Assembly (NCBI RefSeq): GCF_002159555.1
Contig: NZ_NFIV01000010.1
Location: 1 to 64,000, forward strand
DNA from: Muribaculum sp. An289
Lineage (GTDB): Bacteria > Bacteroidota > Bacteroidia > Bacteroidales > UBA932
Reading direction: 5' to 3'
Length of the DNA: 64,000 nt
Below are positions 1 through 64,000 of the stretch, in pieces (position 1 is the first letter of the stretch; every line of letters starts with the position of its first letter). The translations under genes were made by a program, and so were the position numbers. The notes under the pieces are model-generated. The model saw only the letters and a program-made list of their open reading frames with translations, was not told where the DNA came from and ran no database searches.

Positions 1-3
1 AGG

Positions 4-20
4 GGCTCCGAAACGGAGCC
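4..20. repeat. Short perfect hairpin at left edge
   Basis: Two 7-base arms, GGCTCCG and CGGAGCC, flank an AAA loop. No T-run follows on either strand, so a classical terminator is not supported. It may belong to a gene beyond the left edge of the window. The rest of positions 21-225 shows no gene. Confidence 0.5.
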
Positions 21-225
21 GAAAATATAAAAAGATGAGTTCGATCGGAAAAATTACCGGGACAGTCTGCCGATTGACTCATAATGACGGAATTAAACGA
101 CAGTCCCTAGAATATAGACTAACGGGGTAAAAGTTCAGTTACTTTATCATTACCTAAGTAATGGTGAGAATTTCTTGGAAAACCGATGTATTTCACCGTT
201 TGGCATAAAGCGTCATAGCTGTCTG

Positions 226-268
226 TAACTCACTATAAATTAATTTTGTAACCATAAAAAGTGAGTTA
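226..268 (+). promoter_or_regulatory. Integrase promoter flanked by an inverted repeat
   Basis: TAACTCAC (226-233) and GTGAGTTA (261-268) form a perfect 8-base inverted repeat around TAATTTTG (241-248), which matches the Bacteroidota -7 box TAnnTTTG. The right arm touches the ATG of the recombinase. The layout suits an operator over the promoter, perhaps for autoregulation; that role is inferred. No good -33 TTTG lies at the usual distance. Confidence 0.45.
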
Positions 269-1500
269 TGCGAAGTACCTTTAAAGTATTATTCTACGTA
301 AAGAAAGGTAGCGAGAAGCCTAATGGCAACCTGCCTTTGATGTGCCGCCTTACGGTGGACGGAGGAATCAAGCAGTTCAGTTGCAAGATGGATGTACCTT
401 TGCGTCTGTGGGACGTGAAAAACAACAGGGCATCGGGCAAAAGCATTGAGGCACAGAAAATCAACATTGCCGTTGATAAAATCCGGGTGGAAGTAAACCG
501 CCGTTATCAAGAGCTGATGCAGACTGATGGGTATGTCACTGCCGCCAAGTTAAAAGATGCCTATCTCGGTATCGGTGTCAAGCAGGAAACTCTATTGAAA
601 CTTTTTGACCAGCACAACAGCGAGTTTGCCAAGAAAGTGGGATACAGCAGGGCAAAAGGAACGTACCAACGTTATGTGACCGTCTGCAAACATATCCGTG
701 AGTTCCTGCCTCATACTTACAAGCGTGAGGATATTCCGCTGAAAGAGTTGAGTCTCTCTTTCATTAACGACTTCGAGTATTTCCTGCGCACTGAAAAGAA
801 ATGCCGTACCAACACTATATGGGGCTACATGATTGTGCTGAAACACATCGTTTCAATAGCGCGGAATGACGGACGTCTGCCTTTCAATCCCTTTGCTGGG
901 TATATCAACTCTACCGAAAGTGTGGACAGAGGATATGTCACGAAAGAGGAAATACACACAATGATGAACACCGAGATGCCCGACAAGACACATGAACTTG
1001 TCAGGGACTTGTTCCTGTTTTCCACGTTCACTGGCTTGTCTTATTCCGATGTCAAGAACCTGACCAATGACAATTTGCAGACATTCTTTGACGGAAACAT
1101 TTGGATTATCACCCGAAGAAAGAAGACCAACACGGAATCCAATATCCGTCTGTTAGATGTACCCAGACGTATCATAGAGAAGTACAAAGGCATGACAAAA
1201 GACAACAAGGTATTCCCTATGCCGAGCAATACGACTTGCAACAAGAAGTTGAAAACCATTGCCAAATTGTGCGGTATAAAAGCCCATCTGACCTATCATG
1301 TTGCAAGACATTCAGCGGCGACCACCATTTTATTATCCAATGGAGTACCGATTGAAACCGTAAGCAGACTGTTGGGGCACACCAACATAAAGACGACCCA
1401 AATCTACGCAAAGATAACCGCCCAAAAGATAAGTCAGGACATGGAACAACTTTCTGAAAAATTGGGAGATATGGAGAAAAGCATTTGTAGGTCAATATGA
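268..1500 (+). CDS. Tyrosine recombinase/integrase, IntDOT-like
   Basis: A 410-residue site-specific recombinase of the type found on Bacteroidota conjugative and mobilisable elements. The first ~100 residues look like an arm-type DNA-binding domain, residues ~110-215 like a SAM-like core-binding domain, and the rest is the catalytic domain. Visible catalytic positions include a lysine in TRRKKTN, HVAR near residue 355, the LLGH histidine and the tyrosine in TTQIYAKI. The first catalytic arginine is absent: the usual TGLR is TGLS here, as known for CTnDOT IntDOT. It is the only integrase in the window and sits just left of the AT-rich restriction operon, so it may have brought that DNA in, but matching attachment sites could not be identified. 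It could equally belong to an element lying to the left. Confidence 0.93.
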   Translation: MRSTFKVLFYVKKGSEKPNGNLPLMCRLTVDGGIKQFSCKMDVPLRLWDVKNNRASGKSIEAQKINIAVDKIRVEVNRRYQELMQTDGYVTAAKLKDAYLGIGVKQETLLKLFDQHNSEFAKKVGYSRAKGTYQRYVTVCKHIREFLPHTYKREDIPLKELSLSFINDFEYFLRTEKKCRTNTIWGYMIVLKHIVSIARNDGRLPFNPFAGYINSTESVDRGYVTKEEIHTMMNTEMPDKTHELVRDLFLFSTFTGLSYSDVKNLTNDNLQTFFDGNIWIITRRKKTNTESNIRLLDVPRRIIEKYKGMTKDNKVFPMPSNTTCNKKLKTIAKLCGIKAHLTYHVARHSAATTILLSNGVPIETVSRLLGHTNIKTTQIYAKITAQKISQDMEQLSEKLGDMEKSICRSI

Positions 1501-1510
1501 GAATTACAGA

Positions 1511-1697
1511 CCGCCAGTCGCCTGTTTCCTCGCTCGTCCATTAAGTTAGTACAGACTTTATTGAAAGTGAAAAGGTCATGCGGCTGTGCCGTTTCTGGCT
1601 GAATCTTCCTCTTTCAGAGAGTATTCAGCCAGAAAACCTTTTTCCTTTCACGTCTGTACAATGGACGATGACGGCTACGGAAACAAACGACTGACGG
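1511..1697. repeat. 187-bp imperfect palindrome after integrase
   Basis: The sequence can fold back on itself over almost its whole length. Matching blocks include CCAGTCG/CGACTG, TGTTTCC/GGAAACA, TCGTCCATT/AATGGACGA, GTACAGAC/GTCTGTAC, a GTGAAAAGGT-like block against ACCTTTTTCCTTTCAC, and TTTCTGGCTGAAT/ATTCAGCCAGAAA, with a small loop near 1605-1622. It begins about 10 bases after the integrase stop. It could be a structured recombination site, a very long terminator or a folded RNA. The arm matches are visible; the role is unknown. Confidence 0.8.
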
Positions 1698-2136
1698 AAA
1701 AGAATCGTCAAATACAAAAAATAACAGCACATACAGAATAGACATATATGTCTATCATTATCTGTTTATAGAATTTCATTCAAAACAGAGGGAGGCGTTT
1801 TTATAGGGCACAATAAAATGGCGGCAAACGGGAAACTGCACTCCCTCCAGAAAATAATCTTTTTCTCTTGGCAGTGTTTTGGGAATACCGTTTTCACCTT
1901 GTCGGAATGTCGCGCTTTACCAATAAAGCAAGGTGCTGCTCATTCCTGTGATTCTGTTGACCGCTTTTATCTTGACGGCTTAGAGACCAACCGACCATGA
2001 TGCTAACCAATAATTGGGCAAACCAACCAACCGACCGTTACTTGTTGGAAACAACAAATAATATGACCAATCTCAAATAAGCATCTTATCAAAGATTATT
2101 CTTCTATTTTTAGTCGTGATTTCGATACTTAAATCT
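1698..2136. other. Non-coding gap between integrase and restriction operon
   Basis: I see no convincing gene. One 60-codon open frame (1818-2000) lacks family signals. A small perfect hairpin, GCTTTA-CCAA-TAAAGC, lies at 1914-1929. AACCAACCGACC-like blocks recur near 1985-1996 and 2025-2037. The stretch from about 2030 becomes strongly AT-rich, which may mark the start of the acquired operon. Confidence 0.5.
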
Positions 2137-2154
2137 TATGTTCAAACGAACATA
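2137..2154. promoter_or_regulatory. Operator-like palindrome upstream of the controller gene
   Basis: TATGTTC-AAAC-GAACATA is a perfect 7+7 dyad with a 4-base spacer, about 175 bases before the Xre-type controller gene. Controller (C) proteins of restriction-modification systems bind such dyads to time endonuclease expression. Binding by the 2330-2617 product is inferred; the distance to the gene is longer than usual. Confidence 0.45.
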
Positions 2155-2209
2155 GCAAGTTGTGTTTTGGGACGCCCGAAATGTTTTCGGCGTTCCAAAA
2201 CTACTTGCT
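2154..2209. repeat. Long hairpin upstream of restriction operon
   Basis: An arm starting AGCAAGT and continuing TTTTGG..CG.CCGAAA is answered by TTTCGGCG..CCAAAA and ACTTGCT, giving an imperfect stem of about 25 pairs with a tiny loop around 2182-2184. It follows the 2137-2154 dyad directly. It could be a transcript leader structure, an attenuator, or the end of the mobile element. Confidence 0.65.
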
Positions 2210-2329
2210 GGAATCTTTTTCCTCCAAAGTCGAAAAGGTCAGCATAAAAAAGGTCTGGGAATATAGCTTATGGCTCAAATATTATTTGTACTTTTGCCAA
2301 ATAATGTCAAGACACAAAAGAGTAAATTT

Positions 2330-2617
2330 ATGTTTTCAGAGCGTATTAAAGAGCTTCGTGTTCAGAATCAGATGCCACAGAGACAATTAGCAGCGGCTTT
2401 AGATATTGATACTGCGACTTATTGCAAAATAGAAAAAGGTGAGAGAAGAGCAAAAAAAGAGCAGGTATCTATTTTATCTAAATTATTTAATGTCAATGCT
2501 GAACAACTATTGACTTTATGGCTTGCAGATCAGGTGTCTGCCGTAGTATCAAGTGAACAAAAAATTGCACCTCAAGCATTATCTCTTGTTGTTGAGGCAT
2601 TAAAACGAGATATATAA
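2330..2617 (+). CDS. Xre-family controller (C) protein of restriction system
   Basis: A 95-residue protein that is almost entirely one helix-turn-helix domain: RIKELR at the start, then the QLAAALDIDTATYCKIEKGE pattern typical of Xre/Cro regulators. Position 2330 is chosen as start because the domain begins there; an upstream in-frame ATG at 2270 would add 20 residues of no family character. It lies 1 base before the methyltransferase gene and heads the operon, the usual place for a controller that delays endonuclease synthesis while the host DNA is methylated. The 2137-2154 dyad is a candidate binding site. AT-rich, like the rest of the operon. Confidence 0.85.
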   Translation: MFSERIKELRVQNQMPQRQLAAALDIDTATYCKIEKGERRAKKEQVSILSKLFNVNAEQLLTLWLADQVSAVVSSEQKIAPQALSLVVEALKRDI

Positions 2618-2618
2618 T

Positions 2619-5189
2619 ATGGCTAGAGTAAAATATGAAATGATTGATCCTGATTTAGCTTCTGCTATGTTGTCTGAGGCTAAATCAACTTATGGTCTTA
2701 AAACTTACATCAGTTTGTTTAGCAGTGCTGGTGTTGGGTGTTATGGTTTTAAAGAAGAGGGATTTTACTGCATAGCAACTGTCGAGTTGTTGGAGCGAAG
2801 ATTAAAAATACAGTCGTTTAATCACAAGTGTGTATATCAGAGCGGTTATATCTGTGGAGATATGACGTTGCAAGAGACTAAAGATAAGGTTTTTAAAGAA
2901 CTTGCCCTTTGGAAAAGAGGATATAATATTACTGATCTTGATGTTCTCATTGCGACCCCACCATGTCAAGGAATGTCCGTTGCAAATCATAAAAAGAAAG
3001 ATGAGCTAAAGCGAAATTCTTTAGTTGTTGAATCAATCAAAATGACGATGCAAATTAAGCCGAAATTCTTTATTTATGAGAATGTTCGTGCTTTCTTGAA
3101 CTCTGTATGTACCGACATTGATGGTCAAGATAAAACCATAAAAAATGCCATAGACAAAAATCTTTCAGGAGACTATAACATATCATATCAAGTCCTGAAC
3201 TTTAAAGATTACGGAAATCCGTCTAGCCGTACTCGTACACTCGTTATTGGCGTAAGAAAAGATATGAAAGAAATTACGCCTTTTGATTTATATCCAGACA
3301 GGCAACCAGAAAGGACATTGCGCCAAGTTATAGGTCACCTTCCGTCCTTGAAAAAAATGGGAGAAATATCTGCTGATGATATTTATCATAATTTCAGAAA
3401 GTATTCACCTCATATGGAGGCGTGGATTGCGGATATTAAGGAGGGACAATCAGCATTTGATAATACTGACATATCAAAAATTCCACATACTATTAAAAAT
3501 GGGATTGTGGTATATAATGCTCAAAAAAATGGTGACAAATATACTCGTCAGTGTTGGGATAAGGTTGCTCCTTGCATTCATACTCGAAATGATATTATGG
3601 CAAGCCAAAACACAGTACATCCTACCGACAACAGAGTTTTTAGTATCCGTGAATTGATGCTGATGATGTCTGTTCCCTCCTCTTTTGTATGGACTGATAT
3701 CCCATTTAAGGAGTTGAACGCTTTTTCAGAAAAGCAGAAGCATGATTTTCTGAAAAAAGAAGAAATGAATATTAGACAAAATCTAGGGGAAGCGGTTCCA
3801 ACTATTATTTTTCAGCAGATTGCACACAAAATACGTGCTGCTTTATGCAAACCGACAATGTCTGAACAAGACATCAAATCACTTATTGAAGTGAAAAGTT
3901 TGACCACACCATCTTGCTTATTGGAATATATAAAAACTGCAGACCACCGTAGTTTTGCTGATTTGTCTAAAATTGCAGAATTGGCAAACGCACAAAGAGA
4001 AGACAATGCCGCCTATTACACAAGGCAGGATATTTGCTTTTCAATTGTTAAAAATTTGCCAGATGCGAAAAATTATTCTGAACTGAATATTCTGGAGCCA
4101 TCAGTTGGAGTTGGTAATTTCTTGCCGACCTTGATTCAAAAATATTCAAGTGTCCCTGCGATAAACATTGATGTTGTGGATATTGATGCCGTAAGCATTG
4201 AAATTTTAAAAGAATTAGTAGATAAAATAAATATTCCTGCTAATGTGCATATTAATTACATCAATGCAGATTTCTTATTGTATGAGTTTGATAAAAGATA
4301 CGATATTGTAGTAGGTAATCCTCCGTATAAGAAATTGACAAAAGAAAAAGAATTATTGTCTAAGTATAAATCAAACATCTATAATAAAGATACTAATAAT
4401 ATATTTTCATTTTTCATTGAAAAAGCAATGAAAATAGGAAACGTCGTTTCATTGATTGTGCCCAAAAGCTTGATTAATGCTCCTGAATTCAATTTGACTC
4501 GTTCATTGATGAAAGAAAAGAGAGTGACTCATATTATAGATTTTGGAGAAAAAGGATTTAAGGGAGTTAAGATTGAAACAATATGCTTCATTCTTGATAC
4601 ACAGAAAAAGCCAAGCAATACAATTGTCGAATCTTATATAACAAATACGGTATTGGAACATAAACAGGAATATTTAATGGATGACAAATTTCCATATTGG
4701 ATAATTTATCGCAACAATGAGTTTGACGAAGTTGCCGATAAGATGGATTTCAACGTGTTCAAAGCATATAGAGACAGAGTCATTACCAAATCAATAACAA
4801 AGAGTAATGGAAAAATAAGGGTCTTGAAATCAAGAAACATAGGAAACAATGAAATTATCAACATTCCTGAATATGACAGCTATATTGATGATGTAACTGG
4901 TTTAGATGTCGCAAAATATCTGAATCAGTCAAATTGTATTCTATTGCCAAATCTTACATATAATCCACGGGCGTGTTTCTTGCCCAAGGGTTGTATCGCA
5001 GATGGCTCTGTTGCAATCTTGACATTAGTGAATGATGCTGATTCTGTTTCTAAAGCAGATTTGGCTTTTTATGCAACAGATAGCTTTACAAGGTTTTATG
5101 CAATTGCTAGAAATTTAGGGACACGTTCTCTTAATATAGATAATAACTCCGTTTTCTTTTTTGGGAAACTTAAATCTCAACAGGTATGA
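2619..5189 (+). CDS. Fused m5C + m6A DNA methyltransferase
   Basis: An 856-residue bifunctional modification enzyme. Residues ~28-400 are a cytosine-5 methyltransferase: SAM site FSSAGVGCYGF (~34-44), catalytic PPCQG with Cys116, ENV (154-156), SRTR (203-206), and a C-terminal GEAVP-like motif. Residues ~430-856 are an N6-adenine methyltransferase of the Eco57I/N6_Mtase type: LEPSVGVGNF (~492-501) and catalytic NPPY (567-570), followed by a probable target-recognition region. Two activities of different chemistry fit a type II enzyme with an asymmetric site, where each strand needs its own methylation, as in the Alw26I/Eco31I/Esp3I group. The recognition sequence cannot be read. It overlaps the endonuclease gene by 4 bases (ATGA), so translation is probably coupled. 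Confidence 0.92.
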   Translation: MARVKYEMIDPDLASAMLSEAKSTYGLKTYISLFSSAGVGCYGFKEEGFYCIATVELLERRLKIQSFNHKCVYQSGYICGDMTLQETKDKVFKELALWKRGYNITDLDVLIATPPCQGMSVANHKKKDELKRNSLVVESIKMTMQIKPKFFIYENVRAFLNSVCTDIDGQDKTIKNAIDKNLSGDYNISYQVLNFKDYGNPSSRTRTLVIGVRKDMKEITPFDLYPDRQPERTLRQVIGHLPSLKKMGEISADDIYHNFRKYSPHMEAWIADIKEGQSAFDNTDISKIPHTIKNGIVVYNAQKNGDKYTRQCWDKVAPCIHTRNDIMASQNTVHPTDNRVFSIRELMLMMSVPSSFVWTDIPFKELNAFSEKQKHDFLKKEEMNIRQNLGEAVPTIIFQQIAHKIRAALCKPTMSEQDIKSLIEVKSLTTPSCLLEYIKTADHRSFADLSKIAELANAQREDNAAYYTRQDICFSIVKNLPDAKNYSELNILEPSVGVGNFLPTLIQKYSSVPAINIDVVDIDAVSIEILKELVDKINIPANVHINYINADFLLYEFDKRYDIVVGNPPYKKLTKEKELLSKYKSNIYNKDTNNIFSFFIEKAMKIGNVVSLIVPKSLINAPEFNLTRSLMKEKRVTHIIDFGEKGFKGVKIETICFILDTQKKPSNTIVESYITNTVLEHKQEYLMDDKFPYWIIYRNNEFDEVADKMDFNVFKAYRDRVITKSITKSNGKIRVLKSRNIGNNEIINIPEYDSYIDDVTGLDVAKYLNQSNCILLPNLTYNPRACFLPKGCIADGSVAILTLVNDADSVSKADLAFYATDSFTRFYAIARNLGTRSLNIDNNSVFFFGKLKSQQV

Positions 5190-6358
5190 GAGATACTATA
5201 AATGAATATCTTAGTCAATTTGATTTAGATATACGCAAGTCTCATGACGCTAGGTTTGTTGACCAGAAATGTACTCCTGACATTGTATGTTTTATGGCCG
5301 ATTGCGTTATGAATATGGTTGCAACAAAGCCTGTCTTTGTCATTAATGATATATGGGGATCACAATATTTTATTCAAAATTCAAGAGTGATATTTAATAA
5401 ACCATGGGCAAATGACAAGAAAGCATATAATGAATATAACAAAGTGCTTTCACAACCACTAAAATTGTTAGCATATGCACACATCTTGAATGTTGAAATA
5501 GTAGATGGTTCTCTTACATTCTCTGTCGCTAATGAAGATTTGTTGGATTATATTTCAAGAAAAGATCGCAACGCATATAATTTCTTATATTGCTACTTTA
5601 TGAAAGTTATGACTGATAGTGGCTTTATGAAGTATTTTGAAGAATATGCAAAAGATAGCATAGATAATCCTATTACGGCAAGAGATGAAATTTATGACAG
5701 ATATTTCAAATTGATAAATGGAAATACTCCGTCGCATTCAAGATTAGACATAAGACGTATGTTTCATAAGGTATTCAACGTGTATGCGGCTGAACATCAT
5801 TTGCATGGAAGTAATGGAAAGATTACATACTACTCAGATTTGATGTATAACAAAAAGAATTGGCGCGATATGGACAAAGATAAAACCATAACACGCCAGG
5901 AGGCATTGACACCTGAAAAGAAAGAAAGGCAAGAGGCTATAAATACATATTATGTACAGAAAGCAATTGCCTTAATTCGCAAAATCCAAACAGAGAGCGA
6001 AGTTCATGATAGTTGGGGTAATGGAGAGGCTACACAAGTGCATCACATTTTTCCCAAATCACAGTTTCCGCAGATTGCTCATTATGTTGAAAATCTGATA
6101 TTATTGACTGCAACACAACATAATACAAAAGCGCATCCAAATAATAAAACTCAACAAATAAACAGGGACTATCAATTAGTGTGCTTATTAGCAAAAGCTG
6201 ATACAATTGAAAATTCCTTGCGACTTGTCGGAGATAAATATTATAGGAAAGAATCATTTGTATATGTGATAAACACTGGATTAACGACTGATTTTAGTAC
6301 AAGTCTGACTTTCGAAGAGATAAAAACAAAACTAGTTCAAATTTATAACGCAGCATAA
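5186..6358 (+). CDS. HNH-type restriction endonuclease
   Basis: A 390-residue protein whose C-terminal third holds an HNH nuclease fold: VHHIFPKSQFP with His286/His287, Asn303 in VENLILL and His312 in TATQHNTKAHP. The N-terminal ~250 residues carry no motif I recognise and probably include DNA recognition. Placement immediately after, and overlapping, a dual methyltransferase makes this the cognate endonuclease. Eco31I, a type IIS enzyme with m5C/m6A partner methyltransferases, also uses a single HNH site, so a IIS mode is plausible, but the protein is shorter than those enzymes as I recall them. Specificity is unknown. The gene is strongly AT-rich. Confidence 0.82.
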   Translation: MRDTINEYLSQFDLDIRKSHDARFVDQKCTPDIVCFMADCVMNMVATKPVFVINDIWGSQYFIQNSRVIFNKPWANDKKAYNEYNKVLSQPLKLLAYAHILNVEIVDGSLTFSVANEDLLDYISRKDRNAYNFLYCYFMKVMTDSGFMKYFEEYAKDSIDNPITARDEIYDRYFKLINGNTPSHSRLDIRRMFHKVFNVYAAEHHLHGSNGKITYYSDLMYNKKNWRDMDKDKTITRQEALTPEKKERQEAINTYYVQKAIALIRKIQTESEVHDSWGNGEATQVHHIFPKSQFPQIAHYVENLILLTATQHNTKAHPNNKTQQINRDYQLVCLLAKADTIENSLRLVGDKYYRKESFVYVINTGLTTDFSTSLTFEEIKTKLVQIYNAA

Positions 6359-6360
6359 CT

Positions 6361-6735
6361 ATGTATAAATCAAGTTTTGGTTCAAAAGGACAAATACAAT
6401 TTGCCAATGAACATGAATACTACACTTTCTTAGGATATCTTGCCAAATCTGATGGCAGTACATCAATCGTTTGGGAACATAATGAAAATCAAGGTGCTTG
6501 GGGAAGTGAAGGTCGCATTCAAGTACATATATCCAATATGCCTAATATTGGACAACTCGCCATAACTGCAGGAAATGGAGGCGATGTAATAAGTAGAATA
6601 AATTGTAATGAGTTTGTTGAGAATATTTGTACTAATCATGGTTTTAACTATGGTAAGAATCAGGATATAATAAAAATAAGACAAACAATCCCAGTTCAAT
6701 ATCAAGCAGATTTTGATAAAGGATTAAACCTTTAG
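6361..6735 (+). CDS. Unknown protein of the restriction operon
   Basis: A 124-residue protein of no family I recognise. It is soluble, has no signal peptide or membrane segment, and is rich in Gly, Asn and Ile. It begins 2 bases after the endonuclease stop, so it is almost certainly co-transcribed and may be translationally linked. Possible roles are an endonuclease partner, an immunity factor, or the first component of the downstream pair. Its base composition matches the operon, not the chromosome. Confidence 0.75.
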   Translation: MYKSSFGSKGQIQFANEHEYYTFLGYLAKSDGSTSIVWEHNENQGAWGSEGRIQVHISNMPNIGQLAITAGNGGDVISRINCNEFVENICTNHGFNYGKNQDIIKIRQTIPVQYQADFDKGLNL

Positions 6736-6765
6736 TGAATAAACATAATGTTGTAAGAAACGATT

Positions 6766-7626
6766 ATGGCAAGCTACATATTATATACATATCAATTCGC
6801 ACCAATTATAAATGATGGAGCTAATTTGTTCCAACCTATGCCCGAGGTTGAACAACGTATGGAATCAAAACAAACCTATTTGCAAGAAATACTATTAAAT
6901 GCAAACTTCAAATTTAATAGCAAAAGAGAAGGTGTCTTTGAGCATCAATTACGTTATAACGGTAATGGAATTATTATATTGAAACTTGCAAATAATAAGC
7001 AACTTAGTCTCGAAGAAAATTTTAAAAAGAAAAAACATCATTATTCTCCGAGTTGTTTTGTTATTATTGATAATCGTCAAGATGTACAACATATAGCTAT
7101 AGAAGATGATCCTACTGCCTTTTCTACAACGGATGTCGTCCGTAACATAATGGAATACTCTTTGAAAAAAGCATTAAAAACTTATGGACTAACAATATCA
7201 ATAAAAAAAGAATATCAGAAAACAGAATTTTGGCAGCTCCTAGAGCAATATCCCAAAGGGGTATCTATGGTTAGATTTCACTTCTCATATCCTAATTTAC
7301 CGCGAGTTTCCGAAAGTATCAATGCATTAATTAGTAATCAAAGCAAAATTACGAATAGTAAAAGTACGACATTTGAGCTAAAGTCGTCAGATTCTGAACA
7401 ACTGTCATTATCAAATGATAATGAAGAGTTGAATGGTTTAGTTAATGCGTCTGCTGATAGTGGAAATGTCATTACTTTGAAAGTAAAAGGTTTACGTAGA
7501 TATGTAAAAACAGGAGAAACGACAAAGAAAATTGAAATTGACGATCTTGAAGTACAAATGCAAAGCGATAATTTATTTCAAAATAGATTTGAGAAAATTG
7601 TAGAGCTACTTAATGCTGCAAAATGA
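6766..7626 (+). CDS. Unknown 286-aa cytosolic protein, coupled to a membrane protein
   Basis: Not recognised. The protein is soluble and has alternating beta-like and charged stretches. There is a KKKKHHYSPSCFVIIDN segment near 85-105 and a low-complexity Ser/Asn/Asp linker around 200-235, which suggests two folded parts, ~1-195 and ~235-286. It starts 30 bases after the preceding gene and overlaps the next gene by 4 bases (ATGA). A soluble protein coupled to a small membrane protein is common in phage-defence modules, where the soluble part senses and the membrane part kills. Whether that holds here is inference. Confidence 0.75.
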   Translation: MASYILYTYQFAPIINDGANLFQPMPEVEQRMESKQTYLQEILLNANFKFNSKREGVFEHQLRYNGNGIIILKLANNKQLSLEENFKKKKHHYSPSCFVIIDNRQDVQHIAIEDDPTAFSTTDVVRNIMEYSLKKALKTYGLTISIKKEYQKTEFWQLLEQYPKGVSMVRFHFSYPNLPRVSESINALISNQSKITNSKSTTFELKSSDSEQLSLSNDNEELNGLVNASADSGNVITLKVKGLRRYVKTGETTKKIEIDDLEVQMQSDNLFQNRFEKIVELLNAAK

Positions 7627-8084
7627 TGAATCGAGTAAATCAAATTTTTAGATATATCGGATATTTTTCATTATCACTTCTAATTGGCTGGTTTTCTAAT
7701 TATAGTGGTGATAAAACAGATTTTATTTTGCAAATCAGCCATAATATAATACCTTTGTTAGTTACCATATTAGCTTTTTATGTAACAATTCTTGCACTAA
7801 TTTTGAAAGAACTTGTAGTTTTCAAAAATCAAAAAGGCGGCAATATAAAAGACGTATTACATAGCATGAAAAAAGATTTGATAATAGAAATGTCATTAAT
7901 TTTTGTTGCTTTTCTTTGCTATACTGTTCGCGGTGCAATCAGTAGTGTTATATCTACAGAATGCATGCAATGGATAACTATTTTATCAAATAGTGTCACT
8001 GTATTCACTTTTATATACTTTCTATTGTTGATTTTTGATTCAATTGTCGGTTTGTGGAACTTAATAGAAGAGAATAATAAATAG
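7623..8084 (+). CDS. Small integral membrane protein, possible effector
   Basis: A 153-residue protein with about four hydrophobic helices: ~11-25 (IGYFSLSLLIGWF), ~42-65 (IIPLLVTILAFYVTILALIL), ~90-110 (MSLIFVAFLCYTV) and ~125-146 (VFTFIYFLLLIFDSIVGLW). A short charged loop sits between helices 2 and 3. No enzymatic motif is visible. The start overlaps the stop of the 286-residue gene, so the two are probably made in fixed ratio. It is the last gene of the operon and is followed by a terminator hairpin. A membrane-disrupting effector or a membrane anchor for the partner are both possible. Confidence 0.75.
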   Translation: MMNRVNQIFRYIGYFSLSLLIGWFSNYSGDKTDFILQISHNIIPLLVTILAFYVTILALILKELVVFKNQKGGNIKDVLHSMKKDLIIEMSLIFVAFLCYTVRGAISSVISTECMQWITILSNSVTVFTFIYFLLLIFDSIVGLWNLIEENNK

Positions 8085-8085
8085 T

Positions 8086-8115
8086 AAATCCTTGTGTTCG
8101 TTTAAGGATTTTGCG
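8086..8115 (+). terminator. Terminator of restriction operon
   Basis: AAATCCTT (8086-8093) pairs with AAGGATTT (8104-8111) across a 10-base loop, and T-rich sequence follows. It lies 2 bases after the stop of the last operon gene. Positions 8116-8316 hold no gene. A TATTTTTG box at 8116-8123 and near-repeats (AAACGTTGAAAA-like at ~8155 and ~8250, AACGATTG at two places) are the only visible signals. Confidence 0.6.
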
Positions 8116-8316
8116 TATTTTTGCATAAAGAGTTATTTGACAGTCAAACATAGCGAAACGTTGAAAACTGCACGGTCTCTTAGTCGTTACCGCTACTTCT
8201 CAAATAATTTGCTAAAAGTTTATTCTTCAAACGATTGTGTCAAACCGTTGAAAATCTAAAATAAATTTACAATAGGAAACGATTGAAGAAAGTTATACTA
8301 CATCATAAAGACCATA

Positions 8317-8742
8317 ATGGACACTCATATTATTACAATGAAAGACCTGTCCTGTCTGCCGGCGGCGGCCGAAGAATTCCTCAGGGAAACGGCAGGACAC
8401 AACATCATAGCTTTTTATGCAAAAATGGGAGGAGGTAAAACAACCTTCATTACGGAGTTATGCCGGCAACAGGGCGTAGAGGACACCGTATGCTCTCCGA
8501 CATTCACGATAGCCAACGAATACCGCACGGAAAAGGACCTGCCGATATACCATTTCGATTTTTACAGGATAGAAAGGCTTTCCGAAGCCGAAGACATCGG
8601 AATCGGCGAATATTTCGACAGCGGTTTTCCCTGCTATATAGAATGGCCCGAAAACATCGAGGAACTTCTTCCCGAAGAAACGCTCCGTGTCTACATCGAT
8701 GCCCATGATGACGGAAGCAGGACTCTGAGGTTCGATATCTGA
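8317..8742 (+). CDS. tsaE: tRNA t6A biosynthesis ATPase TsaE
   Basis: A 141-residue P-loop ATPase of the TsaB-TsaD-TsaE complex that makes threonylcarbamoyladenosine at position 37 of ANN-decoding tRNAs. Walker A is AKMGGGKTT (~35-43); SPTFTIANEY, HFDFYR and the CYIEWPE segment are family hallmarks. It is the first chromosomal-type gene right of the AT-rich operon. A GATATC/GATATC hairpin (8732-8749) lies in the short gap to the convergent phosphoesterase gene. Confidence 0.95.
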   Translation: MDTHIITMKDLSCLPAAAEEFLRETAGHNIIAFYAKMGGGKTTFITELCRQQGVEDTVCSPTFTIANEYRTEKDLPIYHFDFYRIERLSEAEDIGIGEYFDSGFPCYIEWPENIEELLPEETLRVYIDAHDDGSRTLRFDI

Positions 8743-8749
8743 GAAGATA

Positions 8750-9247
8750 TCACAGGGCCTTGTCCCACTCGCAGACCTCCATGTCGTATATGTCCGAGGA
8801 GCATATGCGGAAACGCAGGGCGGTACGCACATTGTGGAAGCCGAAGATTCCGGCCGCTCCGGGATTGATTACAAGCATGTCCCTCCGGGAATCGTTCATG
8901 ACCCGAAGTATATGGGAGTGCCCGCATACGAAAATCTGCGGCCGGTACTTGTCTATCAGCTCACGTGCTTTGGGGTCATAATGCCCCGGATAGCCGCCTA
9001 TGTGCACCATAAGCACGGACATCCCCCCTGTCTCGAAAAAACGGTGATGCGGATGGTCCGCCCTGATGTCATAACCGTCGCAATTGCCGTAAACCCCTTT
9101 GAGAGGTTTGAATGCCGCTATGCTGTCCGCGCACTCGATGGTTCCGAAATCCCCCGCATGCCAGATTTCATCGACAGGGTCGAGAAACGAGCGGAGTTTG
9201 TCATCAAAAACACCGTGGGTGTCCGATATGAGACCTATATATGCCAT
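8750..9247 (-). CDS. YfcE/MJ0936-type metallophosphoesterase
   Basis: A 165-residue calcineurin-like phosphoesterase. Metal-binding motifs are visible: GLISDTHG at the start, HAGDFGT, GNCDG, MVHIGG and CGHSH, in the family order. The start at 9247 is chosen because the core SDTHG motif lies 6 residues inside; the open frame extends upstream through the divergent rsmE region without homology. Members are small phosphodiesterases of broad substrate range; the natural substrate is unknown. Convergent with tsaE. Confidence 0.9.
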   Translation of the reverse strand: MAYIGLISDTHGVFDDKLRSFLDPVDEIWHAGDFGTIECADSIAAFKPLKGVYGNCDGYDIRADHPHHRFFETGGMSVLMVHIGGYPGHYDPKARELIDKYRPQIFVCGHSHILRVMNDSRRDMLVINPGAAGIFGFHNVRTALRFRICSSDIYDMEVCEWDKAL

Positions 9248-9319
9248 CCTGATTGATACGTATGCTATTTTAAACCCGTTCAAACTATTCAAATTGCACG
9301 GCAAGTTATAAAAAATCGG

Positions 9320-9327
9320 TATTTTTG
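9320..9327 (+). promoter_or_regulatory. Probable rsmE promoter -7 box
   Basis: TATTTTTG matches TAnnTTTG and lies 31 bases before the rsmE start, a usual Bacteroidota leader length. Confidence 0.5.
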
Positions 9328-9358
9328 TACCCGGGAGACAAAAAAATATTTTCTGGAC

Positions 9359-10177
9359 ATGGAAATTTTCTACTCTGAAACGCTGAACGAGGCCGCCGGA
9401 ACCGGGATGGCCGTCAAAGGTGCCGCCGCTTTCCTCGGAGAGGACGAATCCGCCCACTGCATACGGGTATTGAGGCACCGCGCCGGAGACAGGATAAACG
9501 TAATCGACGGGAAAGGCGGGATGTACGAATGCATCATAACGGAGCCTTCGCCCAAACGTTGCGGCCTGAGGATAGAGGATTTCCACGGGAACTGGGGAGG
9601 GCACGGCTATACTCTGCACATAGCCTGCTGCCCCACAAAAAACTCGGACCGGTTCGAATGGTTCATGGAAAAAGCCACCGAAATAGGCATAGATACGGTA
9701 ATACCCATAATCGGAGAACATTCCGAAAGGAAAACGATTAAACGCGAGCGTGCCGAAAAACTGCTGCTCTCGGCCGCAAAACAGTCCCTCAAAGGAAGGA
9801 TTCCCGTCCTTGAAGACTGTATTTTAGTAACCGACTTCATAAAATCGGAAGTGGACAAGGAAGCGGACAAGGGAGCGGGCAGGGACGGAAAGCGATGTCT
9901 AAAACTGATTGCCTACTGCTTTCACGGAGACGGACAGGATGCGAGGAAGGACATGTTCGAGGAAATGGAAAAACATTTCCGCGACAACCCTAATCCTGAA
10001 ATACTGGTAATGATAGGCCCTGAAGGGGATTTCAGCGACAGCGAAGCCTCGCTCGCCATCTCCAGCGGATTCATTCCCGTATCCATGGGGGATTCACGGC
10101 TGAGGACGGAAACAGCCGCACTTATGGCTGCGGCCGCGGCATACGGTGCAGCTTCACGGCACCGTATCAAGGCCTGA
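9359..10177 (+). CDS. rsmE: 16S rRNA m3U1498 methyltransferase RsmE
   Basis: A SPOUT-class methyltransferase that methylates N3 of U1498 in 16S rRNA using SAM. The N-terminal PUA-like part contains HCIRVLRHRAGDRINVIDGKG; the trefoil knot is marked by MIGPEGDFSDSEA and RLRTETAALMAAAA. At 272 residues it is longer than usual (~240) because of a charged insertion around 160-180. Its 3' end overlaps the convergent tsaC-like gene by 11 bases. Confidence 0.95.
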   Translation: MEIFYSETLNEAAGTGMAVKGAAAFLGEDESAHCIRVLRHRAGDRINVIDGKGGMYECIITEPSPKRCGLRIEDFHGNWGGHGYTLHIACCPTKNSDRFEWFMEKATEIGIDTVIPIIGEHSERKTIKRERAEKLLLSAAKQSLKGRIPVLEDCILVTDFIKSEVDKEADKGAGRDGKRCLKLIAYCFHGDGQDARKDMFEEMEKHFRDNPNPEILVMIGPEGDFSDSEASLAISSGFIPVSMGDSRLRTETAALMAAAAAYGAASRHRIKA

Positions 10178-10760
10178 TAATCCGGATTTCCCCGTCCAGA
10201 CCGACCTTTATCACCGAAGACGAAAACCCTGTCGACTCTTTTTCAAGTTCCGGACAGACTATATAATCCACGGCATCCTTTATTGCCGGGGAAATATCGT
10301 CAAACGATTTTGGAGTAGGCTCTCCTGAAATATTTGCCGAAGTGGAAACCAAAGGTTTGCCGAGACGGGCGGTCATCCTTCTGCAATAATCCGAAAGCGG
10401 TATGCGGATTCCGACGGAACCGTCCTCCGCCACACAGTTGGGTGCAAGCCCGTAGCCCGGAGCAACTACCGCATCGGGATAAACTATCGTCATGGGCCTG
10501 TCGTTCACTTCAATCAGAGAGACAGCCATCTCGGGCATCTGCCTGACATAACGGCATATCATATCCATATCCGAGGCAAGGAGCACAAGGCTTTTGCTGT
10601 CGGAACGTTTTTTTATTTCATATATTCTTGCCACGGCCGCTGCATCGGATGCATCGCAGCCTATTCCCCATACCGTATCGGTGGGATAAAGGATTACACC
10701 GCCGCTTCTAAGAACCTTTACGGCGGCATCTATCGTTTCCTTCAATCTGTTCTCTTCCAT
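10167..10760 (-). CDS. L-threonylcarbamoyladenylate synthase (Sua5/YrdC/TsaC family)
   Basis: A 197-residue YrdC-domain enzyme that makes threonylcarbamoyl-AMP from threonine, bicarbonate and ATP, the first step of tRNA t6A formation. GGVILYPTDTVWGIGCDA, the KRSDSK motif and STSANISGEP are diagnostic. The start at 10760 (MEENRLKE) is chosen because the domain begins within 20 residues; the longer open frame runs into the neighbouring gene. With tsaE 1.4 kb away, two t6A-pathway genes lie in this cluster. Confidence 0.93.
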   Translation of the reverse strand: MEENRLKETIDAAVKVLRSGGVILYPTDTVWGIGCDASDAAAVARIYEIKKRSDSKSLVLLASDMDMICRYVRQMPEMAVSLIEVNDRPMTIVYPDAVVAPGYGLAPNCVAEDGSVGIRIPLSDYCRRMTARLGKPLVSTSANISGEPTPKSFDDISPAIKDAVDYIVCPELEKESTGFSSSVIKVGLDGEIRIIRP

Positions 10761-10765
10761 TTTTG

Positions 10766-11851
10766 TCAATAATTCAAAACCGAAATTACAGGATAATGGT
10801 CGGAAAATTTCCAATGCGGGGTCCTGTGCGAAATAACGCCGAAAGACTCCGGAACAAAAATATAATCTATTCGCAAAAGGGGCCAGAGTTTCGAGTATGT
10901 CGCGGCAAAACCCGACCCGGCTTCCGAAAAAGTGTCCTTTCTCCCTTTCACTAAAGCATTGTAAGTATATGACATGGGAGTATCGTTGAAATCCCCGCAT
11001 ATCAGCGCCTCATTAGGGGAATTTTTCACATTGTCCAGAATCTGCCCCGCCTGTTTGGGCCGTTTCAGCAGGGCTCCGCGTACCTTCACCCCTGTTTCCC
11101 GGGCCACTTCCTTATCCTCTACCATCGACTTGACAAGCCCGGCCGTGGAAATGCTGTAAGACTGCAAATGGCAATTATATACACGAAGGATGCGGTTTCC
11201 CAGGTCTATGTCATTATACAGCGCGAGATTGCTGCTCTGGCTGAATTTTTCAACCCCGGATGATATTATCGGAAAACGGCTGACAGTCAGGTTGCCCGAA
11301 TATTTTCCCGGTTCATGTTTGAAATAATATTTGTAACAATACCCGCTGAAATATTTTTCCATAAGCACCGAAAGGGTATCCGGAGAGCCAGCATAGAACT
11401 CCTGCATGCACACCAAATCCGGAGAACATTTGCTTATGCTGTCCAGGGCGGCCTCCCTGACATCGGGCACACTCCCCCACTCGTCCGATTGCGGAAGACG
11501 GAAACCTCCAACATTATACGTTATGATTTTCAAAGTATTCTCCCCCTCACCCACGACCGTATCGCCTCCACCGGAAAACCGTATCTGCTTGTCGGCGATG
11601 AAAACGAAAGGCACGAGAGCCAGAAGCGGAATCCAGAAAAACCTCGAACGCCGTATGACGGCCATGACGAGGAGCAGCAAATTGATAATGGCAACGGGAA
11701 ATTCCATCACGGCAAGGACACCTGCCGGCCAGAAACGGGCAGGATTCACATACATTGAAAGATAGCACAGCAAGAGCAGAAGCGCCGGGACAACCAGCAC
11801 TATCAGCCACACTGCCGATGAAAATGTAAACCTGCGGGAACTATCCCTCAT
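10766..11851 (-). CDS. Membrane-anchored endonuclease/exonuclease/phosphatase-family protein
   Basis: A 361-residue protein with three N-terminal hydrophobic segments (~12-30, ~38-65, ~70-85) followed by an EEP domain. Visible EEP motifs are ITYNVGGFRL, CMQEFY, GDFNDTPMSYTY and the terminal SDHYPVISV. The catalytic domain probably faces the periplasm. Family members cleave DNA, phosphoinositides or other phosphodiesters, so the substrate is open. It overlaps the rhomboid gene by 11 bases and lies 5 bases upstream of the tsaC-like gene, so the whole block from mutL is probably one operon. Confidence 0.88.
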   Translation of the reverse strand: MRDSSRRFTFSSAVWLIVLVVPALLLLLCYLSMYVNPARFWPAGVLAVMEFPVAIINLLLLVMAVIRRSRFFWIPLLALVPFVFIADKQIRFSGGGDTVVGEGENTLKIITYNVGGFRLPQSDEWGSVPDVREAALDSISKCSPDLVCMQEFYAGSPDTLSVLMEKYFSGYCYKYYFKHEPGKYSGNLTVSRFPIISSGVEKFSQSSNLALYNDIDLGNRILRVYNCHLQSYSISTAGLVKSMVEDKEVARETGVKVRGALLKRPKQAGQILDNVKNSPNEALICGDFNDTPMSYTYNALVKGRKDTFSEAGSGFAATYSKLWPLLRIDYIFVPESFGVISHRTPHWKFSDHYPVISVLNY

Positions 11852-12533
11852 AGTAAAGCCTGTTCTTTTTCTTCCAGATTAAAATCATTATCAGACCGAA
11901 AATCATTCCGCCGAGATGCGCGAAGTGAGCAATCCCGTCACGTGTACCCAAAACCCCGGTAGCCAGCTCGATGACAGCGAATATCAGCACGAACCACTTG
12001 GCTTTCAGGGCCACCGGAGGGAAAAGCAGTTGCAGCACGTTGTTCGGGAACAGCATTCCGTAACCGAGAAGCACGCCGTAGATGGCCCCGGAGGCTCCTA
12101 CGGTCGGAGTGATCATAAGCCTGCGATAACCGCCTATGGCCGCCATGTCCCCGGCTTCCGCAAGCCCTTTGAAATGCTCCACCTGAAATGCCGTCACCCC
12201 GGTATGCAGGAGGGCCGCGCCTATTCCTGTCACGAAATAGAACAGCAGGAATTTTTTAGGACCCCATATCCTTTCCAGCGCACAACCGAAAATCAGCAGC
12301 GTGTACATATTGAAGAATATGTGGAAAAATCCCCCGTGTACGAACATGTGGGTAATCGGCTGCCACCAGTGGAAATACGGCGACTCTATATAAAACAATG
12401 CGAATTTTTCATACATGAAATCACCCGTCAGAAGCGTAAGCAAATACACCAGAATGTTTATCAGGATGATATTTTTTACCGCCACCGGTATATTCGAGAG
12501 AAAACCGCCTCTCCCATATTCATAATATCCCAT
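11841..12533 (-). CDS. Rhomboid family intramembrane serine protease
   Basis: A 230-residue protein with six or more membrane helices. Rhomboid signatures are present: HMFVHGGFFHIFFNMY in loop 1/helix 2, the catalytic serine in GASGAIYGV, and the catalytic histidine in AHLGGMIFG. All catalytic residues are intact, so it should be an active protease cutting membrane-anchored substrates. It sits between mutL (15 bases upstream) and the EEP gene (11-base overlap). Confidence 0.93.
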   Translation of the reverse strand: MGYYEYGRGGFLSNIPVAVKNIILINILVYLLTLLTGDFMYEKFALFYIESPYFHWWQPITHMFVHGGFFHIFFNMYTLLIFGCALERIWGPKKFLLFYFVTGIGAALLHTGVTAFQVEHFKGLAEAGDMAAIGGYRRLMITPTVGASGAIYGVLLGYGMLFPNNVLQLLFPPVALKAKWFVLIFAVIELATGVLGTRDGIAHFAHLGGMIFGLIMILIWKKKNRLYYEG

Positions 12534-12548
12534 TTTAAAAATTTTCTT

Positions 12549-14381
12549 TTACCATTTAGTTATTATTTTATCTATATCCGAAAGCGACACCGTAGCATTG
12601 CACCGCTTTCCTAAATACGGGGAAGTGGACGAATCCTCGCATCCCATAAGCTGTTCAATCAAAGAACGGGCCTCGGATTTATTCGGCACGCTCCTGTCCG
12701 ACATGGCTGAAATATGTGCAAGCCTCACCGCCATATCCGAAATGATGCTGCTTCGGAGTTCTCCCGCCGTTTCATCCAGGGAGGCTATCAGCCCGGCCGC
12801 AATATCGGAAACAGACTGTCTGTCGGAACTGAAACCGGAAGGCATCCCGTACACGGCAATGGAAGTATCCCCGGCCGGCCTTATGTCGAAACCGGCTTCG
12901 GACAATATCCCGGAATGCTCCCCTACAAGGGAAACCGCATGCCTGCCCACCTCTATTTCAACCGGATAAAGGAGGGACTGGGACAGTATCTCGCCCATAG
13001 CTATGCTCTGAATCATCCGGCTGTACATTATCCTCTCACGGGCACGGACAATGTCCACTATGCGTATGCCCTCTTTCACTTTATATATTATATATTTTTC
13101 TCCGACCACCATCGTATCGTCGGCAGACAAAGCCTGCCTGTCATCGAAAAGCCTGCCATAATCCACGGCAGGGGCCGGATTGTACGTCCTTGCAGGAAAA
13201 TCGCTCCCGGTTTTGGAAAAATCATACGCGTTTTCAGGAGAATCATACCCGTTTTCCTGATAGCCGTCGTTTTCGAAAGGATTGTAATCCGGATTCACGC
13301 GCACCTGCGGAGCCTTTACAGGGGAAGGGTCCAGTGGATTGAAAACCGGGATTTCCGGCACTCCATCCACATCAAAATCTATGCTCTGGACAAATGAATT
13401 CTTGCCCAGGGATTCCTTGACACAGGCATACACTATCTGGAAGACCACCTGTTCTTCCTCGAATTTGACCTCCGCCTTGGAAGGATGGATGTTTACATCC
13501 ACATTGTGCGGGTCTATCGTCAGATAAAGGAAATACGAAGGGGATGTTCCCGGAGCTATGAGGCCTTCGTAAGCCTTCATGACCGCCTTGTGCAGATAAG
13601 GGCTGCGGAAGAACCTGCCGTTTACGAAAAAATACTGGTTGGGCTGGGTTTTCCGCGAATCTTCAGGCCTTCCGATAAAACCACGGATGTTCACGACCGA
13701 CGTATCCGCCGATGCCTCCACGATTTCCCTGGATATGTCCTTCCCCAGCAAATCCGCCACACGGATTTTCAGACTGGAGGCCGGGGGCAGATCCTGCACG
13801 TCCTTGTCATTGTGGACAAGCCTCAAAGAAAGTTCCGGATGAGTAAGGGCTATCCTGTTGAACTCCGAAAGTACCTTGCGGAATTCGGAAGCATCCGATT
13901 TCAGGAATTTCCTTCTTGCAGGGACATTGTAAAAGAGGTTCATTACAGAAAAATCCGTTCCCGCCGGACAGGCCGTTTCCGTAACTGAAACAAGTTTTGA
14001 ATCCGCATATTCCACACAGACACCCGTTTCGTCTTCCCTGCGCCTTGTCTTGAGCGAAACCTCGGCTACTGCGGCAATGGAGGCAAGCGCCTCACCCCTG
14101 AACCCGTATGTAAGTATCGATTCGAGATCTTCCGGACACGAAATCTTGGAAGTCGCATGCCTTTCAAAGCATTTTACAGCATCTTCCGGAGACATTCCGC
14201 AACCGTCGTCCAATACCCTTATGAGGGTACGGCCCGCATCGGACAGTATCACAGTTATGGAAGAAGCTCCGGCATCCGCACTGTTTTCCATCATCTCCTT
14301 AACGACAGAGGAGGGGCCCTGGACCACCTCCCCCGCGGCTATCATATTGGCCACATTCGCCGGAAGTATCTCTATCTTCAT
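12549..14381 (-). CDS. mutL: DNA mismatch repair protein MutL
   Basis: A 610-residue GHKL ATPase that couples mismatch recognition by MutS to strand removal. ATPase motifs MENSADAGA, DDGCGMSPEDA, and GFRGEALASI are intact within the first 100 residues; the transducer domain includes NVDVNIHPSKAEVKF. A low-complexity Asn/Tyr/Pro linker spans ~365-415. In the C-terminal domain the endonuclease signature DQHA(x)2E(x)4E is not recognisable: the equivalent stretch reads VDIVRARERIMYSR. The protein may therefore lack the latent nuclease found in many non-enterobacterial MutL proteins. It heads the mutL-rhomboid-EEP-tsaC-like operon. Confidence 0.96.
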   Translation of the reverse strand: MKIEILPANVANMIAAGEVVQGPSSVVKEMMENSADAGASSITVILSDAGRTLIRVLDDGCGMSPEDAVKCFERHATSKISCPEDLESILTYGFRGEALASIAAVAEVSLKTRRREDETGVCVEYADSKLVSVTETACPAGTDFSVMNLFYNVPARRKFLKSDASEFRKVLSEFNRIALTHPELSLRLVHNDKDVQDLPPASSLKIRVADLLGKDISREIVEASADTSVVNIRGFIGRPEDSRKTQPNQYFFVNGRFFRSPYLHKAVMKAYEGLIAPGTSPSYFLYLTIDPHNVDVNIHPSKAEVKFEEEQVVFQIVYACVKESLGKNSFVQSIDFDVDGVPEIPVFNPLDPSPVKAPQVRVNPDYNPFENDGYQENGYDSPENAYDFSKTGSDFPARTYNPAPAVDYGRLFDDRQALSADDTMVVGEKYIIYKVKEGIRIVDIVRARERIMYSRMIQSIAMGEILSQSLLYPVEIEVGRHAVSLVGEHSGILSEAGFDIRPAGDTSIAVYGMPSGFSSDRQSVSDIAAGLIASLDETAGELRSSIISDMAVRLAHISAMSDRSVPNKSEARSLIEQLMGCEDSSTSPYLGKRCNATVSLSDIDKIITKW

Positions 14382-14393
14382 CTCCTGCCCGCC

Positions 14394-14732
14394 TTATATG
14401 AACAGATATGCAAAATATTTTGCAAAGAAATACAGCAGTACGGCAAGTGCGACAAACATGGCATATTTCGCCAGCCTGACCAGAAAATTGCCTTCGCTCT
14501 TCGTTTTCTGGTAAGCGCCGTCCCTCAGGCTGCCGTAAATAAGCGACCCGGGAACATAATCCTTGCTCTGCTCGGGAATCTTTCCTTCCTGAAGCTCCTT
14601 AAGTTCCCTTTCGGCCGACACCTTCCTCAGTTTTTCCCTGCGGCGCTCCTTCTCCGGATCGTAAAAGACCGGCTGATAATTGAACACCCTGTGGTGCTGA
14701 GGGGTTGAAAACAAATTGAATCTGAATGCCAT
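14394..14732 (-). CDS. Small C-terminally anchored membrane protein, unknown
   Basis: A 112-residue protein with a charged coiled-coil-like middle (EKERRREKLRKVSAERELKE, ~28-47) and one C-terminal hydrophobic helix (~88-111). No signal peptide. The type is common upstream of mutL in Bacteroidales, but its function is unknown. It lies 12 bases before mutL and is probably the first gene of that operon. Confidence 0.75.
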   Translation of the reverse strand: MAFRFNLFSTPQHHRVFNYQPVFYDPEKERRREKLRKVSAERELKELQEGKIPEQSKDYVPGSLIYGSLRDGAYQKTKSEGNFLVRLAKYAMFVALAVLLYFFAKYFAYLFI

Positions 14733-14797
14733 AAAACAAAATCTATATCCTGCAAAGATAATAAACTGTTTTCAATTTCTCAAAAAGTTCCGGGGAG

Positions 14798-15045
14798 TAA
14801 GAAGCTGTTTAAAAATTTTTATCAGAAAATTCCAGAAAATTCGAGACATGCTTCCGTGCAGATTCCTGCCGTTTTTTTGATCCTGCCGTTTTTTTGATCC
14901 TGCCGTTTTTTGATTTCTGCCATTTTTTTAGGAGAATAGCAGTATTATTTTACAATATAAATGGCGGAATGGTGTCGGAAAAATGGCGGAATGATGGCGG
15001 AATGACGTCACAAAGAACTTTTGAAAAATTTTAAACGGCTTTTAA
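14798..15045. mobile_element. MITE-like element with terminal inverted repeats
   Basis: The left end TAAGAAGCTGTTTAAAA(A)TTTTT and the right end AAAATTTTAAACGGCTTTTAA are inverted copies of each other, enclosing about 250 bases without a gene. The right end continues inward as CACAAAGAACTTTTG, and that extended sequence recurs at 43713-43750; shorter copies lie near 27194, 26474 and 38566. This fits a non-autonomous transposon derived from an insertion sequence not present here. Inside are a 17-base tandem repeat and three ATGGCGGAATG-like units (14960-15005). Confidence 0.6.
14864..14931. repeat. Tandem 17-bp repeat
   Basis: TCCTGCCGTTTTTTTGA occurs twice exactly, a third time with one T fewer, and a fourth time degenerately as TTTCTGCCATTTTTTTAG. 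The poly-T tracts make slippage likely, so copy number may vary between strains. Confidence 0.8.
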
Positions 15046-15106
15046 CATTTGGAAATAATATTTGCCGAGACTTGCCGATGTGTCATTTGCCTGTTTCCGG
15101 AGGAGC

Positions 15107-15190
15107 AGAGAGCCTCGGAAGGCGTTAGAGAACCTTTAACCAGCTCAAAGTTGATGATGCGAACAGGGGCAAGAGAGCCTCGGGAGGCGT
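15107..15190. repeat. Direct repeat pair with GCCT/AGGC stem
   Basis: A 19-base sequence beginning AGAGAGCCTCGG occurs at 15107-15125 and 15172-15190 with one difference (A/G). Each copy holds a GCCT-CGGA-AGGC mini-hairpin. No gene is seen between 15046 and 15311. Confidence 0.65.
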
Positions 15191-15311
15191 GAACCGTATT
15201 TCTACCGCAGCAATCCATGGTAATTGTACTGGAATATAGTTGTGTGTTGGGGAAGGAGGGGTACTTCATGGATGCTATCTGTATTTTATAAATTCATAAA
15301 TTCACCTCAGG

Positions 15312-15605
15312 GGGAAAGTGCCCTGAATTCGTGGGAATTTGGTTCACTTTCCCGGGAAAAACGGCGAAAATGGCGGTAGAATCAATATTTTCGGCGGGAA
15401 AGTGCACCAAAAAAGCGAGAAAATGGTTCACTTTCCCCCGAAAAACGAATGGAAATAGCGGTAAAGCCAATATTCCCCAGGGAAAGTGCCTCGGATTCGC
15501 GGCAAAACGGTTCACTTTCCCCGGGAAAAACGGCGAAATGGCGGTAGAATCAACATTTCCGGCAGGAAAGTGCCACTGATTCGTGGAAATTTGGTTCACT
15601 TTCCC
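15312..15605. repeat. 84-bp tandem hairpin repeats, four hairpins
   Basis: GGGAAAGTG and CACTTTCCC pair around a 24-base loop four times, at 15312-15353, 15396-15437, 15480-15521 and 15564-15605 (the last arm begins AGGAAAGTG). Starts are exactly 84 bases apart. Between hairpins runs a conserved spacer containing GGCGAAAATGGCGGTAGAATC, missing parts in the middle unit. Because 84 is divisible by three, the repeat stays open in several frames on both strands; on the minus strand it reads as a 28-residue repeat (HFPAGNVDSTAI.., ..GKVN..). A second locus with the same period lies at 31601-31726. Confidence 0.9.
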
Positions 15606-15710
15606 GGCGGTTAGCATAGATAAAATTGATTTTTTTCGTCAGACAAGTAAGGAAAAGCGGCGCACACCGCGACAAGAACGGCGGAATGATATCAGAAGTA
15701 TTTTAACCAT

Positions 15711-15750
15711 AAGGCTGGCCTGAAAGTCAAAAGACTTTGCAGCCAGCCTT
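15711..15750 (-). terminator. Terminator of the 15800-17197 lipoprotein gene
   Basis: AAGGCTGGC (15711-15719) pairs with GCCAGCCTT (15742-15750), with an inner AAAGTC/GACTTT stem, about 50 bases after the lipoprotein stop codon on the minus strand. The T-run is weak in either direction. Confidence 0.55.
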
Positions 15751-15799
15751 TATTGCATCAATAAACAAGCCTACCCTCGGAAACTCTGAAATCCAGGGG

Positions 15800-17197
15800 T
15801 CACCTTCCCATGACCGCCTTGATTTCCTCAGCGCCAAGCGGACGGATTACCGCAATTGTCTCTGCACCTCTTGAAATAAGACCATAACCGGATACGGATG
15901 CAGCCGCAGTACCGGCTGTAGCAAACTCTTTCTTTGCCGATGCTCCGTAGCCGAAGGTACCATTGCCATTCATCGGGAAACCGACAGCGACATAGTCAGT
16001 CCCCGGAAGCAGGTTTGGCCACACGTAATCGTCATCGGCGAACAAGGTGGCGCCATAAACCGCAACATAATCGCGCACATAGTCTTCAGGATTATCATAT
16101 TCAGGCAGGCTCGCACCATAGTCGACAAGATCATTGTAATCGGCGACAGTCATCACTGCCTGATAATACGCCCTCGTGTTTTCACCCATCACATATTTCA
16201 CACGGGCCGTAGTTTCCGTAATCTCCGAAACTTCGATTGTCATATTGCCCGGAAGGGGCAGGGATTCATCCGCAAAATCGCTATGGAATGAAAAACTTCC
16301 GCATGCCACAAAATTACCGGAAGCGTCAAAACCGGCAACGCCCATTACGTAATCATAATCTTCATAACCGTTCAGGGCGACTATGCCCGTTTCTCCATCC
16401 GGTATAGGCGTAATCATCCCGAAAGAAGCATAGGTCTCAGTAATCTCTTCTATGCTCATACCCAATTCGGCAAGCACGGACTTTGACACTACCAGCAGGC
16501 CGGACGAAGCTACCGATTCATCATGGATAGTCGCGGTAAGATCCATCGCCACCAAATCAAAATGATCAACTGTAAGTCCTGCGCCGAACGCCATTATCTG
16601 AGAATACTGTGTCTCGGACTCCAGTCCTGTAGCCGTGATTCCTCTGGCATATACGGCATACGGACCTATTGAATCGCGGACGACAGGAACACTGACGGCA
16701 TCTGTGACCTCAATGCCTTCAAGTGTACCGTCCTCAAACGCCTGCCGGGACTCCGGCAAAGGCATGGATACGGCAGACACCACTGCATAACGAATTGTCT
16801 CAACATCCTCGGAAGGCACAAAGTCTATATTGAAAGCCCCGTTGCCTACATACTCAAGAGACATTAAAAGAGAGACATCTTCAATATCGGCCACAACATC
16901 TCCCCAATCCGAGTCAACATATCCGGCGGCAACAGCCTTCACTTTTACCGTATGTTCTCCCTGAGTCAGGCCAACAAAGGTCACGGAACATTCGGCGGTA
17001 CTCTGATCGGTTCCTTCATCAAGTACATAAACATATTCCGCAGCTCCTTCAACAGGGGCCCATTCCACGATAAAACCGTCCGAAGTCAAGGATGTAACCT
17101 GAGGCACCGGGGATGCAAGTTTGGATTCTTTCTTACATGACATCGCCAATGACAATACCGTGCAGACAAGCACAGATAAGATTAATTTTGTCTTCAT
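15800..17197 (-). CDS. Surface lipoprotein with fibronectin-III-like domain
   Basis: A 465-residue lipoprotein. The signal peptide ends at a lipobox, LAMSC, near residue 20, followed by KKES. Residues ~32-105 read as a fibronectin type III domain (DGFIVEWAPVEGAAEYVYVLD). The remainder is a series of beta-rich segments repeating the style TETTARVKYVM...YYQAVM. No enzymatic motif is visible. The 490-residue lipoprotein at 38662-40134 has the same architecture, so they are probably distant paralogues. Likely outer-membrane surface binding or scaffolding. Confidence 0.8.
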   Translation of the reverse strand: MKTKLILSVLVCTVLSLAMSCKKESKLASPVPQVTSLTSDGFIVEWAPVEGAAEYVYVLDEGTDQSTAECSVTFVGLTQGEHTVKVKAVAAGYVDSDWGDVVADIEDVSLLMSLEYVGNGAFNIDFVPSEDVETIRYAVVSAVSMPLPESRQAFEDGTLEGIEVTDAVSVPVVRDSIGPYAVYARGITATGLESETQYSQIMAFGAGLTVDHFDLVAMDLTATIHDESVASSGLLVVSKSVLAELGMSIEEITETYASFGMITPIPDGETGIVALNGYEDYDYVMGVAGFDASGNFVACGSFSFHSDFADESLPLPGNMTIEVSEITETTARVKYVMGENTRAYYQAVMTVADYNDLVDYGASLPEYDNPEDYVRDYVAVYGATLFADDDYVWPNLLPGTDYVAVGFPMNGNGTFGYGASAKKEFATAGTAAASVSGYGLISRGAETIAVIRPLGAEEIKAVMGR

Positions 17198-17279
17198 AGT
17201 ATAAATGATTTTGGTTCATCCGCTAATATACGTAATATTTCTGTAAAACAATCTTAATAACCGTGAAACATCGGTGACA

Positions 17280-17287
17280 TAATTTTG
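17280..17287 (+). promoter_or_regulatory. Probable promoter of porin operon
   Basis: TAATTTTG matches the Bacteroidota -7 box and lies 21 bases before the porin ATG. Confidence 0.5.
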
Positions 17288-17307
17288 CGCCGTTTTAAAA
17301 TAAAAAG

Positions 17308-18690
17308 ATGAATCGGACTTTAAGAAACACATTTCTGACGGCATCGGCACTGTTTTGTATCTTCGCAACCGTGCCGGCAGCAGCGGAAAACGAGGACAAA
17401 AAACAAGAAGAGGGTAAAGAACTGAAGGCGAAAGTCTATTATAAAGACGGAAAATTCAACATCGCCACGACCGATGGAAAATTCAGGCTCTGGTTCGACA
17501 ACCGCATCTATACCGACGCTTCCATTTACATCCCTACGGAATCGGTTGAAGGGCTTACATCGAAGGTGAATAAGGACCTTGAAGACGATGACGGAATCTT
17601 CAGATTCAACAACGGGGTCAGCGTGCGCAGGGCAAGGCTGGCCTTCAAGGCGGAACTGTATGAAAAATGGTTCGCGGAGTTTGATATAGATTTCGCATAT
17701 AACGAAGTGGAACTCAAGGATATGTATCTCGGATACAAATTCAACGACCACCTCTCGATCCAGGCCGGACATTTCAAAGAGCCTATGAGCATTGAAAGAG
17801 TAACGAGTTCCCGTTACATCATGGCCAACGAAAGGCCGATGCCCGTAGAAGCACTTACCGGGGGCCGGAGGCTCGGAATCGCCGCCACCTGGTGGGGCAA
17901 ATACTGGTGGATATCGGGAGGAGTATTCGGACAACAGGTCGATATCATCCAGAAAGAGAGGAACAGGGGAAGCGACGGATACGGTTTTACCGGAAGGGTG
18001 GCTGTGCCGATAATCAACAATGATGACATGACACTGCACATAGGAGGTTATGCAAGTTATCGCACCCCGGATGCCGGAGGCCAGGAAGACCGCATAGCCC
18101 TGTTCAGGACTTTCCCGGAAAGCCGCACCGACCGCAGAAGATTCGTCCAGGCCGAAGTGGGCAATGTAAACCATTATACGACTTACGGTGCCGAAATAGC
18201 ATTCAGATGGAACAAGTTCCTCGCTTACGGAGAATATATTTTCACAGACCTGAGCCGCTACAAAAAGGCCGGGGAAGTACGTGAACCGCTTAAAAATGCC
18301 GAATTCATGGGCTGGTACGCGACCGCTTCATGGATGATACTCGGAGAACAGAGGCGGTATGTCCAGGAAGATGCCGAATTCGGAGGAGTGAAAGCGCGTA
18401 AAAAAGGGGGAAGCCTCGAATTGACAGCAAGGGTAAGCCATTTGAACCTCAACGATTTTCATGACATGTCCTCCCCTATTACAGGCGGTATGGCCTACTC
18501 GTACAGCGCAAGCCTGAACTGGTATCCTGTCAGCAACATACTTGTCGGACTGAACTATGTTTTCATGGACAACGACAAATACGCCGACTCGAAAGGACAG
18601 ATTACCGCAGGCAACCAGCCTCTCAGCCAGGCAAGGCCGGAGGGTATCGACTTCCATATCCTTCAGTTGAGAGTAATGGTATCGTTCTGA
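17308..18690 (+). CDS. OprP/OprO-like outer-membrane porin
   Basis: A 460-residue protein with an N-terminal signal peptide (hydrophobic ~8-26, ending in AAAE). Alternating aromatic/hydrophobic strands end in LQLRVMVSF, a C-terminal phenylalanine as in trimeric porins. Segments such as GHFKEPMSIERVTSSRYIMANERPM are typical of the phosphate-selective porin O/P family. It may pass phosphate or other anions; selectivity cannot be read. It leads a three-gene run with a lamin-tail lipoprotein and a calcineurin-like phosphoesterase, which suggests a phosphorus-scavenging unit. Confidence 0.85.
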   Translation: MNRTLRNTFLTASALFCIFATVPAAAENEDKKQEEGKELKAKVYYKDGKFNIATTDGKFRLWFDNRIYTDASIYIPTESVEGLTSKVNKDLEDDDGIFRFNNGVSVRRARLAFKAELYEKWFAEFDIDFAYNEVELKDMYLGYKFNDHLSIQAGHFKEPMSIERVTSSRYIMANERPMPVEALTGGRRLGIAATWWGKYWWISGGVFGQQVDIIQKERNRGSDGYGFTGRVAVPIINNDDMTLHIGGYASYRTPDAGGQEDRIALFRTFPESRTDRRRFVQAEVGNVNHYTTYGAEIAFRWNKFLAYGEYIFTDLSRYKKAGEVREPLKNAEFMGWYATASWMILGEQRRYVQEDAEFGGVKARKKGGSLELTARVSHLNLNDFHDMSSPITGGMAYSYSASLNWYPVSNILVGLNYVFMDNDKYADSKGQITAGNQPLSQARPEGIDFHILQLRVMVSF

Positions 18691-18744
18691 GCCGATTATC
18701 CGTTTTTAAACGTTTAAAATCGACTATAAACATTTATTGATATT

Positions 18745-20166
18745 ATGAAATACGCAAAATTGTTTTTTACAGCCGCTTTGATTGCGGGAGCAGCTCTGAC
18801 GACAGGCTGCAAGGAAGACAGGGAACCGGTGGACGAACCGTCCGATGTACAGGGACTGTTTGTCAATGAAGTATGTTCCGGAGGCACGGATTGGATAGAG
18901 TTCCATAATGCTACGGACACCGACATCAACCTTTCGGGTTATCATGTACAGGACAACAAGGGCACAGATGAGGAATATACATTCCCGGAAGGAAGCTCGA
19001 TTGGGGCCAAAAGTTTTCTCGTGATTGAAGAAGGCACTTTCGAATTCGGCATTTCGGGCGACGGAGATTCGATTACCCTCCTTGATGAAAAATACGCGAA
19101 AATCGACGAGGTGACAATCCCGGCAATGGAAGACGGCTTCACATATTCGAGGATTGAAGACGGAGGCTCGTCATGGGAAATAGTCGAAGGCGGGACAAAA
19201 GGGCGCAGCAACAGCGGCACTCCCGATGACAACCCTGATGACAATCCTGACGAACCGGTGAATCCCGGCGAATCGGAATCTCCTATATTGGTCAATGAGG
19301 TACAGGGAGCCACTATCGACGGTGAACAGACAGACTTCATAGAACTTTACAATCCTTCATCCTCATCCGTGGACATCAGCGGTTACAGGCTTCAGGACGA
19401 CAAGGGCGCAGAAGAAGAATATGTCATTCCGGAAGGCACCACGATAGAAGCCGGAGAAATCATGGCCTTCTACAAGGATGAAACATTTACATTCGGACTT
19501 GGCGGCGACGGAGACGTGGTTACCGTGCTTGATGCAGAGGGCAAAATAGTGGATACCATCGAATATCCGGCAATGGAAGACGGCTCTTCATACGCACGTA
19601 TCCCTGACGGCTCTGACAATTGGCAGGTAGTTACCGAGCCTACTCCCGGTGAAAGCAACGGACAGGGCGGTGGTTCCGAAGACCCTGAAACTCCGTCCGG
19701 CCATGCGGCAATCAGGCTCAATGAACTCAACGGAAACGACAAGTTCATAGAACTTTACAACATCTCCGACGAAGACGTGGACATCACAGGCGTTTATTTT
19801 ACCAAAGATGACGAAGACACTTTCACGGCTCCCGAAGGCACTGTAATTCCTGCCAAAGGCTTCCTTACGGTATGGTCCGAGAAAGCGGACGGCGACCATG
19901 AACTCATCTTCGATTTCGGACTTTCAGCCGACAAATCCGTGAAAATAGAGCTTTTCGCCCCTGACGGAAAGGCCTTGGATGTTTTCAAGAACCTCAGCAC
20001 GGCACTCGGAGAGACCTGGGGCGAGGATGACGGCAAATACGACAGCAAAGACCTCGGCTCGTTTGCCCGTAACACAGACGGCACCGGAGATTGGTACATA
20101 ATGGTACCGACCGAAGGCAAAACGAATGCAGGCTCCGAAGTTTTAAGTGAAAAAATAGAATGGTAA
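18745..20166 (+). CDS. Lipoprotein with three lamin-tail domains
   Basis: A 473-residue lipoprotein (lipobox LTTGC near residue 24). Three lamin-tail domains follow at ~32-155, ~185-310 and ~325-470, each starting with an FVNEV/LVNEV/RLNEL strand and containing WIEFHN / FIELYN, then GYHVQDNKG-type and AMEDG..Y.RI segments. Linkers are rich in Asp, Asn, Pro and Glu. Bacterial lamin-tail domains usually accompany extracellular nucleases and phosphoesterases and are thought to target or anchor them. The gene overlaps the following phosphoesterase gene by 7 bases, so the two products probably act together on the surface. Confidence 0.88.
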   Translation: MKYAKLFFTAALIAGAALTTGCKEDREPVDEPSDVQGLFVNEVCSGGTDWIEFHNATDTDINLSGYHVQDNKGTDEEYTFPEGSSIGAKSFLVIEEGTFEFGISGDGDSITLLDEKYAKIDEVTIPAMEDGFTYSRIEDGGSSWEIVEGGTKGRSNSGTPDDNPDDNPDEPVNPGESESPILVNEVQGATIDGEQTDFIELYNPSSSSVDISGYRLQDDKGAEEEYVIPEGTTIEAGEIMAFYKDETFTFGLGGDGDVVTVLDAEGKIVDTIEYPAMEDGSSYARIPDGSDNWQVVTEPTPGESNGQGGGSEDPETPSGHAAIRLNELNGNDKFIELYNISDEDVDITGVYFTKDDEDTFTAPEGTVIPAKGFLTVWSEKADGDHELIFDFGLSADKSVKIELFAPDGKALDVFKNLSTALGETWGEDDGKYDSKDLGSFARNTDGTGDWYIMVPTEGKTNAGSEVLSEKIEW

Positions 20167-21302
20167 GAAAATTCAGTTCAGTTATACTTTGTGTTTTCCT
20201 GTCCTTGTGCCTGTCGAAGGCCGAAGACAGGAAAATTCATTTTATCTATTGCTCGGACGTCCATTACGGCCTTGAGCGGGAGTTCCGCGGGGATACGGTT
20301 ACGGCGGATTCCGTCAGCAGGGCGATGATGGCCGCTTTCCGCATGCTCGACAGCACACTCCTTCCGGAAGACGGCGGGACAAGCGGAGGCGAGGTTTTCG
20401 GAAAACCGGACTTCGTAATCTGTACCGGAGACATAGCCAACAGGATGGAGGACGGGGTACAGTCCGCGACCGCCTCGTGGGAACAGTTCTGCCGGGACTG
20501 GTCAGTACTCGCTCCGGACGGGAACAACGATGCCACTATGGCAATCGGTGAATATCGCTGCCCGCTTTATATAGTACCGGGGAACCACGATATTTCCAAC
20601 GCAATCGGGTATACCAAACCTCTGTTTCCCGCACGCGATGCGGCAAGTGCGGCAGGAATATACAACCTGATGATGAAACCCGACACGCTTCTGACTGCCG
20701 GGACCTTCGACTACCGGACAGACAGGACACATTATTCGTTCACTACGGACAGCATCAGGTTCGTTTTCATGGGAATGTGGCCCGATTCGTCCATGAGGGG
20801 ATGGTACGAAGAAAACATCACCAAAGACAACGTCACCGAAGACATTCCGACGATTATTTTCACCCATGACCCTCCCGAAGCGGAAGCAAAACATTTTACC
20901 AATCCATGGAAGCCCCATAATATCAATGTCCGGGACGGATTCCAGAATCTGCTGACGGACATTTGCGCTGTAAAATATACGGACCGCAAGCCGAAAGGCA
21001 ACTGGGGGGAACTCGAAAAATTTTTCCTCTCGCACCCCGAAATCAAAGCATATTTCCACGGCGACTGCAATTACAATGAATTTTACGTCTGGCAAGGGCC
21101 CGAAGGGAAGATTTCGCTTCCGGTATTCAGGGTGGATTCCCCGATGAAAGGCGAATATTCCGCGACCGACGAGACCCTGCTCTCGTTCATCATCGTTACC
21201 ATAGATACCGGGAAACGCCTGCTTACAGCGAGGGAATGCTTCTGGAATGCAGAAAAACGCCCGGGAATCAGATGGGGAGAAAGTGCAACAATCCGGCTGT
21301 AA
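20160..21302 (+). CDS. Secreted calcineurin-like metallophosphoesterase
   Basis: A 380-residue protein with a signal peptide (~1-20, ending at KAED). Metallophosphatase motifs appear in order: YCSDVHYG (~31-38), CTGDIANRM (~86-94), VPGNHD (~138-143), FTHDPPEAE and YFHGDCNYNEF near the C-terminus. Probably a periplasmic or surface phosphodiesterase/phosphomonoesterase. The ATG lies inside the end of the lamin-tail gene, which argues for translational coupling. With the porin upstream the operon could release and import phosphate from organic sources; that is inference. Confidence 0.88.
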   Translation: MVRKFSSVILCVFLSLCLSKAEDRKIHFIYCSDVHYGLEREFRGDTVTADSVSRAMMAAFRMLDSTLLPEDGGTSGGEVFGKPDFVICTGDIANRMEDGVQSATASWEQFCRDWSVLAPDGNNDATMAIGEYRCPLYIVPGNHDISNAIGYTKPLFPARDAASAAGIYNLMMKPDTLLTAGTFDYRTDRTHYSFTTDSIRFVFMGMWPDSSMRGWYEENITKDNVTEDIPTIIFTHDPPEAEAKHFTNPWKPHNINVRDGFQNLLTDICAVKYTDRKPKGNWGELEKFFLSHPEIKAYFHGDCNYNEFYVWQGPEGKISLPVFRVDSPMKGEYSATDETLLSFIIVTIDTGKRLLTARECFWNAEKRPGIRWGESATIRL

Positions 21303-21367
21303 CCGGATAACCGGATTTTCCTTAAATGACGGGAAAACACTATATTTGCATTCAAACAGAAAAATGA

Positions 21368-21850
21368 ATGGCAAATTTCAGGATTGGTAACGGATACGAC
21401 GTGCATGCCCTTGCCCAGGGGCTGCCGCTTGTGCTCGGAGGAGTAAGAATCGAATCGCCGTTCGGGTGCGTGGCCCACTCTGACGGCGATGTCGCGATAC
21501 ATGCCTTGTGCGATGCGCTGCTCGGAGCAATCGCAGCAGGGGACATAGGAAAACATTTTCCGGACTCTTCCCCGGAATTCAAAGGAATCGACAGCAAAAT
21601 ACTGCTCTCACGCACTGTAGGCATCTTGCGCGGGAAAGGCTACGGAGTGGTCAATGCCGACATAACCATAGCCATGCAGGCCCCGAAACTCGCCCCACAC
21701 ATAGGGAAAATGCGCGAAACGCTTGCTTCCGTCATGGGAATCGGCGTGGAAGATGTTTCCGTCAAGGCCACGACTACGGAGCACCTGGGCTTCGTCGGCA
21801 GGGGCGAAGGCTGCGAGGCATACGCCGTCGTGTTAGTGGCAAGGGAGTAA
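21368..21850 (+). CDS. ispF: 2-C-methyl-D-erythritol 2,4-cyclodiphosphate synthase
   Basis: A 160-residue enzyme of the MEP isoprenoid pathway that cyclises CDP-ME 2-phosphate, releasing CMP. Zn ligands and substrate residues are seen in GNGYDVHAL (Asp, His) and HSDGDVAIHALCDALLGA; the C-terminal ATTTEHLGFVGRGEG is also diagnostic. Normal length. A short hairpin GGAGTA/TACTCC lies between it and the convergent GH84 gene (21844-21864). Confidence 0.97.
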   Translation: MANFRIGNGYDVHALAQGLPLVLGGVRIESPFGCVAHSDGDVAIHALCDALLGAIAAGDIGKHFPDSSPEFKGIDSKILLSRTVGILRGKGYGVVNADITIAMQAPKLAPHIGKMRETLASVMGIGVEDVSVKATTTEHLGFVGRGEGCEAYAVVLVARE

Positions 21851-21868
21851 AGTCAAATACTCCAACCC

Positions 21869-24388
21869 TTATCTTCCTACGATTTCCACTATCACGGCAT
21901 TGCCAGACAAGCCGAATGCTGCCGTCCTCCGTACGGGCTGTACTTTAAAATATGCTTTATCAATATCGGTCTCACTTATCACACTGCCGTCGGAGGCATA
22001 TTGGATAAGTTTAAGGCGTGCTCCGCAATCATCCGGAAAACGGGACAATATTACGTATTCGGATATTCCCTCCGGGACCTTCCAGGAAATCTCCCCGTCG
22101 GGACTGTAGGATGTGGAAATACGGCCGTCGAAAGCCGGTGCGGCAGCCGTTTCGCCGCTCATGGTATTTTCATCGCCTGTAATTATATCGAAAGAACGTA
22201 TGGCGATATAATTTTTCCTGTCAGAGGCGAGTCTTTTCAGTCTTACATAACGGGCCTCGACACCTTCCCCGCTCCAGTTTATGACATACTGCCCTTCAAG
22301 CTCTCCGGTCAAAGGCTTCCAGTCCTTGCCGTCTACGGAATATTCCACTACGGCATGGTCGAAATAATCCACATCGTCGGTCGAATTGCGGCCCTGAAGT
22401 ATGGAAACGCCGCGGATGTCACGGACCGTTCTAAGGTCGACACCTACCCATGAGCCGTCTTTCTGAGACACCCCGGAAGTGTAATATGTCGTCGAATCGC
22501 CGTCGAACATAAGGGAGGCCGTCATGCCGCCGCTGTTGGAAAACGAACCTATTCCACTGTATTCCTTAGGAGTTTTTCCAGACAACGAGGCAAGAAAACC
22601 GAATCCCATGTCGGACATTGCATTTTCATAAAAAGGTTGCAGTTTCATGGTGCCGGACTTGTGCGCTTCGTATGACTTTCTGTCTTCGGCCGACATGATG
22701 TTCTGCGAATATTTTTCCCAGAAAAGGGCGGTATCCGGCATTCCCGAGCGATAGATTCCCATCAATTCCACGGCACGTTTTCCTCGTGTCCCGAGTTTTG
22801 CGGATTCCGTCAGCCACGGGCGCAACTCGTCAAGGAGCGCACGGTTGGCACAGGCGGCCTCCAACTCTCCGGGAGCTTTTTCCACCCTGTCGAATTCCGC
22901 CCACAAGGCATCTGCGGCAGCCTGTGTCCACTGGTCGAGCCTGAAGGTTTCTGTCTCCCAGGATTCATAACGGCGGTATCCGGTTTCCGTGTCGCAGGAA
23001 TGTATGGCGAAGGTACGGTACGCCTCGGCAGCATCAGGGACAAGCTCTTTCAGGGCCCGCTCCCAATTTTCCTGTGGCCTGTAAGCGGATATGTTCCATG
23101 TATAATCCGCCACCCCGTAAAGGGCCAGCTTCGAGGCCTCCCCATGCTCCATCGGATTGCTGAGCATCCCGCAAAGTTCCTTGTCGGTCAATGTAGTGTC
23201 AAGGCCATATACGGGGCCCTGCAATATGATATTGCGCACATAGTCGGTAACCGGATAATTCCACCAATAATAGGCAGGACGTTTGATTCTCGAGTTCACC
23301 CAGTCGAGGGTCTCCCTCGTCAGGTCGCTGCAAACATAATCCCCTGTCCAGAAAACCTTTATCCTTTCATTGAGTTCATTCCCGTAAATCGCGAGATTGC
23401 CGTCAGGTCCGGGATTGGCCCACAGTTTCGAATAATCGGTAGGGCATACGGTCAGCGGGGAGACATCGCCTTTCACCTCGACAAAATCCGCGGTCAGACG
23501 GTTCAGGAGCCCGGCCTGTTTTACCGGATTCGTTCCTTCGCCGGAAATGTCATCGAAGAAAATCGCGAAATTCCTGACCCCGAGCGCATACATCATTTCG
23601 AATTTATTGAGGAGGTTGGCATAATCCTCTTCGTTCCATTTTATGTCCTGGCCCGGATGAATCGCCCACACGAAATCAATCCTGTTCCGCCGGCACGCAT
23701 CGATAAGCTCGGATATGTCCTCCGCCTCGTCCTCCGGATACGGAAGCCTCCAGTTCGGGCTGCTGTGATAAGGGTCGTCCTTCGGTCCGTAAACATATAC
23801 GTTCATTTTGAATTTTCCATAAAAATCTATCAATGAAAGCCTTGTCTCATGCGACCATGGGGTTCCGTAAAAACCTTCCACCACTCCCCTGTTCGGCAGG
23901 TCGGGCCAGTCCGCGATTGTCAGATACGGCAGTTTTCCCGGCTCTTCGGCATTTTCAACCAACTGCCTGAGGGTCTGTATCCCGTAAAACGCCCCGCGTT
24001 CATCATGGCCGGTTATCGAAATCCCGTCACCCCCGATTGTCAGGGAATATGCCCCCGAAACCGGTTTTACCGAGGCACGGCCCGATCCGGATGAGGAAGA
24101 AAATTTTTTTCCGTAATCGACATACATATTCACGGCGACTTTTGTCCGGCCCCTCTTACCGCCCTCGGATTCCGCGCACAGATTTATACCGGCGGCTTCA
24201 AGGAAACCGAGATCTTCGGAAAATTTTCCCTTGACGTCATCAAGACGGATTCCGGAAGATATGTCGAGTGCCATTCCTTCCGGGTCGAAAACCACATAAT
24301 GAGGTGTCGGATTGATTGTCTGGGCGGAAAGTCCGCCGGACAGTAAGGCCAGAGAGGCCGCAAGCATGCAAGTTATCAAGGTCTTCAT
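21869..24388 (-). CDS. GH84 beta-N-acetylglucosaminidase, secreted
   Basis: An 839-residue glycosidase. After the signal peptide (ending at GGLSAQ) come a GH20b-like N-domain (~30-145), the GH84 barrel (~150-440) with GFYGTPWSHETR and the adjacent catalytic aspartates in FFDDISGEG, a helical region, and an F5/8-type C (CBM32-like) domain (~620-760). GH84 enzymes remove GlcNAc from O-glycoproteins, mucins or hyaluronan by substrate-assisted catalysis; BtGH84 of Bacteroides is the model. The start at 24388 is preferred over 24445 because the promoter box at 24414-24421 would fall inside the longer reading frame. An ATG at 24406 is also possible. Confidence 0.93.
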   Translation of the reverse strand: MKTLITCMLAASLALLSGGLSAQTINPTPHYVVFDPEGMALDISSGIRLDDVKGKFSEDLGFLEAAGINLCAESEGGKRGRTKVAVNMYVDYGKKFSSSSGSGRASVKPVSGAYSLTIGGDGISITGHDERGAFYGIQTLRQLVENAEEPGKLPYLTIADWPDLPNRGVVEGFYGTPWSHETRLSLIDFYGKFKMNVYVYGPKDDPYHSSPNWRLPYPEDEAEDISELIDACRRNRIDFVWAIHPGQDIKWNEEDYANLLNKFEMMYALGVRNFAIFFDDISGEGTNPVKQAGLLNRLTADFVEVKGDVSPLTVCPTDYSKLWANPGPDGNLAIYGNELNERIKVFWTGDYVCSDLTRETLDWVNSRIKRPAYYWWNYPVTDYVRNIILQGPVYGLDTTLTDKELCGMLSNPMEHGEASKLALYGVADYTWNISAYRPQENWERALKELVPDAAEAYRTFAIHSCDTETGYRRYESWETETFRLDQWTQAAADALWAEFDRVEKAPGELEAACANRALLDELRPWLTESAKLGTRGKRAVELMGIYRSGMPDTALFWEKYSQNIMSAEDRKSYEAHKSGTMKLQPFYENAMSDMGFGFLASLSGKTPKEYSGIGSFSNSGGMTASLMFDGDSTTYYTSGVSQKDGSWVGVDLRTVRDIRGVSILQGRNSTDDVDYFDHAVVEYSVDGKDWKPLTGELEGQYVINWSGEGVEARYVRLKRLASDRKNYIAIRSFDIITGDENTMSGETAAAPAFDGRISTSYSPDGEISWKVPEGISEYVILSRFPDDCGARLKLIQYASDGSVISETDIDKAYFKVQPVRRTAAFGLSGNAVIVEIVGR

Positions 24389-24413
24389 TTGCCAAACGTT
24401 TTTCATGAAAAGA

Positions 24414-24421
24414 CAAAGATA
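24414..24421 (-). promoter_or_regulatory. Promoter -7 box deciding the GH84 start
   Basis: On the minus strand this reads TATCTTTG, a perfect TAnnTTTG box. Transcription would start about 24407, leaving a short leader before the ATG at 24388. Confidence 0.6.
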
Positions 24422-24494
24422 GGAGCATTTTTTTGAAAAACTCATTGCTATTTTAAAAAACCTTCTTACCTTTGCAGTCCCAAAACGGGAAAAT

Positions 24495-24565
24495 TGAGAT
24501 ATGGTGTAATGGTAGCACTACAGATTCTGGCTCTGTCAGTGAGGGTTCGAGTCCTTCTATCTCAA
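24495..24565 (+). tRNA. tRNA-Gln (anticodon CUG)
   Basis: Acceptor arms TGAGATA/TATCTCA, D-loop ..GGTGTAATGGTAGC, anticodon stem ACAGA/TCTGT with loop TTCTGGC (anticodon CTG), T-arm GGTTCGAGTCC. U1-A72 is the usual first pair of tRNA-Gln. CCA is not encoded. A TACCTTTG promoter box lies at 24467-24474. A second, UUG-reading tRNA-Gln is at 42990. Confidence 0.95.
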
Positions 24566-24644
24566 CAAGATAAGGTTTCATTATTAAGCAGCCTGAGCAG
24601 CCGGCAACACGGTCGCGGCTCTCCGAAACCTGACGGAACATGAT

Positions 24645-24718
24645 GGCGGGATAGCTCAGCTGGTTAGAGCGCATGATTCATAATCATGAGGTCCCCAGTT
24701 CAATCCTGGGTCCCGCTA
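24645..24718 (+). tRNA. tRNA-Met (anticodon CAU)
   Basis: Acceptor GGCGGGA/TCCCGCT (first pair G-U), TAGCTCAGCTGGTTAGAGC D-arm, anticodon stem CATGA/TCATG with loop TTCATAA, T-arm CCCAGTTCAATCCTGGG. Elongator tRNA-Met, or a tRNA-Ile2 with lysidine at C34, cannot be fully separated by eye. Its 3' half from base 24675 is duplicated at 26492. Confidence 0.93.
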
Positions 24719-24816
24719 CTGATTGAAGACATTGGAGATGAAGCACTTGCAGGACGGATGCAGGTGCTTTTTTTCGTGTATGGATGTGGTTGTTGGAGCG
24801 GTGATGATGTGGCTTT
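24675..24816 (+). repeat. Left copy of tRNA-Met 142-bp direct repeat
   Basis: Starts at GATTCATAATCATG in the anticodon arm, runs through the tRNA 3' end and its terminator, and fades at GGCTTT (24811-24816). The right copy is at 26492-26635. The first ~105 bases differ at only a few positions; the end is more diverged. Confidence 0.93.
24742..24775 (+). terminator. tRNA-Met operon terminator
   Basis: AGCACTTGCA and TGCAGGTGCT form a 10-pair stem with a 7-base loop, followed by seven or more T. The copy at about 26559-26592 has one stem mismatch (GGTACT). Confidence 0.85.
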
Positions 24817-24926
24817 AAATCCCCGAATAAAATTTCAGTTGTGATTTATTCTACACCTTTTAACTACACCTATTCAAAATCCAGATAAAAAGACTATATT
24901 TGCGAATAACATAAACACGGGAAGCC

Positions 24927-25106
24927 ATGAAAGTAGGAGATAAAGCGAAAGTGTCCCCTCAACTCACTGGAGAATCCGACTGGGTGGAGGGAGAGGTTAT
25001 AGACATTGAACAGAATCCGTTCAAGGGTATTGTTATTGCCATTAAGGACAAAGTGGGGAGGATATTCTTTGGCGAGGAGAGATATTTCCAGCCAGTTAAA
25101 CTGTAG
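24927..25106 (+). CDS. Small protein paired with VapD (VapX-like antitoxin candidate)
   Basis: A 59-residue protein, [12 protein letters not shown]... to ...RYFQPVKL, looking like a small beta-barrel (SH3/KOW-like). It ends 8 bases before the vapD-like gene and is preceded by a TATATTTG promoter box (24895-24902). Small genes directly upstream of vapD act as antitoxins in the VapXD pair of Haemophilus; this one is assigned by position only. Confidence 0.65.
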
Positions 25107-25114
25107 GGGAAGAT

Positions 25115-25396
25115 ATGTTTGCGATAGCATTTGACATGGTCGTGTCGGACCTTAAAAAGAATTATGGAGAGCCATACAACAACGCCTATTTCGAGATAGG
25201 TGTAATCTTGCGTAAATACGATTTCTACAATACCCAAGGTAGTGTCTATCTTACCGAGAGGAACGATATGGCGAATCTTTACAGAGCGATAGAAGCCCTG
25301 AAGAAAACGACATGGTTTCGAGATTCGGTCAGAGACATCCGTGCTTTCAAGGTCGAAGACTGGAGCGACTTTACTCCAGTATTCAAGGAACAGTGA
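25115..25396 (+). CDS. VapD-like toxin (Cas2-like ribonuclease fold)
   Basis: A 93-residue protein with an N-terminal FAIAFDMVV strand, [17 protein letters not shown] and the [20 protein letters not shown] segment typical of virulence-associated protein D. VapD proteins share the ferredoxin-like fold of Cas2 and are endoribonucleases in Haemophilus and Helicobacter. The first-strand aspartate in FDM matches the likely catalytic residue. There are no cas genes or CRISPR repeats nearby, so it is not part of a CRISPR system. Confidence 0.85.
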
Positions 25397-25602
25397 CAGC
25401 ATACATACTTACAGATACGCCCTCTTGCAGCAATGTCGGAGGGTTTCTTGTATATGGATTTAGCAGAGGTCAAGTACGCACCCATAATATCTATCCAAAG
25501 TACCCCTGCAGATACTTCAAAGGAAAATAGAATCCACTTCAAGAGACTACATAGCGGGACGGCTAAAAATATTAAATATTATATTGTATTTCAAAACATT
25601 CT

Positions 25603-25632
25603 TTTGCATTTCAATATAAATTATTATCTTTG
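25603..25632 (+). promoter_or_regulatory. higBA promoter, -33 and -7 boxes
   Basis: TTTG (25603-25606) and TATCTTTG (25625-25632) are separated by 18 bases, a near-consensus Bacteroidota promoter, 20 bases before the higB ATG. AT-rich inverted motifs around 25570-25600 may be HigA binding sites. Confidence 0.75.
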
Positions 25633-25652
25633 CACTGACAGACAAGGCTGAC

Positions 25653-25946
25653 ATGAGAATCATAGCAAGGAATAAAATTATTGAATATTATACGCGGCAT
25701 CCAGATGCGGAAACTGCCCTTGAAGACTGGTACCAGAAAGTGAAAAAGGCAGAGTGGACTTGCTTTGCTGACATGAAACAGATATTCGGCAGTGTTGACA
25801 GTATAGGAAACCAGCATTATGTGTTCAACATAAGGGGGAACAATCACAGATTGATAGTGGTAGTCAAGTTTACCATAAAACTGGTGCTTGTCCGTTTTAT
25901 CGGCACTCATGCGGAATATGATTTAATAGATGCAAAAAACATATAG
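25653..25946 (+). CDS. higB: HigB-type mRNA interferase toxin
   Basis: A 97-residue RelE-superfamily toxin. MRIIARNKIIEYYTRHPDAE, LEDWYQKVKKAEW and NIRGNNHRLIVVV..FIGTHAEYD are typical of the HigB subgroup that cleaves ribosome-bound mRNA. It precedes its antitoxin, the reversed gene order characteristic of higBA, and overlaps it by 17 bases. Confidence 0.9.
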   Translation: MRIIARNKIIEYYTRHPDAETALEDWYQKVKKAEWTCFADMKQIFGSVDSIGNQHYVFNIRGNNHRLIVVVKFTIKLVLVRFIGTHAEYDLIDAKNI

Positions 25947-26316
25947 ACAGATGGTAAAGATACAGAACGAAACAACTTATAAGATGGCAATGGAACGGAT
26001 AGAGGAACTTCTGCCGTTGGTGGACGACAATACGCCTATGGATGACAAAAATCTGGTGGAACTGGATTTGTTGTCGGCTCTTGTGGCTGATTATGAAGAT
26101 GAGCACTACCCGATAAAATCCCCCTCGCTTGTGGATGCAATCAAGCTCCGTATGTATGAAATGGGACTGAATCAGGCTAAATTGTCCGAACTTCTCGGGG
26201 TAAGCCCGTCGCGTGTCAGCGATTATCTGACCGGAAGGAGTGAACCGACATTGAAGGTGGCCCGTGACATCAGTCGCAAGCTCAATATTGATGCAAGCAT
26301 CGTCTTAGGCGTATGA
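25930..26316 (+). CDS. higA: HigA-type Xre antitoxin
   Basis: A 128-residue protein with an extended N-terminal region and a C-terminal helix-turn-helix (~70-128): NQAKLSELLGVSPSRVSDYL and LKVARDISRKLN. It should neutralise HigB and repress the shared promoter. The ATG at 25930 lies inside higB; an alternative ATG at 25951 would also work. Confidence 0.9.
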   Translation: MQKTYRQMVKIQNETTYKMAMERIEELLPLVDDNTPMDDKNLVELDLLSALVADYEDEHYPIKSPSLVDAIKLRMYEMGLNQAKLSELLGVSPSRVSDYLTGRSEPTLKVARDISRKLNIDASIVLGV

Positions 26317-26491
26317 TTTCACGGCAGACAAAGCGGGCATTTGCACGAAAATTACACAAAACGCAGAGAAACGGGTGATAATAATACGGATTGAAAAGGA
26401 ATTATTATCTTCGACCTTGTAATATAAGCACTTATGACAAGCCATCGAAGGGCGGAAACTGGATGGGAACACCTTAGAAGCTGTTAAATTC

Positions 26492-26535
26492 GATTCATAA
26501 TCATGAGGTCCCCAGTTCAATCCTGGGCCCCGCTA
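26492..26535 (+). pseudogene. tRNA-Met 3'-half fragment
   Basis: Matches the intact tRNA-Met from the anticodon arm to the discriminator base with one substitution (TCCC to CCCC in the acceptor arm). No 5' half precedes it, so it cannot yield a tRNA. Confidence 0.9.
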
Positions 26536-26635
26536 CTGATTGAAAACATTGGAGATGAAGCACTTGCAGGACGGATGCAGGTACTTTTTTCGTGTATGGA
26601 GGGGCTGTTTGTTGTAGCGGTGATGATTTGGCTTT
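26492..26635 (+). repeat. Right copy of tRNA-Met direct repeat
   Basis: Includes the tRNA 3' half, the slightly damaged terminator copy and downstream sequence matching 24675-24816. A TTAGAAGCTGTTAAATT motif, like the ends of the MITE-like element, sits directly before it (26474-26490). Confidence 0.9.
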
Positions 26636-26757
26636 GACAGGATTGCAGACGGATTCATGTCTGTCGGGGCTGTATCGCAAAGCACACCCAGGCCCAGCCC
26701 TATCACCACATTAACAATTGATATACAACCAATTAGCACAACGATAAAATTTTTCAA

Positions 26758-26798
26758 CTGTGGATTCCAGCATGTTTCAAACCCCTCGGAATCCACAG
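26758..26798 (+). terminator. Perfect 11-bp hairpin, terminator-like
   Basis: CTGTGGATTCC and GGAATCCACAG pair perfectly around a 19-base loop, followed by CCATTTTTAA on the plus strand. No plus-strand gene lies directly before it, so it may terminate read-through or a small RNA. Confidence 0.5.
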
Positions 26799-26818
26799 CC
26801 ATTTTTAAGGAGATATCC

Positions 26819-26847
26819 TATAATACATTGATTAATAATGTATTATA
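26819..26847. repeat. Perfect AT-rich hairpin
   Basis: TATAATACATT and AATGTATTATA, 11 bases each, flank a 7-base spacer. Only 20 bases separate it from the previous hairpin. Confidence 0.6.
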
Positions 26848-27276
26848 AAATACAAGCCCAAAACAAGGCGTGCGCCAGACACGCCATCAAGCACACCACC
26901 AAGCACGCCATCGGACATACACTCAGACACGCCATCCAGCATGCCGCCACCGACCCACACCTGTGAAGCGGCGGCAGCAGCATAATCCGTCCCGACCATT
27001 ATGACATCTCCCGTCCCTATACTTTTGACGACATCCACGTGGACTTCGCCGGGAACAAGGATTTTTTGGAAAACCTTTGACAATACACTGATATGCAGCA
27101 GTTTACAAACAATATGATTAAGTCAAGGCGTTCCCGGTCTAACACCATTCTTGCCGTAACCGAACGCAAGCCCGGACAGTATCGGGTATCCGTGAAAAAT
27201 TTTAAACGGCTTCTTGGGTGGATTTCCGGCATATTTTCTTAATTTTGCGATAATTTGAGCAAACGGGCTGTTTTTA

Positions 27277-28629
27277 ATGGGAAAAATATTTTTCGCGATA
27301 AACATTTTGCTGATTTTTTCAGCTCTTACGGCAGGGAATGCGGCAGGACAGGCATATTCCGGCCATGAAGAGGCCCGTTATGTTCCCACGGAGGCCAATC
27401 TCGCTTCAAGGCAGGAGTTCCGGGAAGCAGGGCTCGGCATTTTCATCCACTGGGGTGTTTATTCGATGCTCGGAGACGGGGAATGGGTGCTCAACAATCA
27501 GGATATCGATTATAAGGAGTATGCAAAATTAGCGGGAGGGTTCTGCCCGGCAGGATTCGATGCGGAAGAATGGGTGAAGGCCATAAAAGGCTCTGGCGCA
27601 AAGTATATCTGCTTCACCGCAAGGCACCATGACGGATTCTCCATGTTCGGCTCGGAGTATACAGATTATGATATTACGGATGCGGCTCCTTTCGGAAGGG
27701 ACATCGTAAAAGAACTTGCCGAAGCCTGCCATAAAGAAGGTCTCAGACTGCACCTTTACTACTCGCTCATCGACTGGGGCCGGGAGGACGCCCCGAGAGG
27801 ACGGACCGGAAGGGGTACGGGAAGGCCTGAAGGAAGCACGGACACGACGGCCTACTTCAAGTTCATGAAAGGGCAGCTGACCGAATTGCTCGGCAATTAC
27901 GGGGAAATAGGCGCAATCTGGTTCGACGGGGACTGGGACATGCCGGAAGGGTACGACTGGAGGTACGACGAACTTTATCCTCTGATACACGGCTTACAGC
28001 CGGGCTGCCTCATAGGGAACAACCACCACAGGAACCCAATCGAAGGCGAAGACATCCAGATTTTCGAAAGGGACCTCCCTGGGGAAAACCTTGCGGGCTA
28101 TTCCGGAGCACAGGACGTAAGCACCAGCCTGCCTCTCGAAACCTGCCAGACAATGGGTGCGAGCTGGGGGTACGACATTCACGATGATGAATACAAATCC
28201 GCCGAAGAACTGATACATTACCTTGTGAATGCGGCCGGGCGCGGAGGAAATCTGCTGCTGAACATAGGCCCGGGGCCCGACGGGAAACTGCCGGAGCAGG
28301 CCGTGGACAGGCTCGAAAGCATAGGAAAATGGATGGACGAATTCGGTTTCACCATATACAGGACACAGCGCGGAGACATCCCGCCCCGCGATTGGGGAGC
28401 GACGACGAGGAAAGGGAACAGACTTTACATACACATCCTCGACCTTCAGGACGATTCGCTCTTCCTTCCCCTCAAGGATTGCAAGATAACGGCGGCGCAG
28501 TGCGTAAATGACGGAAAACGTCTCAAATTCATCCAGGACAAGGACGGGGTACTGCTGAAACTCGGGACCGTTCCGGACGAAACGGATTTTATCGTGGAAC
28601 TTGTTTTGAAACAGACAACAATAAAATAA
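27277..28629 (+). CDS. GH29 alpha-L-fucosidase, secreted
   Basis: A 450-residue glycosidase with an N-terminal signal peptide (~1-23, ending NAAGQA). GH29 features: LGIFIHWGVYSMLGDGEW, ARHHDGFSMF, and IGAIWFDGDWD with the catalytic nucleophile Asp; GRGGNLLLNIGPGPDG is the conserved C-terminal strand. It removes terminal fucose from host or dietary glycans. The transglutaminase-like gene starts 1 base after its stop, so the two are co-transcribed. Confidence 0.94.
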   Translation: MGKIFFAINILLIFSALTAGNAAGQAYSGHEEARYVPTEANLASRQEFREAGLGIFIHWGVYSMLGDGEWVLNNQDIDYKEYAKLAGGFCPAGFDAEEWVKAIKGSGAKYICFTARHHDGFSMFGSEYTDYDITDAAPFGRDIVKELAEACHKEGLRLHLYYSLIDWGREDAPRGRTGRGTGRPEGSTDTTAYFKFMKGQLTELLGNYGEIGAIWFDGDWDMPEGYDWRYDELYPLIHGLQPGCLIGNNHHRNPIEGEDIQIFERDLPGENLAGYSGAQDVSTSLPLETCQTMGASWGYDIHDDEYKSAEELIHYLVNAAGRGGNLLLNIGPGPDGKLPEQAVDRLESIGKWMDEFGFTIYRTQRGDIPPRDWGATTRKGNRLYIHILDLQDDSLFLPLKDCKITAAQCVNDGKRLKFIQDKDGVLLKLGTVPDETDFIVELVLKQTTIK

Positions 28630-28630
28630 T

Positions 28631-31264
28631 ATGAAAAATTTTTTAGTATCGGCAATGATTTTCGTGTCTCTGACCGCAATGGTTTCATGCGGGGACCATT
28701 TTATAAACGACACGGATTATCGAAAACAAGTCGAAAAGGATTTTACAGCAAAGAGGGAGGCCCTCGACTGTCAGGAGGCCTTCGGTATCTTCAGGACTCC
28801 GCTCGCAACGGACGAACGCGAAGCCCTCAAATTCCTTTATGCGTACATGCCTATAGGAGACATCCTCAACCATGACGGAAAATATTATCTTGAAAACTAC
28901 AGGCTCACAAAGGAAGCCCTCGCCGAGATGCCGTGGGGAAAAACGATTCCGGAAAGGGAAATAAGGCACTTCATACTTCCGGTGCGCGTGAACAACGAGA
29001 ATCTCGACACATCCAGGGCCGTCTTCTTCAACGAATTGAAAGACAGAGTGAAAGGCATGTCGATGTATGATGCCGTACTCGAAGTCAACCACTGGTGCCA
29101 CGAGAAGGCGATATACATGCCTTCCGACTCGCGCACAAGTTCTCCTTTAGCAACAGTAATGACGGCTTACGGCCGTTGCGGGGAAGAATCCACCCTGCTT
29201 GTAGCCGCTCTGAGATCCGTTGCCATACCGGCAAGGCAGGTATACACTCCAAGATGGGCGCATACCGATGACAACCACGCATGGGTGGAAGCATGGGTCG
29301 ACGGAGAATGGTACTTCCTCGGAGCATGCGAACCGGAGCCGGTTCTCGACCTCGGATGGTTCAACGCCCCTGCAAGCCGCGGAATGCTCATGCACACCAA
29401 TGTTTTCGGACGTTATGACGGACCGGAAGACGTGATGAGGCGCACTCCTATGTATACGGAAATCAATGTCATAGAGAATTATGCCCCGGCACCTGCCGAA
29501 GTTAAAGTAAACGTAGTGGAAACGGACGGGACACCTGCTTCAGGAGCCAGGGTTGAATACAAACTGTACAACTATGCCGAGTTCTACACGGTAGCGTCCA
29601 AGACCGCCGACGACGAGGGACACTCATCACTTACGGCCGGAAGAGGGGACCTGATGGTGCTCGCCTCCAAGGACGGAAGGTTCGGGCTTACGAAAGTGTC
29701 ATTCGGGAAAGACTCTACGGTGACAATCACACTCGACAAGGCCGAAGGGGACAGGATTGAACACATGTCTTTCGAAATAGTGCCTCCGGCAGAGAATGCC
29801 AACATCCCTGAAGTCACTCCGGAACAAAGGGCCGAAAACGACAGGAGGATGGCATACGAAGACTCCATCAGGAACGCTTATACGGCAACTTTCTTTACAA
29901 AGAAGAGCGCCGAGGACTTCGCGGCAAAATACGTGCTCTCCCCGGAAAGGACCGTTCCGCTGCTTATCGGGGCAAGGGGCAATTTCGAAGCCGTTTCACG
30001 TTTCCTCGGTGATGCCACCAAGAACGGACTCGGAACAAGGGCGCTGGAACTTCTCGAAGTCATAGCGGAAAAGGACCTCAGGGACACTCCTTACGAAGTT
30101 CTGGCCGACCATCTTTACAATACGGACAAGAATGCCGATGCCCGTACGGTGCTCAATCCGAGGGTCACTACGGAACTCCTCTACCCTTACCGCGAATATT
30201 TGCAGGACAATATTTCGGTTTCGGACGCTTCTATCTTCAGGAAAGATCCGTCAAAACTCGTCGAATGGTGCCGCGACAGTCTCAAACTGCTCGATACCAT
30301 ATCGATGCGTTATGTACAGGTAAATCCTGAAAGGGTTTGGGACTACAGGATAGCCGACAAAGAATCGAGAAAGGTATTTTTCGTTTCGGCGGCAAGAAGC
30401 CTCGGCATTCCGGCCTGGGTGGATGAAGTGACCGGGGGAGTAAAATACATGCTTTCCGACAGCACCGTAATGGATGTGGATTTCGATGCTCAGGAACAGA
30501 CCGTTCTGCCTACGGGAACCCTGAAACTTGATTTCTCCCCTATCCCGATGCTCGACAACCCTAAATACTATACGCATTTTACCATTTCAAAATATGACAA
30601 TGGCTCATTCAGACTGCTCAGCTACCCGGAAAGCGCGACATGGGCGGACTTCAAGGACGGAGCTGAACTGGAATGCGGTTATTACATGTTGGTAAGCGGC
30701 TCAAGAATGGCCCAGGGCAATGTTCTTACGGATGTCGAATTTTTCACTATAAATGAAGGCGAAACGACCGAAACCGAACTCAAGGTACGCGAAGACCCGA
30801 ATCAGTTCAGGGTCATAGGAAGTTTCAATTCGGAAGCAAAATACAAGACACTTGAAGGTGAAGAGACATCGGTACTGCTGACTACCGGAAGGGGCTATTT
30901 CATTGTCGGTGTGATAGATTACGGACATGAGCCTACCAACCATGCTCTCAAGGACATCATAGCGGCAGCCGAAGGCCTTGAAGAATGGGGCCGGCCGATA
31001 GTCCTGCTCTTCGCTTCGCAGAGCGATTACGAAAGGTTCAACAAGGAAAACTTCAAAGGACTTCCTTCGACAGTACATTTCGGAATCGATGCCGATGGCT
31101 CCGTAAGGGCCATGATGGCTGAAAACATGAAGGCCGAAAACGGCGGAAGGCTTCCGATGTTCGTCCTTGCCGATACCTTCAACAGAGTCGTATTCTTCTC
31201 CCAGGGCTACACAATCGGGCTCGGCGACCAGCTCATGAAAGTCGTCAAGGGTATCCAGGAATAA
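28631..31264 (+). CDS. Lipoprotein with transglutaminase-like domain
   Basis: An 877-residue lipoprotein (lipobox MVSC near residue 20). The transglutaminase-like core at ~130-240 has Cys183 in YGRCGEE and His216 in DNHAWVEAWV, so the catalytic pair is present. A carboxypeptidase-regulatory-like beta domain follows (~285-375), and a second, degenerate TG-like region (~570-640, SLGIPAWVDE) lacks the cysteine. The C-terminus (~740-877) resembles a thioredoxin-like fold without CxxC. Such proteins may be peptidases or amidases on glycoproteins; co-transcription with a fucosidase suggests mucin or glycoprotein turnover. The exact activity is unknown. Confidence 0.85.
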   Translation: MKNFLVSAMIFVSLTAMVSCGDHFINDTDYRKQVEKDFTAKREALDCQEAFGIFRTPLATDEREALKFLYAYMPIGDILNHDGKYYLENYRLTKEALAEMPWGKTIPEREIRHFILPVRVNNENLDTSRAVFFNELKDRVKGMSMYDAVLEVNHWCHEKAIYMPSDSRTSSPLATVMTAYGRCGEESTLLVAALRSVAIPARQVYTPRWAHTDDNHAWVEAWVDGEWYFLGACEPEPVLDLGWFNAPASRGMLMHTNVFGRYDGPEDVMRRTPMYTEINVIENYAPAPAEVKVNVVETDGTPASGARVEYKLYNYAEFYTVASKTADDEGHSSLTAGRGDLMVLASKDGRFGLTKVSFGKDSTVTITLDKAEGDRIEHMSFEIVPPAENANIPEVTPEQRAENDRRMAYEDSIRNAYTATFFTKKSAEDFAAKYVLSPERTVPLLIGARGNFEAVSRFLGDATKNGLGTRALELLEVIAEKDLRDTPYEVLADHLYNTDKNADARTVLNPRVTTELLYPYREYLQDNISVSDASIFRKDPSKLVEWCRDSLKLLDTISMRYVQVNPERVWDYRIADKESRKVFFVSAARSLGIPAWVDEVTGGVKYMLSDSTVMDVDFDAQEQTVLPTGTLKLDFSPIPMLDNPKYYTHFTISKYDNGSFRLLSYPESATWADFKDGAELECGYYMLVSGSRMAQGNVLTDVEFFTINEGETTETELKVREDPNQFRVIGSFNSEAKYKTLEGEETSVLLTTGRGYFIVGVIDYGHEPTNHALKDIIAAAEGLEEWGRPIVLLFASQSDYERFNKENFKGLPSTVHFGIDADGSVRAMMAENMKAENGGRLPMFVLADTFNRVVFFSQGYTIGLGDQLMKVVKGIQE

Positions 31265-31301
31265 CGGCAGCAACGGCAGGAGTTCCATTGAATCCTTGCG
31301 T

Positions 31302-31357
31302 CCTTGCATTGTTGCCTCCTTGCATTGTTGCCTCCTTGCATTGTTGCCTCCTTGCAA
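31302..31357. repeat. 16-bp tandem repeat, 3.5 copies
   Basis: CCTTGCATTGTTGCCT is repeated three times exactly and then starts a fourth copy. Degenerate ATTCATTGCAA / ATCCATTGCAA units continue to about 31435, with a similar rhythm of 16-20 bases. Confidence 0.9.
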
Positions 31358-31451
31358 TCGAGGATTCATTGCAACTGTGGGGCTCATCGTAGCCATGCGA
31401 TTCATTGCAATCATAGGATCCATTGCAACCCTGCAAAGGCACAAAACAATC

Positions 31452-31495
31452 AAGGGCAGTCCTTCAAGTCATTGACTTCGGGGCTGCCCTTATTC
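31452..31495 (+). terminator. Terminator after the fucosidase/transglutaminase operon
   Basis: AAGGGCAG (31452-31459) pairs with CTGCCCTT (31484-31491), followed by ATTCTATT. It lies about 190 bases beyond the stop codon, after the tandem repeat. Confidence 0.6.
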
Positions 31496-31600
31496 TATTC
31501 ATCTATTATTCATTATTGCACATTCCGCCAATTATTGCACATTCCGCCACCTGAACCTTTGTCTTGAAGTCGAAGAAGAACTGCTGCGTTGCTTGTGCCC

Positions 31601-31726
31601 GGGAAAGTGCCGTGAATTTGTTGAAATACGGTTCACTTTCCGGGGGAAAATGGCGAAAATGACGGTAAAATCAACATTTCCAGCGGGAAAGTGCACCAAA
31701 TTCCCGCGAATCCCGGGCACTTTCCC
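31601..31726. repeat. Second locus of the 84-bp hairpin repeat
   Basis: GGGAAAGTG occurs at 31601 and 31685, again exactly 84 bases apart, each answered by CACTTTCC(C). The spacer GGCGAAAATGACGGTAAAATC matches that of the 15312-15605 array. A duplicated TTATTGCACATTCCGCCA unit lies just before (31514-31550). Confidence 0.85.
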
Positions 31727-31866
31727 CGAAGGTGCTGCCCAGAATGACCCAGAATGTACACCACGCCCCTGTTCCTTCACCGGAGATGCAGGTCTTTCTG
31801 GCGCGAAGATACAGGCTCTTACTGGCTCTTAGGCCGCCAGAAACGCATCCCACGTCCAGCCAGATA

Positions 31867-31973
31867 TTTTGCAAATTATTGATAATCAACAAACTACCAA
31901 AACACACCCTGCGCTTGGGTACCTCAGAAAGTACCCAAAGACAGTCCCATTTTTGCAACTTATTGATTATCAA
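31867..31973. repeat. Direct repeat pair enclosing a perfect hairpin
   Basis: A 23-base sequence beginning TTTTGCAA and ending ATCAA occurs at 31867-31889 and 31951-31973 with two differences. Midway lies TTGGGTAC-CTCAGAAA-GTACCCAA (31915-31938). Nothing coding is recognisable in 31727-32246. Confidence 0.7.
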
Positions 31974-32246
31974 GCGCTCCAAAATAGAGCGATGGCTATG
32001 GGGTGGAAAATTTGTCGGGAAATTGCTTTTCGGTCACGAAAACGGGAATGCGGTGAAAAATCGGCAGGCAAAATCAAATTTTCATTCCTTTGTTACCTCG
32101 CCCATCAATCCTTCGTCAGGACATTGTTAGGACATTATTAGGACATTATTTCTCAGGCCTCAGAAAACGAAAGTTCGGAGCGAGTTGAATTTTGCTAAAT
32201 CATTAAAAATCAGTATTTTATTAAAAATCAACTCGCTTCAAACCAA

Positions 32247-32400
32247 CCAACACCGATACACCAACATCGGTTCGCCGGCATCGATACACCAACACTGATA
32301 CACCAACACCGGTTCGCCGACATCAATCCGCCAACACCGATACACCAATACCGGTCCTCCGACATCAACCCGCCAACATCAATCCACCAACACCGGCACA
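32247..32400. repeat. 14-bp tandem array, 11 copies
   Basis: Eleven consecutive 14-base units, consensus CCAACACCGATACA, fill 154 bases with no indels. Variants alternate between GATACA, GGTTCG and CAATCC endings. The array ends 2 bases before the stop codon of the convergent membrane-protein gene. Confidence 0.92.
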
Positions 32401-32402
32401 GG

Positions 32403-33317
32403 TCATTTTTTCTTCTTCAGGGCATTCCAGACAAGGACGGCCGCGAGAATGATGAAGACGGCAAGTATGATAACCATTTCGGCAACGTGCTCCTGAGGGG
32501 CCACCCATATCTCGTTGAACAGGTCGTTCCTGCCCATGATTTCCACAGGAGTCCAGAACACTATTACGGTAGCAATCGCCATGCGGATATTGGCTCCCCA
32601 CGAGCCGAGCTTCAACTCCTTTATGAACATGAACACGGCTCCGACAAGACAGCCTATCCCGACAAGGAAGGTCACTGGGTGGCTGTCGCCGAGGAACCGG
32701 GAATCGTAGCAGAACATCAGCAACAGGTAGCATGCCCACATCATCATGTTCAGTTCCATGAAAGTGGTTATGGAAGTGTGCCGTGAAAGCGGACGGGTGA
32801 CAATCTCATCCTTGCGTCTCCCGAAAAACAGCTTCTGAAGCCAGTTTATGCAATAGCATCCGGTCTTCACACTGAAAACATAAACCGTCATTATCAGCAT
32901 CCACATACCGAAAGTAGCCGGCAGAATGAGATACTCGGGTTTTGTGACAATCTCCCCGTTGACTATTTCGGGCTGGACACCGTAACGGTTTGCATAATAC
33001 TGGAAAAGGAATTCTACCCAGCCCGTCCAGAAAAGCAGGCCTCCGATGAGCCCCAGAAGGGTCTGCCTGGTGTCGCCTTTCACGAAAACCCCGGCAATCA
33101 CGATGGCAAGGCCCACGGCGCCCAACGCAAAGGCACAATAGTGCAGGGCGGACGGCGGGAGCAAATGCTCCATCATAATCATCATTGCATGCCCCAGAGG
33201 CATAAAACAAAGCACGACAAGAACGGATATCACCGTCTTGAACCAGTACCGTTTCTTTACGGCAACGGAATCACTGACATCTCCTTTCATAACAGTATGT
33301 TTCAGAATGTTTCTCAA
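32403..33317 (-). CDS. Polytopic membrane protein, unknown
   Basis: A 304-residue protein with about eight hydrophobic helices (for example ~28-48, ~58-78, ~88-104, ~130-150, ~185-203, ~212-230, ~245-262, ~275-297). A lysine-rich tail closes the protein. No family motif is recognised. It starts 3 bases after the cutC stop, so the two are one operon. Its 3' end abuts the 14-bp array. Confidence 0.8.
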   Translation of the reverse strand: MRNILKHTVMKGDVSDSVAVKKRYWFKTVISVLVVLCFMPLGHAMMIMMEHLLPPSALHYCAFALGAVGLAIVIAGVFVKGDTRQTLLGLIGGLLFWTGWVEFLFQYYANRYGVQPEIVNGEIVTKPEYLILPATFGMWMLIMTVYVFSVKTGCYCINWLQKLFFGRRKDEIVTRPLSRHTSITTFMELNMMMWACYLLLMFCYDSRFLGDSHPVTFLVGIGCLVGAVFMFIKELKLGSWGANIRMAIATVIVFWTPVEIMGRNDLFNEIWVAPQEHVAEMVIILAVFIILAAVLVWNALKKKK

Positions 33318-33320
33318 AAA

Positions 33321-34070
33321 TCATTTTCCAGTCAATTGCCCGATGGTGCGGCGTACTTTGGAAGCGGTCGTCACATCCCGGACGAATTCATCGCAGTCGG
33401 CTCCCATGCAGACATCCCCGTTCCTGTAAACCATGCCGCTTATGACCTGTTCGCGGGCGGAAAAATGGAACTCGTGCGCACCGGTCCGTACAGCTATGCC
33501 GGCTATGTTGTTTTCACGAATCCCGCAACCGGGCATTATGATGATGCGCCCGGCCGCCCGCCGCACAAGCTCCGCAAGCAACGGGATGCCTTTTTCGGCG
33601 GAAGGCTGCTGGCCCGAAGTAAGTATGCGGGCACATCCGAGGGAGATGATATCCTCAAGGGCGGCAAAAGGGTCCGCCGTATGGTCGAAAGCCCGGTGGA
33701 AGGTCACAGGAAGCCCTCCGGCAGCCTGCATCAACTCCCGCATCGCCGCCTTGTCCACAGTCCCGTCCGGACTGAGCACACCGAAAACAAGGCCGTCCGC
33801 CCCGACCTTGCGGCACATCTCTATATCCTTGAGCATCGCCCCTATCTCACGGGGCGAATACAGGAAATCACCTCCGCGCGGTCTGATAATCACATTCAGA
33901 CCTATCGTAATCGCCTCACGCGCCATCACAATCTCCCCGTATGAAGGGGTCGTCCCGCCCTCGGGTATGGAAGCACAGAGTTCAACACGGTCCGCCCCGC
34001 CAGCCTGGGCGGCAACGCAACTTTCGGCCGAATTGGCACAGATTTCTATTTTAAAATTTTTCCTATCCAT
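33321..34070 (-). CDS. cutC: CutC family protein
   Basis: A 249-residue TIM-barrel protein. FKIEICANSAESCVAAQAGGADRVELC, EGGTTPSYG, IRPRGGDFLYS and TFHRAFD are CutC signatures. It was named for copper homeostasis in E. coli, but that role is disputed. It forms an operon with the downstream membrane protein and is divergent from the lysR gene. Confidence 0.95.
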   Translation of the reverse strand: MDRKNFKIEICANSAESCVAAQAGGADRVELCASIPEGGTTPSYGEIVMAREAITIGLNVIIRPRGGDFLYSPREIGAMLKDIEMCRKVGADGLVFGVLSPDGTVDKAAMRELMQAAGGLPVTFHRAFDHTADPFAALEDIISLGCARILTSGQQPSAEKGIPLLAELVRRAAGRIIIMPGCGIRENNIAGIAVRTGAHEFHFSAREQVISGMVYRNGDVCMGADCDEFVRDVTTASKVRRTIGQLTGK

Positions 34071-34129
34071 ATTTTCATGCTAAAACCCATACAAAATTAC
34101 TATCTTTATCCGACAAAAAGAAAGTTCCG

Positions 34130-35023
34130 ATGGACGATTTCAGACTAAAGGTTTTCGTATCGGCCGCAAAAAACCTGAATTTTTCAAAATGCGCCGAAGA
34201 GATGAACATATCCCAACCGGCCGTAAGCAAACACATCAACGAACTCGAAAACGGTTTCGGAGTATCGCTCTTCAACAGGAGCTACAACGGCGTGAGCCTC
34301 ACGAAGGCCGGGGAAATTCTGCTTACGCATGCGGAAAGGCTGCTCCAGGGCTACCGTGAACTGGAATACGAGATGGGGCTCATGGCCAATGCCGTCAAGG
34401 GGAACCTGCGCATCGGGGCAAGCACGACAGCCGCGCAATACCTTATGCCACGCATCCTTGCAGGATTTATCGGACGTTTCGACGGTGTCGCCGTATCGAT
34501 GAAATCGGGAAACAGCGAAAACATAGAAAAATGGCTGTCGGACGGGGCGATCGACCTCGGCATTGTCGAAAACACCACCCGCAAGGCAGGCCTCCATTAT
34601 GAGCATCTGCTGTCGGACGAACTCGTATTGACCGTAAAACCGGACGGAAGATTCAGAAACCTCGAAAGCATCACCGCGGAACGACTGAAAGAGCTGCCTA
34701 TGGCGTTGAGAGAGAGCGGTTCAGGGACGAGGGAAATAATCGCGGCATACCTCTCCGGGCAAGGCATCGGCATCCAGGACCTGGACGTAATCATCGAACT
34801 GGACAGTACCGAAGCGATAAAATCGTTCATAATGGAAAGCGACTGCGCGGCCATCGTGTCGGTAATCGCCATCCGCGACGAAATCCGTGACGGGAAACTG
34901 AAAATCGTCGATATCGGGGACATGGAAATGGAAAGGGAATTCGCAAGCGTTTTCAGACCGGGTGAAATGACCGGACTGCGTGAAAAATTCCATTTGTTCG
35001 CAAAACATTTCGCCAGAGATTAA
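34130..35023 (+). CDS. LysR-type transcriptional regulator
   Basis: A 297-residue regulator: winged helix at ~1-60 (NLNFSKCAEEMNISQPAVSKHINELE) and a periplasmic-binding-protein-like effector domain at ~90-290. The neighbour downstream, 114 bases away on the same strand, is a YeiH family transporter, a pairing found widely (YeiE-YeiH and CysB/CysL-like cases). A T-N11-A dyad lies between them. Confidence 0.92.
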   Translation: MDDFRLKVFVSAAKNLNFSKCAEEMNISQPAVSKHINELENGFGVSLFNRSYNGVSLTKAGEILLTHAERLLQGYRELEYEMGLMANAVKGNLRIGASTTAAQYLMPRILAGFIGRFDGVAVSMKSGNSENIEKWLSDGAIDLGIVENTTRKAGLHYEHLLSDELVLTVKPDGRFRNLESITAERLKELPMALRESGSGTREIIAAYLSGQGIGIQDLDVIIELDSTEAIKSFIMESDCAAIVSVIAIRDEIRDGKLKIVDIGDMEMEREFASVFRPGEMTGLREKFHLFAKHFARD

Positions 35024-35049
35024 AATCTGTTTAAAATACCGGCACAGAA

Positions 35050-35064
35050 ATAACCGGCGGTTAT
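35050..35064. promoter_or_regulatory. Putative LysR operator (T-N11-A dyad)
   Basis: ATAACC-GGC-GGTTAT is a perfect 6+6 dyad with the T-N11-A shape bound by LysR proteins, 74 bases before the yeiH-like ATG. Confidence 0.55.
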
Positions 35065-35137
35065 AGGTTATAAAAATTATCGTTGGGACAAGCAGGAAAA
35101 CTGTCTTTAATTTTGCCGCATAAATCCAACAGGGCAA

Positions 35138-36055
35138 ATGAAAGACAATATCACAAAAATCCTTTTTATCGGGCTGTTTGCAGCATCATTCTTCCTTCCG
35201 ACAGCCTTGTCGCTCCTCGCCGGGATACTGCTGGCGATAACTTTGGGCGCACCGTTCAAAAAATTCACAAAAAAAGCCTCCAAGTACATGCTCCAACTTT
35301 CAGTAATAGGTCTCGGTTTCGGGATGAACCTGCATTCGGCAATCGAAGCCGGAAAGGACGGCATGCTGTTTACGATAGTATCCGTAATCGGAGTGATGTG
35401 CCTCGGGGTCCTGCTCGGCAAGGCTTTCAGGCTTTCCCGCAACAACTCATACCTCATATCTTCCGGCACGGCAATCTGCGGAGGAAGCGCAATCGCGGCA
35501 ATAGCCCCTATCATAGATGCCGAGGATGACGAAACCACGCTCTCCATGGCTACGGTTTTCACGCTGAACGCCGCCGCGCTTCTGATTTTCCCGGCAATAG
35601 GACATTGGCTCGGAATGAGCCAGGAGCAATTCGGAACCTGGGCGGCCATCGCAATCCATGATACAAGCTCGGTCGTAGGGGCCGGAGCCGCATACGGCGA
35701 AGAAGCCCTTAAAGTCGCCACTACGGTAAAACTCACCCGGGCACTCTGGATAATCCCGATGGCCATAGCCACCACCTTTATTTTCAGAAAGAAGGGAAAG
35801 AAAATCTCCATTCCGTGGTTCATCCTGTTCTTCATCCTCGCGATGCTCGCCAACACCTGGCTCGACATTCCGGCAGCGGTTTCGTCCGGCATAGTCACCT
35901 GCTCCAAACACGCCCTGAGCGCGACCCTCTTCCTTATCGGCTGCGGAATATCCGTACAAAGCATCCGGAACACCGGAATCAGGCCGTTCGCCCTCGGAAT
36001 ATCGCTGTGGATAATCATTTCCCTCGCTACGCTCGCCGTCACGATGGCAGTCTGA
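35138..36055 (+). CDS. YeiH/UPF0324 family membrane transporter
   Basis: A 305-residue protein with about ten membrane helices. SYLISSGTAICGGSAIAAIAP, AIHDTSSVVGAGAAYG and the C-terminal GCGISVQSIR are family hallmarks. The family is called putative sulfate exporter on limited evidence. Likely controlled by the adjacent LysR protein. Confidence 0.9.
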   Translation: MKDNITKILFIGLFAASFFLPTALSLLAGILLAITLGAPFKKFTKKASKYMLQLSVIGLGFGMNLHSAIEAGKDGMLFTIVSVIGVMCLGVLLGKAFRLSRNNSYLISSGTAICGGSAIAAIAPIIDAEDDETTLSMATVFTLNAAALLIFPAIGHWLGMSQEQFGTWAAIAIHDTSSVVGAGAAYGEEALKVATTVKLTRALWIIPMAIATTFIFRKKGKKISIPWFILFFILAMLANTWLDIPAAVSSGIVTCSKHALSATLFLIGCGISVQSIRNTGIRPFALGISLWIIISLATLAVTMAV

Positions 36056-36062
36056 GAAACGG

Positions 36063-36098
36063 AAAAAACACGGGGCAGCCGCACAATGGGCAGCCCCG
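36063..36098 (-). terminator. Minus-strand terminator of the decayed TPR gene
   Basis: On the minus strand CGGGGCTGCC and GGCTGCCCCG pair (one mismatch) and are followed by TGTTTTTTCC. It sits 8 bases after the yeiH stop on the other strand. Its T-run orientation shows that it serves leftward transcription. Confidence 0.7.
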
Positions 36099-36663
36099 AA
36101 GTGTCCCTGCGTGTCAGGTAGATTGTGGTAATGTTCATCAGCATCACCCCCATGTTGAGGGTGTCCCCCTGCGAAATCTCGTAAGCTTTACGGAAATGGT
36201 CGAGAGCATCCGCATAGCCGGTATACGCCTTGACGGCATAGATTGCCGATATATTGTGCATCATGGCAGCCTGGAAACCCGTGCTGTCGACCAGAGGGGA
36301 AACGCGGTCGAGATAGTAGTAGCATGAATCCAGCCTGTCCTTGAACAGGTAAGCCTGCGAAAGATACAGACCGCAATTGAGGGCCATCCTGCCATCACCT
36401 TCAGCCTCTGCATGACGGAAAACCGAAGGAAAACCGTCTATGATGACATCGAAATTGCCTTTCTCCGTACAATATCTGAGAATCGCGTCACCGAGAAGGT
36501 AATCGGAAGGATTCGTCTTCAGGGAAAGCAGGGCCGAATCCAGACCGGCATCGGTACTTATGCTATATTTTTCATAGGCCGAACCTGCTCCTCCCGAACA
36601 GGAAAGGAGCGCCGCGCACATCGCAAGTGCAAGGCAGGCCGCACATACCTTAAAATATATCGA
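36099..36663 (-). pseudogene. Truncated TPR lipoprotein gene
   Basis: The minus-strand frame begins inside a lipoprotein signal peptide (..CLALAMCAALLSCSGG) but no ATG, GTG or TTG precedes it after the in-frame TGA; the internal ATG at 36621 would leave a signal too short to work. TPR-like helices follow (YADALDHFRKAYEISQGD, MGVMLMNITTIYLTRRDTSG) and then the reading frame runs into the terminator hairpin and on antisense through yeiH. Both ends are therefore damaged: start lost and the 3' part deleted. Full-length relatives in Bacteroidota often continue into more TPRs, a membrane helix and a regulatory domain. Confidence 0.7.
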
Positions 36664-36672
36664 CGACCCCGT

Positions 36673-37635
36673 TCATCGCTTGCCTTCCCTCTTGCGTTTA
36701 CGGTAAAGCTGCCAGCTGTTTATGATGTTCTGCCATACCACATAGCAGCCGGGAGCGACCGCCGTTACCGGATTGAGATAAGTATAGGCCATCCAGATGG
36801 CGAGCACGGTATTTTTCTGTCCGAGCCCCTGACCGCAGCTTACACGGTCTCCGTAGCGGCTGCCGATTTTCTTCCCTATGACAAACTGGAGCACACAGGT
36901 GACAAGCCCGACCAGAGCTATCGAAAGTTCCACGCCGAGAGAGTATTCGCTCTCCACCAACGACTTGGTTGTCTGTGCCATGACGAGCACCAACGACAGG
37001 GCCCAAAGATAAAAGGCCGCGCCACGGTTGTCATACAGCCACTTGTGCAGCTTAGGGATGCAAAAACGCAGAAACCATGCGGTAACCAAAGGAAAAACCA
37101 GCAAAGGCACCACCCTCTTCAGTATCGTCAGGAAAGCCTGGAAGAAAGTAAGTCCTTCATGCGGCTCAATCAAAGGGAAGACAGCAGGGACGAAGACCGA
37201 TACCACGAGGTTGATTTCAATCACATACGTAATAAGCGCATCCACCTTCCCTCCCAATTTTTCGGTAATGATAGCGGCGGCGGTAGCCGTAGGGCAAATG
37301 ATACATATCATGGCCGACTGTGCCACCACCTCATTGAAAGGATGCAGAAGCAGGTATACGCCCACCGAGCCGAAAACCTGTATGAGCAACAGCCACAAAT
37401 GCGCCCTGCGTGGCCACAGGTCTTTCGGATGCACCTTGGTAAAAGTAAAGAGGAGCATCAGGAAAATCAGCCAGGGCGGAAAATGCGAAGATACCCAACG
37501 GGCTTCCGGCAGCAGAGGTTCCAGCGCCCGTATGTCCCTGAAGGCAAAATAAGAAAGGACACCGACTATCATGGCGATAGGCAATGTCCAATCCTTTATG
37601 AAAACTAAAAATCTTCGCATTTCAAAGACAATCAA
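36673..37635 (-). CDS. Bile acid:sodium symporter (BASS) family transporter
   Basis: A 320-residue protein with about nine or ten membrane helices. SAMICIICPTATAAAIITEKLGG resembles the discontinuous helix of BASS proteins, and QGLGQKNTVLAIWMA the second. Substrates range from bile acids to pantoate and keto acids; none can be assigned. An ATG 15 bases inside (37620, MRRFLVF) is an alternative start. The DJ-1 gene lies just upstream (13 bases), so the two are probably co-transcribed. Confidence 0.85.
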   Translation of the reverse strand: MIVFEMRRFLVFIKDWTLPIAMIVGVLSYFAFRDIRALEPLLPEARWVSSHFPPWLIFLMLLFTFTKVHPKDLWPRRAHLWLLLIQVFGSVGVYLLLHPFNEVVAQSAMICIICPTATAAAIITEKLGGKVDALITYVIEINLVVSVFVPAVFPLIEPHEGLTFFQAFLTILKRVVPLLVFPLVTAWFLRFCIPKLHKWLYDNRGAAFYLWALSLVLVMAQTTKSLVESEYSLGVELSIALVGLVTCVLQFVIGKKIGSRYGDRVSCGQGLGQKNTVLAIWMAYTYLNPVTAVAPGCYVVWQNIINSWQLYRKRKREGKR

Positions 37636-37648
37636 TACTTATATGCGC

Positions 37649-38275
37649 CTAAAGCATCAACTGCCTTCTCGTCTCTTGGGCCACGGTTTCGCCTTTAATC
37701 AACCTTAAAATCTCCAGACCGAAATCCACGGCATGCCCCGGACCGCTGGCCGTAACGATATTCCCATCCACGACAACTCCCTGCCTCTGGTCTATGACGG
37801 TAACTCCTTTGGCCTCCAGGGCCGGTTCGAAACCCTCATAGCAGGTCATCTTCAAAGAACCGTTCCGGCGTACCGTCTCATCGAGAGGGAGCTGCGAAAG
37901 CACGAGGCCGGGAGCGGCACAGATGGCTGCCACGCAACCGCCTTCCGCATAATGCGATTTCATCTTGTCCATAAGAGGCTTGCACTCCGCAAGGTTCTTC
38001 GTTCCGGGCATTCCTCCCGGGAATATCATGATATCCTCCTTGCCGATATCCGACACCGAAACGAATTCATCCCCGGCAAACAGCTTATCCTCGACAGGGA
38101 CTTCTTTCAGAAGATATTCGGCTATGACAGGGATGCCCTGTGCACTGTCCACCACATTGTCACCGGAAACCGAAACGAGCTTCAAATCCGCCCCTCCCCT
38201 TACAAGCATGTCCACGGTAGCCATCGCTTCGACGATTTCAAAACCGTCGGCAAGAAAAACAAAAGCCTTTTTCAT
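37649..38275 (-). CDS. DJ-1/PfpI (YajL-like) family protein
   Basis: A 208-residue protein. FVFLADGFEIVEAM at the start with the conserved Glu and AAICAAPGLVL with the nucleophile Cys define the DJ-1 family. Members act as protein or glyoxal deglycases/hydrolases or redox chaperones; the activity is debated. Length is slightly above the usual 185-195 because of a short insertion around 58-78. Confidence 0.9.
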   Translation of the reverse strand: MKKAFVFLADGFEIVEAMATVDMLVRGGADLKLVSVSGDNVVDSAQGIPVIAEYLLKEVPVEDKLFAGDEFVSVSDIGKEDIMIFPGGMPGTKNLAECKPLMDKMKSHYAEGGCVAAICAAPGLVLSQLPLDETVRRNGSLKMTCYEGFEPALEAKGVTVIDQRQGVVVDGNIVTASGPGHAVDFGLEILRLIKGETVAQETRRQLML

Positions 38276-38319
38276 AATTTCAAAATTTGAATCCGATTAC
38301 AAACTTACGCAAATTTTCA

Positions 38320-38327
38320 TATATTTG
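38320..38327 (+). promoter_or_regulatory. Promoter box of the candidate small gene
   Basis: TATATTTG matches the -7 consensus, 26 bases before a TTG-initiated open frame. No -33 match at the usual distance. Confidence 0.5.
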
Positions 38328-38353
38328 TGATTGTTAATCATAACTTTTTTGAT

Positions 38354-38488
38354 TTGGAAATCCCCGAAGAATATCTGAAAGGGGCAAAGACGACGGACAC
38401 AGGAACAAAGAGCACGGGCAAAAAAGTAACATTCACCGCTCCCGTTACATATTATCCGGAAATTTTACATCTCATATCGCGCCACTGA
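38354..38488 (+). CDS. Candidate small protein, 44 aa
   Basis: Between a promoter box and a strong terminator lies a 44-codon frame starting at TTG: first residues EIPEEYLKGAKTTDTGT, then KKVTFTAPVTYYP and ending LISRH. It is Thr/Lys-rich, with no signal or membrane segment. Upstream GTG (38327) would fall on the promoter. It could instead be a ~235-nt small RNA, with the frame open by chance. Confidence 0.35.
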   Translation: MEIPEEYLKGAKTTDTGTKSTGKKVTFTAPVTYYPEILHLISRH

Positions 38489-38521
38489 CGAAATAAATGC
38501 GCGATAGGCATAATGTCACAA

Positions 38522-38566
38522 TGTGGCCCGAGGCTATAAAACGCACCCGGGCCACAAATGTTTTTT
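38522..38566 (+). terminator. Strong plus-strand terminator
   Basis: TGTGGCCCG pairs with CGGGCCACA, followed by AATGTTTTTT. The T-run is on the plus strand only, and no other plus-strand gene lies upstream, which supports a transcript from ~38335. Confidence 0.75.
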
Positions 38567-38661
38567 AGAAGCTGTCGTTTAAAATATCATTGATATACAG
38601 AGACAATCATCAGGACCGCTACCGGACATCATGAAACCGTTCGAAAACCGCTCCGGAAAAT

Positions 38662-40134
38662 CTAATTTTCAGAAGGAGTCCTCAATACGACCTTGCACAG
38701 ATCGGTAGTAGCGACGAATTCGCTGTCGCTCAACCCGTATGCAAATGCTATGTACTCAGTGTCCGGCTCAAGAGGATTTACTCTGGTATAGGTATATTCC
38801 TCATACAGAAGCAGCATCACATAATAATCCGCATAATCGTTCCACAAATTCTCCATGTCCTTGGCAATGATTTCCGCATCGCCCACATCGCCGAAATCGG
38901 AAAGCGGAAGGAGTTCGCACCTGTAGGATTCGACCTCCGGAGAAGGTATGAATTTGATCTGGACGTCATCTATCTCAAAATTTATTACTTCGATGCGGAT
39001 AGGGCCGTCGCTCCCGGACGGGGACTTGGTCATAAAGACATCGGAGACGAAAAGATCAGTCGATGCAGCGGCATAAAGGCCCTGCTGTCCCACGCCGAAG
39101 GTAAAGCCCACATATTCAGTATTGGCGTCCAATTCAGCGTATGAGAACGTATCCTCTCCCATGAAGCACTGCTCTGCCACCGTTTCTGCCCAGTCGGAAC
39201 TCGAAATGTATTCGTTCAAATCGTCTATACATGTCTGGATGATATACTCGTCGCCCAAATAATCATAGTTTTCCTTATTCACGAAAAATGCGTAATAATA
39301 CTCGTCATCGACGGAAGGTTTCATGGTCATCTTCGCACTGATGTCCGTAATATCCGTAACGCTCAACTCGAAAGTCATGGAAGAAGGCTGCACCTGAGGC
39401 TCCGGCTCGGTCCTGAACGGCTCGTAAACCACTTCCGAAGTGATATTGCCCTGATAATCCAGACCGAAAACATAGACCACGTAGTCCGTATCGCTTTCAA
39501 GATTTAGATATATGTATATTTCCTCGCCGACTGAAAGACCAATCGCATTGAGATACTGCTCCATAGTCAAGTTGCTGAGCTCCGCGGCCTCCTTAAAACC
39601 ATCGACTCTGGCCTTGGCAAATTCTTCAGTAGAAGCGTAGCTCTCGAAGTCCGCAAGTTTCCACGGATTGGTAAAATACGTCATTTCCGCATCGAGCGGG
39701 CTTATCTTCATTTCTACACTATGGAAAGTGACACCGGTTATATCTATGGCAAACGGCCTCACCGGCTCTTCCCCCGTAGTCACGGTAACCTCCGCCCACT
39801 GCGAATCGAGCCATTTTTCGAGGTCGCCGGATACCGCCTTCACCTTGAACGTATATGTCGTTTCTGACTGAAGATTTTCCATCGTGACGGTCGGCTCGTT
39901 TACATATACTTCATCGCCGTCTTCGAAAATATATGAATAGCATTTTGCGTTTTCCACGGCACTCCACATGAAAACAATCGAATTGTCAGTACTCTCCCCC
40001 CTTAGTCCTTCAGGTTTGGCCAGTGCCACAGGGTCCTCTCCGTCATTCGGATCGGGTTCCACCGGGTCGCAGGAAAGAACCATGGAAAAAGGCAACACGC
40101 ACAGGCATGCAAAAAATAAAAATGTTTTTTTCAT
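38662..40134 (-). CDS. Surface lipoprotein with fibronectin-III-like domain
   Basis: A 490-residue lipoprotein (lipobox MVLSC near residue 22, then an Asp/Glu/Pro-rich linker). A fibronectin type III domain covers ~38-122 (NSIVFMWSAVENAKCYSYIFEDG). The rest is beta-rich with repeated T.Y..F.FG / DTEYIAFAYG strands. Same architecture as 15800-17197. Function unknown; a surface role is likely. Confidence 0.8.
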   Translation of the reverse strand: MKKTFLFFACLCVLPFSMVLSCDPVEPDPNDGEDPVALAKPEGLRGESTDNSIVFMWSAVENAKCYSYIFEDGDEVYVNEPTVTMENLQSETTYTFKVKAVSGDLEKWLDSQWAEVTVTTGEEPVRPFAIDITGVTFHSVEMKISPLDAEMTYFTNPWKLADFESYASTEEFAKARVDGFKEAAELSNLTMEQYLNAIGLSVGEEIYIYLNLESDTDYVVYVFGLDYQGNITSEVVYEPFRTEPEPQVQPSSMTFELSVTDITDISAKMTMKPSVDDEYYYAFFVNKENYDYLGDEYIIQTCIDDLNEYISSSDWAETVAEQCFMGEDTFSYAELDANTEYVGFTFGVGQQGLYAAASTDLFVSDVFMTKSPSGSDGPIRIEVINFEIDDVQIKFIPSPEVESYRCELLPLSDFGDVGDAEIIAKDMENLWNDYADYYVMLLLYEEYTYTRVNPLEPDTEYIAFAYGLSDSEFVATTDLCKVVLRTPSEN

Positions 40135-40248
40135 AAATTTAATACAGCAATAATAGTTAATAAATGGTTTTTAATTCAACTCGTTGTGTTTTTTTGCAAC
40201 GAAGTCAAAGATAGGAAAATTTTTCAAATCGCATCATCCTGCAAACAC

Positions 40249-40282
40249 AAAAAAGAGACGATCTCCTGCGAGACCGCCTCTC
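40249..40282 (-). terminator. groESL terminator
   Basis: On the minus strand GAGAGGCGGTCTC and GAGATCGTCTC form a long stem with a GCAG loop, followed by TTTTTT, about 30 bases after the groEL stop. Confidence 0.8.
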
Positions 40283-40309
40283 AATCGACAATCCTCCTGG
40301 TTGGAGTTA

Positions 40310-41941
<1,632 letters not shown>

Positions 41942-41946
41942 TTATT

Positions 41947-41952
41947 CCTCCT
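41947..41952 (-). promoter_or_regulatory. Consensus Shine-Dalgarno of groEL
   Basis: Minus-strand AGGAGG, 8 bases before ATG. Most genes in this window have no recognisable Shine-Dalgarno. Three AATTAACCTA-like direct repeats fill the rest of the groES-groEL gap (41957-42002). Confidence 0.85.
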
Positions 41953-41993
41953 GAATATTTAATTAACCTATGATAATTAACCTAATAATAGAA

Positions 41994-42266
41994 TTAACCT
42001 ATGATAGCCATTATGTCCGACTGCTTCATTATGAGATATTTCTTGTCATCCAAGTGTACCTCGTTGCCGGCATATTTGCCGAAGAGGACAGTATCTCCGC
42101 ATTTTACTTCCATCGGCTCGTCTTGCTTGCCCGGGCCTACTGCCACTACCGTACCCTGTGAAGGTTTTTCCTTTGCAGTATCAGGAATATAAAGTCCGCC
42201 GGCGGTTTTCATTTCCGCTTCTTTCGGTTCAACCAGAACTCTGTCTGCTAATGGTTTGATATTCAT
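41994..42266 (-). CDS. groES: Co-chaperonin GroES
   Basis: A 90-residue lid of the GroEL chamber. [18 protein letters not shown], the mobile-loop [13 protein letters not shown] and [15 protein letters not shown] are typical. The start at 42266 gives the family's normal N-terminus. First gene of the groESL operon. Confidence 0.98.
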
Positions 42267-42414
42267 AATCAAAAATTTTTAAATATTTAACATTTACTTG
42301 TTTTCGAGTCTCTTTTCCTTCCGGAATCCGCCCCGGCATTTCTGACAGGACGGCATTCTTCGGGCAAATTGGATGCCATGCCGCCTTTGCTGACAATTTG
42401 TCACCTTTATTTGC

Positions 42415-42422
42415 TATATTTG
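42415..42422 (+). promoter_or_regulatory. Probable tadA promoter -7 box
   Basis: TATATTTG; the region continues without a stop into tadA, but the long leader frame before 42499 shows no family character. Confidence 0.45.
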
Positions 42423-42498
42423 CCGTGTTTTGCAGGCGGCAAGGCACGGAAAGGCCCATGCCTTGGAAAATCGGGAGATTTCGGGAAAATTCGGGAAA

Positions 42499-42939
42499 AT
42501 GATGGAAAATACGGAAGAAAAATACATGCGGGCGGCACTCGGGCAGGCCGCGCTGGCATACGAAGACGACGAGGTCCCGGTCGGGGCGGTAATCGTCTGT
42601 AACGGAAGGATAATCGCGCGTGCCTACAATATGACAGAACGGCTCAAGGACCCTACCGCCCATGCGGAAATGCAGGCAATCACCATGGCCACGGAACATT
42701 TGGGAGGAAAATACCTGACGGAATGCGAGTTATACGTGACCGTGGAACCTTGTCCGATGTGCGCCGCCGCCCTCGGATGGGCACAAATCCGCAAGGTCGT
42801 CTACGGGGCCCCGGATCCTAAAAAAGGCTTCACGCTCTACTCTCCGTCGCTGCTCCATCCCAAAACCTCGGTCGTTTCCGGAGTACTTGCCGAAGAATGC
42901 GCCCGCCTTATGAGCGATTTCTTCAAGGGGAAAAGATAA
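42499..42939 (+). CDS. tadA: tRNA-adenosine deaminase TadA-like
   Basis: A 146-residue zinc deaminase that converts A34 of tRNA-Arg(ACG) to inosine. The HAEM motif (Zn ligand plus catalytic Glu) and PCPMCAAAL (two Zn cysteines) are present, preceded by PVGAVIV. The start at 42499 is taken because the preceding residues lack homology; a second ATG follows immediately. Other nucleoside deaminases share the motif, but length and context favour TadA. Confidence 0.88.
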   Translation: MMENTEEKYMRAALGQAALAYEDDEVPVGAVIVCNGRIIARAYNMTERLKDPTAHAEMQAITMATEHLGGKYLTECELYVTVEPCPMCAAALGWAQIRKVVYGAPDPKKGFTLYSPSLLHPKTSVVSGVLAEECARLMSDFFKGKR

Positions 42940-42971
42940 TTTGACGGTTTCGCAAAAATGATGTACATTTG
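42940..42971 (+). promoter_or_regulatory. Promoter of tRNA-Gln(UUG)
   Basis: TTTG (42940-42943) and TACATTTG (42964-42971) are 20 bases apart, 18 bases before the tRNA. The -33 box overlaps the tadA stop. Confidence 0.7.
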
Positions 42972-42989
42972 CGGCCAATTCACTGTGAT

Positions 42990-43060
42990 TGAGATATGGT
43001 GTAACGGTAGCACTACAGATTTTGGTTCTGTCTGTCCAGGTTCGAATCCTGGTATCTCAA
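42990..43060 (+). tRNA. tRNA-Gln (anticodon UUG)
   Basis: Acceptor TGAGATA/TATCTCA, D-loop GGTGTAACGGTAGC, anticodon stem ACAGA/TCTGT with loop TTTTGGT (anticodon TTG), T-arm CCAGGTTCGAATCCTGG. Nearly identical acceptor and D-arm to the CUG isoacceptor at 24495. Confidence 0.96.
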
Positions 43061-43069
43061 CAAAATGCC

Positions 43070-43642
43070 ATGAAAAAACTGTTTGCAACACTGTGTTTTG
43101 CCGCGATGCTGCTGTACCCGCAGACCGGCAGTACGCATGAAATGCCGGATGATGGACATGCCAAGCCGGCTCCGGAATACATGGGTTCAGTATCAGTCGG
43201 AACATACGGTTGGCTTGCAATCCCTTTTCTGGGACCATACTTCGGGCCTACGGCAGTATCGGTCTTCACATCGCACGGCATTTATTTTCGGGAAGCAGGC
43301 GTTTACACCGGAATCAGTCTGGAGCTGATAAACTTCAACTACGGGATAGGATATGCGTCGCACACCAAATATTACTTCAAGTCGAAGAAAATTGCCAGGC
43401 CATTCATAGGGGTCGAGATAGGAGGGTTCTCCGAGTTTTCAGCGCTGAAAGAACAGCGGCAGGATGCCTATGCCGAAGAGCGGAAAGCATATTTCTATGC
43501 CGTTCCATCCGTTGGTATTGCAAATTGTTTCAAGAAAGTCACCTTCGAAATAAGTATCCGGACCCTGATTATTCCTGGAATAACAGTTGAAAAAGGCAGC
43601 TGGGAGAGCGGAATCGGTGTCGTTTTGGGACTGACGTTTTAA
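43070..43642 (+). CDS. Secreted beta-rich protein, unknown
   Basis: A 190-residue protein with a clear signal peptide (MKKLFATLCFAAMLLYP..., cleavage near residue 21). The mature part has alternating hydrophobic/aromatic strands, as in small outer-membrane barrels, including YGWLAIPFLGPYFGPTAVSVF. The ATG lies only 9 bases after the tRNA, so it may be transcribed from the tRNA promoter. No family recognised. Confidence 0.7.
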   Translation: MKKLFATLCFAAMLLYPQTGSTHEMPDDGHAKPAPEYMGSVSVGTYGWLAIPFLGPYFGPTAVSVFTSHGIYFREAGVYTGISLELINFNYGIGYASHTKYYFKSKKIARPFIGVEIGGFSEFSALKEQRQDAYAEERKAYFYAVPSVGIANCFKKVTFEISIRTLIIPGITVEKGSWESGIGVVLGLTF

Positions 43643-43712
43643 GACGGACTGACGTTCTGAAAAAGCCGCGCTATTTTACGATAAAAATGGCAGGAAGATG
43701 CCGGAATGGTGC

Positions 43713-43750
43713 CACAAAGAACTTTTGAAAAAATTTTAAACAGCTTCTTA
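43713..43750 (+). repeat. Copy of the MITE-end repeat
   Basis: CACAAAGAACTTTTGAAAAA followed by AATTTTAAACAGCTTCTTA matches 15009-15045 (with GGCTTTTAA there). Preceding GCCGGAATGG also resembles the sequence left of that copy. Confidence 0.8.
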
Positions 43751-44800
43751 CAGCACTCCCTGCAAGTATGCGATTACTTTTTCGGGAACGGCATCCTTGA
43801 AAAGGACACGTTTTTCCGAATCGAGAAGATAAAGGGAAGGTATTGCCCTGACAGCATACAGGGAATTGTCGCGGAGTATGCCATACGGGTCGTAACCGTT
43901 GTGCCAGTCGGACGGATAAGAACTGCTGTAATCCTTCCAGGCCTCGATATCGGAATCGATATAGATGTTGAGGACGGCTATACGTCCGGCGGCGATGAGT
44001 TCCGTGAGACTGTGCCCGGAAGCATCCATCGGAGATGAGACGAGCCGGTCCATAATCTGGCGGCAGGCCTCGCAACCCGGGTTGGAGAAAAACATTATCA
44101 CATAGTCGGCATCCATGCCGTGCAGATTCGACACCCTGCCGGCCCTGTCGGAAAAAGCGAAATCCGAAGCCGTACTTCCCACCGGATTCAATGCGCACAG
44201 TCCCGCCTCGAAACGGTAACGGCCCCTTATGACCTCGTCGACAAAGGGCGAAGAAGCCAGGGCCGAAGCCAGATGGCCGTATATGTTCTCGTTCCTGAAA
44301 GGAGAATTTGGGTCATAAAAATACAGTGACATGTATTCGGCGAGCCGGTCGAGCATTACCGAAGAAGAATCAGCCGCACGCAGTGCGGAAGCCCGTTCCA
44401 GCAACCTGTCGAGTCCGGAAAACAGTGCGCCCGACTGTAGAATGAAAGCCTCCGGGTCGCTCGAAAGCACATCCACGAGATAAGCATAATTCTCGACGGC
44501 CTTTTTGAAATCCCCTTCGGTCACCCCGAGCAGAAGCGTATCGGACAGGGGAAATACCCTCGAAGTATCGAGAAAACCGTTCCAGAAATGTTCGCAAAGG
44601 TACCCGGCCATGGCCACCGTCCCCTGGTTCCGGACCAGAAGCGGAGCCTCGGGAAAAGGGAAAGGGACAGGCTGATCCGCAACAGCCGGACTGACAGACT
44701 CCGTAGTGCTTCCGCTGCCGCATGAGCAGGAGGGCAGGAATGAAAGCAGGACTGCGGCCGACAGCAAAACGGCAAAAACCTGTATTTTTTTCGGGGCCAT
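43748..44800 (-). CDS. Thioredoxin-like lipoprotein (DUF5106-type)
   Basis: A 350-residue lipoprotein (lipobox LPSC near residue 25). A helical domain (~60-210) resembles DUF5106; a thioredoxin-like fold follows, with the redox pair CEAC in FSNPGCEACRQI (~243) and the cis-proline strand AIPSLYLLD near the end. The active-site pair is intact, so it may be a periplasmic disulfide reductase. The gene starts 24 bases after the NptA-like stop and is probably in that operon. Confidence 0.78.
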   Translation of the reverse strand: MAPKKIQVFAVLLSAAVLLSFLPSCSCGSGSTTESVSPAVADQPVPFPFPEAPLLVRNQGTVAMAGYLCEHFWNGFLDTSRVFPLSDTLLLGVTEGDFKKAVENYAYLVDVLSSDPEAFILQSGALFSGLDRLLERASALRAADSSSVMLDRLAEYMSLYFYDPNSPFRNENIYGHLASALASSPFVDEVIRGRYRFEAGLCALNPVGSTASDFAFSDRAGRVSNLHGMDADYVIMFFSNPGCEACRQIMDRLVSSPMDASGHSLTELIAAGRIAVLNIYIDSDIEAWKDYSSSYPSDWHNGYDPYGILRDNSLYAVRAIPSLYLLDSEKRVLFKDAVPEKVIAYLQGVL

Positions 44801-44824
44801 TTTTCCTCCGTATCCGGTTGGATT

Positions 44825-46576
44825 TTATTTACGCCTTATCTCCAGTATCGCTTCGGAGACGTTTATGATGAAATCACCGACCCTTTCGAGTTCGGAAATT
44901 ATGTCCATGAAATATGTACCGCACAGATAATCGTAACCGCTTGTCTCTATGCTGGCAATATGCTTTTCGCGCAGCTTGTTGCGGCACTCGTTAATCGCCT
45001 GCTCTGCATAGAAGGCATTCTCGATATTCTTGATTACCATATAGCCGGCCTGGATGTTCTCGGTCATGCTGTCAATCGCATTGTCCACAAGCGTAAGCAT
45101 CTCGTCGATATCCGCGAGCATGACGGAATCGAATTCCTTTTTGTGGGTCTGCTTCCTTTTGAGGATGCGCCCGATCGCTTCCGCGGAATCCCCGAGGCTC
45201 TCCAGTTCACCTATTATCTTATACATGGCCCTTATCCGGCGGCTGCTTTCCTCGCTCATTTCCCCGGTCTCGGCCACCTTGTTCAGATAGGCGGCTATCT
45301 CGTATTCGAGCCTGTCGGTAGTCTCCTCGTATTTTCCGAGTTTTTTCAGAAGCTCGTCCAGTTTTACCGGGTCGGTTTCATGTATGGCTTCACGGACATT
45401 CATGAAATCCTCCTTGCATATCTGGGAGAAATGGACTATCTCCTGCTTGGCCTCTTCGAGGGAAAGCTCAGGAGCTCCCCAAGGGCCTGCATGTATGTAT
45501 TTCAACTTCATATTGTCCTCCGGAACAGTCTCCTTGTCCTTCACCAACCATGTCACGAACTTGACAATCAGAGGGATGAACCATATCAGGAGCGCCGTAT
45601 TGATGACATTGAACAAGGTATGCACGAAAGACACGCCGTAAAGCACGGAAGTGCTGCCGGCCGCTATTGCTGCCGCATCCGACGAGTTCTGCAACGAAAC
45701 CATATCTACGGAAAGCGGATCAGGCAATCCCAAGGCGGTCACTATCGAGGAGATAATCGACAGGAAAGGATTGAAAAGGGCTATCGCCCAGATGACACCG
45801 AACACATTGAATACGGTATGCGCACGTGCGGCCCTCTTTGCCGAAACATTTGCCACTGCCGCCGCTATATTGGCGGTAATTGTAGTCCCTATGTTCTCTC
45901 CGAGCACCAGGGCGGCGGCCATAGGGAAAGGTATCCAGCCGAAATTGACCATGACAAGGGTCAGGGCCATGGTGGCCGAAGACGATTGCAGCAATATCGT
46001 CAGGACAGTACCGATGCCGAGGAAGAGCAGGACTGACCAGAACCCGTAACCTGTCCATTGTTTAAGGAACTCCAAGGCCTGCGGACTCCCGCTCAAATCC
46101 GGAACCGAATCCTTCAGGAAAGTCAGGCCGAGGAAGAGCAGCGCAAAGCCCACCACGAATTCGCCGTAATTCTTCCTCGAACTTTTTTTGGAAACCGACA
46201 GGATGAAGCCCACTGCCATGAGCGGAATGGACAGTACCGATATGTCGGCCTTGAACCCGAGAAGTGATATGAGCCATGCGGTCACCGTCGTTCCTATGTT
46301 GGCTCCCATTATGACCCCCACGGCCTGCGCAAGCGAAAGGAGCCCGGCATTCACGAAACTCACCACCATTACGGTAGTCGCACTCGAAGATTGGATCAGA
46401 GATGTAATCAGAAGTCCGGTAAGTACGCTTTTGAAAGGGTTGGATGTCATGGATGCGAGTATGGAGCGCATCTTGTCTCCGGCAGCCTTCTGGAGGCCTT
46501 CGCTCATGAGGGTCATTCCGTAAAGGAACATTCCCAGAGCTCCGAACAGTGTCAGGATTTGTAAAACTATAGCCAT
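44825..46576 (-). CDS. Na/Pi cotransporter family protein with PhoU-like tail
   Basis: A 583-residue protein. The membrane part has two inverted NptA repeats, each with a QSSSAT motif (LIQSSSATTVMVVSF and LLQSSSATMALTLVM) and a GxNIGTT motif (GANIGTTVTA, GENIGTTITA). The C-terminal ~200 cytosolic residues are helical, as in PhoU. It probably imports phosphate with sodium. Divergent from the large barrel protein. Confidence 0.93.
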   Translation of the reverse strand: MAIVLQILTLFGALGMFLYGMTLMSEGLQKAAGDKMRSILASMTSNPFKSVLTGLLITSLIQSSSATTVMVVSFVNAGLLSLAQAVGVIMGANIGTTVTAWLISLLGFKADISVLSIPLMAVGFILSVSKKSSRKNYGEFVVGFALLFLGLTFLKDSVPDLSGSPQALEFLKQWTGYGFWSVLLFLGIGTVLTILLQSSSATMALTLVMVNFGWIPFPMAAALVLGENIGTTITANIAAAVANVSAKRAARAHTVFNVFGVIWAIALFNPFLSIISSIVTALGLPDPLSVDMVSLQNSSDAAAIAAGSTSVLYGVSFVHTLFNVINTALLIWFIPLIVKFVTWLVKDKETVPEDNMKLKYIHAGPWGAPELSLEEAKQEIVHFSQICKEDFMNVREAIHETDPVKLDELLKKLGKYEETTDRLEYEIAAYLNKVAETGEMSEESSRRIRAMYKIIGELESLGDSAEAIGRILKRKQTHKKEFDSVMLADIDEMLTLVDNAIDSMTENIQAGYMVIKNIENAFYAEQAINECRNKLREKHIASIETSGYDYLCGTYFMDIISELERVGDFIINVSEAILEIRRK

Positions 46577-46605
46577 TAGCCAGTGGTATTATTGCTTTGC
46601 GAGTG

Positions 46606-46633
46606 CAAATATACCATTATTTTGTTAGCTTTG
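46606..46633. promoter_or_regulatory. Divergent promoter boxes
   Basis: Minus-strand TATATTTG (46606-46613) faces the Na/Pi gene, and plus-strand TAGCTTTG (46626-46633) precedes the 997-residue gene by 8 bases. Confidence 0.5.
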
Positions 46634-46640
46634 CACCGGT

Positions 46641-49634
46641 ATGGGCACGTTTCTGAAATACTTCCGCGCAATTATTGCCGTAGCGGCCTGGCTCGCGCTG
46701 TCGGCCGGAACGGCAGCCGCCCAGTATTTTTCCCTCGGAGACGACCCTGGAGGAACAAGATGGCAGCAGCTCAGCACTCCCTACTATGATGTGATATACC
46801 CGCGCGGAATGGATTCCCTCGCATACGACTATGCCTTCAATCTCGAAAAATACCGTCCTCTCTCGCTCTGGGGAATGTCCGCTGTAGGAAAACGCATGCC
46901 GGTAATACTCCATCCGTACAACGCGACTCCCAACGGAATGGTGATGTGGGCCCCAAAAAGAATCGAAATGCTCACGACCCCGGACGGATACTCCCCATCG
47001 GCAGTGCCGTGGAGCAGGCATCTCGCCATGCACGAAAGCCGGCACATAGGGCACATCAACAATTTTACGGGAAGCGTTTTCAAACCGTTCAACTGGCTGT
47101 TCGGCCAACAGGCGGCAGGGCTGTTTTTCGGACTCTACCAGAACACATTCATGTATGAAGGGGATGCAGTAGTGACCGAGACCGTGCTGTCCGAAGGAGG
47201 CAGAGGGCGCGAGGCCCGGTTCATGAGCTACTACATGGCCGCTTTCGACAACGGGGATTTCCGCAACAGGGACAGATGGATAGTCGGCTCTTACAGGCAT
47301 TACACACCGGACAACTATGCCTACGGCTACCTGCTGAACAGTTATATCATCTATCTTACAGGGGATTACGGTTATTACGGAAAAATCCTTGAAACCATAC
47401 GCCGCCGCCCCTATATCCCGTGGGTAAACAATTACGCCTATAAAAAGGTCACGGGGAAAACCAAGAGGGAACTCCACCGGGAAGCCGTCGCACTTTATAC
47501 GAAAATCTGGAAGGAAGCCGCCGCCGGACGTCCCGAAGCCACCGCAAGCAGGATGGCAGTCAAAGAACCGCGGAGATATACGGAATATTCCGGGGGTACC
47601 CAAGGATATGACGGTAAAATATATTATGTCAAGCATTCGCTGCACCAGCCATACGTCCTCGTATCGGTAGACAGCTGCGGGAAAGAACGGAAAATCATCC
47701 CGTTTTCATACAATGCAAGCTGGCTTTCATCCGCGCCGGACGGGACAACGCTCTATTGGACAGAGGCGGTGAGCGACGAAAGATGGAGCCTGAAGGAAAG
47801 TTCGGACATATTTTCCTATGATTTGAAGGAAAAACGCAAACACCGCCTGACAAGAGGGGAAAGGTTCTGGAATGTCGCGGTTTCGGACGACGGAAAATAT
47901 CTCGCGACGACGGAATATGCCGCGGACGGAAAATATTTTCTCGTTGTCTTAAATGCCGATGACGGGAAAACCGCCTGCCGTCTCCGGTTGCCTCGGGGAA
48001 TAAGGTTCACGGAAAGCGTATGGGCGGAGGATGGCATCTATTCGCTCGGAATTACCGACAGGGGGATGGGAATATGGGAAACGCCCGTATACAGGACAGA
48101 CTCGTGCAAAGCGGAGATTATCGTGCTCGGGGAAACCCGGGGATTCCTGGCGGAAGAGTATGTAAATTTTTCAGAAATAGGAAAATACGAAAACAATATC
48201 ATGTATGTCTCCGACCGCGACGGGGTGAACGACCTGTATGGAACGGATATCGCGACCGGGGAAACGAGGAGGTTCCTCTCCACCCCTTACGGAATGGAAT
48301 CGTATGTATTCGACACCGCCGGCGGGAAACTGTATTTTTCAAAATTGGGAACGAAAGGTTATCTGCCGCACGTAAGCCTCGGGGACGGGAAAACCCTGCC
48401 GGTAACGGACAGCATCTGGCGCAACCCGATAACGGAAGAAATAACCCGGACAGCTCGTTCACAGATTCCGGACAGCCTTTTCGCAAGGGAGCCCGACACT
48501 TCCTCATTCGTAAAGAAAAGATACGGCAAGGCCGGACATATTTTCAACATCCATTCCTGGGCCCCGTTCTATTTCGACACCGACAATCTCCGTACCTTGA
48601 GTTTCGACGCCCTCAACGAGACCGCATCGATAGGAGCCGCCGTATGGTCGCAAAACCACCTCGGAACCGCACAGGCCATGTTGGGATATTTTTATAAAAA
48701 CAAAAGGCACGGGGGAGCCTTCCGGTTTACTTACTCGGGGCTGTACCCGGTGATAGAGCTCAATGCGAAATTCAACCCCCGCGCCTTCATCCGCAACACT
48801 GTGGATTTAATCGAGAAAGAAACGTCGTCGACAATGAGCGAATCCCCTTACAGGGACCCTTCGCTACAGATAAGCCTCAGCGCATACGTTCCCTTCGCTT
48901 TCAACTACGGGGGATGGTCAAGGGGGCTCATACCGCAGGTTTCGGCGGGGTTCAGCAATGACAGATATGAAATAATCACCGCCATAGACGGCGGGAAAAT
49001 GTACGAGCGCTACCGGTATGCCGTAAATTTTACGGCATCGCTGAGATATTACCAGATGAGACAGACACCGGTGGCGGCCGTCTATCCGGAATACGGATTC
49101 GGAATCGAGGCCGGACTGGCAGGGACCGGAAACATGAGACGTTATATAGGGGACAGGGTTTACGGATATGTTTACGGCTATCTGCCGGGAATCGCGAACC
49201 AGGGCATAAAACTGAGCGTGCTGCACGTAAGGGACTTGCAGAAAAAGCCTCTTGCAACGAGGAATATTTCACTCGCACCGCGGGGACTTTCCGGGAACGC
49301 ACAGGACCTGTTCAATCCGTCATGCGGAACCCTGGCAACGGCCGATTATGCAGTCCCGGTTTATCTCGGGGACATCTCCATTCCGGGAATACTTTATTTC
49401 AAACGTGCGGTACTGACCCCGTTTTTTGATATCGCCTTCAGCCACGACAGAGGAAATAGCGGGGAATGTTTTTCCGCAGGAGGCGACATAACCTTCGAAG
49501 TACACATATTAAATCTCCCTTACAGTTTTTCAGTAGGGACAAGGCTCGCATACAACGGGGGGAGCCTGCTTGCCCGGCTTCCCGGGACGGACAGGTTCTA
49601 TGCCGGCTTCCTGTTCAGCGCATCATTCGACTGA
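46641..49634 (+). CDS. Secreted metalloprotease-like / beta-propeller / barrel protein
   Basis: A 997-residue protein with a signal peptide (cleaved near AAAQ, residue 28). HESRH (131-135) is a complete HExxH zinc motif, and YEGDAVVTE (172-180) supplies a gluzincin-type third ligand. Residues ~300-600 look like a TolB/WD40-type propeller (repeated D..G..Y.V, YVSDRDGVNDLY). The last ~350 residues are alternating strands ending in FLFSASFD, like an outer-membrane barrel. It may be a surface-anchored peptidase. Which family it belongs to is not clear to me. Its end overlaps the convergent pnuC-like gene by 12 bases. Confidence 0.7.
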   Translation: MGTFLKYFRAIIAVAAWLALSAGTAAAQYFSLGDDPGGTRWQQLSTPYYDVIYPRGMDSLAYDYAFNLEKYRPLSLWGMSAVGKRMPVILHPYNATPNGMVMWAPKRIEMLTTPDGYSPSAVPWSRHLAMHESRHIGHINNFTGSVFKPFNWLFGQQAAGLFFGLYQNTFMYEGDAVVTETVLSEGGRGREARFMSYYMAAFDNGDFRNRDRWIVGSYRHYTPDNYAYGYLLNSYIIYLTGDYGYYGKILETIRRRPYIPWVNNYAYKKVTGKTKRELHREAVALYTKIWKEAAAGRPEATASRMAVKEPRRYTEYSGGTQGYDGKIYYVKHSLHQPYVLVSVDSCGKERKIIPFSYNASWLSSAPDGTTLYWTEAVSDERWSLKESSDIFSYDLKEKRKHRLTRGERFWNVAVSDDGKYLATTEYAADGKYFLVVLNADDGKTACRLRLPRGIRFTESVWAEDGIYSLGITDRGMGIWETPVYRTDSCKAEIIVLGETRGFLAEEYVNFSEIGKYENNIMYVSDRDGVNDLYGTDIATGETRRFLSTPYGMESYVFDTAGGKLYFSKLGTKGYLPHVSLGDGKTLPVTDSIWRNPITEEITRTARSQIPDSLFAREPDTSSFVKKRYGKAGHIFNIHSWAPFYFDTDNLRTLSFDALNETASIGAAVWSQNHLGTAQAMLGYFYKNKRHGGAFRFTYSGLYPVIELNAKFNPRAFIRNTVDLIEKETSSTMSESPYRDPSLQISLSAYVPFAFNYGGWSRGLIPQVSAGFSNDRYEIITAIDGGKMYERYRYAVNFTASLRYYQMRQTPVAAVYPEYGFGIEAGLAGTGNMRRYIGDRVYGYVYGYLPGIANQGIKLSVLHVRDLQKKPLATRNISLAPRGLSGNAQDLFNPSCGTLATADYAVPVYLGDISIPGILYFKRAVLTPFFDIAFSHDRGNSGECFSAGGDITFEVHILNLPYSFSVGTRLAYNGGSLLARLPGTDRFYAGFLFSASFD

Positions 49635-50330
49635 TTCCGCTTCACGCGCGGATTTGAGCCATACCCGGCAGCCGTTTACGGAGTTCATCAGATAGAACAC
49701 CCACATCAGCACCATCAGCGAAGCATGGCTGTCGCCTTCGACCGTGCAGACCACCCACATGGCTATGCTTATGACATTGTTTATAATCCAAAGCGCCCAC
49801 TGCTCGGCAAAGGCCGCCACCATAAGGGCCTGGGCTATTACCGAGAGAACGGTAGTCGCGGCATCCTTGTACGGCTGAGGGTCCCCTACCTTGTCAAGGA
49901 TAAGCCCGACAACGGCCGTCAGAACTATGCAGCCGATGGCAAGCAACACCCTCTGCACCGTAGTCATCCTCCTGGCCCTTACCGCCTTTACGTCATCCGT
50001 CGCACCCCGCCTGCGCCACTGCCACAGGCCGATGAACTGCATCGGAAAATAGTACAGGGCATTCAGGGCGGCATCTCCGTACAAATCCGACTTGAAGGAT
50101 ATCCAGGCATACAGCGAAACATTTATCACCCCGAAAAAATAATTCCATATATTGCCCTTGGCGACAAGTACAACACAGACTACCCCGGCAATCCCGGCTA
50201 CCGAGCCGAGCAAATCGACCTGGCCGGCCGCAATCGAGTGAATGAGATTCGCCGCAATTATGCCGATTATCAAAAAATAATCGAATGGGGCGAGAACACC
50301 GCTTTTGAAAAATTTTCCCAATCTTCCCAT
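49623..50330 (-). CDS. PnuC family vitamin-precursor transporter
   Basis: A 235-residue, seven-helix transporter. NIWNYFFGVINVSLYAWI, the YGDAALNALYYFPMQFIGLWQW segment and the central helix pair are PnuC features. Family members import nicotinamide riboside or, in PnuT, thiamine. No TPP riboswitch is visible upstream and no thiamine gene adjoins, so nicotinamide riboside is slightly favoured. It lies 8 bases after uvrC. Confidence 0.9.
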   Translation of the reverse strand: MGRLGKFFKSGVLAPFDYFLIIGIIAANLIHSIAAGQVDLLGSVAGIAGVVCVVLVAKGNIWNYFFGVINVSLYAWISFKSDLYGDAALNALYYFPMQFIGLWQWRRRGATDDVKAVRARRMTTVQRVLLAIGCIVLTAVVGLILDKVGDPQPYKDAATTVLSVIAQALMVAAFAEQWALWIINNVISIAMWVVCTVEGDSHASLMVLMWVFYLMNSVNGCRVWLKSAREAESVE

Positions 50331-50338
50331 TATTCCCG

Positions 50339-52135
50339 TTATTGGATTTCCTTATTATAAAATTTAAGAATTTTCGTTGCCAGATTTTTGCCTACGGCGG
50401 CCGTGAGGTCTTCATACGTTGCGTTAGCCACCCGGGACGCGCTTCCGAAACGCCTCAACAACGTCTCCTCGGTCTTCTCCCCGACTCCGGGAATGTCCCT
50501 CAGACGTGATTCTATCTGGGACTTGCTCCTGCGGTTTCGATGATGGGTGATGCCGAAACGGTGGGCTTCATCGCGAATCTGCATCATCAGCTTCAACGCG
50601 GAAGAATTCTTGTCAAGAAAGAGCGGATAGGGGTCGCCGGGGATTATCACTTCTTCAAGCCTCTTGGCAAGCCCGACCACCGTAACGTCTTCCAGAATCC
50701 CGAGTTCGGCAAGGGCCTCGCAGGCAAAGGACAGCTGCCCCTTCCCCCCGTCTATCACAATCAGGTCCGGCAGTTCCTCCCCTTCACGGAGCATCCTCGA
50801 ATAACGGCGGGTGAGGACTTCTTTCATCGAAGCGAAATCGTTGGCCCCGACGACTGTCTTGATATTGAAATGGCGGTAATCGGACTTGCTCGGCTTCCCG
50901 TCCCTGAAAACCACGCAGGATGCCACGGGATTCGTCCCCTGGATATTGGAGTTATCGAAACATTCTATATGGCGCGGGAGCTTCTCCATTCCAAGGGCAT
51001 TCCGCAGCTGCTCCATTACCTTCTCATGATATTCGTCCGGATTGACATGCTCCTCCTGTTTCATCAGGTCGAACTTGAAAGCGGCCGCATTCTTGCGGCT
51101 CAATTCGACAAGGCCGGCTTTTTCGCCGCGCTGGGGCACATGGATTTCCTTGCCCGGCATCTCCATGCCTATCGGCTGTGACACGAGTATTTCACGTGAC
51201 AAGTCTCCGAATTTGAAAGAAATCTCGGCTATGAAAGATTCGAGCATGGCCTCCTGTTCTTCCTCGATATTCATTTTTAACGCAAGATTCATGGACTGGA
51301 TGATACAGCCCTGCCTTACCCTGAGATAGTTCCCGTATCCGGTATAGCCGTCGAAAATCATAGAAAACACGTCCAAATCCGTTATGTCCGCACTCACTAT
51401 CAGCGAGCGGTCATAGTGTTTTTTCAGCAGTTCCGTTTTCTTGCGGTAATCTTCTGCTTCCTCGAAGGCCAGCCGCCCGGCAGCCTCCTGCATCCTTTCG
51501 GTATAACGCCTTATCATCTCCCTTCCTCCACCCTTGAGAAGCCGCACGGATTCGGATATGCCTTCGTTATATTCCTCTTTGGAAATCAAGCCCGCACACG
51601 GGGCCTTGCATTTTCCAGTATGGTAATTGAGGCACGGGCGCAAAGGCTTGGACCTTACGCTTTCCTGGGTGAACCTGTTCCGGCAGTCCCGCAGAGGAAA
51701 AAGGTTTTCGAACAGCTCTATCAGGCTGCGGGCGTGGCGCACCGAACTGTACGGCCCGAAATACGTACCGTTGGACTTTATGAACCTGCGCGTAAGGAAA
51801 ATCCTCGGAAAATCCTCGTCTGTCACGCAAATCCACGGATAGGTCTTGGAATCCTTGAGAAGGATGTTGTACTTGGGCTTGTACTGCTTTATCAGATTGT
51901 TTTCCAAAAGCAGGGCATCGGACTCGCTGTCCACCACGGTATGCTGCAAATCCGCTATTTTCGACACCATCAGTGCTGTCTTGCGAGTAAGCCTGTCGGG
52001 AGGCACAAAATATTGGGCCACCCTGTTTTTCAAGGACTTCGCCTTTCCGACATATATCACCTCGCCTGCCGAATCGTAGAAACGGTAGACCCCGGGAGCG
52101 TTAGGCAACAGTTTTATCCTCTCTCTTATATCCAC
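50339..52135 (-). CDS. uvrC: Excinuclease ABC subunit C
   Basis: A 598-residue nucleotide-excision-repair nuclease. GIY-YIG domain at the N-terminus (GVYRFYDSAGEVIYVGKA), UVR motif (~205-235), the RNase H-like nuclease core (FDNSNIQGTNPVASCVVF, VIDGGKGQL) and a C-terminal helix-hairpin-helix (RDIPGVGEKTEETLL). Complete. Confidence 0.98.
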   Translation of the reverse strand: MDIRERIKLLPNAPGVYRFYDSAGEVIYVGKAKSLKNRVAQYFVPPDRLTRKTALMVSKIADLQHTVVDSESDALLLENNLIKQYKPKYNILLKDSKTYPWICVTDEDFPRIFLTRRFIKSNGTYFGPYSSVRHARSLIELFENLFPLRDCRNRFTQESVRSKPLRPCLNYHTGKCKAPCAGLISKEEYNEGISESVRLLKGGGREMIRRYTERMQEAAGRLAFEEAEDYRKKTELLKKHYDRSLIVSADITDLDVFSMIFDGYTGYGNYLRVRQGCIIQSMNLALKMNIEEEQEAMLESFIAEISFKFGDLSREILVSQPIGMEMPGKEIHVPQRGEKAGLVELSRKNAAAFKFDLMKQEEHVNPDEYHEKVMEQLRNALGMEKLPRHIECFDNSNIQGTNPVASCVVFRDGKPSKSDYRHFNIKTVVGANDFASMKEVLTRRYSRMLREGEELPDLIVIDGGKGQLSFACEALAELGILEDVTVVGLAKRLEEVIIPGDPYPLFLDKNSSALKLMMQIRDEAHRFGITHHRNRRSKSQIESRLRDIPGVGEKTEETLLRRFGSASRVANATYEDLTAAVGKNLATKILKFYNKEIQ

Positions 52136-52143
52136 TTTTTTAT

Positions 52144-52151
52144 TATCTTTG
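52144..52151 (+). promoter_or_regulatory. Promoter box of acyltransferase gene
   Basis: TATCTTTG, 32 bases before the ATG and 9 bases upstream of the divergent uvrC start. Confidence 0.55.
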
Positions 52152-52183
52152 CAGGTAATACTAAAACCTACCTACGGGCATAA

Positions 52184-54004
52184 ATGGAAACAAATGTAAT
52201 CAATAAATCCGATATCAGAAAAGTTATCGGGCAGAAGAATCCATTAAGAGGCCTTGCATCAAACATACTGTACTATGCAATGGGCTTTGCCAAAATCAAC
52301 CGGGATTACCGCCCGATATCCGAACTGAAAGGAATCGAATTCGTGCGTGCCGCCATAGAGCGTTTCAAGCTGAAATGCACGATATCCGAAGACGATATAA
52401 AGAATATTCCGGCCGAAGGGGCCGCCGTGATAGTGTCGAACCATCCTTTCGGGGGAGCCGACGGCCTGCTGCTTTACGAAGCCGTCCACCATGTCAGAAG
52501 CGATGTGAAGGTCATGACCAACTTCATACTGTCGATGATAGGTCCGCTTTCTGACGATTTCCTTCCGGTCAATCCGTTCAGGGGGGCGAAATGGGCCCCG
52601 GGGAGCTCGTCGGGAATGAAACAGGCCATAAGGCATCTTGAAAACGGAGGGCTGCTGATTATTTTCCCGGCGGGGGAAGTATCGACGATACCGAAAAAGG
52701 ATTTTTATAAAAAGCTGTTTTCCAGAAGGGTCATGGCAAGGGATATCCCTTGGGAAAATTCTTCAATGAAGCTGATTGCAAGAAGCGGATGTCCGGTAAT
52801 TCCCGTATACTTCCACGGGCAGAACAGCCGGCTCTTCCATCTCGCAGGCCGCCTGAACCCGTATCTCCGCACGGCCCTCCTGCCGAGGGAATTCCTCAAA
52901 GCGAGAAAACGCACGGCCGTCCTGAAGATAGGGAAAGCCGTCAGCGCCGCCGATGTAGCCGCGCTCGCCGACAGGAAGATGCTGTCCAGACACCTGTATG
53001 CACGGTGCTACGCCCTGGAGGCCAATATCCCGGCGACCAACGAGTTCCTGGACGACGGGCCGCTCAAACCGATAGTAAAGGGGAAAAGCCAGGCGGAAAT
53101 CGAATGGGACATAGACAAGGCCAGGGCCAACGGAAACAGGCTCTTCGAGACCGCCGGATACGAAGTCTTCCTGCTCACATACAGGGAATACCATACAATC
53201 ATGTATGAACTTGCCCGGTTACGCGAAATCACCTTCAGGGAAATCGGCGAAGGAACCGGAAAGTCTTGCGACACCGACGAATACGATGTCTATTACAAGC
53301 ATCTCGTGCTTTGGGATGTGGCGAAAAGGAAGATAGCCGGTGCTTACCGTATCGGCATAGGCTCCGAGATAGTCCGGGACTTCGGACTTTCGGGCTTCTA
53401 CGTGGATACGCTGTTCCACTACAGGAAAGGGATGGAGGAAACGCTGAAACAGTCCATAGAACTCGGCAGGTCCTTCGTCGTTTCCGAATATCAGAAGGAA
53501 ATCTTTCCGCTGATGCTCCTCATCAAAGGCATACTCTTTTCGACCATGCGCTATCCCGAAGTAAGGTACGTGATAGGGCCCGTAAGCATAAGCAGCTGGT
53601 ATCCCGACCTTTATAAGAGCATTTTCGTAAAATACCTTTCGGAAAACTTCGGGCTTCCGTCCATGAGGAAACTCATCGACCCGGAACACCGCTTCAAGAA
53701 CCGTGTCGAAAAGGTAAACATCGACGACCTTCTTCTGGACAAATGCGACTCCATCGAGCATACGGACCGGTATATCATGGCCCTGAGCAACGGCAAGATG
53801 AGGATTCCTTCCCTGATAAAGAGATATCTGAAAATAGGTGTAAAGGTCATCGATTTCAACGTAGACCCTCTTTTCAACTACTGTGTGGACGGGCTCATCC
53901 TTCTGGACACGGACAATGTTTCCGAGAAAGAACTCAACCTCCTGCTCAAAGGCGAAAAAAATATAGACTCTTTCATAGAAAGGTTCTATAAAAAGAGTCT
54001 ATAA
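52184..54004 (+). CDS. Bifunctional acyltransferase, OlsF-like (PlsC + GNAT-type)
   Basis: A 606-residue fusion. Residues ~75-280 are a PlsC-type O-acyltransferase with the catalytic NHPFGGAD (HxxxxD form) and FPAGEVS. Residues ~300-600 are an OlsB-type N-acyltransferase: GAYRIGIG, FYVDTLFHY, SIELGRSFV and LLIKGILF. The same two activities are fused in OlsF and make acyl-amino-acid lipids (ornithine lipids, or glycine lipids in Bacteroides, where GlsA and GlsB are separate proteins). The amino-acid head group cannot be read. Monocistronic and divergent from uvrC. Confidence 0.85.
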   Translation: METNVINKSDIRKVIGQKNPLRGLASNILYYAMGFAKINRDYRPISELKGIEFVRAAIERFKLKCTISEDDIKNIPAEGAAVIVSNHPFGGADGLLLYEAVHHVRSDVKVMTNFILSMIGPLSDDFLPVNPFRGAKWAPGSSSGMKQAIRHLENGGLLIIFPAGEVSTIPKKDFYKKLFSRRVMARDIPWENSSMKLIARSGCPVIPVYFHGQNSRLFHLAGRLNPYLRTALLPREFLKARKRTAVLKIGKAVSAADVAALADRKMLSRHLYARCYALEANIPATNEFLDDGPLKPIVKGKSQAEIEWDIDKARANGNRLFETAGYEVFLLTYREYHTIMYELARLREITFREIGEGTGKSCDTDEYDVYYKHLVLWDVAKRKIAGAYRIGIGSEIVRDFGLSGFYVDTLFHYRKGMEETLKQSIELGRSFVVSEYQKEIFPLMLLIKGILFSTMRYPEVRYVIGPVSISSWYPDLYKSIFVKYLSENFGLPSMRKLIDPEHRFKNRVEKVNIDDLLLDKCDSIEHTDRYIMALSNGKMRIPSLIKRYLKIGVKVIDFNVDPLFNYCVDGLILLDTDNVSEKELNLLLKGEKNIDSFIERFYKKSL

Positions 54005-54043
54005 GAGTCTATAACCGTCTGCGGCAGTTTCTTAGGAGGCTTC

Positions 54044-57000
54044 TTATTGCGGAGAGCCTATAAGGACTTCCAGAATCGCCTTGAACTCATTCTGGAGATT
54101 GTCAGCCAATTCATCATGCCCGGCCGTATAGAGCAGGTCGAGCACGGAAAAATAGTAATCCCTTACGAAACCGAGGTTTTCCGAAGCCGAATAATTGGCT
54201 ATGTTTTTGCCGAAAAGCTTCACCGATTCGAGAAGTTCCGTACAGAATGCGGAAGCGAGCCTGTCCGCCTTTTCATCCGCCCCTATCTTCAGGTACGCGG
54301 AAATCATATCTAAAACCGACAATTCGTTCGCCGTCCTGAGATAAGTCAGGTCGAGCGGATATTTGTCCACAGGAACACATTCGAAACTCATATCGAGTAC
54401 TTCTTCCGCCTTTTCATCCTCTCGGGCCTCGATCAGGGCGTCGGCCACCTTGACAAACATCTGGCGCTGAGGAAGCATGCCCGAGAAAGTCGAAAGATTC
54501 ATGTAATCCACGAAATAGTCGTCCTTCAGCGCATCCCACCTGTAAACGTCCTTTACCAGATGATACAGATTGTCCGGATCGTAGAAGCCGTCCGAAGAAT
54601 AGGTGGTAGAGGATTTTATAGGTACGAGCTTGTGGGTAAAGCCGTTGTATTCCAGATATGAACGGAGTCCCAGTTTCAGAGTTCCGCCGAGATTCAGCAT
54701 GTGAATCGGCCTGTCCCATTCATAATTGGAAAGCAAATCGATGATGATGAAGTCCTGTTTCGTTATGAACACATCGTTTTCAGGGATTTTCAATACGATT
54801 GAGTCCTCTATCAGATCCGCGTATTTTTCATCCACAATTCCGTATTTCAGCGCGTTTTCCTTATTGACAGGCACGACTATCTCTTTCGCCACGATACAGC
54901 TCACAGGCTTGCCGCTCGTCAGCTTTATCTTCATGTCCGGATGATTGAAAAGCCGCATGACGTCTTTTGCGGAAACCGGGCCTCCGGCCATGTCCTCGAC
55001 ATACACGACATCGTTCGTACCGTACAGATACTCCTTACGCGGAGTCGTCAGCTTGATTGCATCCGAGTTGTTTATCTTGGAACGCATCTGGTCTATGTAC
55101 CAGTCCGTACCGAGCAGGGACGTATTGACTATGCGCACATCGTTCCTTATTTCCTCTACCTCCTGGGCATACCAGAGAGGGAAGGTATCATTGTCCCCGT
55201 GGGTTATGAGGATGCCGTTCTCCCCGACCGACTCAAGCAGGTTGGCCGCCATCTCCACCGCCGTCCTGCGGTTGCTGCGGTCATGGTCGTCCCAGTTCTC
55301 GCATCCCATGATAATCGGCACCGAAAGCGAAAGCGCCACGGCCGCCCCTGCCGAAATCTCCCTGCGTTTCTTGAGCCATCTATTGAAAAGGGCATACAGG
55401 GCGAGTACTCCGAGACCTATCCATATCGAAAAGGCATAGAACGAGCCCGCGTATGCATAGTCCCTCTCCCTTACCTGCAAAGGAGGCTGGTTGAGGTAAA
55501 TCACTATCGCGATTCCCGTCATTATGAACAGGAGGAAAGTAACCCAGCAGCCCCTCCTGTCGCGGTAGAACTGGTAAAGCAATCCGGCTATTCCGAGAAT
55601 CAGAGGAAGCATGAAATAGTGGTTCTTCGCCTTGCTGTCCACTATGTAATCCGGGCCCTCGCTCTGGTCGCCGAGCCTGAGCCTGTCGATGAAGCCTATG
55701 CCCGATTCCCAGTTGCCGGCAAACGGGTCTCCCGACATCTCTCCGTGCAGGTCGTTCTGCCTTCCGGCAAAGTTCCACATGAAATATCTCCAGTACATCC
55801 AGTTCATCTGGTAATCGAAGAAGAAACTCAGATTGTCCATGAACGTAGGCTTCTTGTATTTTGCACCGGGAACGGTCTTGCCCCTGTCTCCCATATATGC
55901 CAGATACACGTTCACATGACGGTCTTCCCAACTCCACATCCTCGGGAAAAGCATCTTGCCGGACGAAGTGTATACCGGCTCGGCCGGAGCATCTGTCTTG
56001 ACATACTTGCCGTCCAGAGGAGTGTAGTACTTCTTCACCTTGTATTCATCCGAAGGTGCCCCGAAATACTGCCCGTAAACCAACGGCTGGCTCCCGTATT
56101 GCTCACGCGCGAGATACCTTATCAGAGTAAACGGATTGTCAGGCTGGTACTCGTTCGTAGGGGTATTTGCAGAAGACCTTATGATTACTATCGAAAACAG
56201 GGAAAAGCCTATGGTGATGGCGGTAAAACAGAGAAGCACCAGGTTCGCCATCGCCTTTCCGCTTCTCATCGTCCTGAAAAGTCCCCAGAAACAGAGGGCG
56301 AGCAGCACGACCATGAAGAAAACGGCCCCGGTATTGAACGGAAGAGAGAAGGAGTTGACAAACAGCAAGTCGACATAGGCCGCCAGCTTAGGCAGCAACG
56401 GTATGACACCGTATAGTATTACCGCGAGCAGGATTACGGAAACGACGAAATATTTCACTCCCTGCCAGAAAGTGATTCTGTCCCTTTTCCTGTAAATATA
56501 AATGAAAACAAGGGCCGGGATGGTAAGCAGGTTCAGCAGATGCACCCCTATCGAAAGTCCCATCAGAAGCGAAATCAGCACGATCCACCTGTTGGCATAA
56601 GGCTCGTCCGCCTGGTCGTACCAGGCAAACATCGCCCAGAAGACCATCGCGGTAAGGAGGGACGACATCGCATAGACCTCGGCCTCCACCGCCGAAAACC
56701 AGAAAGTATCCGAAAAACAGTAGGCCATCGCACCCACGACACCGGCACCGAATACAGCTATGGCCGATGCCACCGAATAGGTGCCGTTCTGTTCACGGAC
56801 GATAATCCTCCTCGCAAGGTGTACAATCGTAAGATAGAGGAAAAATATCGTAAGTCCGGAGCAAATCGCGCTCATCGCATTCACCGCCATGGCGGCGTTC
56901 TCCGGAGAGGCGAACATGGTAAAGAATCTCGCAAAAAGCTGGAAGACAGGGTTTCCCGGCGGGTGCCCGACTTCGAGTTTGTATGATGAGGCTATGAACT

Positions 57001-57118
57001 CGCCGCAATCCCAGAAACTGGCCGTCGGCTCTATCGTCAGCAAGTATACCAATGAGGAAGCCGCAAGAACGACAGCGGCGATAATCCTGTTGACAAGAGT
57101 AAATCTCTTATTATCCAT
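54044..57118 (-). CDS. DUF2723 polytopic membrane protein (GT-C-like)
   Basis: A 1024-residue protein. About a dozen N-terminal helices with the family motif [24 protein letters not shown], then a second hydrophobic block and a long soluble C-terminal part (~620-1024) beginning near [24 protein letters not shown]2723 proteins are related to protein O-mannosyltransferases and thought to glycosylate surface proteins. The start at 57118 (MDNKRFTL) is preferred: a GTG 36 bases upstream would coincide with the transcription start set by the box at 57162-57169. Confidence 0.9.
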
Positions 57119-57161
57119 GTACTGATGCGTATTTTGTTTATTCCAATATTCCACAAATATG

Positions 57162-57218
57162 CAAATATAACAACTGTTTCCGATTTTCCGGAAAACTTGA
57201 CGGATTTTTCTTAATTTT
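57162..57218. promoter_or_regulatory. Divergent promoter boxes, DUF2723 and yciH
   Basis: Minus-strand TATATTTG (57162-57169) serves the DUF2723 gene; plus-strand TAATTTTG (57211-57218) serves yciH. Each excludes a longer alternative start for its gene. Confidence 0.6.
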
Positions 57219-57237
57219 GCAAGAAAGATACGAAGCG

Positions 57238-57582
57238 ATGTCAGACAACAGTTGGAAAAAAAGGACAGGGGTTGTCTATTCGACCGACCCTGATTTCAAA
57301 TATACCGAATACGCGGAGGAGGAGCCGGAAACCCTCGAACCGGGAAAACAGAAACTGACCGTGGGCATAGACCGCAGAAACCGTTCAGGAAAACAGGTCA
57401 CGCTGATAACGGGTTTTGTCGGCAGGGAGGAAGACCTTGCCGCCCTCGGGAAAATGCTGAAGACCAAGTGCGGCGTCGGGGGAAGCGTCAAAGACGGGGA
57501 AATCCTCATCCAGGGAGACTTCCGGGACAAGGTGACAGAATTGCTGACCGCAGCGGGTTACAAAGCGAAAAGGGGTAACTGA
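57238..57582 (+). CDS. yciH: SUI1/YciH family translation factor
   Basis: A 114-residue eIF1-like protein. The SUI1 core is seen as [43 protein letters not shown]. In bacteria it influences start-codon fidelity. The start at 57238 (MSDNSWKK) fits the family; the TTG at 57217 lies on the promoter box. Probably co-transcribed with the next gene (5-base gap). Confidence 0.93.
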
Positions 57583-57587
57583 AAATC

Positions 57588-58388
57588 ATGGAAGACAACG
57601 TTTTCCACAGCGACACACTGGAATATCGGACCGACAGCGCTACGACATGCCGGAGCATAGCGGAGGCCTGGGGAGGCCGGCTGTGCGAAAGCGTGCCGGC
57701 AGACGGAGGAACGACGGACGAAGATAAATTCTTCACGGCGGAATGGGGGGATTCGGCCTGGATCCAGGGGACAATAGCGGCAACATTGCTCATATTACTG
57801 GTATCGCTCAGGAAAATCGTGGCCATAACGCCTTCGCTCCTTGGTGCCTTCGTGCGCGTAAAGGAAAACTTCAACATCGAGGACAGCCTGCATATCCGCA
57901 CGACAAGGAACAGGGTGGCCCTGATTTCGGTACTGTCCATGACCATAATCGGGGCAAGATACAGACTGATACCATACGCACTTCCCGGAATCGGGCAGAG
58001 TCCGGAAGCCATGCTTGCAATCACGGCCTCATTCATAATCATGCTCTGGGCATACCGCACGGCGGCAACTGCCGTTTTCATAAGGACCGCGGGAAAGGAA
58101 CGCACATACAAGGTCGCAAGAGGGACCTCCTACACATATTTTACCATTGCGACGGCCTTCGCATACATAATCGCCGCCTGCTTCTATGTTTTCGGAGGGA
58201 AAGACCCGGAAATGGCCCGCAAAGCCATTCTGGCGGGGCTCGCGCTGGTATATCTGATTTTTTTTATCCGCGAAATACAAATTTTCATACAAACTTCCCG
58301 CTCTGCATATTCTACTTTTTTGTACCTTTGCACCCTTGAAATAATTCCGGCCGCCATTGTCGTTCTACCGGCATTGCTGCTGAAATGA
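57588..58388 (+). CDS. DUF4271 membrane protein
   Basis: A 266-residue protein. A soluble N-terminal ~60 residues is followed by about six or seven helices. The type, directly before hemD and rnpA, is a fixed neighbourhood in Bacteroidota, and the C-terminal FIREIQIFIQTSRSAYSTFLYLC with LEIIPAA fits DUF4271. Function unknown; possibly membrane or heme related by context. Confidence 0.8.
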   Translation: MEDNVFHSDTLEYRTDSATTCRSIAEAWGGRLCESVPADGGTTDEDKFFTAEWGDSAWIQGTIAATLLILLVSLRKIVAITPSLLGAFVRVKENFNIEDSLHIRTTRNRVALISVLSMTIIGARYRLIPYALPGIGQSPEAMLAITASFIIMLWAYRTAATAVFIRTAGKERTYKVARGTSYTYFTIATAFAYIIAACFYVFGGKDPEMARKAILAGLALVYLIFFIREIQIFIQTSRSAYSTFLYLCTLEIIPAAIVVLPALLLK

Positions 58389-58444
58389 TTTCGACAGAAA
58401 ATTTTTTATAATGTTTGCATAAAAGATTTTTGTTATAACCGGAC

Positions 58445-59194
58445 ATGAAAATAGAAAAAATACTTATTGCCCAGCCGGCTCCCGCCAACGGGTCGCCGTA
58501 CAATGAGATTGTTTCGAAATATGGAGTAGAGGTCGATTTTCATCCTTTTTGCAAACTGGAAACCATTTCCGCAAGGGAATTCAGGGCGCAGAGGATTTCA
58601 ATCCTCGACTATACTGCCATAGTGTTCACGGGAAGAACCACTATCGATTCGTTTTTCAAAATCTGCGAAGAACTCAGGATAACCATTCCGGACTCGATGA
58701 AATACTTCTGCGTATCCGAGGCCGTGGCAATGTACCTCCAGAAACATATCGTCTACCGCAAACGCAAGGTGTTCTACGGAGACGGCACCCCATCCTCGAT
58801 AATATCGCTGATAGGGCCGAAGCACAAGGGGGAGAAATTCCTGATCGCCCAGTCGGACAATGCGAGCCATGACCTCGAAAACATGCTCGCTGCGGCAGGC
58901 CTTGAAACGAAAACGGCCGTTTTCATAAAGACAGTGTACACCGACCTGAAAGCGATAGATATGAGCCGCTATCAGATGATTGTATTTTACAATCCGTCCG
59001 ATATCAAGTCCCTGTTCGAGTCATACCCGGATTTCAAGCAGGAGGGCATGCTTTTCGCGACCTTCGGAAAGCCGACTGCAAAGGCCATGTCCGAATACGG
59101 ACTGAGCGTGGAAGTCGAGGCCCCTACTCCGGAAGCCCCGTCCATTGCACGGGCACTGAGCCTGTACTTCGCATCGCATCATGATGAAAACTGA
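58445..59194 (+). CDS. hemD: Uroporphyrinogen-III synthase-like protein
   Basis: A 249-residue two-domain protein of the HemD fold: IAQPAPANGSPY, IVFTGRTTIDSFF, YFCVSEAVAMYLQ and the closing FATFGKPTAKAMSEYGL. HemD closes the tetrapyrrole ring in heme synthesis. No other heme genes are in the window, and some Bacteroidota homologues may have other roles. Overlaps rnpA by 14 bases. Confidence 0.85.
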   Translation: MKIEKILIAQPAPANGSPYNEIVSKYGVEVDFHPFCKLETISAREFRAQRISILDYTAIVFTGRTTIDSFFKICEELRITIPDSMKYFCVSEAVAMYLQKHIVYRKRKVFYGDGTPSSIISLIGPKHKGEKFLIAQSDNASHDLENMLAAAGLETKTAVFIKTVYTDLKAIDMSRYQMIVFYNPSDIKSLFESYPDFKQEGMLFATFGKPTAKAMSEYGLSVEVEAPTPEAPSIARALSLYFASHHDEN

Positions 59195-59630
59195 TGCGGA
59201 CGTACCGCGGCCGCCCGACAGAAAGTTCCGCAAATCCGAGCGAATATACTTGAAGAACGACATGCAGAGGCTCTTCAAGGAGGGAAAATACATTTTCGCC
59301 GGAGGGTTCAAATGCTGTTTCAAGAGCCGCAACGGGAAAAAAGTCAACAGGCTGATGATATCGGTCCCGAAAAAATCATTCAAACGGGCCGTAAAAAGGA
59401 ACCTGCTGAAAAGAAGGATAAGGGAAGCATACCGCATGAACAAGGAACTCCTTCCCGTAACGGAAGAAGGGTGCGACATGCTTATCATATATATGGGTAA
59501 AGATGTACGGCAATCGGAAGATATCGGAAACGGGGTCAGGGAACTCCTCTCAAAACTCGCGGAGCCGGTCCGCGGGATGGAAGGGCACAGTAAGGAAAAC
59601 GGCGGCTCTTCCCCTGATAGCCTTGGTTAG
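59181..59630 (+). CDS. rnpA: Ribonuclease P protein component
   Basis: A 149-residue basic protein that helps the RNase P RNA mature tRNA 5' ends. The RNR signature [18 protein letters not shown] and [13 protein letters not shown] are intact. Longer than usual at the C-terminus, where it overlaps yidD. Confidence 0.95.
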
Positions 59631-59811
59631 ATTCTACCAGCTGTGCATTTCCCCGCTGAAACCGCCGACATGCAGATTTACACCCACCTGTTCGACATAC
59701 ACATTGCAGGCCCTCAGAAAATACGGGCCGCTGAAAGGAGGATGGCTGGCCCTGAAAAGGATACTGAGATGCCATCCCTGGGGAGGTTCCGGCTATGATC
59801 CGGTACCGTAA
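59503..59811 (+). CDS. yidD: Membrane protein insertion efficiency factor YidD
   Basis: The family core is [35 protein letters not shown] and [17 protein letters not shown]. YidD assists membrane protein insertion together with YidC. The only ATG (59503) lies inside rnpA and gives 30 extra residues; the true start may be an unusual codon closer to 59580-59625. The start is therefore uncertain, the gene is not. Confidence 0.88.
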
Positions 59812-59875
59812 GAACATATATGCCGCATTCACGGCAACCGTGGCGGCCGCCGTATTCCTTCTGGCCTGCGCATGA
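59795..59875 (+). CDS. 26-aa lipoprotein-leader-like peptide
   Basis: The frame [20 protein letters not shown] then FLLACA ends at TGA 59873-59875. It looks like a lipoprotein signal peptide stopping right after the lipobox cysteine, and it overlaps the yidD stop by 17 bases. It may be the remnant of a gene whose body was lost, or a tiny lipopeptide. Confidence 0.35.
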
Positions 59876-59904
59876 TTGCATACGTGCAGGACGCGGCTTT
59901 TTTT

Positions 59905-60618
59905 TTATTTTTTCCTTCCGGCCACCGCAAGCAGTACCCCGAGGACCACACCGAGCAAAGCCGCGAACAAAGGCCTCGCTCCTGCCGGCAAAAGGAAAGT
60001 CACCGTATGGGCCGGAAACCAGAACAGGGGTATTGTTTTCTTGAACACGAAACCCCACTGGGCCTTCCAGTCGATTCTCGAAAACACGGCAGCCATAGGG
60101 ATAGGACGTATCAGGGCCTTCAGGGAACCTTTGTTGTCGGCAATGTGTATGTCCGTAATCTTGTGCAATGTCATGAAGACCGGGGCGAAAATCGAGTTCA
60201 TCGCCACCGATATGCAGAAAGCCACAAGTACTTTCCCCCAAGTCAGACCGCCTGCAAAATCGGCCCCAGCATCACTGTAACCCATATATTCGAGGAAGAC
60301 AGGGACACCATTCGAGAAAATAATCATGGCCATATTGATACCCATGCCGAGTATTCCCCACACTATCATCTTAGGCACCACGCCGAATCCCTCGGGACAG
60401 TAACGACCGCGGCTGATTCTTGCCCCGAGCATCTCCCCGAGCGTGGAAAGAAGTGCGAACTTGATGAAGCTCATGACCATTCCATGAGCCGAATTGAAAG
60501 TTTCGTATACTTCGTAAAGCGGCCTTATCAGAAAAAAGGGCAGGAAAACCAGCAGCAATACGGCAGCGAAAAGCAAATCGTATCTGTTCAAACGCATAAC
60601 GGGTCCGTCAGAATGCAT
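59905..60618 (-). CDS. Mpv17/PMP22-like membrane protein
   Basis: A 237-residue protein with about five helices. IPLFWFPAHTVTFLLP and LEYMGYSDAGADFAGGLTWGK recall the Mpv17/PMP22 family, whose bacterial function is unknown. An ATG at 60597 (MRLNRYDLL) is an alternative start. It overlaps the preceding gene by 11 bases and forms a two-gene operon with it. Confidence 0.65.
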   Translation of the reverse strand: MHSDGPVMRLNRYDLLFAAVLLLVFLPFFLIRPLYEVYETFNSAHGMVMSFIKFALLSTLGEMLGARISRGRYCPEGFGVVPKMIVWGILGMGINMAMIIFSNGVPVFLEYMGYSDAGADFAGGLTWGKVLVAFCISVAMNSIFAPVFMTLHKITDIHIADNKGSLKALIRPIPMAAVFSRIDWKAQWGFVFKKTIPLFWFPAHTVTFLLPAGARPLFAALLGVVLGVLLAVAGRKK

Positions 60619-61099
60619 ATCTTACCGAAACAGCAGGAACCAGACCGGAATAAAGCGCCGTATCCCAGAATCTCGCCCCGTTGCTATTGACCCCGAAGCC
60701 GAAGATAGGGCGGAAGCTTGCGCCCAACTGAAGTCCGAAGTCGAAAGTGTAGTGAAACCCTACCTGTCCGGTCACACCCATGACGAAACCACGCTGATAG
60801 CCCAAAGACAATCCCGGGCCGGCGAACCACTCCCACTCGCCGCGTGCGGTCCAGACCGGTTTTGCAAAAACGAAGTTGTAGGTTCCCGTAACCACGGCGC
60901 CGACTCCGCCCCAGTAGGCGAGACCGAAATCCGCCTCGAAGAAATTAGGAAAACCGTTCTGGCCGGCAGCCACTGAATGCTGGTAACTTGCTTCAAGCCC
61001 GAAAGATCCCCATCTTCCGCCGATGGCCTTGGGCTGTGCATTTGAAATGGCAGGGATGCAAAGAATCAGAGCCGCTGCAATGAAAATCATCTTTTTCAT
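60608..61099 (-). CDS. Small secreted outer-membrane-type protein
   Basis: A 163-residue protein with a signal peptide ending at NAQ (residue ~21). Strands rich in Gly, Tyr and Phe (GLEASYQHSVAAG, GPGLSLGYQRGFVMGVTGQVG) end in AVSVRYAF, a barrel-type C-terminus. No family assigned. Confidence 0.7.
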   Translation of the reverse strand: MKKMIFIAAALILCIPAISNAQPKAIGGRWGSFGLEASYQHSVAAGQNGFPNFFEADFGLAYWGGVGAVVTGTYNFVFAKPVWTARGEWEWFAGPGLSLGYQRGFVMGVTGQVGFHYTFDFGLQLGASFRPIFGFGVNSNGARFWDTALYSGLVPAVSVRYAF

Positions 61100-61201
61100 G
61101 ATATTTTTTTATTAAAATAATACTTCAATTCTGGCAACAGGAAGCAAAAGTAAACAATTATTTCGGTTTTATACGTAACTTGCCGGCAATTAAAACGGAT
61201 T

Positions 61202-61672
61202 ATGGACAACACAAGGATTCTTTTCGTGTGCCTGGGAAACATCTGCCGCTCTCCGGCGGCAGAAGAGATACTGCGCACAATCACAAGAAAGGCGGGCAAG
61301 GACTGGAAGATAGACTCGGCCGGGACCTATTCGGGACATAAGGGAGAACTTCCTGACAGAAGGATGCATGCGGCCGCCGGGAAGAGGGGATACTCCCTCA
61401 CCCACAGGGCAAGGCCCGTAAGCATCGTGGATTTTCTGGATTTCGACATGATAGTCGCCATGGATGATGACAACTATGAAACGCTGCGGATGATGGCTCC
61501 GGATACCGAAAGCGAAAACAAAGTCGTACGAATCAGGGATTTCTTCAACGAAGACCGCACCGACACATACGTACCCGACCCGTATTATTCGGGAAGGGAG
61601 GGGTTCGAATACGTCCTGGACTTGCTCGAAGAAGCCTGCGAAAACATCGCCAACGGCAAACGCAACTCTTGA
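61202..61672 (+). CDS. Low-molecular-weight protein tyrosine phosphatase
   Basis: A 156-residue phosphatase. The P-loop VCLGNICRSP (Cys nucleophile and Arg) is at ~9-18 and the general acid in VPDPYYSGREGF near the C-terminus. Possible targets include tyrosine kinases of capsule synthesis; none is nearby. Confidence 0.95.
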   Translation: MDNTRILFVCLGNICRSPAAEEILRTITRKAGKDWKIDSAGTYSGHKGELPDRRMHAAAGKRGYSLTHRARPVSIVDFLDFDMIVAMDDDNYETLRMMAPDTESENKVVRIRDFFNEDRTDTYVPDPYYSGREGFEYVLDLLEEACENIANGKRNS

Positions 61673-61687
61673 ACGGTAACGCGCCTC

Positions 61688-63841
61688 TTAGGAAGATTTC
61701 CGACCGGACTTCTTTCCTCCGGATTTTCTTTCCCCGGATTTCCGGCCTTCTGATTTCCGCCCTTCTGATTTCCGCCCTTCGGGCTGCCGGCCGGAAGCTC
61801 CGGCGGCCTTGTCATTATGCTCTTCGAGCTGTATCAGTTCGAAATCGAGAAGCCTCTGTTCAAGATTGGCACGGGTGACCTTGATTCTCACCCTGTCCCC
61901 GAGCACGAAGACACGGCGGGAACGTTTTCCTATTATCCGGTAATTTTTCTCATCGAATTCATAATAGTCTCCGGCTATGTCCCTGAGGGCCACCATGCCT
62001 TCGATTTTCGTCGGATCGATTTCCACATACATGCCCCAATCGGTAAGCCCGGAAATCATCCCGTCGTACTCATATCCGACCTTGTCCTGCATGAATTCCA
62101 CCAGTTTGTACTTTATGCTGGTGCGTTCCGCATCCGCCGCCACCTGCTCGCGCTGGGAACAGTATTCGCAAAGCTCCTCGTAATGTTTTTTGCTCTGGGA
62201 ACGTCCGCCTTCGAGATATTTTGCAAGAAGACGGTGTACCATCATGTCCGGATACCTTCTGATAGGGGAGGTAAAATGCGTATAATATCTGAAAGCGAGC
62301 CCGTAATGGCCGCAATTGTCCGTAGTATAATGCGCCCGGGCCATGCATCTCAACGCCAGCATCTCAATGACATCCGACTCCGGTTTTCCTTCCGCCTCCT
62401 TGAACAGGCTGTTCAGCGAGCCCGCTATATCCCGCCCATTGTCGGTCGGGCCGAGCTTATATCCGAAATTGCTTACGAATGACCTAAGTGAATCGAGTTT
62501 GTCCGCATTCGGCTCCTCATGCACACGGTACACGAAAGTCTTCTTCAGTTTTGCTACCACGGTGGCCACAGTCCTGTTTGCCAGCAGCATGAACTCCTCT
62601 ATCAGCCAATTGGCCTCCTTGGACACTTTCTGACGGACATCGACAGGACGGCCTTTCTCGTCGACGATTACCTTCATCTCGGGCCGGTCGAAACTGATTG
62701 CGCCGTCTGCAAAACGGGCCTCCCTCAGTTTCATCGCTATTGAGAAAGAAGCGGTTATGGCCTCTTTCAATGCCGGATACAGAGGATTGTCCGGACGGGG
62801 ATCGAATTCGGTATAAGTTTCAGGTACGACACCTTCGATGATTCTCTGTGCCGCATCGTAATCGAAACGGAAATCGGAGCGGATTACGGTACGGCCCATC
62901 CAGCGGTCCGTCACCGCACCCTTTTCGTTCATCACGAATACGACCGAAAAACAGAGTTTGTCTTCACCCGGACGGAGGGAGCACAGCTTGTTGGAAAGTA
63001 TTTCCGGCAGCATCGGGACGGTCCTGTCCACAAGATATACCGAAGTGCCGCGGCTCAAGGCCTCCTTATCCACCGTAGAACCCGGACGGACATAATGCGT
63101 GACATCGGCTATATGTACCCCTATTTCCCAAAGGCCGTTGCCAGTCCTGCGCACCGAAAGGGCGTCATCGAAATCCTTGGCATCGAACGGGTCTATGGTG
63201 AAAGTAAGCACATCGCGGAAATCCTTTCTCTTCGAAAATTCCGCCTCGTTCAAGTCGTCGCCTATGGCATCGGCGGCAGCCTCCACCTGGGCGCTGAAAC
63301 GGTAAGGCAATTCATATTCCGCCAGAATGGCATGCATTTCGGTATCGTTCTCGCCTGGGAGCCCGAGCACATCCACTATTTCACCGACCGGCTCCGGATC
63401 CCTCCTGTCCCAACGCACGATGCGGACTGCGACCTTGGCTCCAGAAGAAGCCCCGGTACGGAGCACCTCAGTATAAGGCACCGATATGTCATACGGCATT
63501 ACACGGCTCTCCATGAGCACCCATGCCTTTTCGCCCACGACCTGGAGAATGCCGACGAAAGGTTTTCTGGAACGCTCCACTATGGCAATTACCTCGCCCT
63601 CACGATGGAGGGAAGAACGCCTCCCTTTCCGGACATTTTCCTTTCTGCCTTTCTTTTTGCGGACAACGACCCTGACCAGGTCCCCGTTCAATGCGCCGCG
63701 CATTTTCGATGGTTTCACGAAAATGTCTTCTTCCTCGCCTTCTACTATGACAAAACCGCTGCCTTCGCGTGTCATCTGAATTTTTCCGACAAACTCCTGC
63801 ACCGGAGACCTATCGTTCCTGTCCGATTTTTTCTTAACCAT
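61688..63841 (-). CDS. rnr: Ribonuclease R
   Basis: A 717-residue 3'-5' exoribonuclease. Cold-shock-like N-domains (GKIQMTREGSGFVIVEG), the RNB catalytic domain with TIDPFDAKDFDDALS (the acidic Mg site) and YTHFTSPIRRYPDMMVHR, and a C-terminal S1 domain. The tail is a lysine/serine-rich run of SEGRK/SGGKK repeats. The start at 63841 (MVKKKSDRND) is chosen because the TAATTTTG box at 63862-63869 lies inside the longer frame. Confidence 0.95.
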   Translation of the reverse strand: MVKKKSDRNDRSPVQEFVGKIQMTREGSGFVIVEGEEEDIFVKPSKMRGALNGDLVRVVVRKKKGRKENVRKGRRSSLHREGEVIAIVERSRKPFVGILQVVGEKAWVLMESRVMPYDISVPYTEVLRTGASSGAKVAVRIVRWDRRDPEPVGEIVDVLGLPGENDTEMHAILAEYELPYRFSAQVEAAADAIGDDLNEAEFSKRKDFRDVLTFTIDPFDAKDFDDALSVRRTGNGLWEIGVHIADVTHYVRPGSTVDKEALSRGTSVYLVDRTVPMLPEILSNKLCSLRPGEDKLCFSVVFVMNEKGAVTDRWMGRTVIRSDFRFDYDAAQRIIEGVVPETYTEFDPRPDNPLYPALKEAITASFSIAMKLREARFADGAISFDRPEMKVIVDEKGRPVDVRQKVSKEANWLIEEFMLLANRTVATVVAKLKKTFVYRVHEEPNADKLDSLRSFVSNFGYKLGPTDNGRDIAGSLNSLFKEAEGKPESDVIEMLALRCMARAHYTTDNCGHYGLAFRYYTHFTSPIRRYPDMMVHRLLAKYLEGGRSQSKKHYEELCEYCSQREQVAADAERTSIKYKLVEFMQDKVGYEYDGMISGLTDWGMYVEIDPTKIEGMVALRDIAGDYYEFDEKNYRIIGKRSRRVFVLGDRVRIKVTRANLEQRLLDFELIQLEEHNDKAAGASGRQPEGRKSEGRKSEGRKSGERKSGGKKSGRKSS

Positions 63842-63861
63842 ATAGTTCTGCATTATTTTTG

Positions 63862-63898
63862 CAAAATTACCATTTTTGGCCACAAATACGTAAATTTG
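63862..63898. promoter_or_regulatory. Divergent promoter boxes, rnr and gpmI
   Basis: Minus-strand TAATTTTG (63862-63869) for rnr and plus-strand TAAATTTG (63891-63898) for gpmI. A dyad CACAAAT-ACGTAA-ATTTGTG (63881-63900) overlaps the gpmI box. Confidence 0.55.
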
Positions 63899-63922
63899 TG
63901 CCGATTTTCAAAATAAATATAT

Positions 63923-64000
63923 ATGGAAAAGAAAGTGCTATTGATGATTCTCGATGGATGGGGAGAAGGGAAAAAAGACAAATCCAATGCAATTTATACC
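63923..64000 (+). CDS. gpmI: 2,3-bisphosphoglycerate-independent phosphoglycerate mutase, 5' end
   Basis: Only 26 codons lie in the window: MEKKVLLMILDGWGEGKKDK and onward. VLLMILDGWG is the metal-binding N-terminus of cofactor-independent phosphoglycerate mutase, a glycolytic enzyme. The rest is beyond the right edge. Confidence 0.9.
   Translation, partial: MEKKVLLMILDGWGEGKKDKSNAIYT

Follow-up and report, generated by a model that had tools for sequence, protein, structure and literature searches.

Helically phased dyad arrays as the probable cognate repeats of a RAYT-like Y1 transposase

INTRODUCTION

The mosaic elements of Neisseria (NIME, dRS3) are made of short inverted repeats that alternate with several kinds of repeated spacer. 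The REP/RAYT systems (REPtrons) are described as having a Y1 transposase gene between inverted copies of a short palindromic repeat, which is also dispersed over the genome (PMC2817692, PMC6006769). The repeats known as REPINs or BIMEs keep preferred distances from each other, 71 and 110 bp being those given for P. fluorescens SBW25 (PMC3116915, PMC8266576), and a subclass of Y1 transposases from Bacteroidetes, TnpA-Y1 subclass 2.6, is characterized by 'atypical secondary structures', a median length of 179 and the motif YIH[QN]NP (PMC6006769).

Here we analyzed a 64-kb stretch of DNA (the window, positions 1-64000 of contig C2) from a genome assembly of 2.32 Mb in 36 contigs (G000), whose closest named relatives by MutL are the Bacteroidales Candidatus Merdivivens pullicola (71%) and pullistercoris (67%). 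It is likely that the repeats of the window are dispersed repeats cognate to a RAYT-like Y1 (HuH) transposase, with neighbouring copies placed whole helical turns apart.

RESULTS

The dyads of the window belong to a dispersed family

The repeat unit is a 42-bp dyad, GGGAAAGTG-N24-CACTTTCCC, with two nearly invariant 9-bp inverted arms. Four 42-bp dyads lie on the plus strand at 15312-15353, 15396-15437, 15480-15521 and 15564-15605; both arms are exact in the first three, and the left arm of the fourth is AGGAAAGTG, which starts with AGG. The 42-bp linkers between them (15354-15395, 15438-15479 and 15522-15563, plus strand) include two members, the first and the third, of cluster 0, the commonest linker cluster. 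At the second place, a 42-bp plus-strand dyad whose right arm ends in CCG (31601-31642) is followed by a 42-bp linker on the same strand that is partly like cluster 0 (31643-31684) and by another 42-bp dyad of ambiguous strand (31685-31726). The 84-base hairpin steps reported by the first-pass annotation (84, 84 and 84 at 15312-15605, and 84 at 31601-31726) were reproduced; the positions that it gave for the hairpins also stand, but its arm letters had to be corrected for the fourth left arm and for the right arm at 31642. A search for GGAAAGTG-N24-CACTTTCC with up to three mismatches returned six sites in the window, all six exact, compared with a mean of 0.30 and a maximum of 2 in 100 dinucleotide shuffles of the window. 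Short tandem repeats occur near both arrays (14864-15005 and 31288-31356; periods 17, 11 or 22, 16), and a further tandem repeat with periods of 14 and 42 bp and the unit ACCAACACCGATAC is found at 32246-32396.

The repeat had been taken to occur at two loci, a count that proved far too low: the strict pattern is found 84 times per strand in the same genome, where its reversed control is absent. Judged by inner sequence, at least one of these 84 (C6:7275) does not qualify as an element, and another (C12:15223) is an overlapping match of greater length. A blastn search with the window array gave 64 matches in this genome; 95 elements were kept from 35 of its stretches plus the window. Over nine genomes the number kept was 181, and 177 of these are equal in length. 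Among the 299 family genomes sampled, 9 carry the strict pattern, with 82 copies in G000, 34 in G002, 19 in G206, 14 in G077 (one of which looks unrelated), 10 each in G102 and G188, 9 in G156 and 2 each in G001 and G212. The core between the arms is conserved less strictly, around ATTCGCGG-AAA--GGTT. The arrays are mostly head-to-tail, so that 79 of 87 neighbour pairs have the same orientation, 2 the opposite one, and 6 are ambiguous.

With a crude gene model, which missed long window ORFs such as 2619-5189, none of the 37 clusters of G000 overlapped a gene; 13 were located between convergent genes, 18 between genes of the same direction and 4 between divergent genes, with 2 unclassified. By the same crude model, one cluster of G002 extends a few bases into the end of a gene. 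No constant rule was found for the orientation of the arrays relative to genes. In intervals between same-direction genes, the arrays oppose the genes in 12 of 12 cases in G002, 12 of 18 in G000 and 1 of 10 in the other genus. Another repeat, about 190 bp long and with an inner dyad of its own, is found beside the arrays in 13 of 36 G000 sources (L136 2861-3070 and 12 other G000 loci), the window not being among the 13; in the other genus, alignments revealed a palindromic module of about 105 bp that recurs near the elements (L169, L179, L185, L168 and L172). An origin from phages or plasmids was discarded, since window:15290-15620 gave no match in the phage and plasmid collections; two viral contigs with the strict pattern carry single dyads of unlike inner sequence.

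Neighbouring dyads are spaced by a ladder of helical steps

The 87 neighbour spacings shorter than 200 bp fall into discrete classes of 83-85 (34 pairs), 95-96 (10), 105-108 (39), 118-119 (3) and 129 bp (1). Their best period is 11.15 bp (R 0.94), i.e., a step of about 11.2 bp, and the fits by genome gave 11.25 for the 55 spacings of G000 and 11.05 for the 19 of G002. Seven gaps of 200-700 bp (322, 613, 632, 460, 208, 209 and 453) were kept outside the fit. The linkers that fill these spacings fall by sequence into 14 clusters, some of them perhaps distantly related. At one orthologous site, the array is of the 84-bp class in G000 and of the 106-bp class in G002; both arrays can be aligned, and the gaps sum to about two turns. 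With 10.6 bp per turn, the relaxed pitch, the spacings of the window family have phase 0, i.e., 8, 9 and 10 turns. Helical repeats of 11.60 and 11.08 have been inferred inside bacteria (PMC1762422), and 11 bp per turn is given as an in-cell bacterial value (PMC8501960); the slope of the ladder, 11.2, is nearer to these in-cell values (11.0-11.6 bp per turn) than to the relaxed pitch. Helix-turn spacing suggests a protein that reads the repeats from one face of the double helix.

Four array sites could be aligned between G000 and G002, and a fifth pair, L137 and L155, was found by blastn. One site, compared in three close species, has nearly identical flanks and identical arms but a different core, and at another site two species agree throughout. 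The stretch of L137 and L155 that holds this shared array is 95% identical, other compared loci of these two species being mostly 67-88% identical; a recent exchange is conceivable. In the M. pullicola stretch that matches window 14764-15893 and is bordered by the homologues of the window's flanks (L029 4193-9618), no element was found with up to five mismatches; as this stretch is 5.4 kb long, no insertion boundary can be read from it and it is no clean empty site.

The family accompanies a Y1 transposase of the RAYT kind

Three Pfam Y1 matches were detected in the G000 genome at E 0.001, one of which, at C32:304-735 (L144:304-735), lies near an element at C32:921. Its protein has some match in 170 of the 299 family genomes. 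The seven best matches (100, 90, 85, 72, 71, 71 and 71%) fall in exactly the seven genomes with at least nine strict copies, and the next five (63-65%) in genomes that have none; shared descent explains part of this genome-level agreement between RAYT and repeat. G001 and G212, with two copies of the window family each, have weaker RAYT matches, none of them close. Beyond the family, no match was found in 294 other genomes of the order sample at E 1e-20, a strict threshold, since it also misses three relatives within the family.

Inverted elements of the window family flank the transposase gene on both sides in G002 and G077. The reading frame is broken in G002, and open over 312 residues in G077. 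In G000 the gene is in two pieces: residues 1-134 of the G077 protein match the start of C32, and residues 133-311 match C2:66136-66672, about 2 kb past the window end, with 13 bases common to both edges, for which splitting by an insertion is the simplest reading. One element lies upstream of this split gene (C32:921), and an array lies past its 3′ end (C2:65785-66061). By eye only, an ORF next to the split gene looks transposase-like.

The HuH and Y motifs are present, with H51, H53 and Y108 invariant in six paralogues and RN(P) following Y108 (the P is replaced by A in one of the six). The L174 and L144 proteins score above the cut-off of Pfam Y1_Tnp and three others just below it; the NCBIfam model REP_Tyr_transpos was matched with an E value of 4e-10 and 39.8 bits, i.e., below its cut-off of 80. 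When four C-terminal parts were compared with Pfam at E ≤5, Bac_DnaA_C, HTH_23 and HTH_28 were not found, and one weak match to Imm6 was observed (0.079).

Paralogous RAYTs have dyads of their own on the same ladder

The flanks of 20 RAYT genes were read, 420 bases on each side. Seven other dyad families, whose arms were picked by eye, adjoin RAYT paralogues: GAAGGTG (spacing 117-118 bp), GAAGGAGT (127), GCAGGTGAACC (104), CAACGGCA (105), GAGAGTGTACC (94, 106 and 118), AGAAGGTG (106) and GACAGGTG (105). The rungs occupied by the paralogue families are 71-74, 84, 94, 104-106, 117-119 and 127.5 bp, with one pair of 246 bp off the ladder. In some of the 20 (e.g., G155, G166 and G090), no array was present within these 420-base flanks.

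A blind scan for dyads with exact 8-bp arms, repeated 55-250 bp apart, was applied to 57 RAYT loci (17, plus 40 from the top of the RAYT match list) and to 78 control loci (1.30 Mb). It detected 40 pairs in 22 of the 57 RAYT loci and a single pair in the 78 control loci, and added the rungs 71-74 and 84 in other genera; nothing was detected in the remaining 35 RAYT loci, several of which show arrays by eye. When 23 spacings from 16 arm families were taken together, the best period was 11.3 bp (R 0.88), and none of 20000 random sets was as good; the outcome was the same without the window family. Without refitting, the 18 spacings of the 15 other families deviate on average 1.0 bp from 84.2+11.2k (2.8 expected; 0 of 20000), and adding the off-ladder 246-bp pair, which is 5 bp off, raises the mean to 1.25 bp, still with 0 of 20000. 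A 436-bp pair in L214 was kept outside the ladder counts, as were spacings below 60 or above 200 bp in the 15-family test. Since the families may be remotely related, these spacing tests overstate their independence.

Among the matches listed for G166, G212 and G146, which carry dyads of the GGAAGGTG family, 67 spacings are shorter than 300 bp and 62 are between 60 and 200 bp: 105-106 (27), 117-120 (31), 128 (2), 150 (1) and 178 bp (1, off the ladder), with R 0.93 at 11.2 and a best period of 11.65. The GGAAGGTG dyads number 16-89 (both strands) in each of G062, G077, G090, G124, G135, G146, G166 and G212, 1-3 in G102, G156, G188 and G206, and none in G000, G001, G002 and G113; the reversed control had one hit, in G206. 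The distribution of the window family over genomes is nearly the mirror image of theirs, with G077 and G212 carrying two families each. In G102, G156, G188 and G206, the RAYT of 71-72% identity is flanked by GAGAGTG dyads and not by dyads of the window family; the GAGAGTG dyads are rare (4 in G102, 3 in G156, 2 in G188 and 1 in G090), and absent from the other 12 of 16 genomes, including G206. Each RAYT has a dispersed repeat of its own, the exceptions being this GAGAGTG family, which is rare away from its RAYT, and the two-family genomes G077 and G212.

The proposal of a DNA repeat under helical spacing was upheld, with steps of about 11.2 bp over the 87 pairs and over other repeat families. 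It had originally been tied to a period near 84 bp and to covariation of the hairpin arms; periods other than 84 occur and the arms do not covary, but these periods differ from 84 by whole helical steps, which leaves the spacing constraint standing in a more general form.

Alternative readings of the arrays

The arrays could instead serve a DNA-organizing protein of the host (HU- or IHF-like, or gyrase), the transposase having merely spread them, so that helical phasing and phased A/T runs would favour bending or wrapping and not transposition. The A/T content is indeed periodic at 10-10.5 bp, with a relative power of 5.9 in 159 elements and 2.8 in the 14 linker representatives, among which the 42-bp class gives 5.5 and the 62-67-bp class 1.7. 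Control pieces of coding and intergenic DNA reach 1.2-1.4, although the figures for whole units follow in part from element repetition; in addition, gyrase and IHF are described to bind the REPs of E. coli (PMC6006769). However, the arms differ between transposase paralogues, and a host protein shared by all of them would have no use for such differences; we consider this reading unlikely.

A slightly lower probability is given to a ladder of mutational origin, in which slippage or tandem duplication adds or removes linker pieces of about 11 bp with no selection on phase. Tandem copies of about 11 bp are visible in some long linkers (C2:65785-66061), and 11-bp tandem repeats occur elsewhere in the window, but the same rungs are found in other genera and in families whose arms and linkers are dissimilar, and slippage by itself would not set a starting phase common to all.

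It is quite improbable that the repeats act as RNA hairpins, be it as terminators or as stabilizers of 3′ UTRs. The convergent placement of 13 of the 37 G000 clusters, as seen with the crude gene model, would agree with this, as would the terminator-like sites in 14700-15850 (4, versus 1.5 in shuffles), two of which overlap the array on the minus strand. Covariation of the arms had been named as a check, but the 9 arm pairs showed no compensatory change in 159 distinct elements; without a single two-sided change the arms look as if they were read as sequence. Furthermore, the linkers are no more stable than their shuffles (mean z within 1 of 0 for clusters of at least three, lowest single value -2.7), Rfam gives only three tRNAs in the window and none at the array, and spacing by helical steps has no place in such a reading.

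The translated 28-residue repeat suggested by the first-pass annotation can practically be dismissed: the array was said to be open in several frames on both strands, but only a single frame of six, on the minus strand, is free of stops through 15313-15604. Some open frame is present in 7 of the 16 G000 arrays of at least three elements, but 9 of these 16 have none, only 37 of the 87 spacings are multiples of three and the other 50 shift the frame, and Pfam gave no match for the minus-strand ORF.

DISCUSSION

The reading of the window repeats as cognate to the RAYT-like transposase leads to a model in which binding of the enzyme to the dyads, their mobilization and the purpose of the helical spacing rule are what we infer. 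The transposase, with its nuclease domain and C-terminal part, would read the arms in double-stranded DNA; molecules bound to neighbouring dyads would then meet on one face of the helix, and the strand could be cut and copied after this encounter. That many unlike repeat families share one spacing rule speaks for a specific architecture, in which neighbouring dyads would be in contact on the same side of the duplex. Because the transposase gene is split in this genome, the arrays of the window are probably left over from past spread and persist through selection or because they decay slowly.

Only tentatively, and with somewhat more doubt than belief, do we extend this to a RAYT-type HuH clade with a long C-terminal part that would act on double-stranded, phased dyad arrays from one face of supercoiled DNA. 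If this were true, the arrays of some 16 repeat families would record the helical repeat inside the cell, about 11.2 bp per turn, and would imply a synapse of two dyads, which is not described for GTAG REPs in the literature examined. The spacing rule would make it possible to read the in-cell helical repeat of uncultured bacteria from their sequence alone, and it bears on how RAYT proteins recognize and spread their repeats and on why hosts keep them.

Among the described systems, TnpA-Y1 subclass 2.1 comprises long RAYT relatives, as here, but is reported to be without REP-like repeats nearby (PMC6006769), and its helix-turn-helix models gave no Pfam match at E ≤5 in four of the C-terminal parts studied here. 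Subclass 2.6 shares the Bacteroidetes host and the unusual repeats beside the gene with copies elsewhere (PMC6006769), but the proteins analyzed here have 308-319 residues and Y-V/I/L-x-RN. The REPINs and BIMEs also have preferred spacings and clusters beside RAYT genes, but their repeats are alternating or inverted (PMC3116915, PMC8266576), whereas 79 of the 87 neighbours here have the same orientation. The TIRYT proteins of TIRtrons are long RAYT relatives too, with flanking inverted repeats unrelated to GTAG REPs, some of them in dimers or clusters, but their GGGGWSAS motif is not matched by GGGGAAAG (PMC3733652). In our family, three of 93 G000 elements have GT[AG]G no more than 2 bp from the left foot of the hairpin, and none of the 93 has its complement at the right foot. 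The mosaic elements of Neisseria, by the description given at the outset, are similar in that inverted repeats alternate with repeated spacers. As in REP/RAYT, inverted repeats flank the gene, copies are dispersed and each transposase has its own repeat; unlike REP/RAYT, the protein has about 310 residues with a long C-terminal part, and the spacings form a helical ladder, of which we found no report for REP/RAYT and, for RAYT repeats, no title in the open-access literature searched. The system is a variant of REP/RAYT (or of TIR/TIRYT) without the GTAG tag, organized in helically phased arrays.
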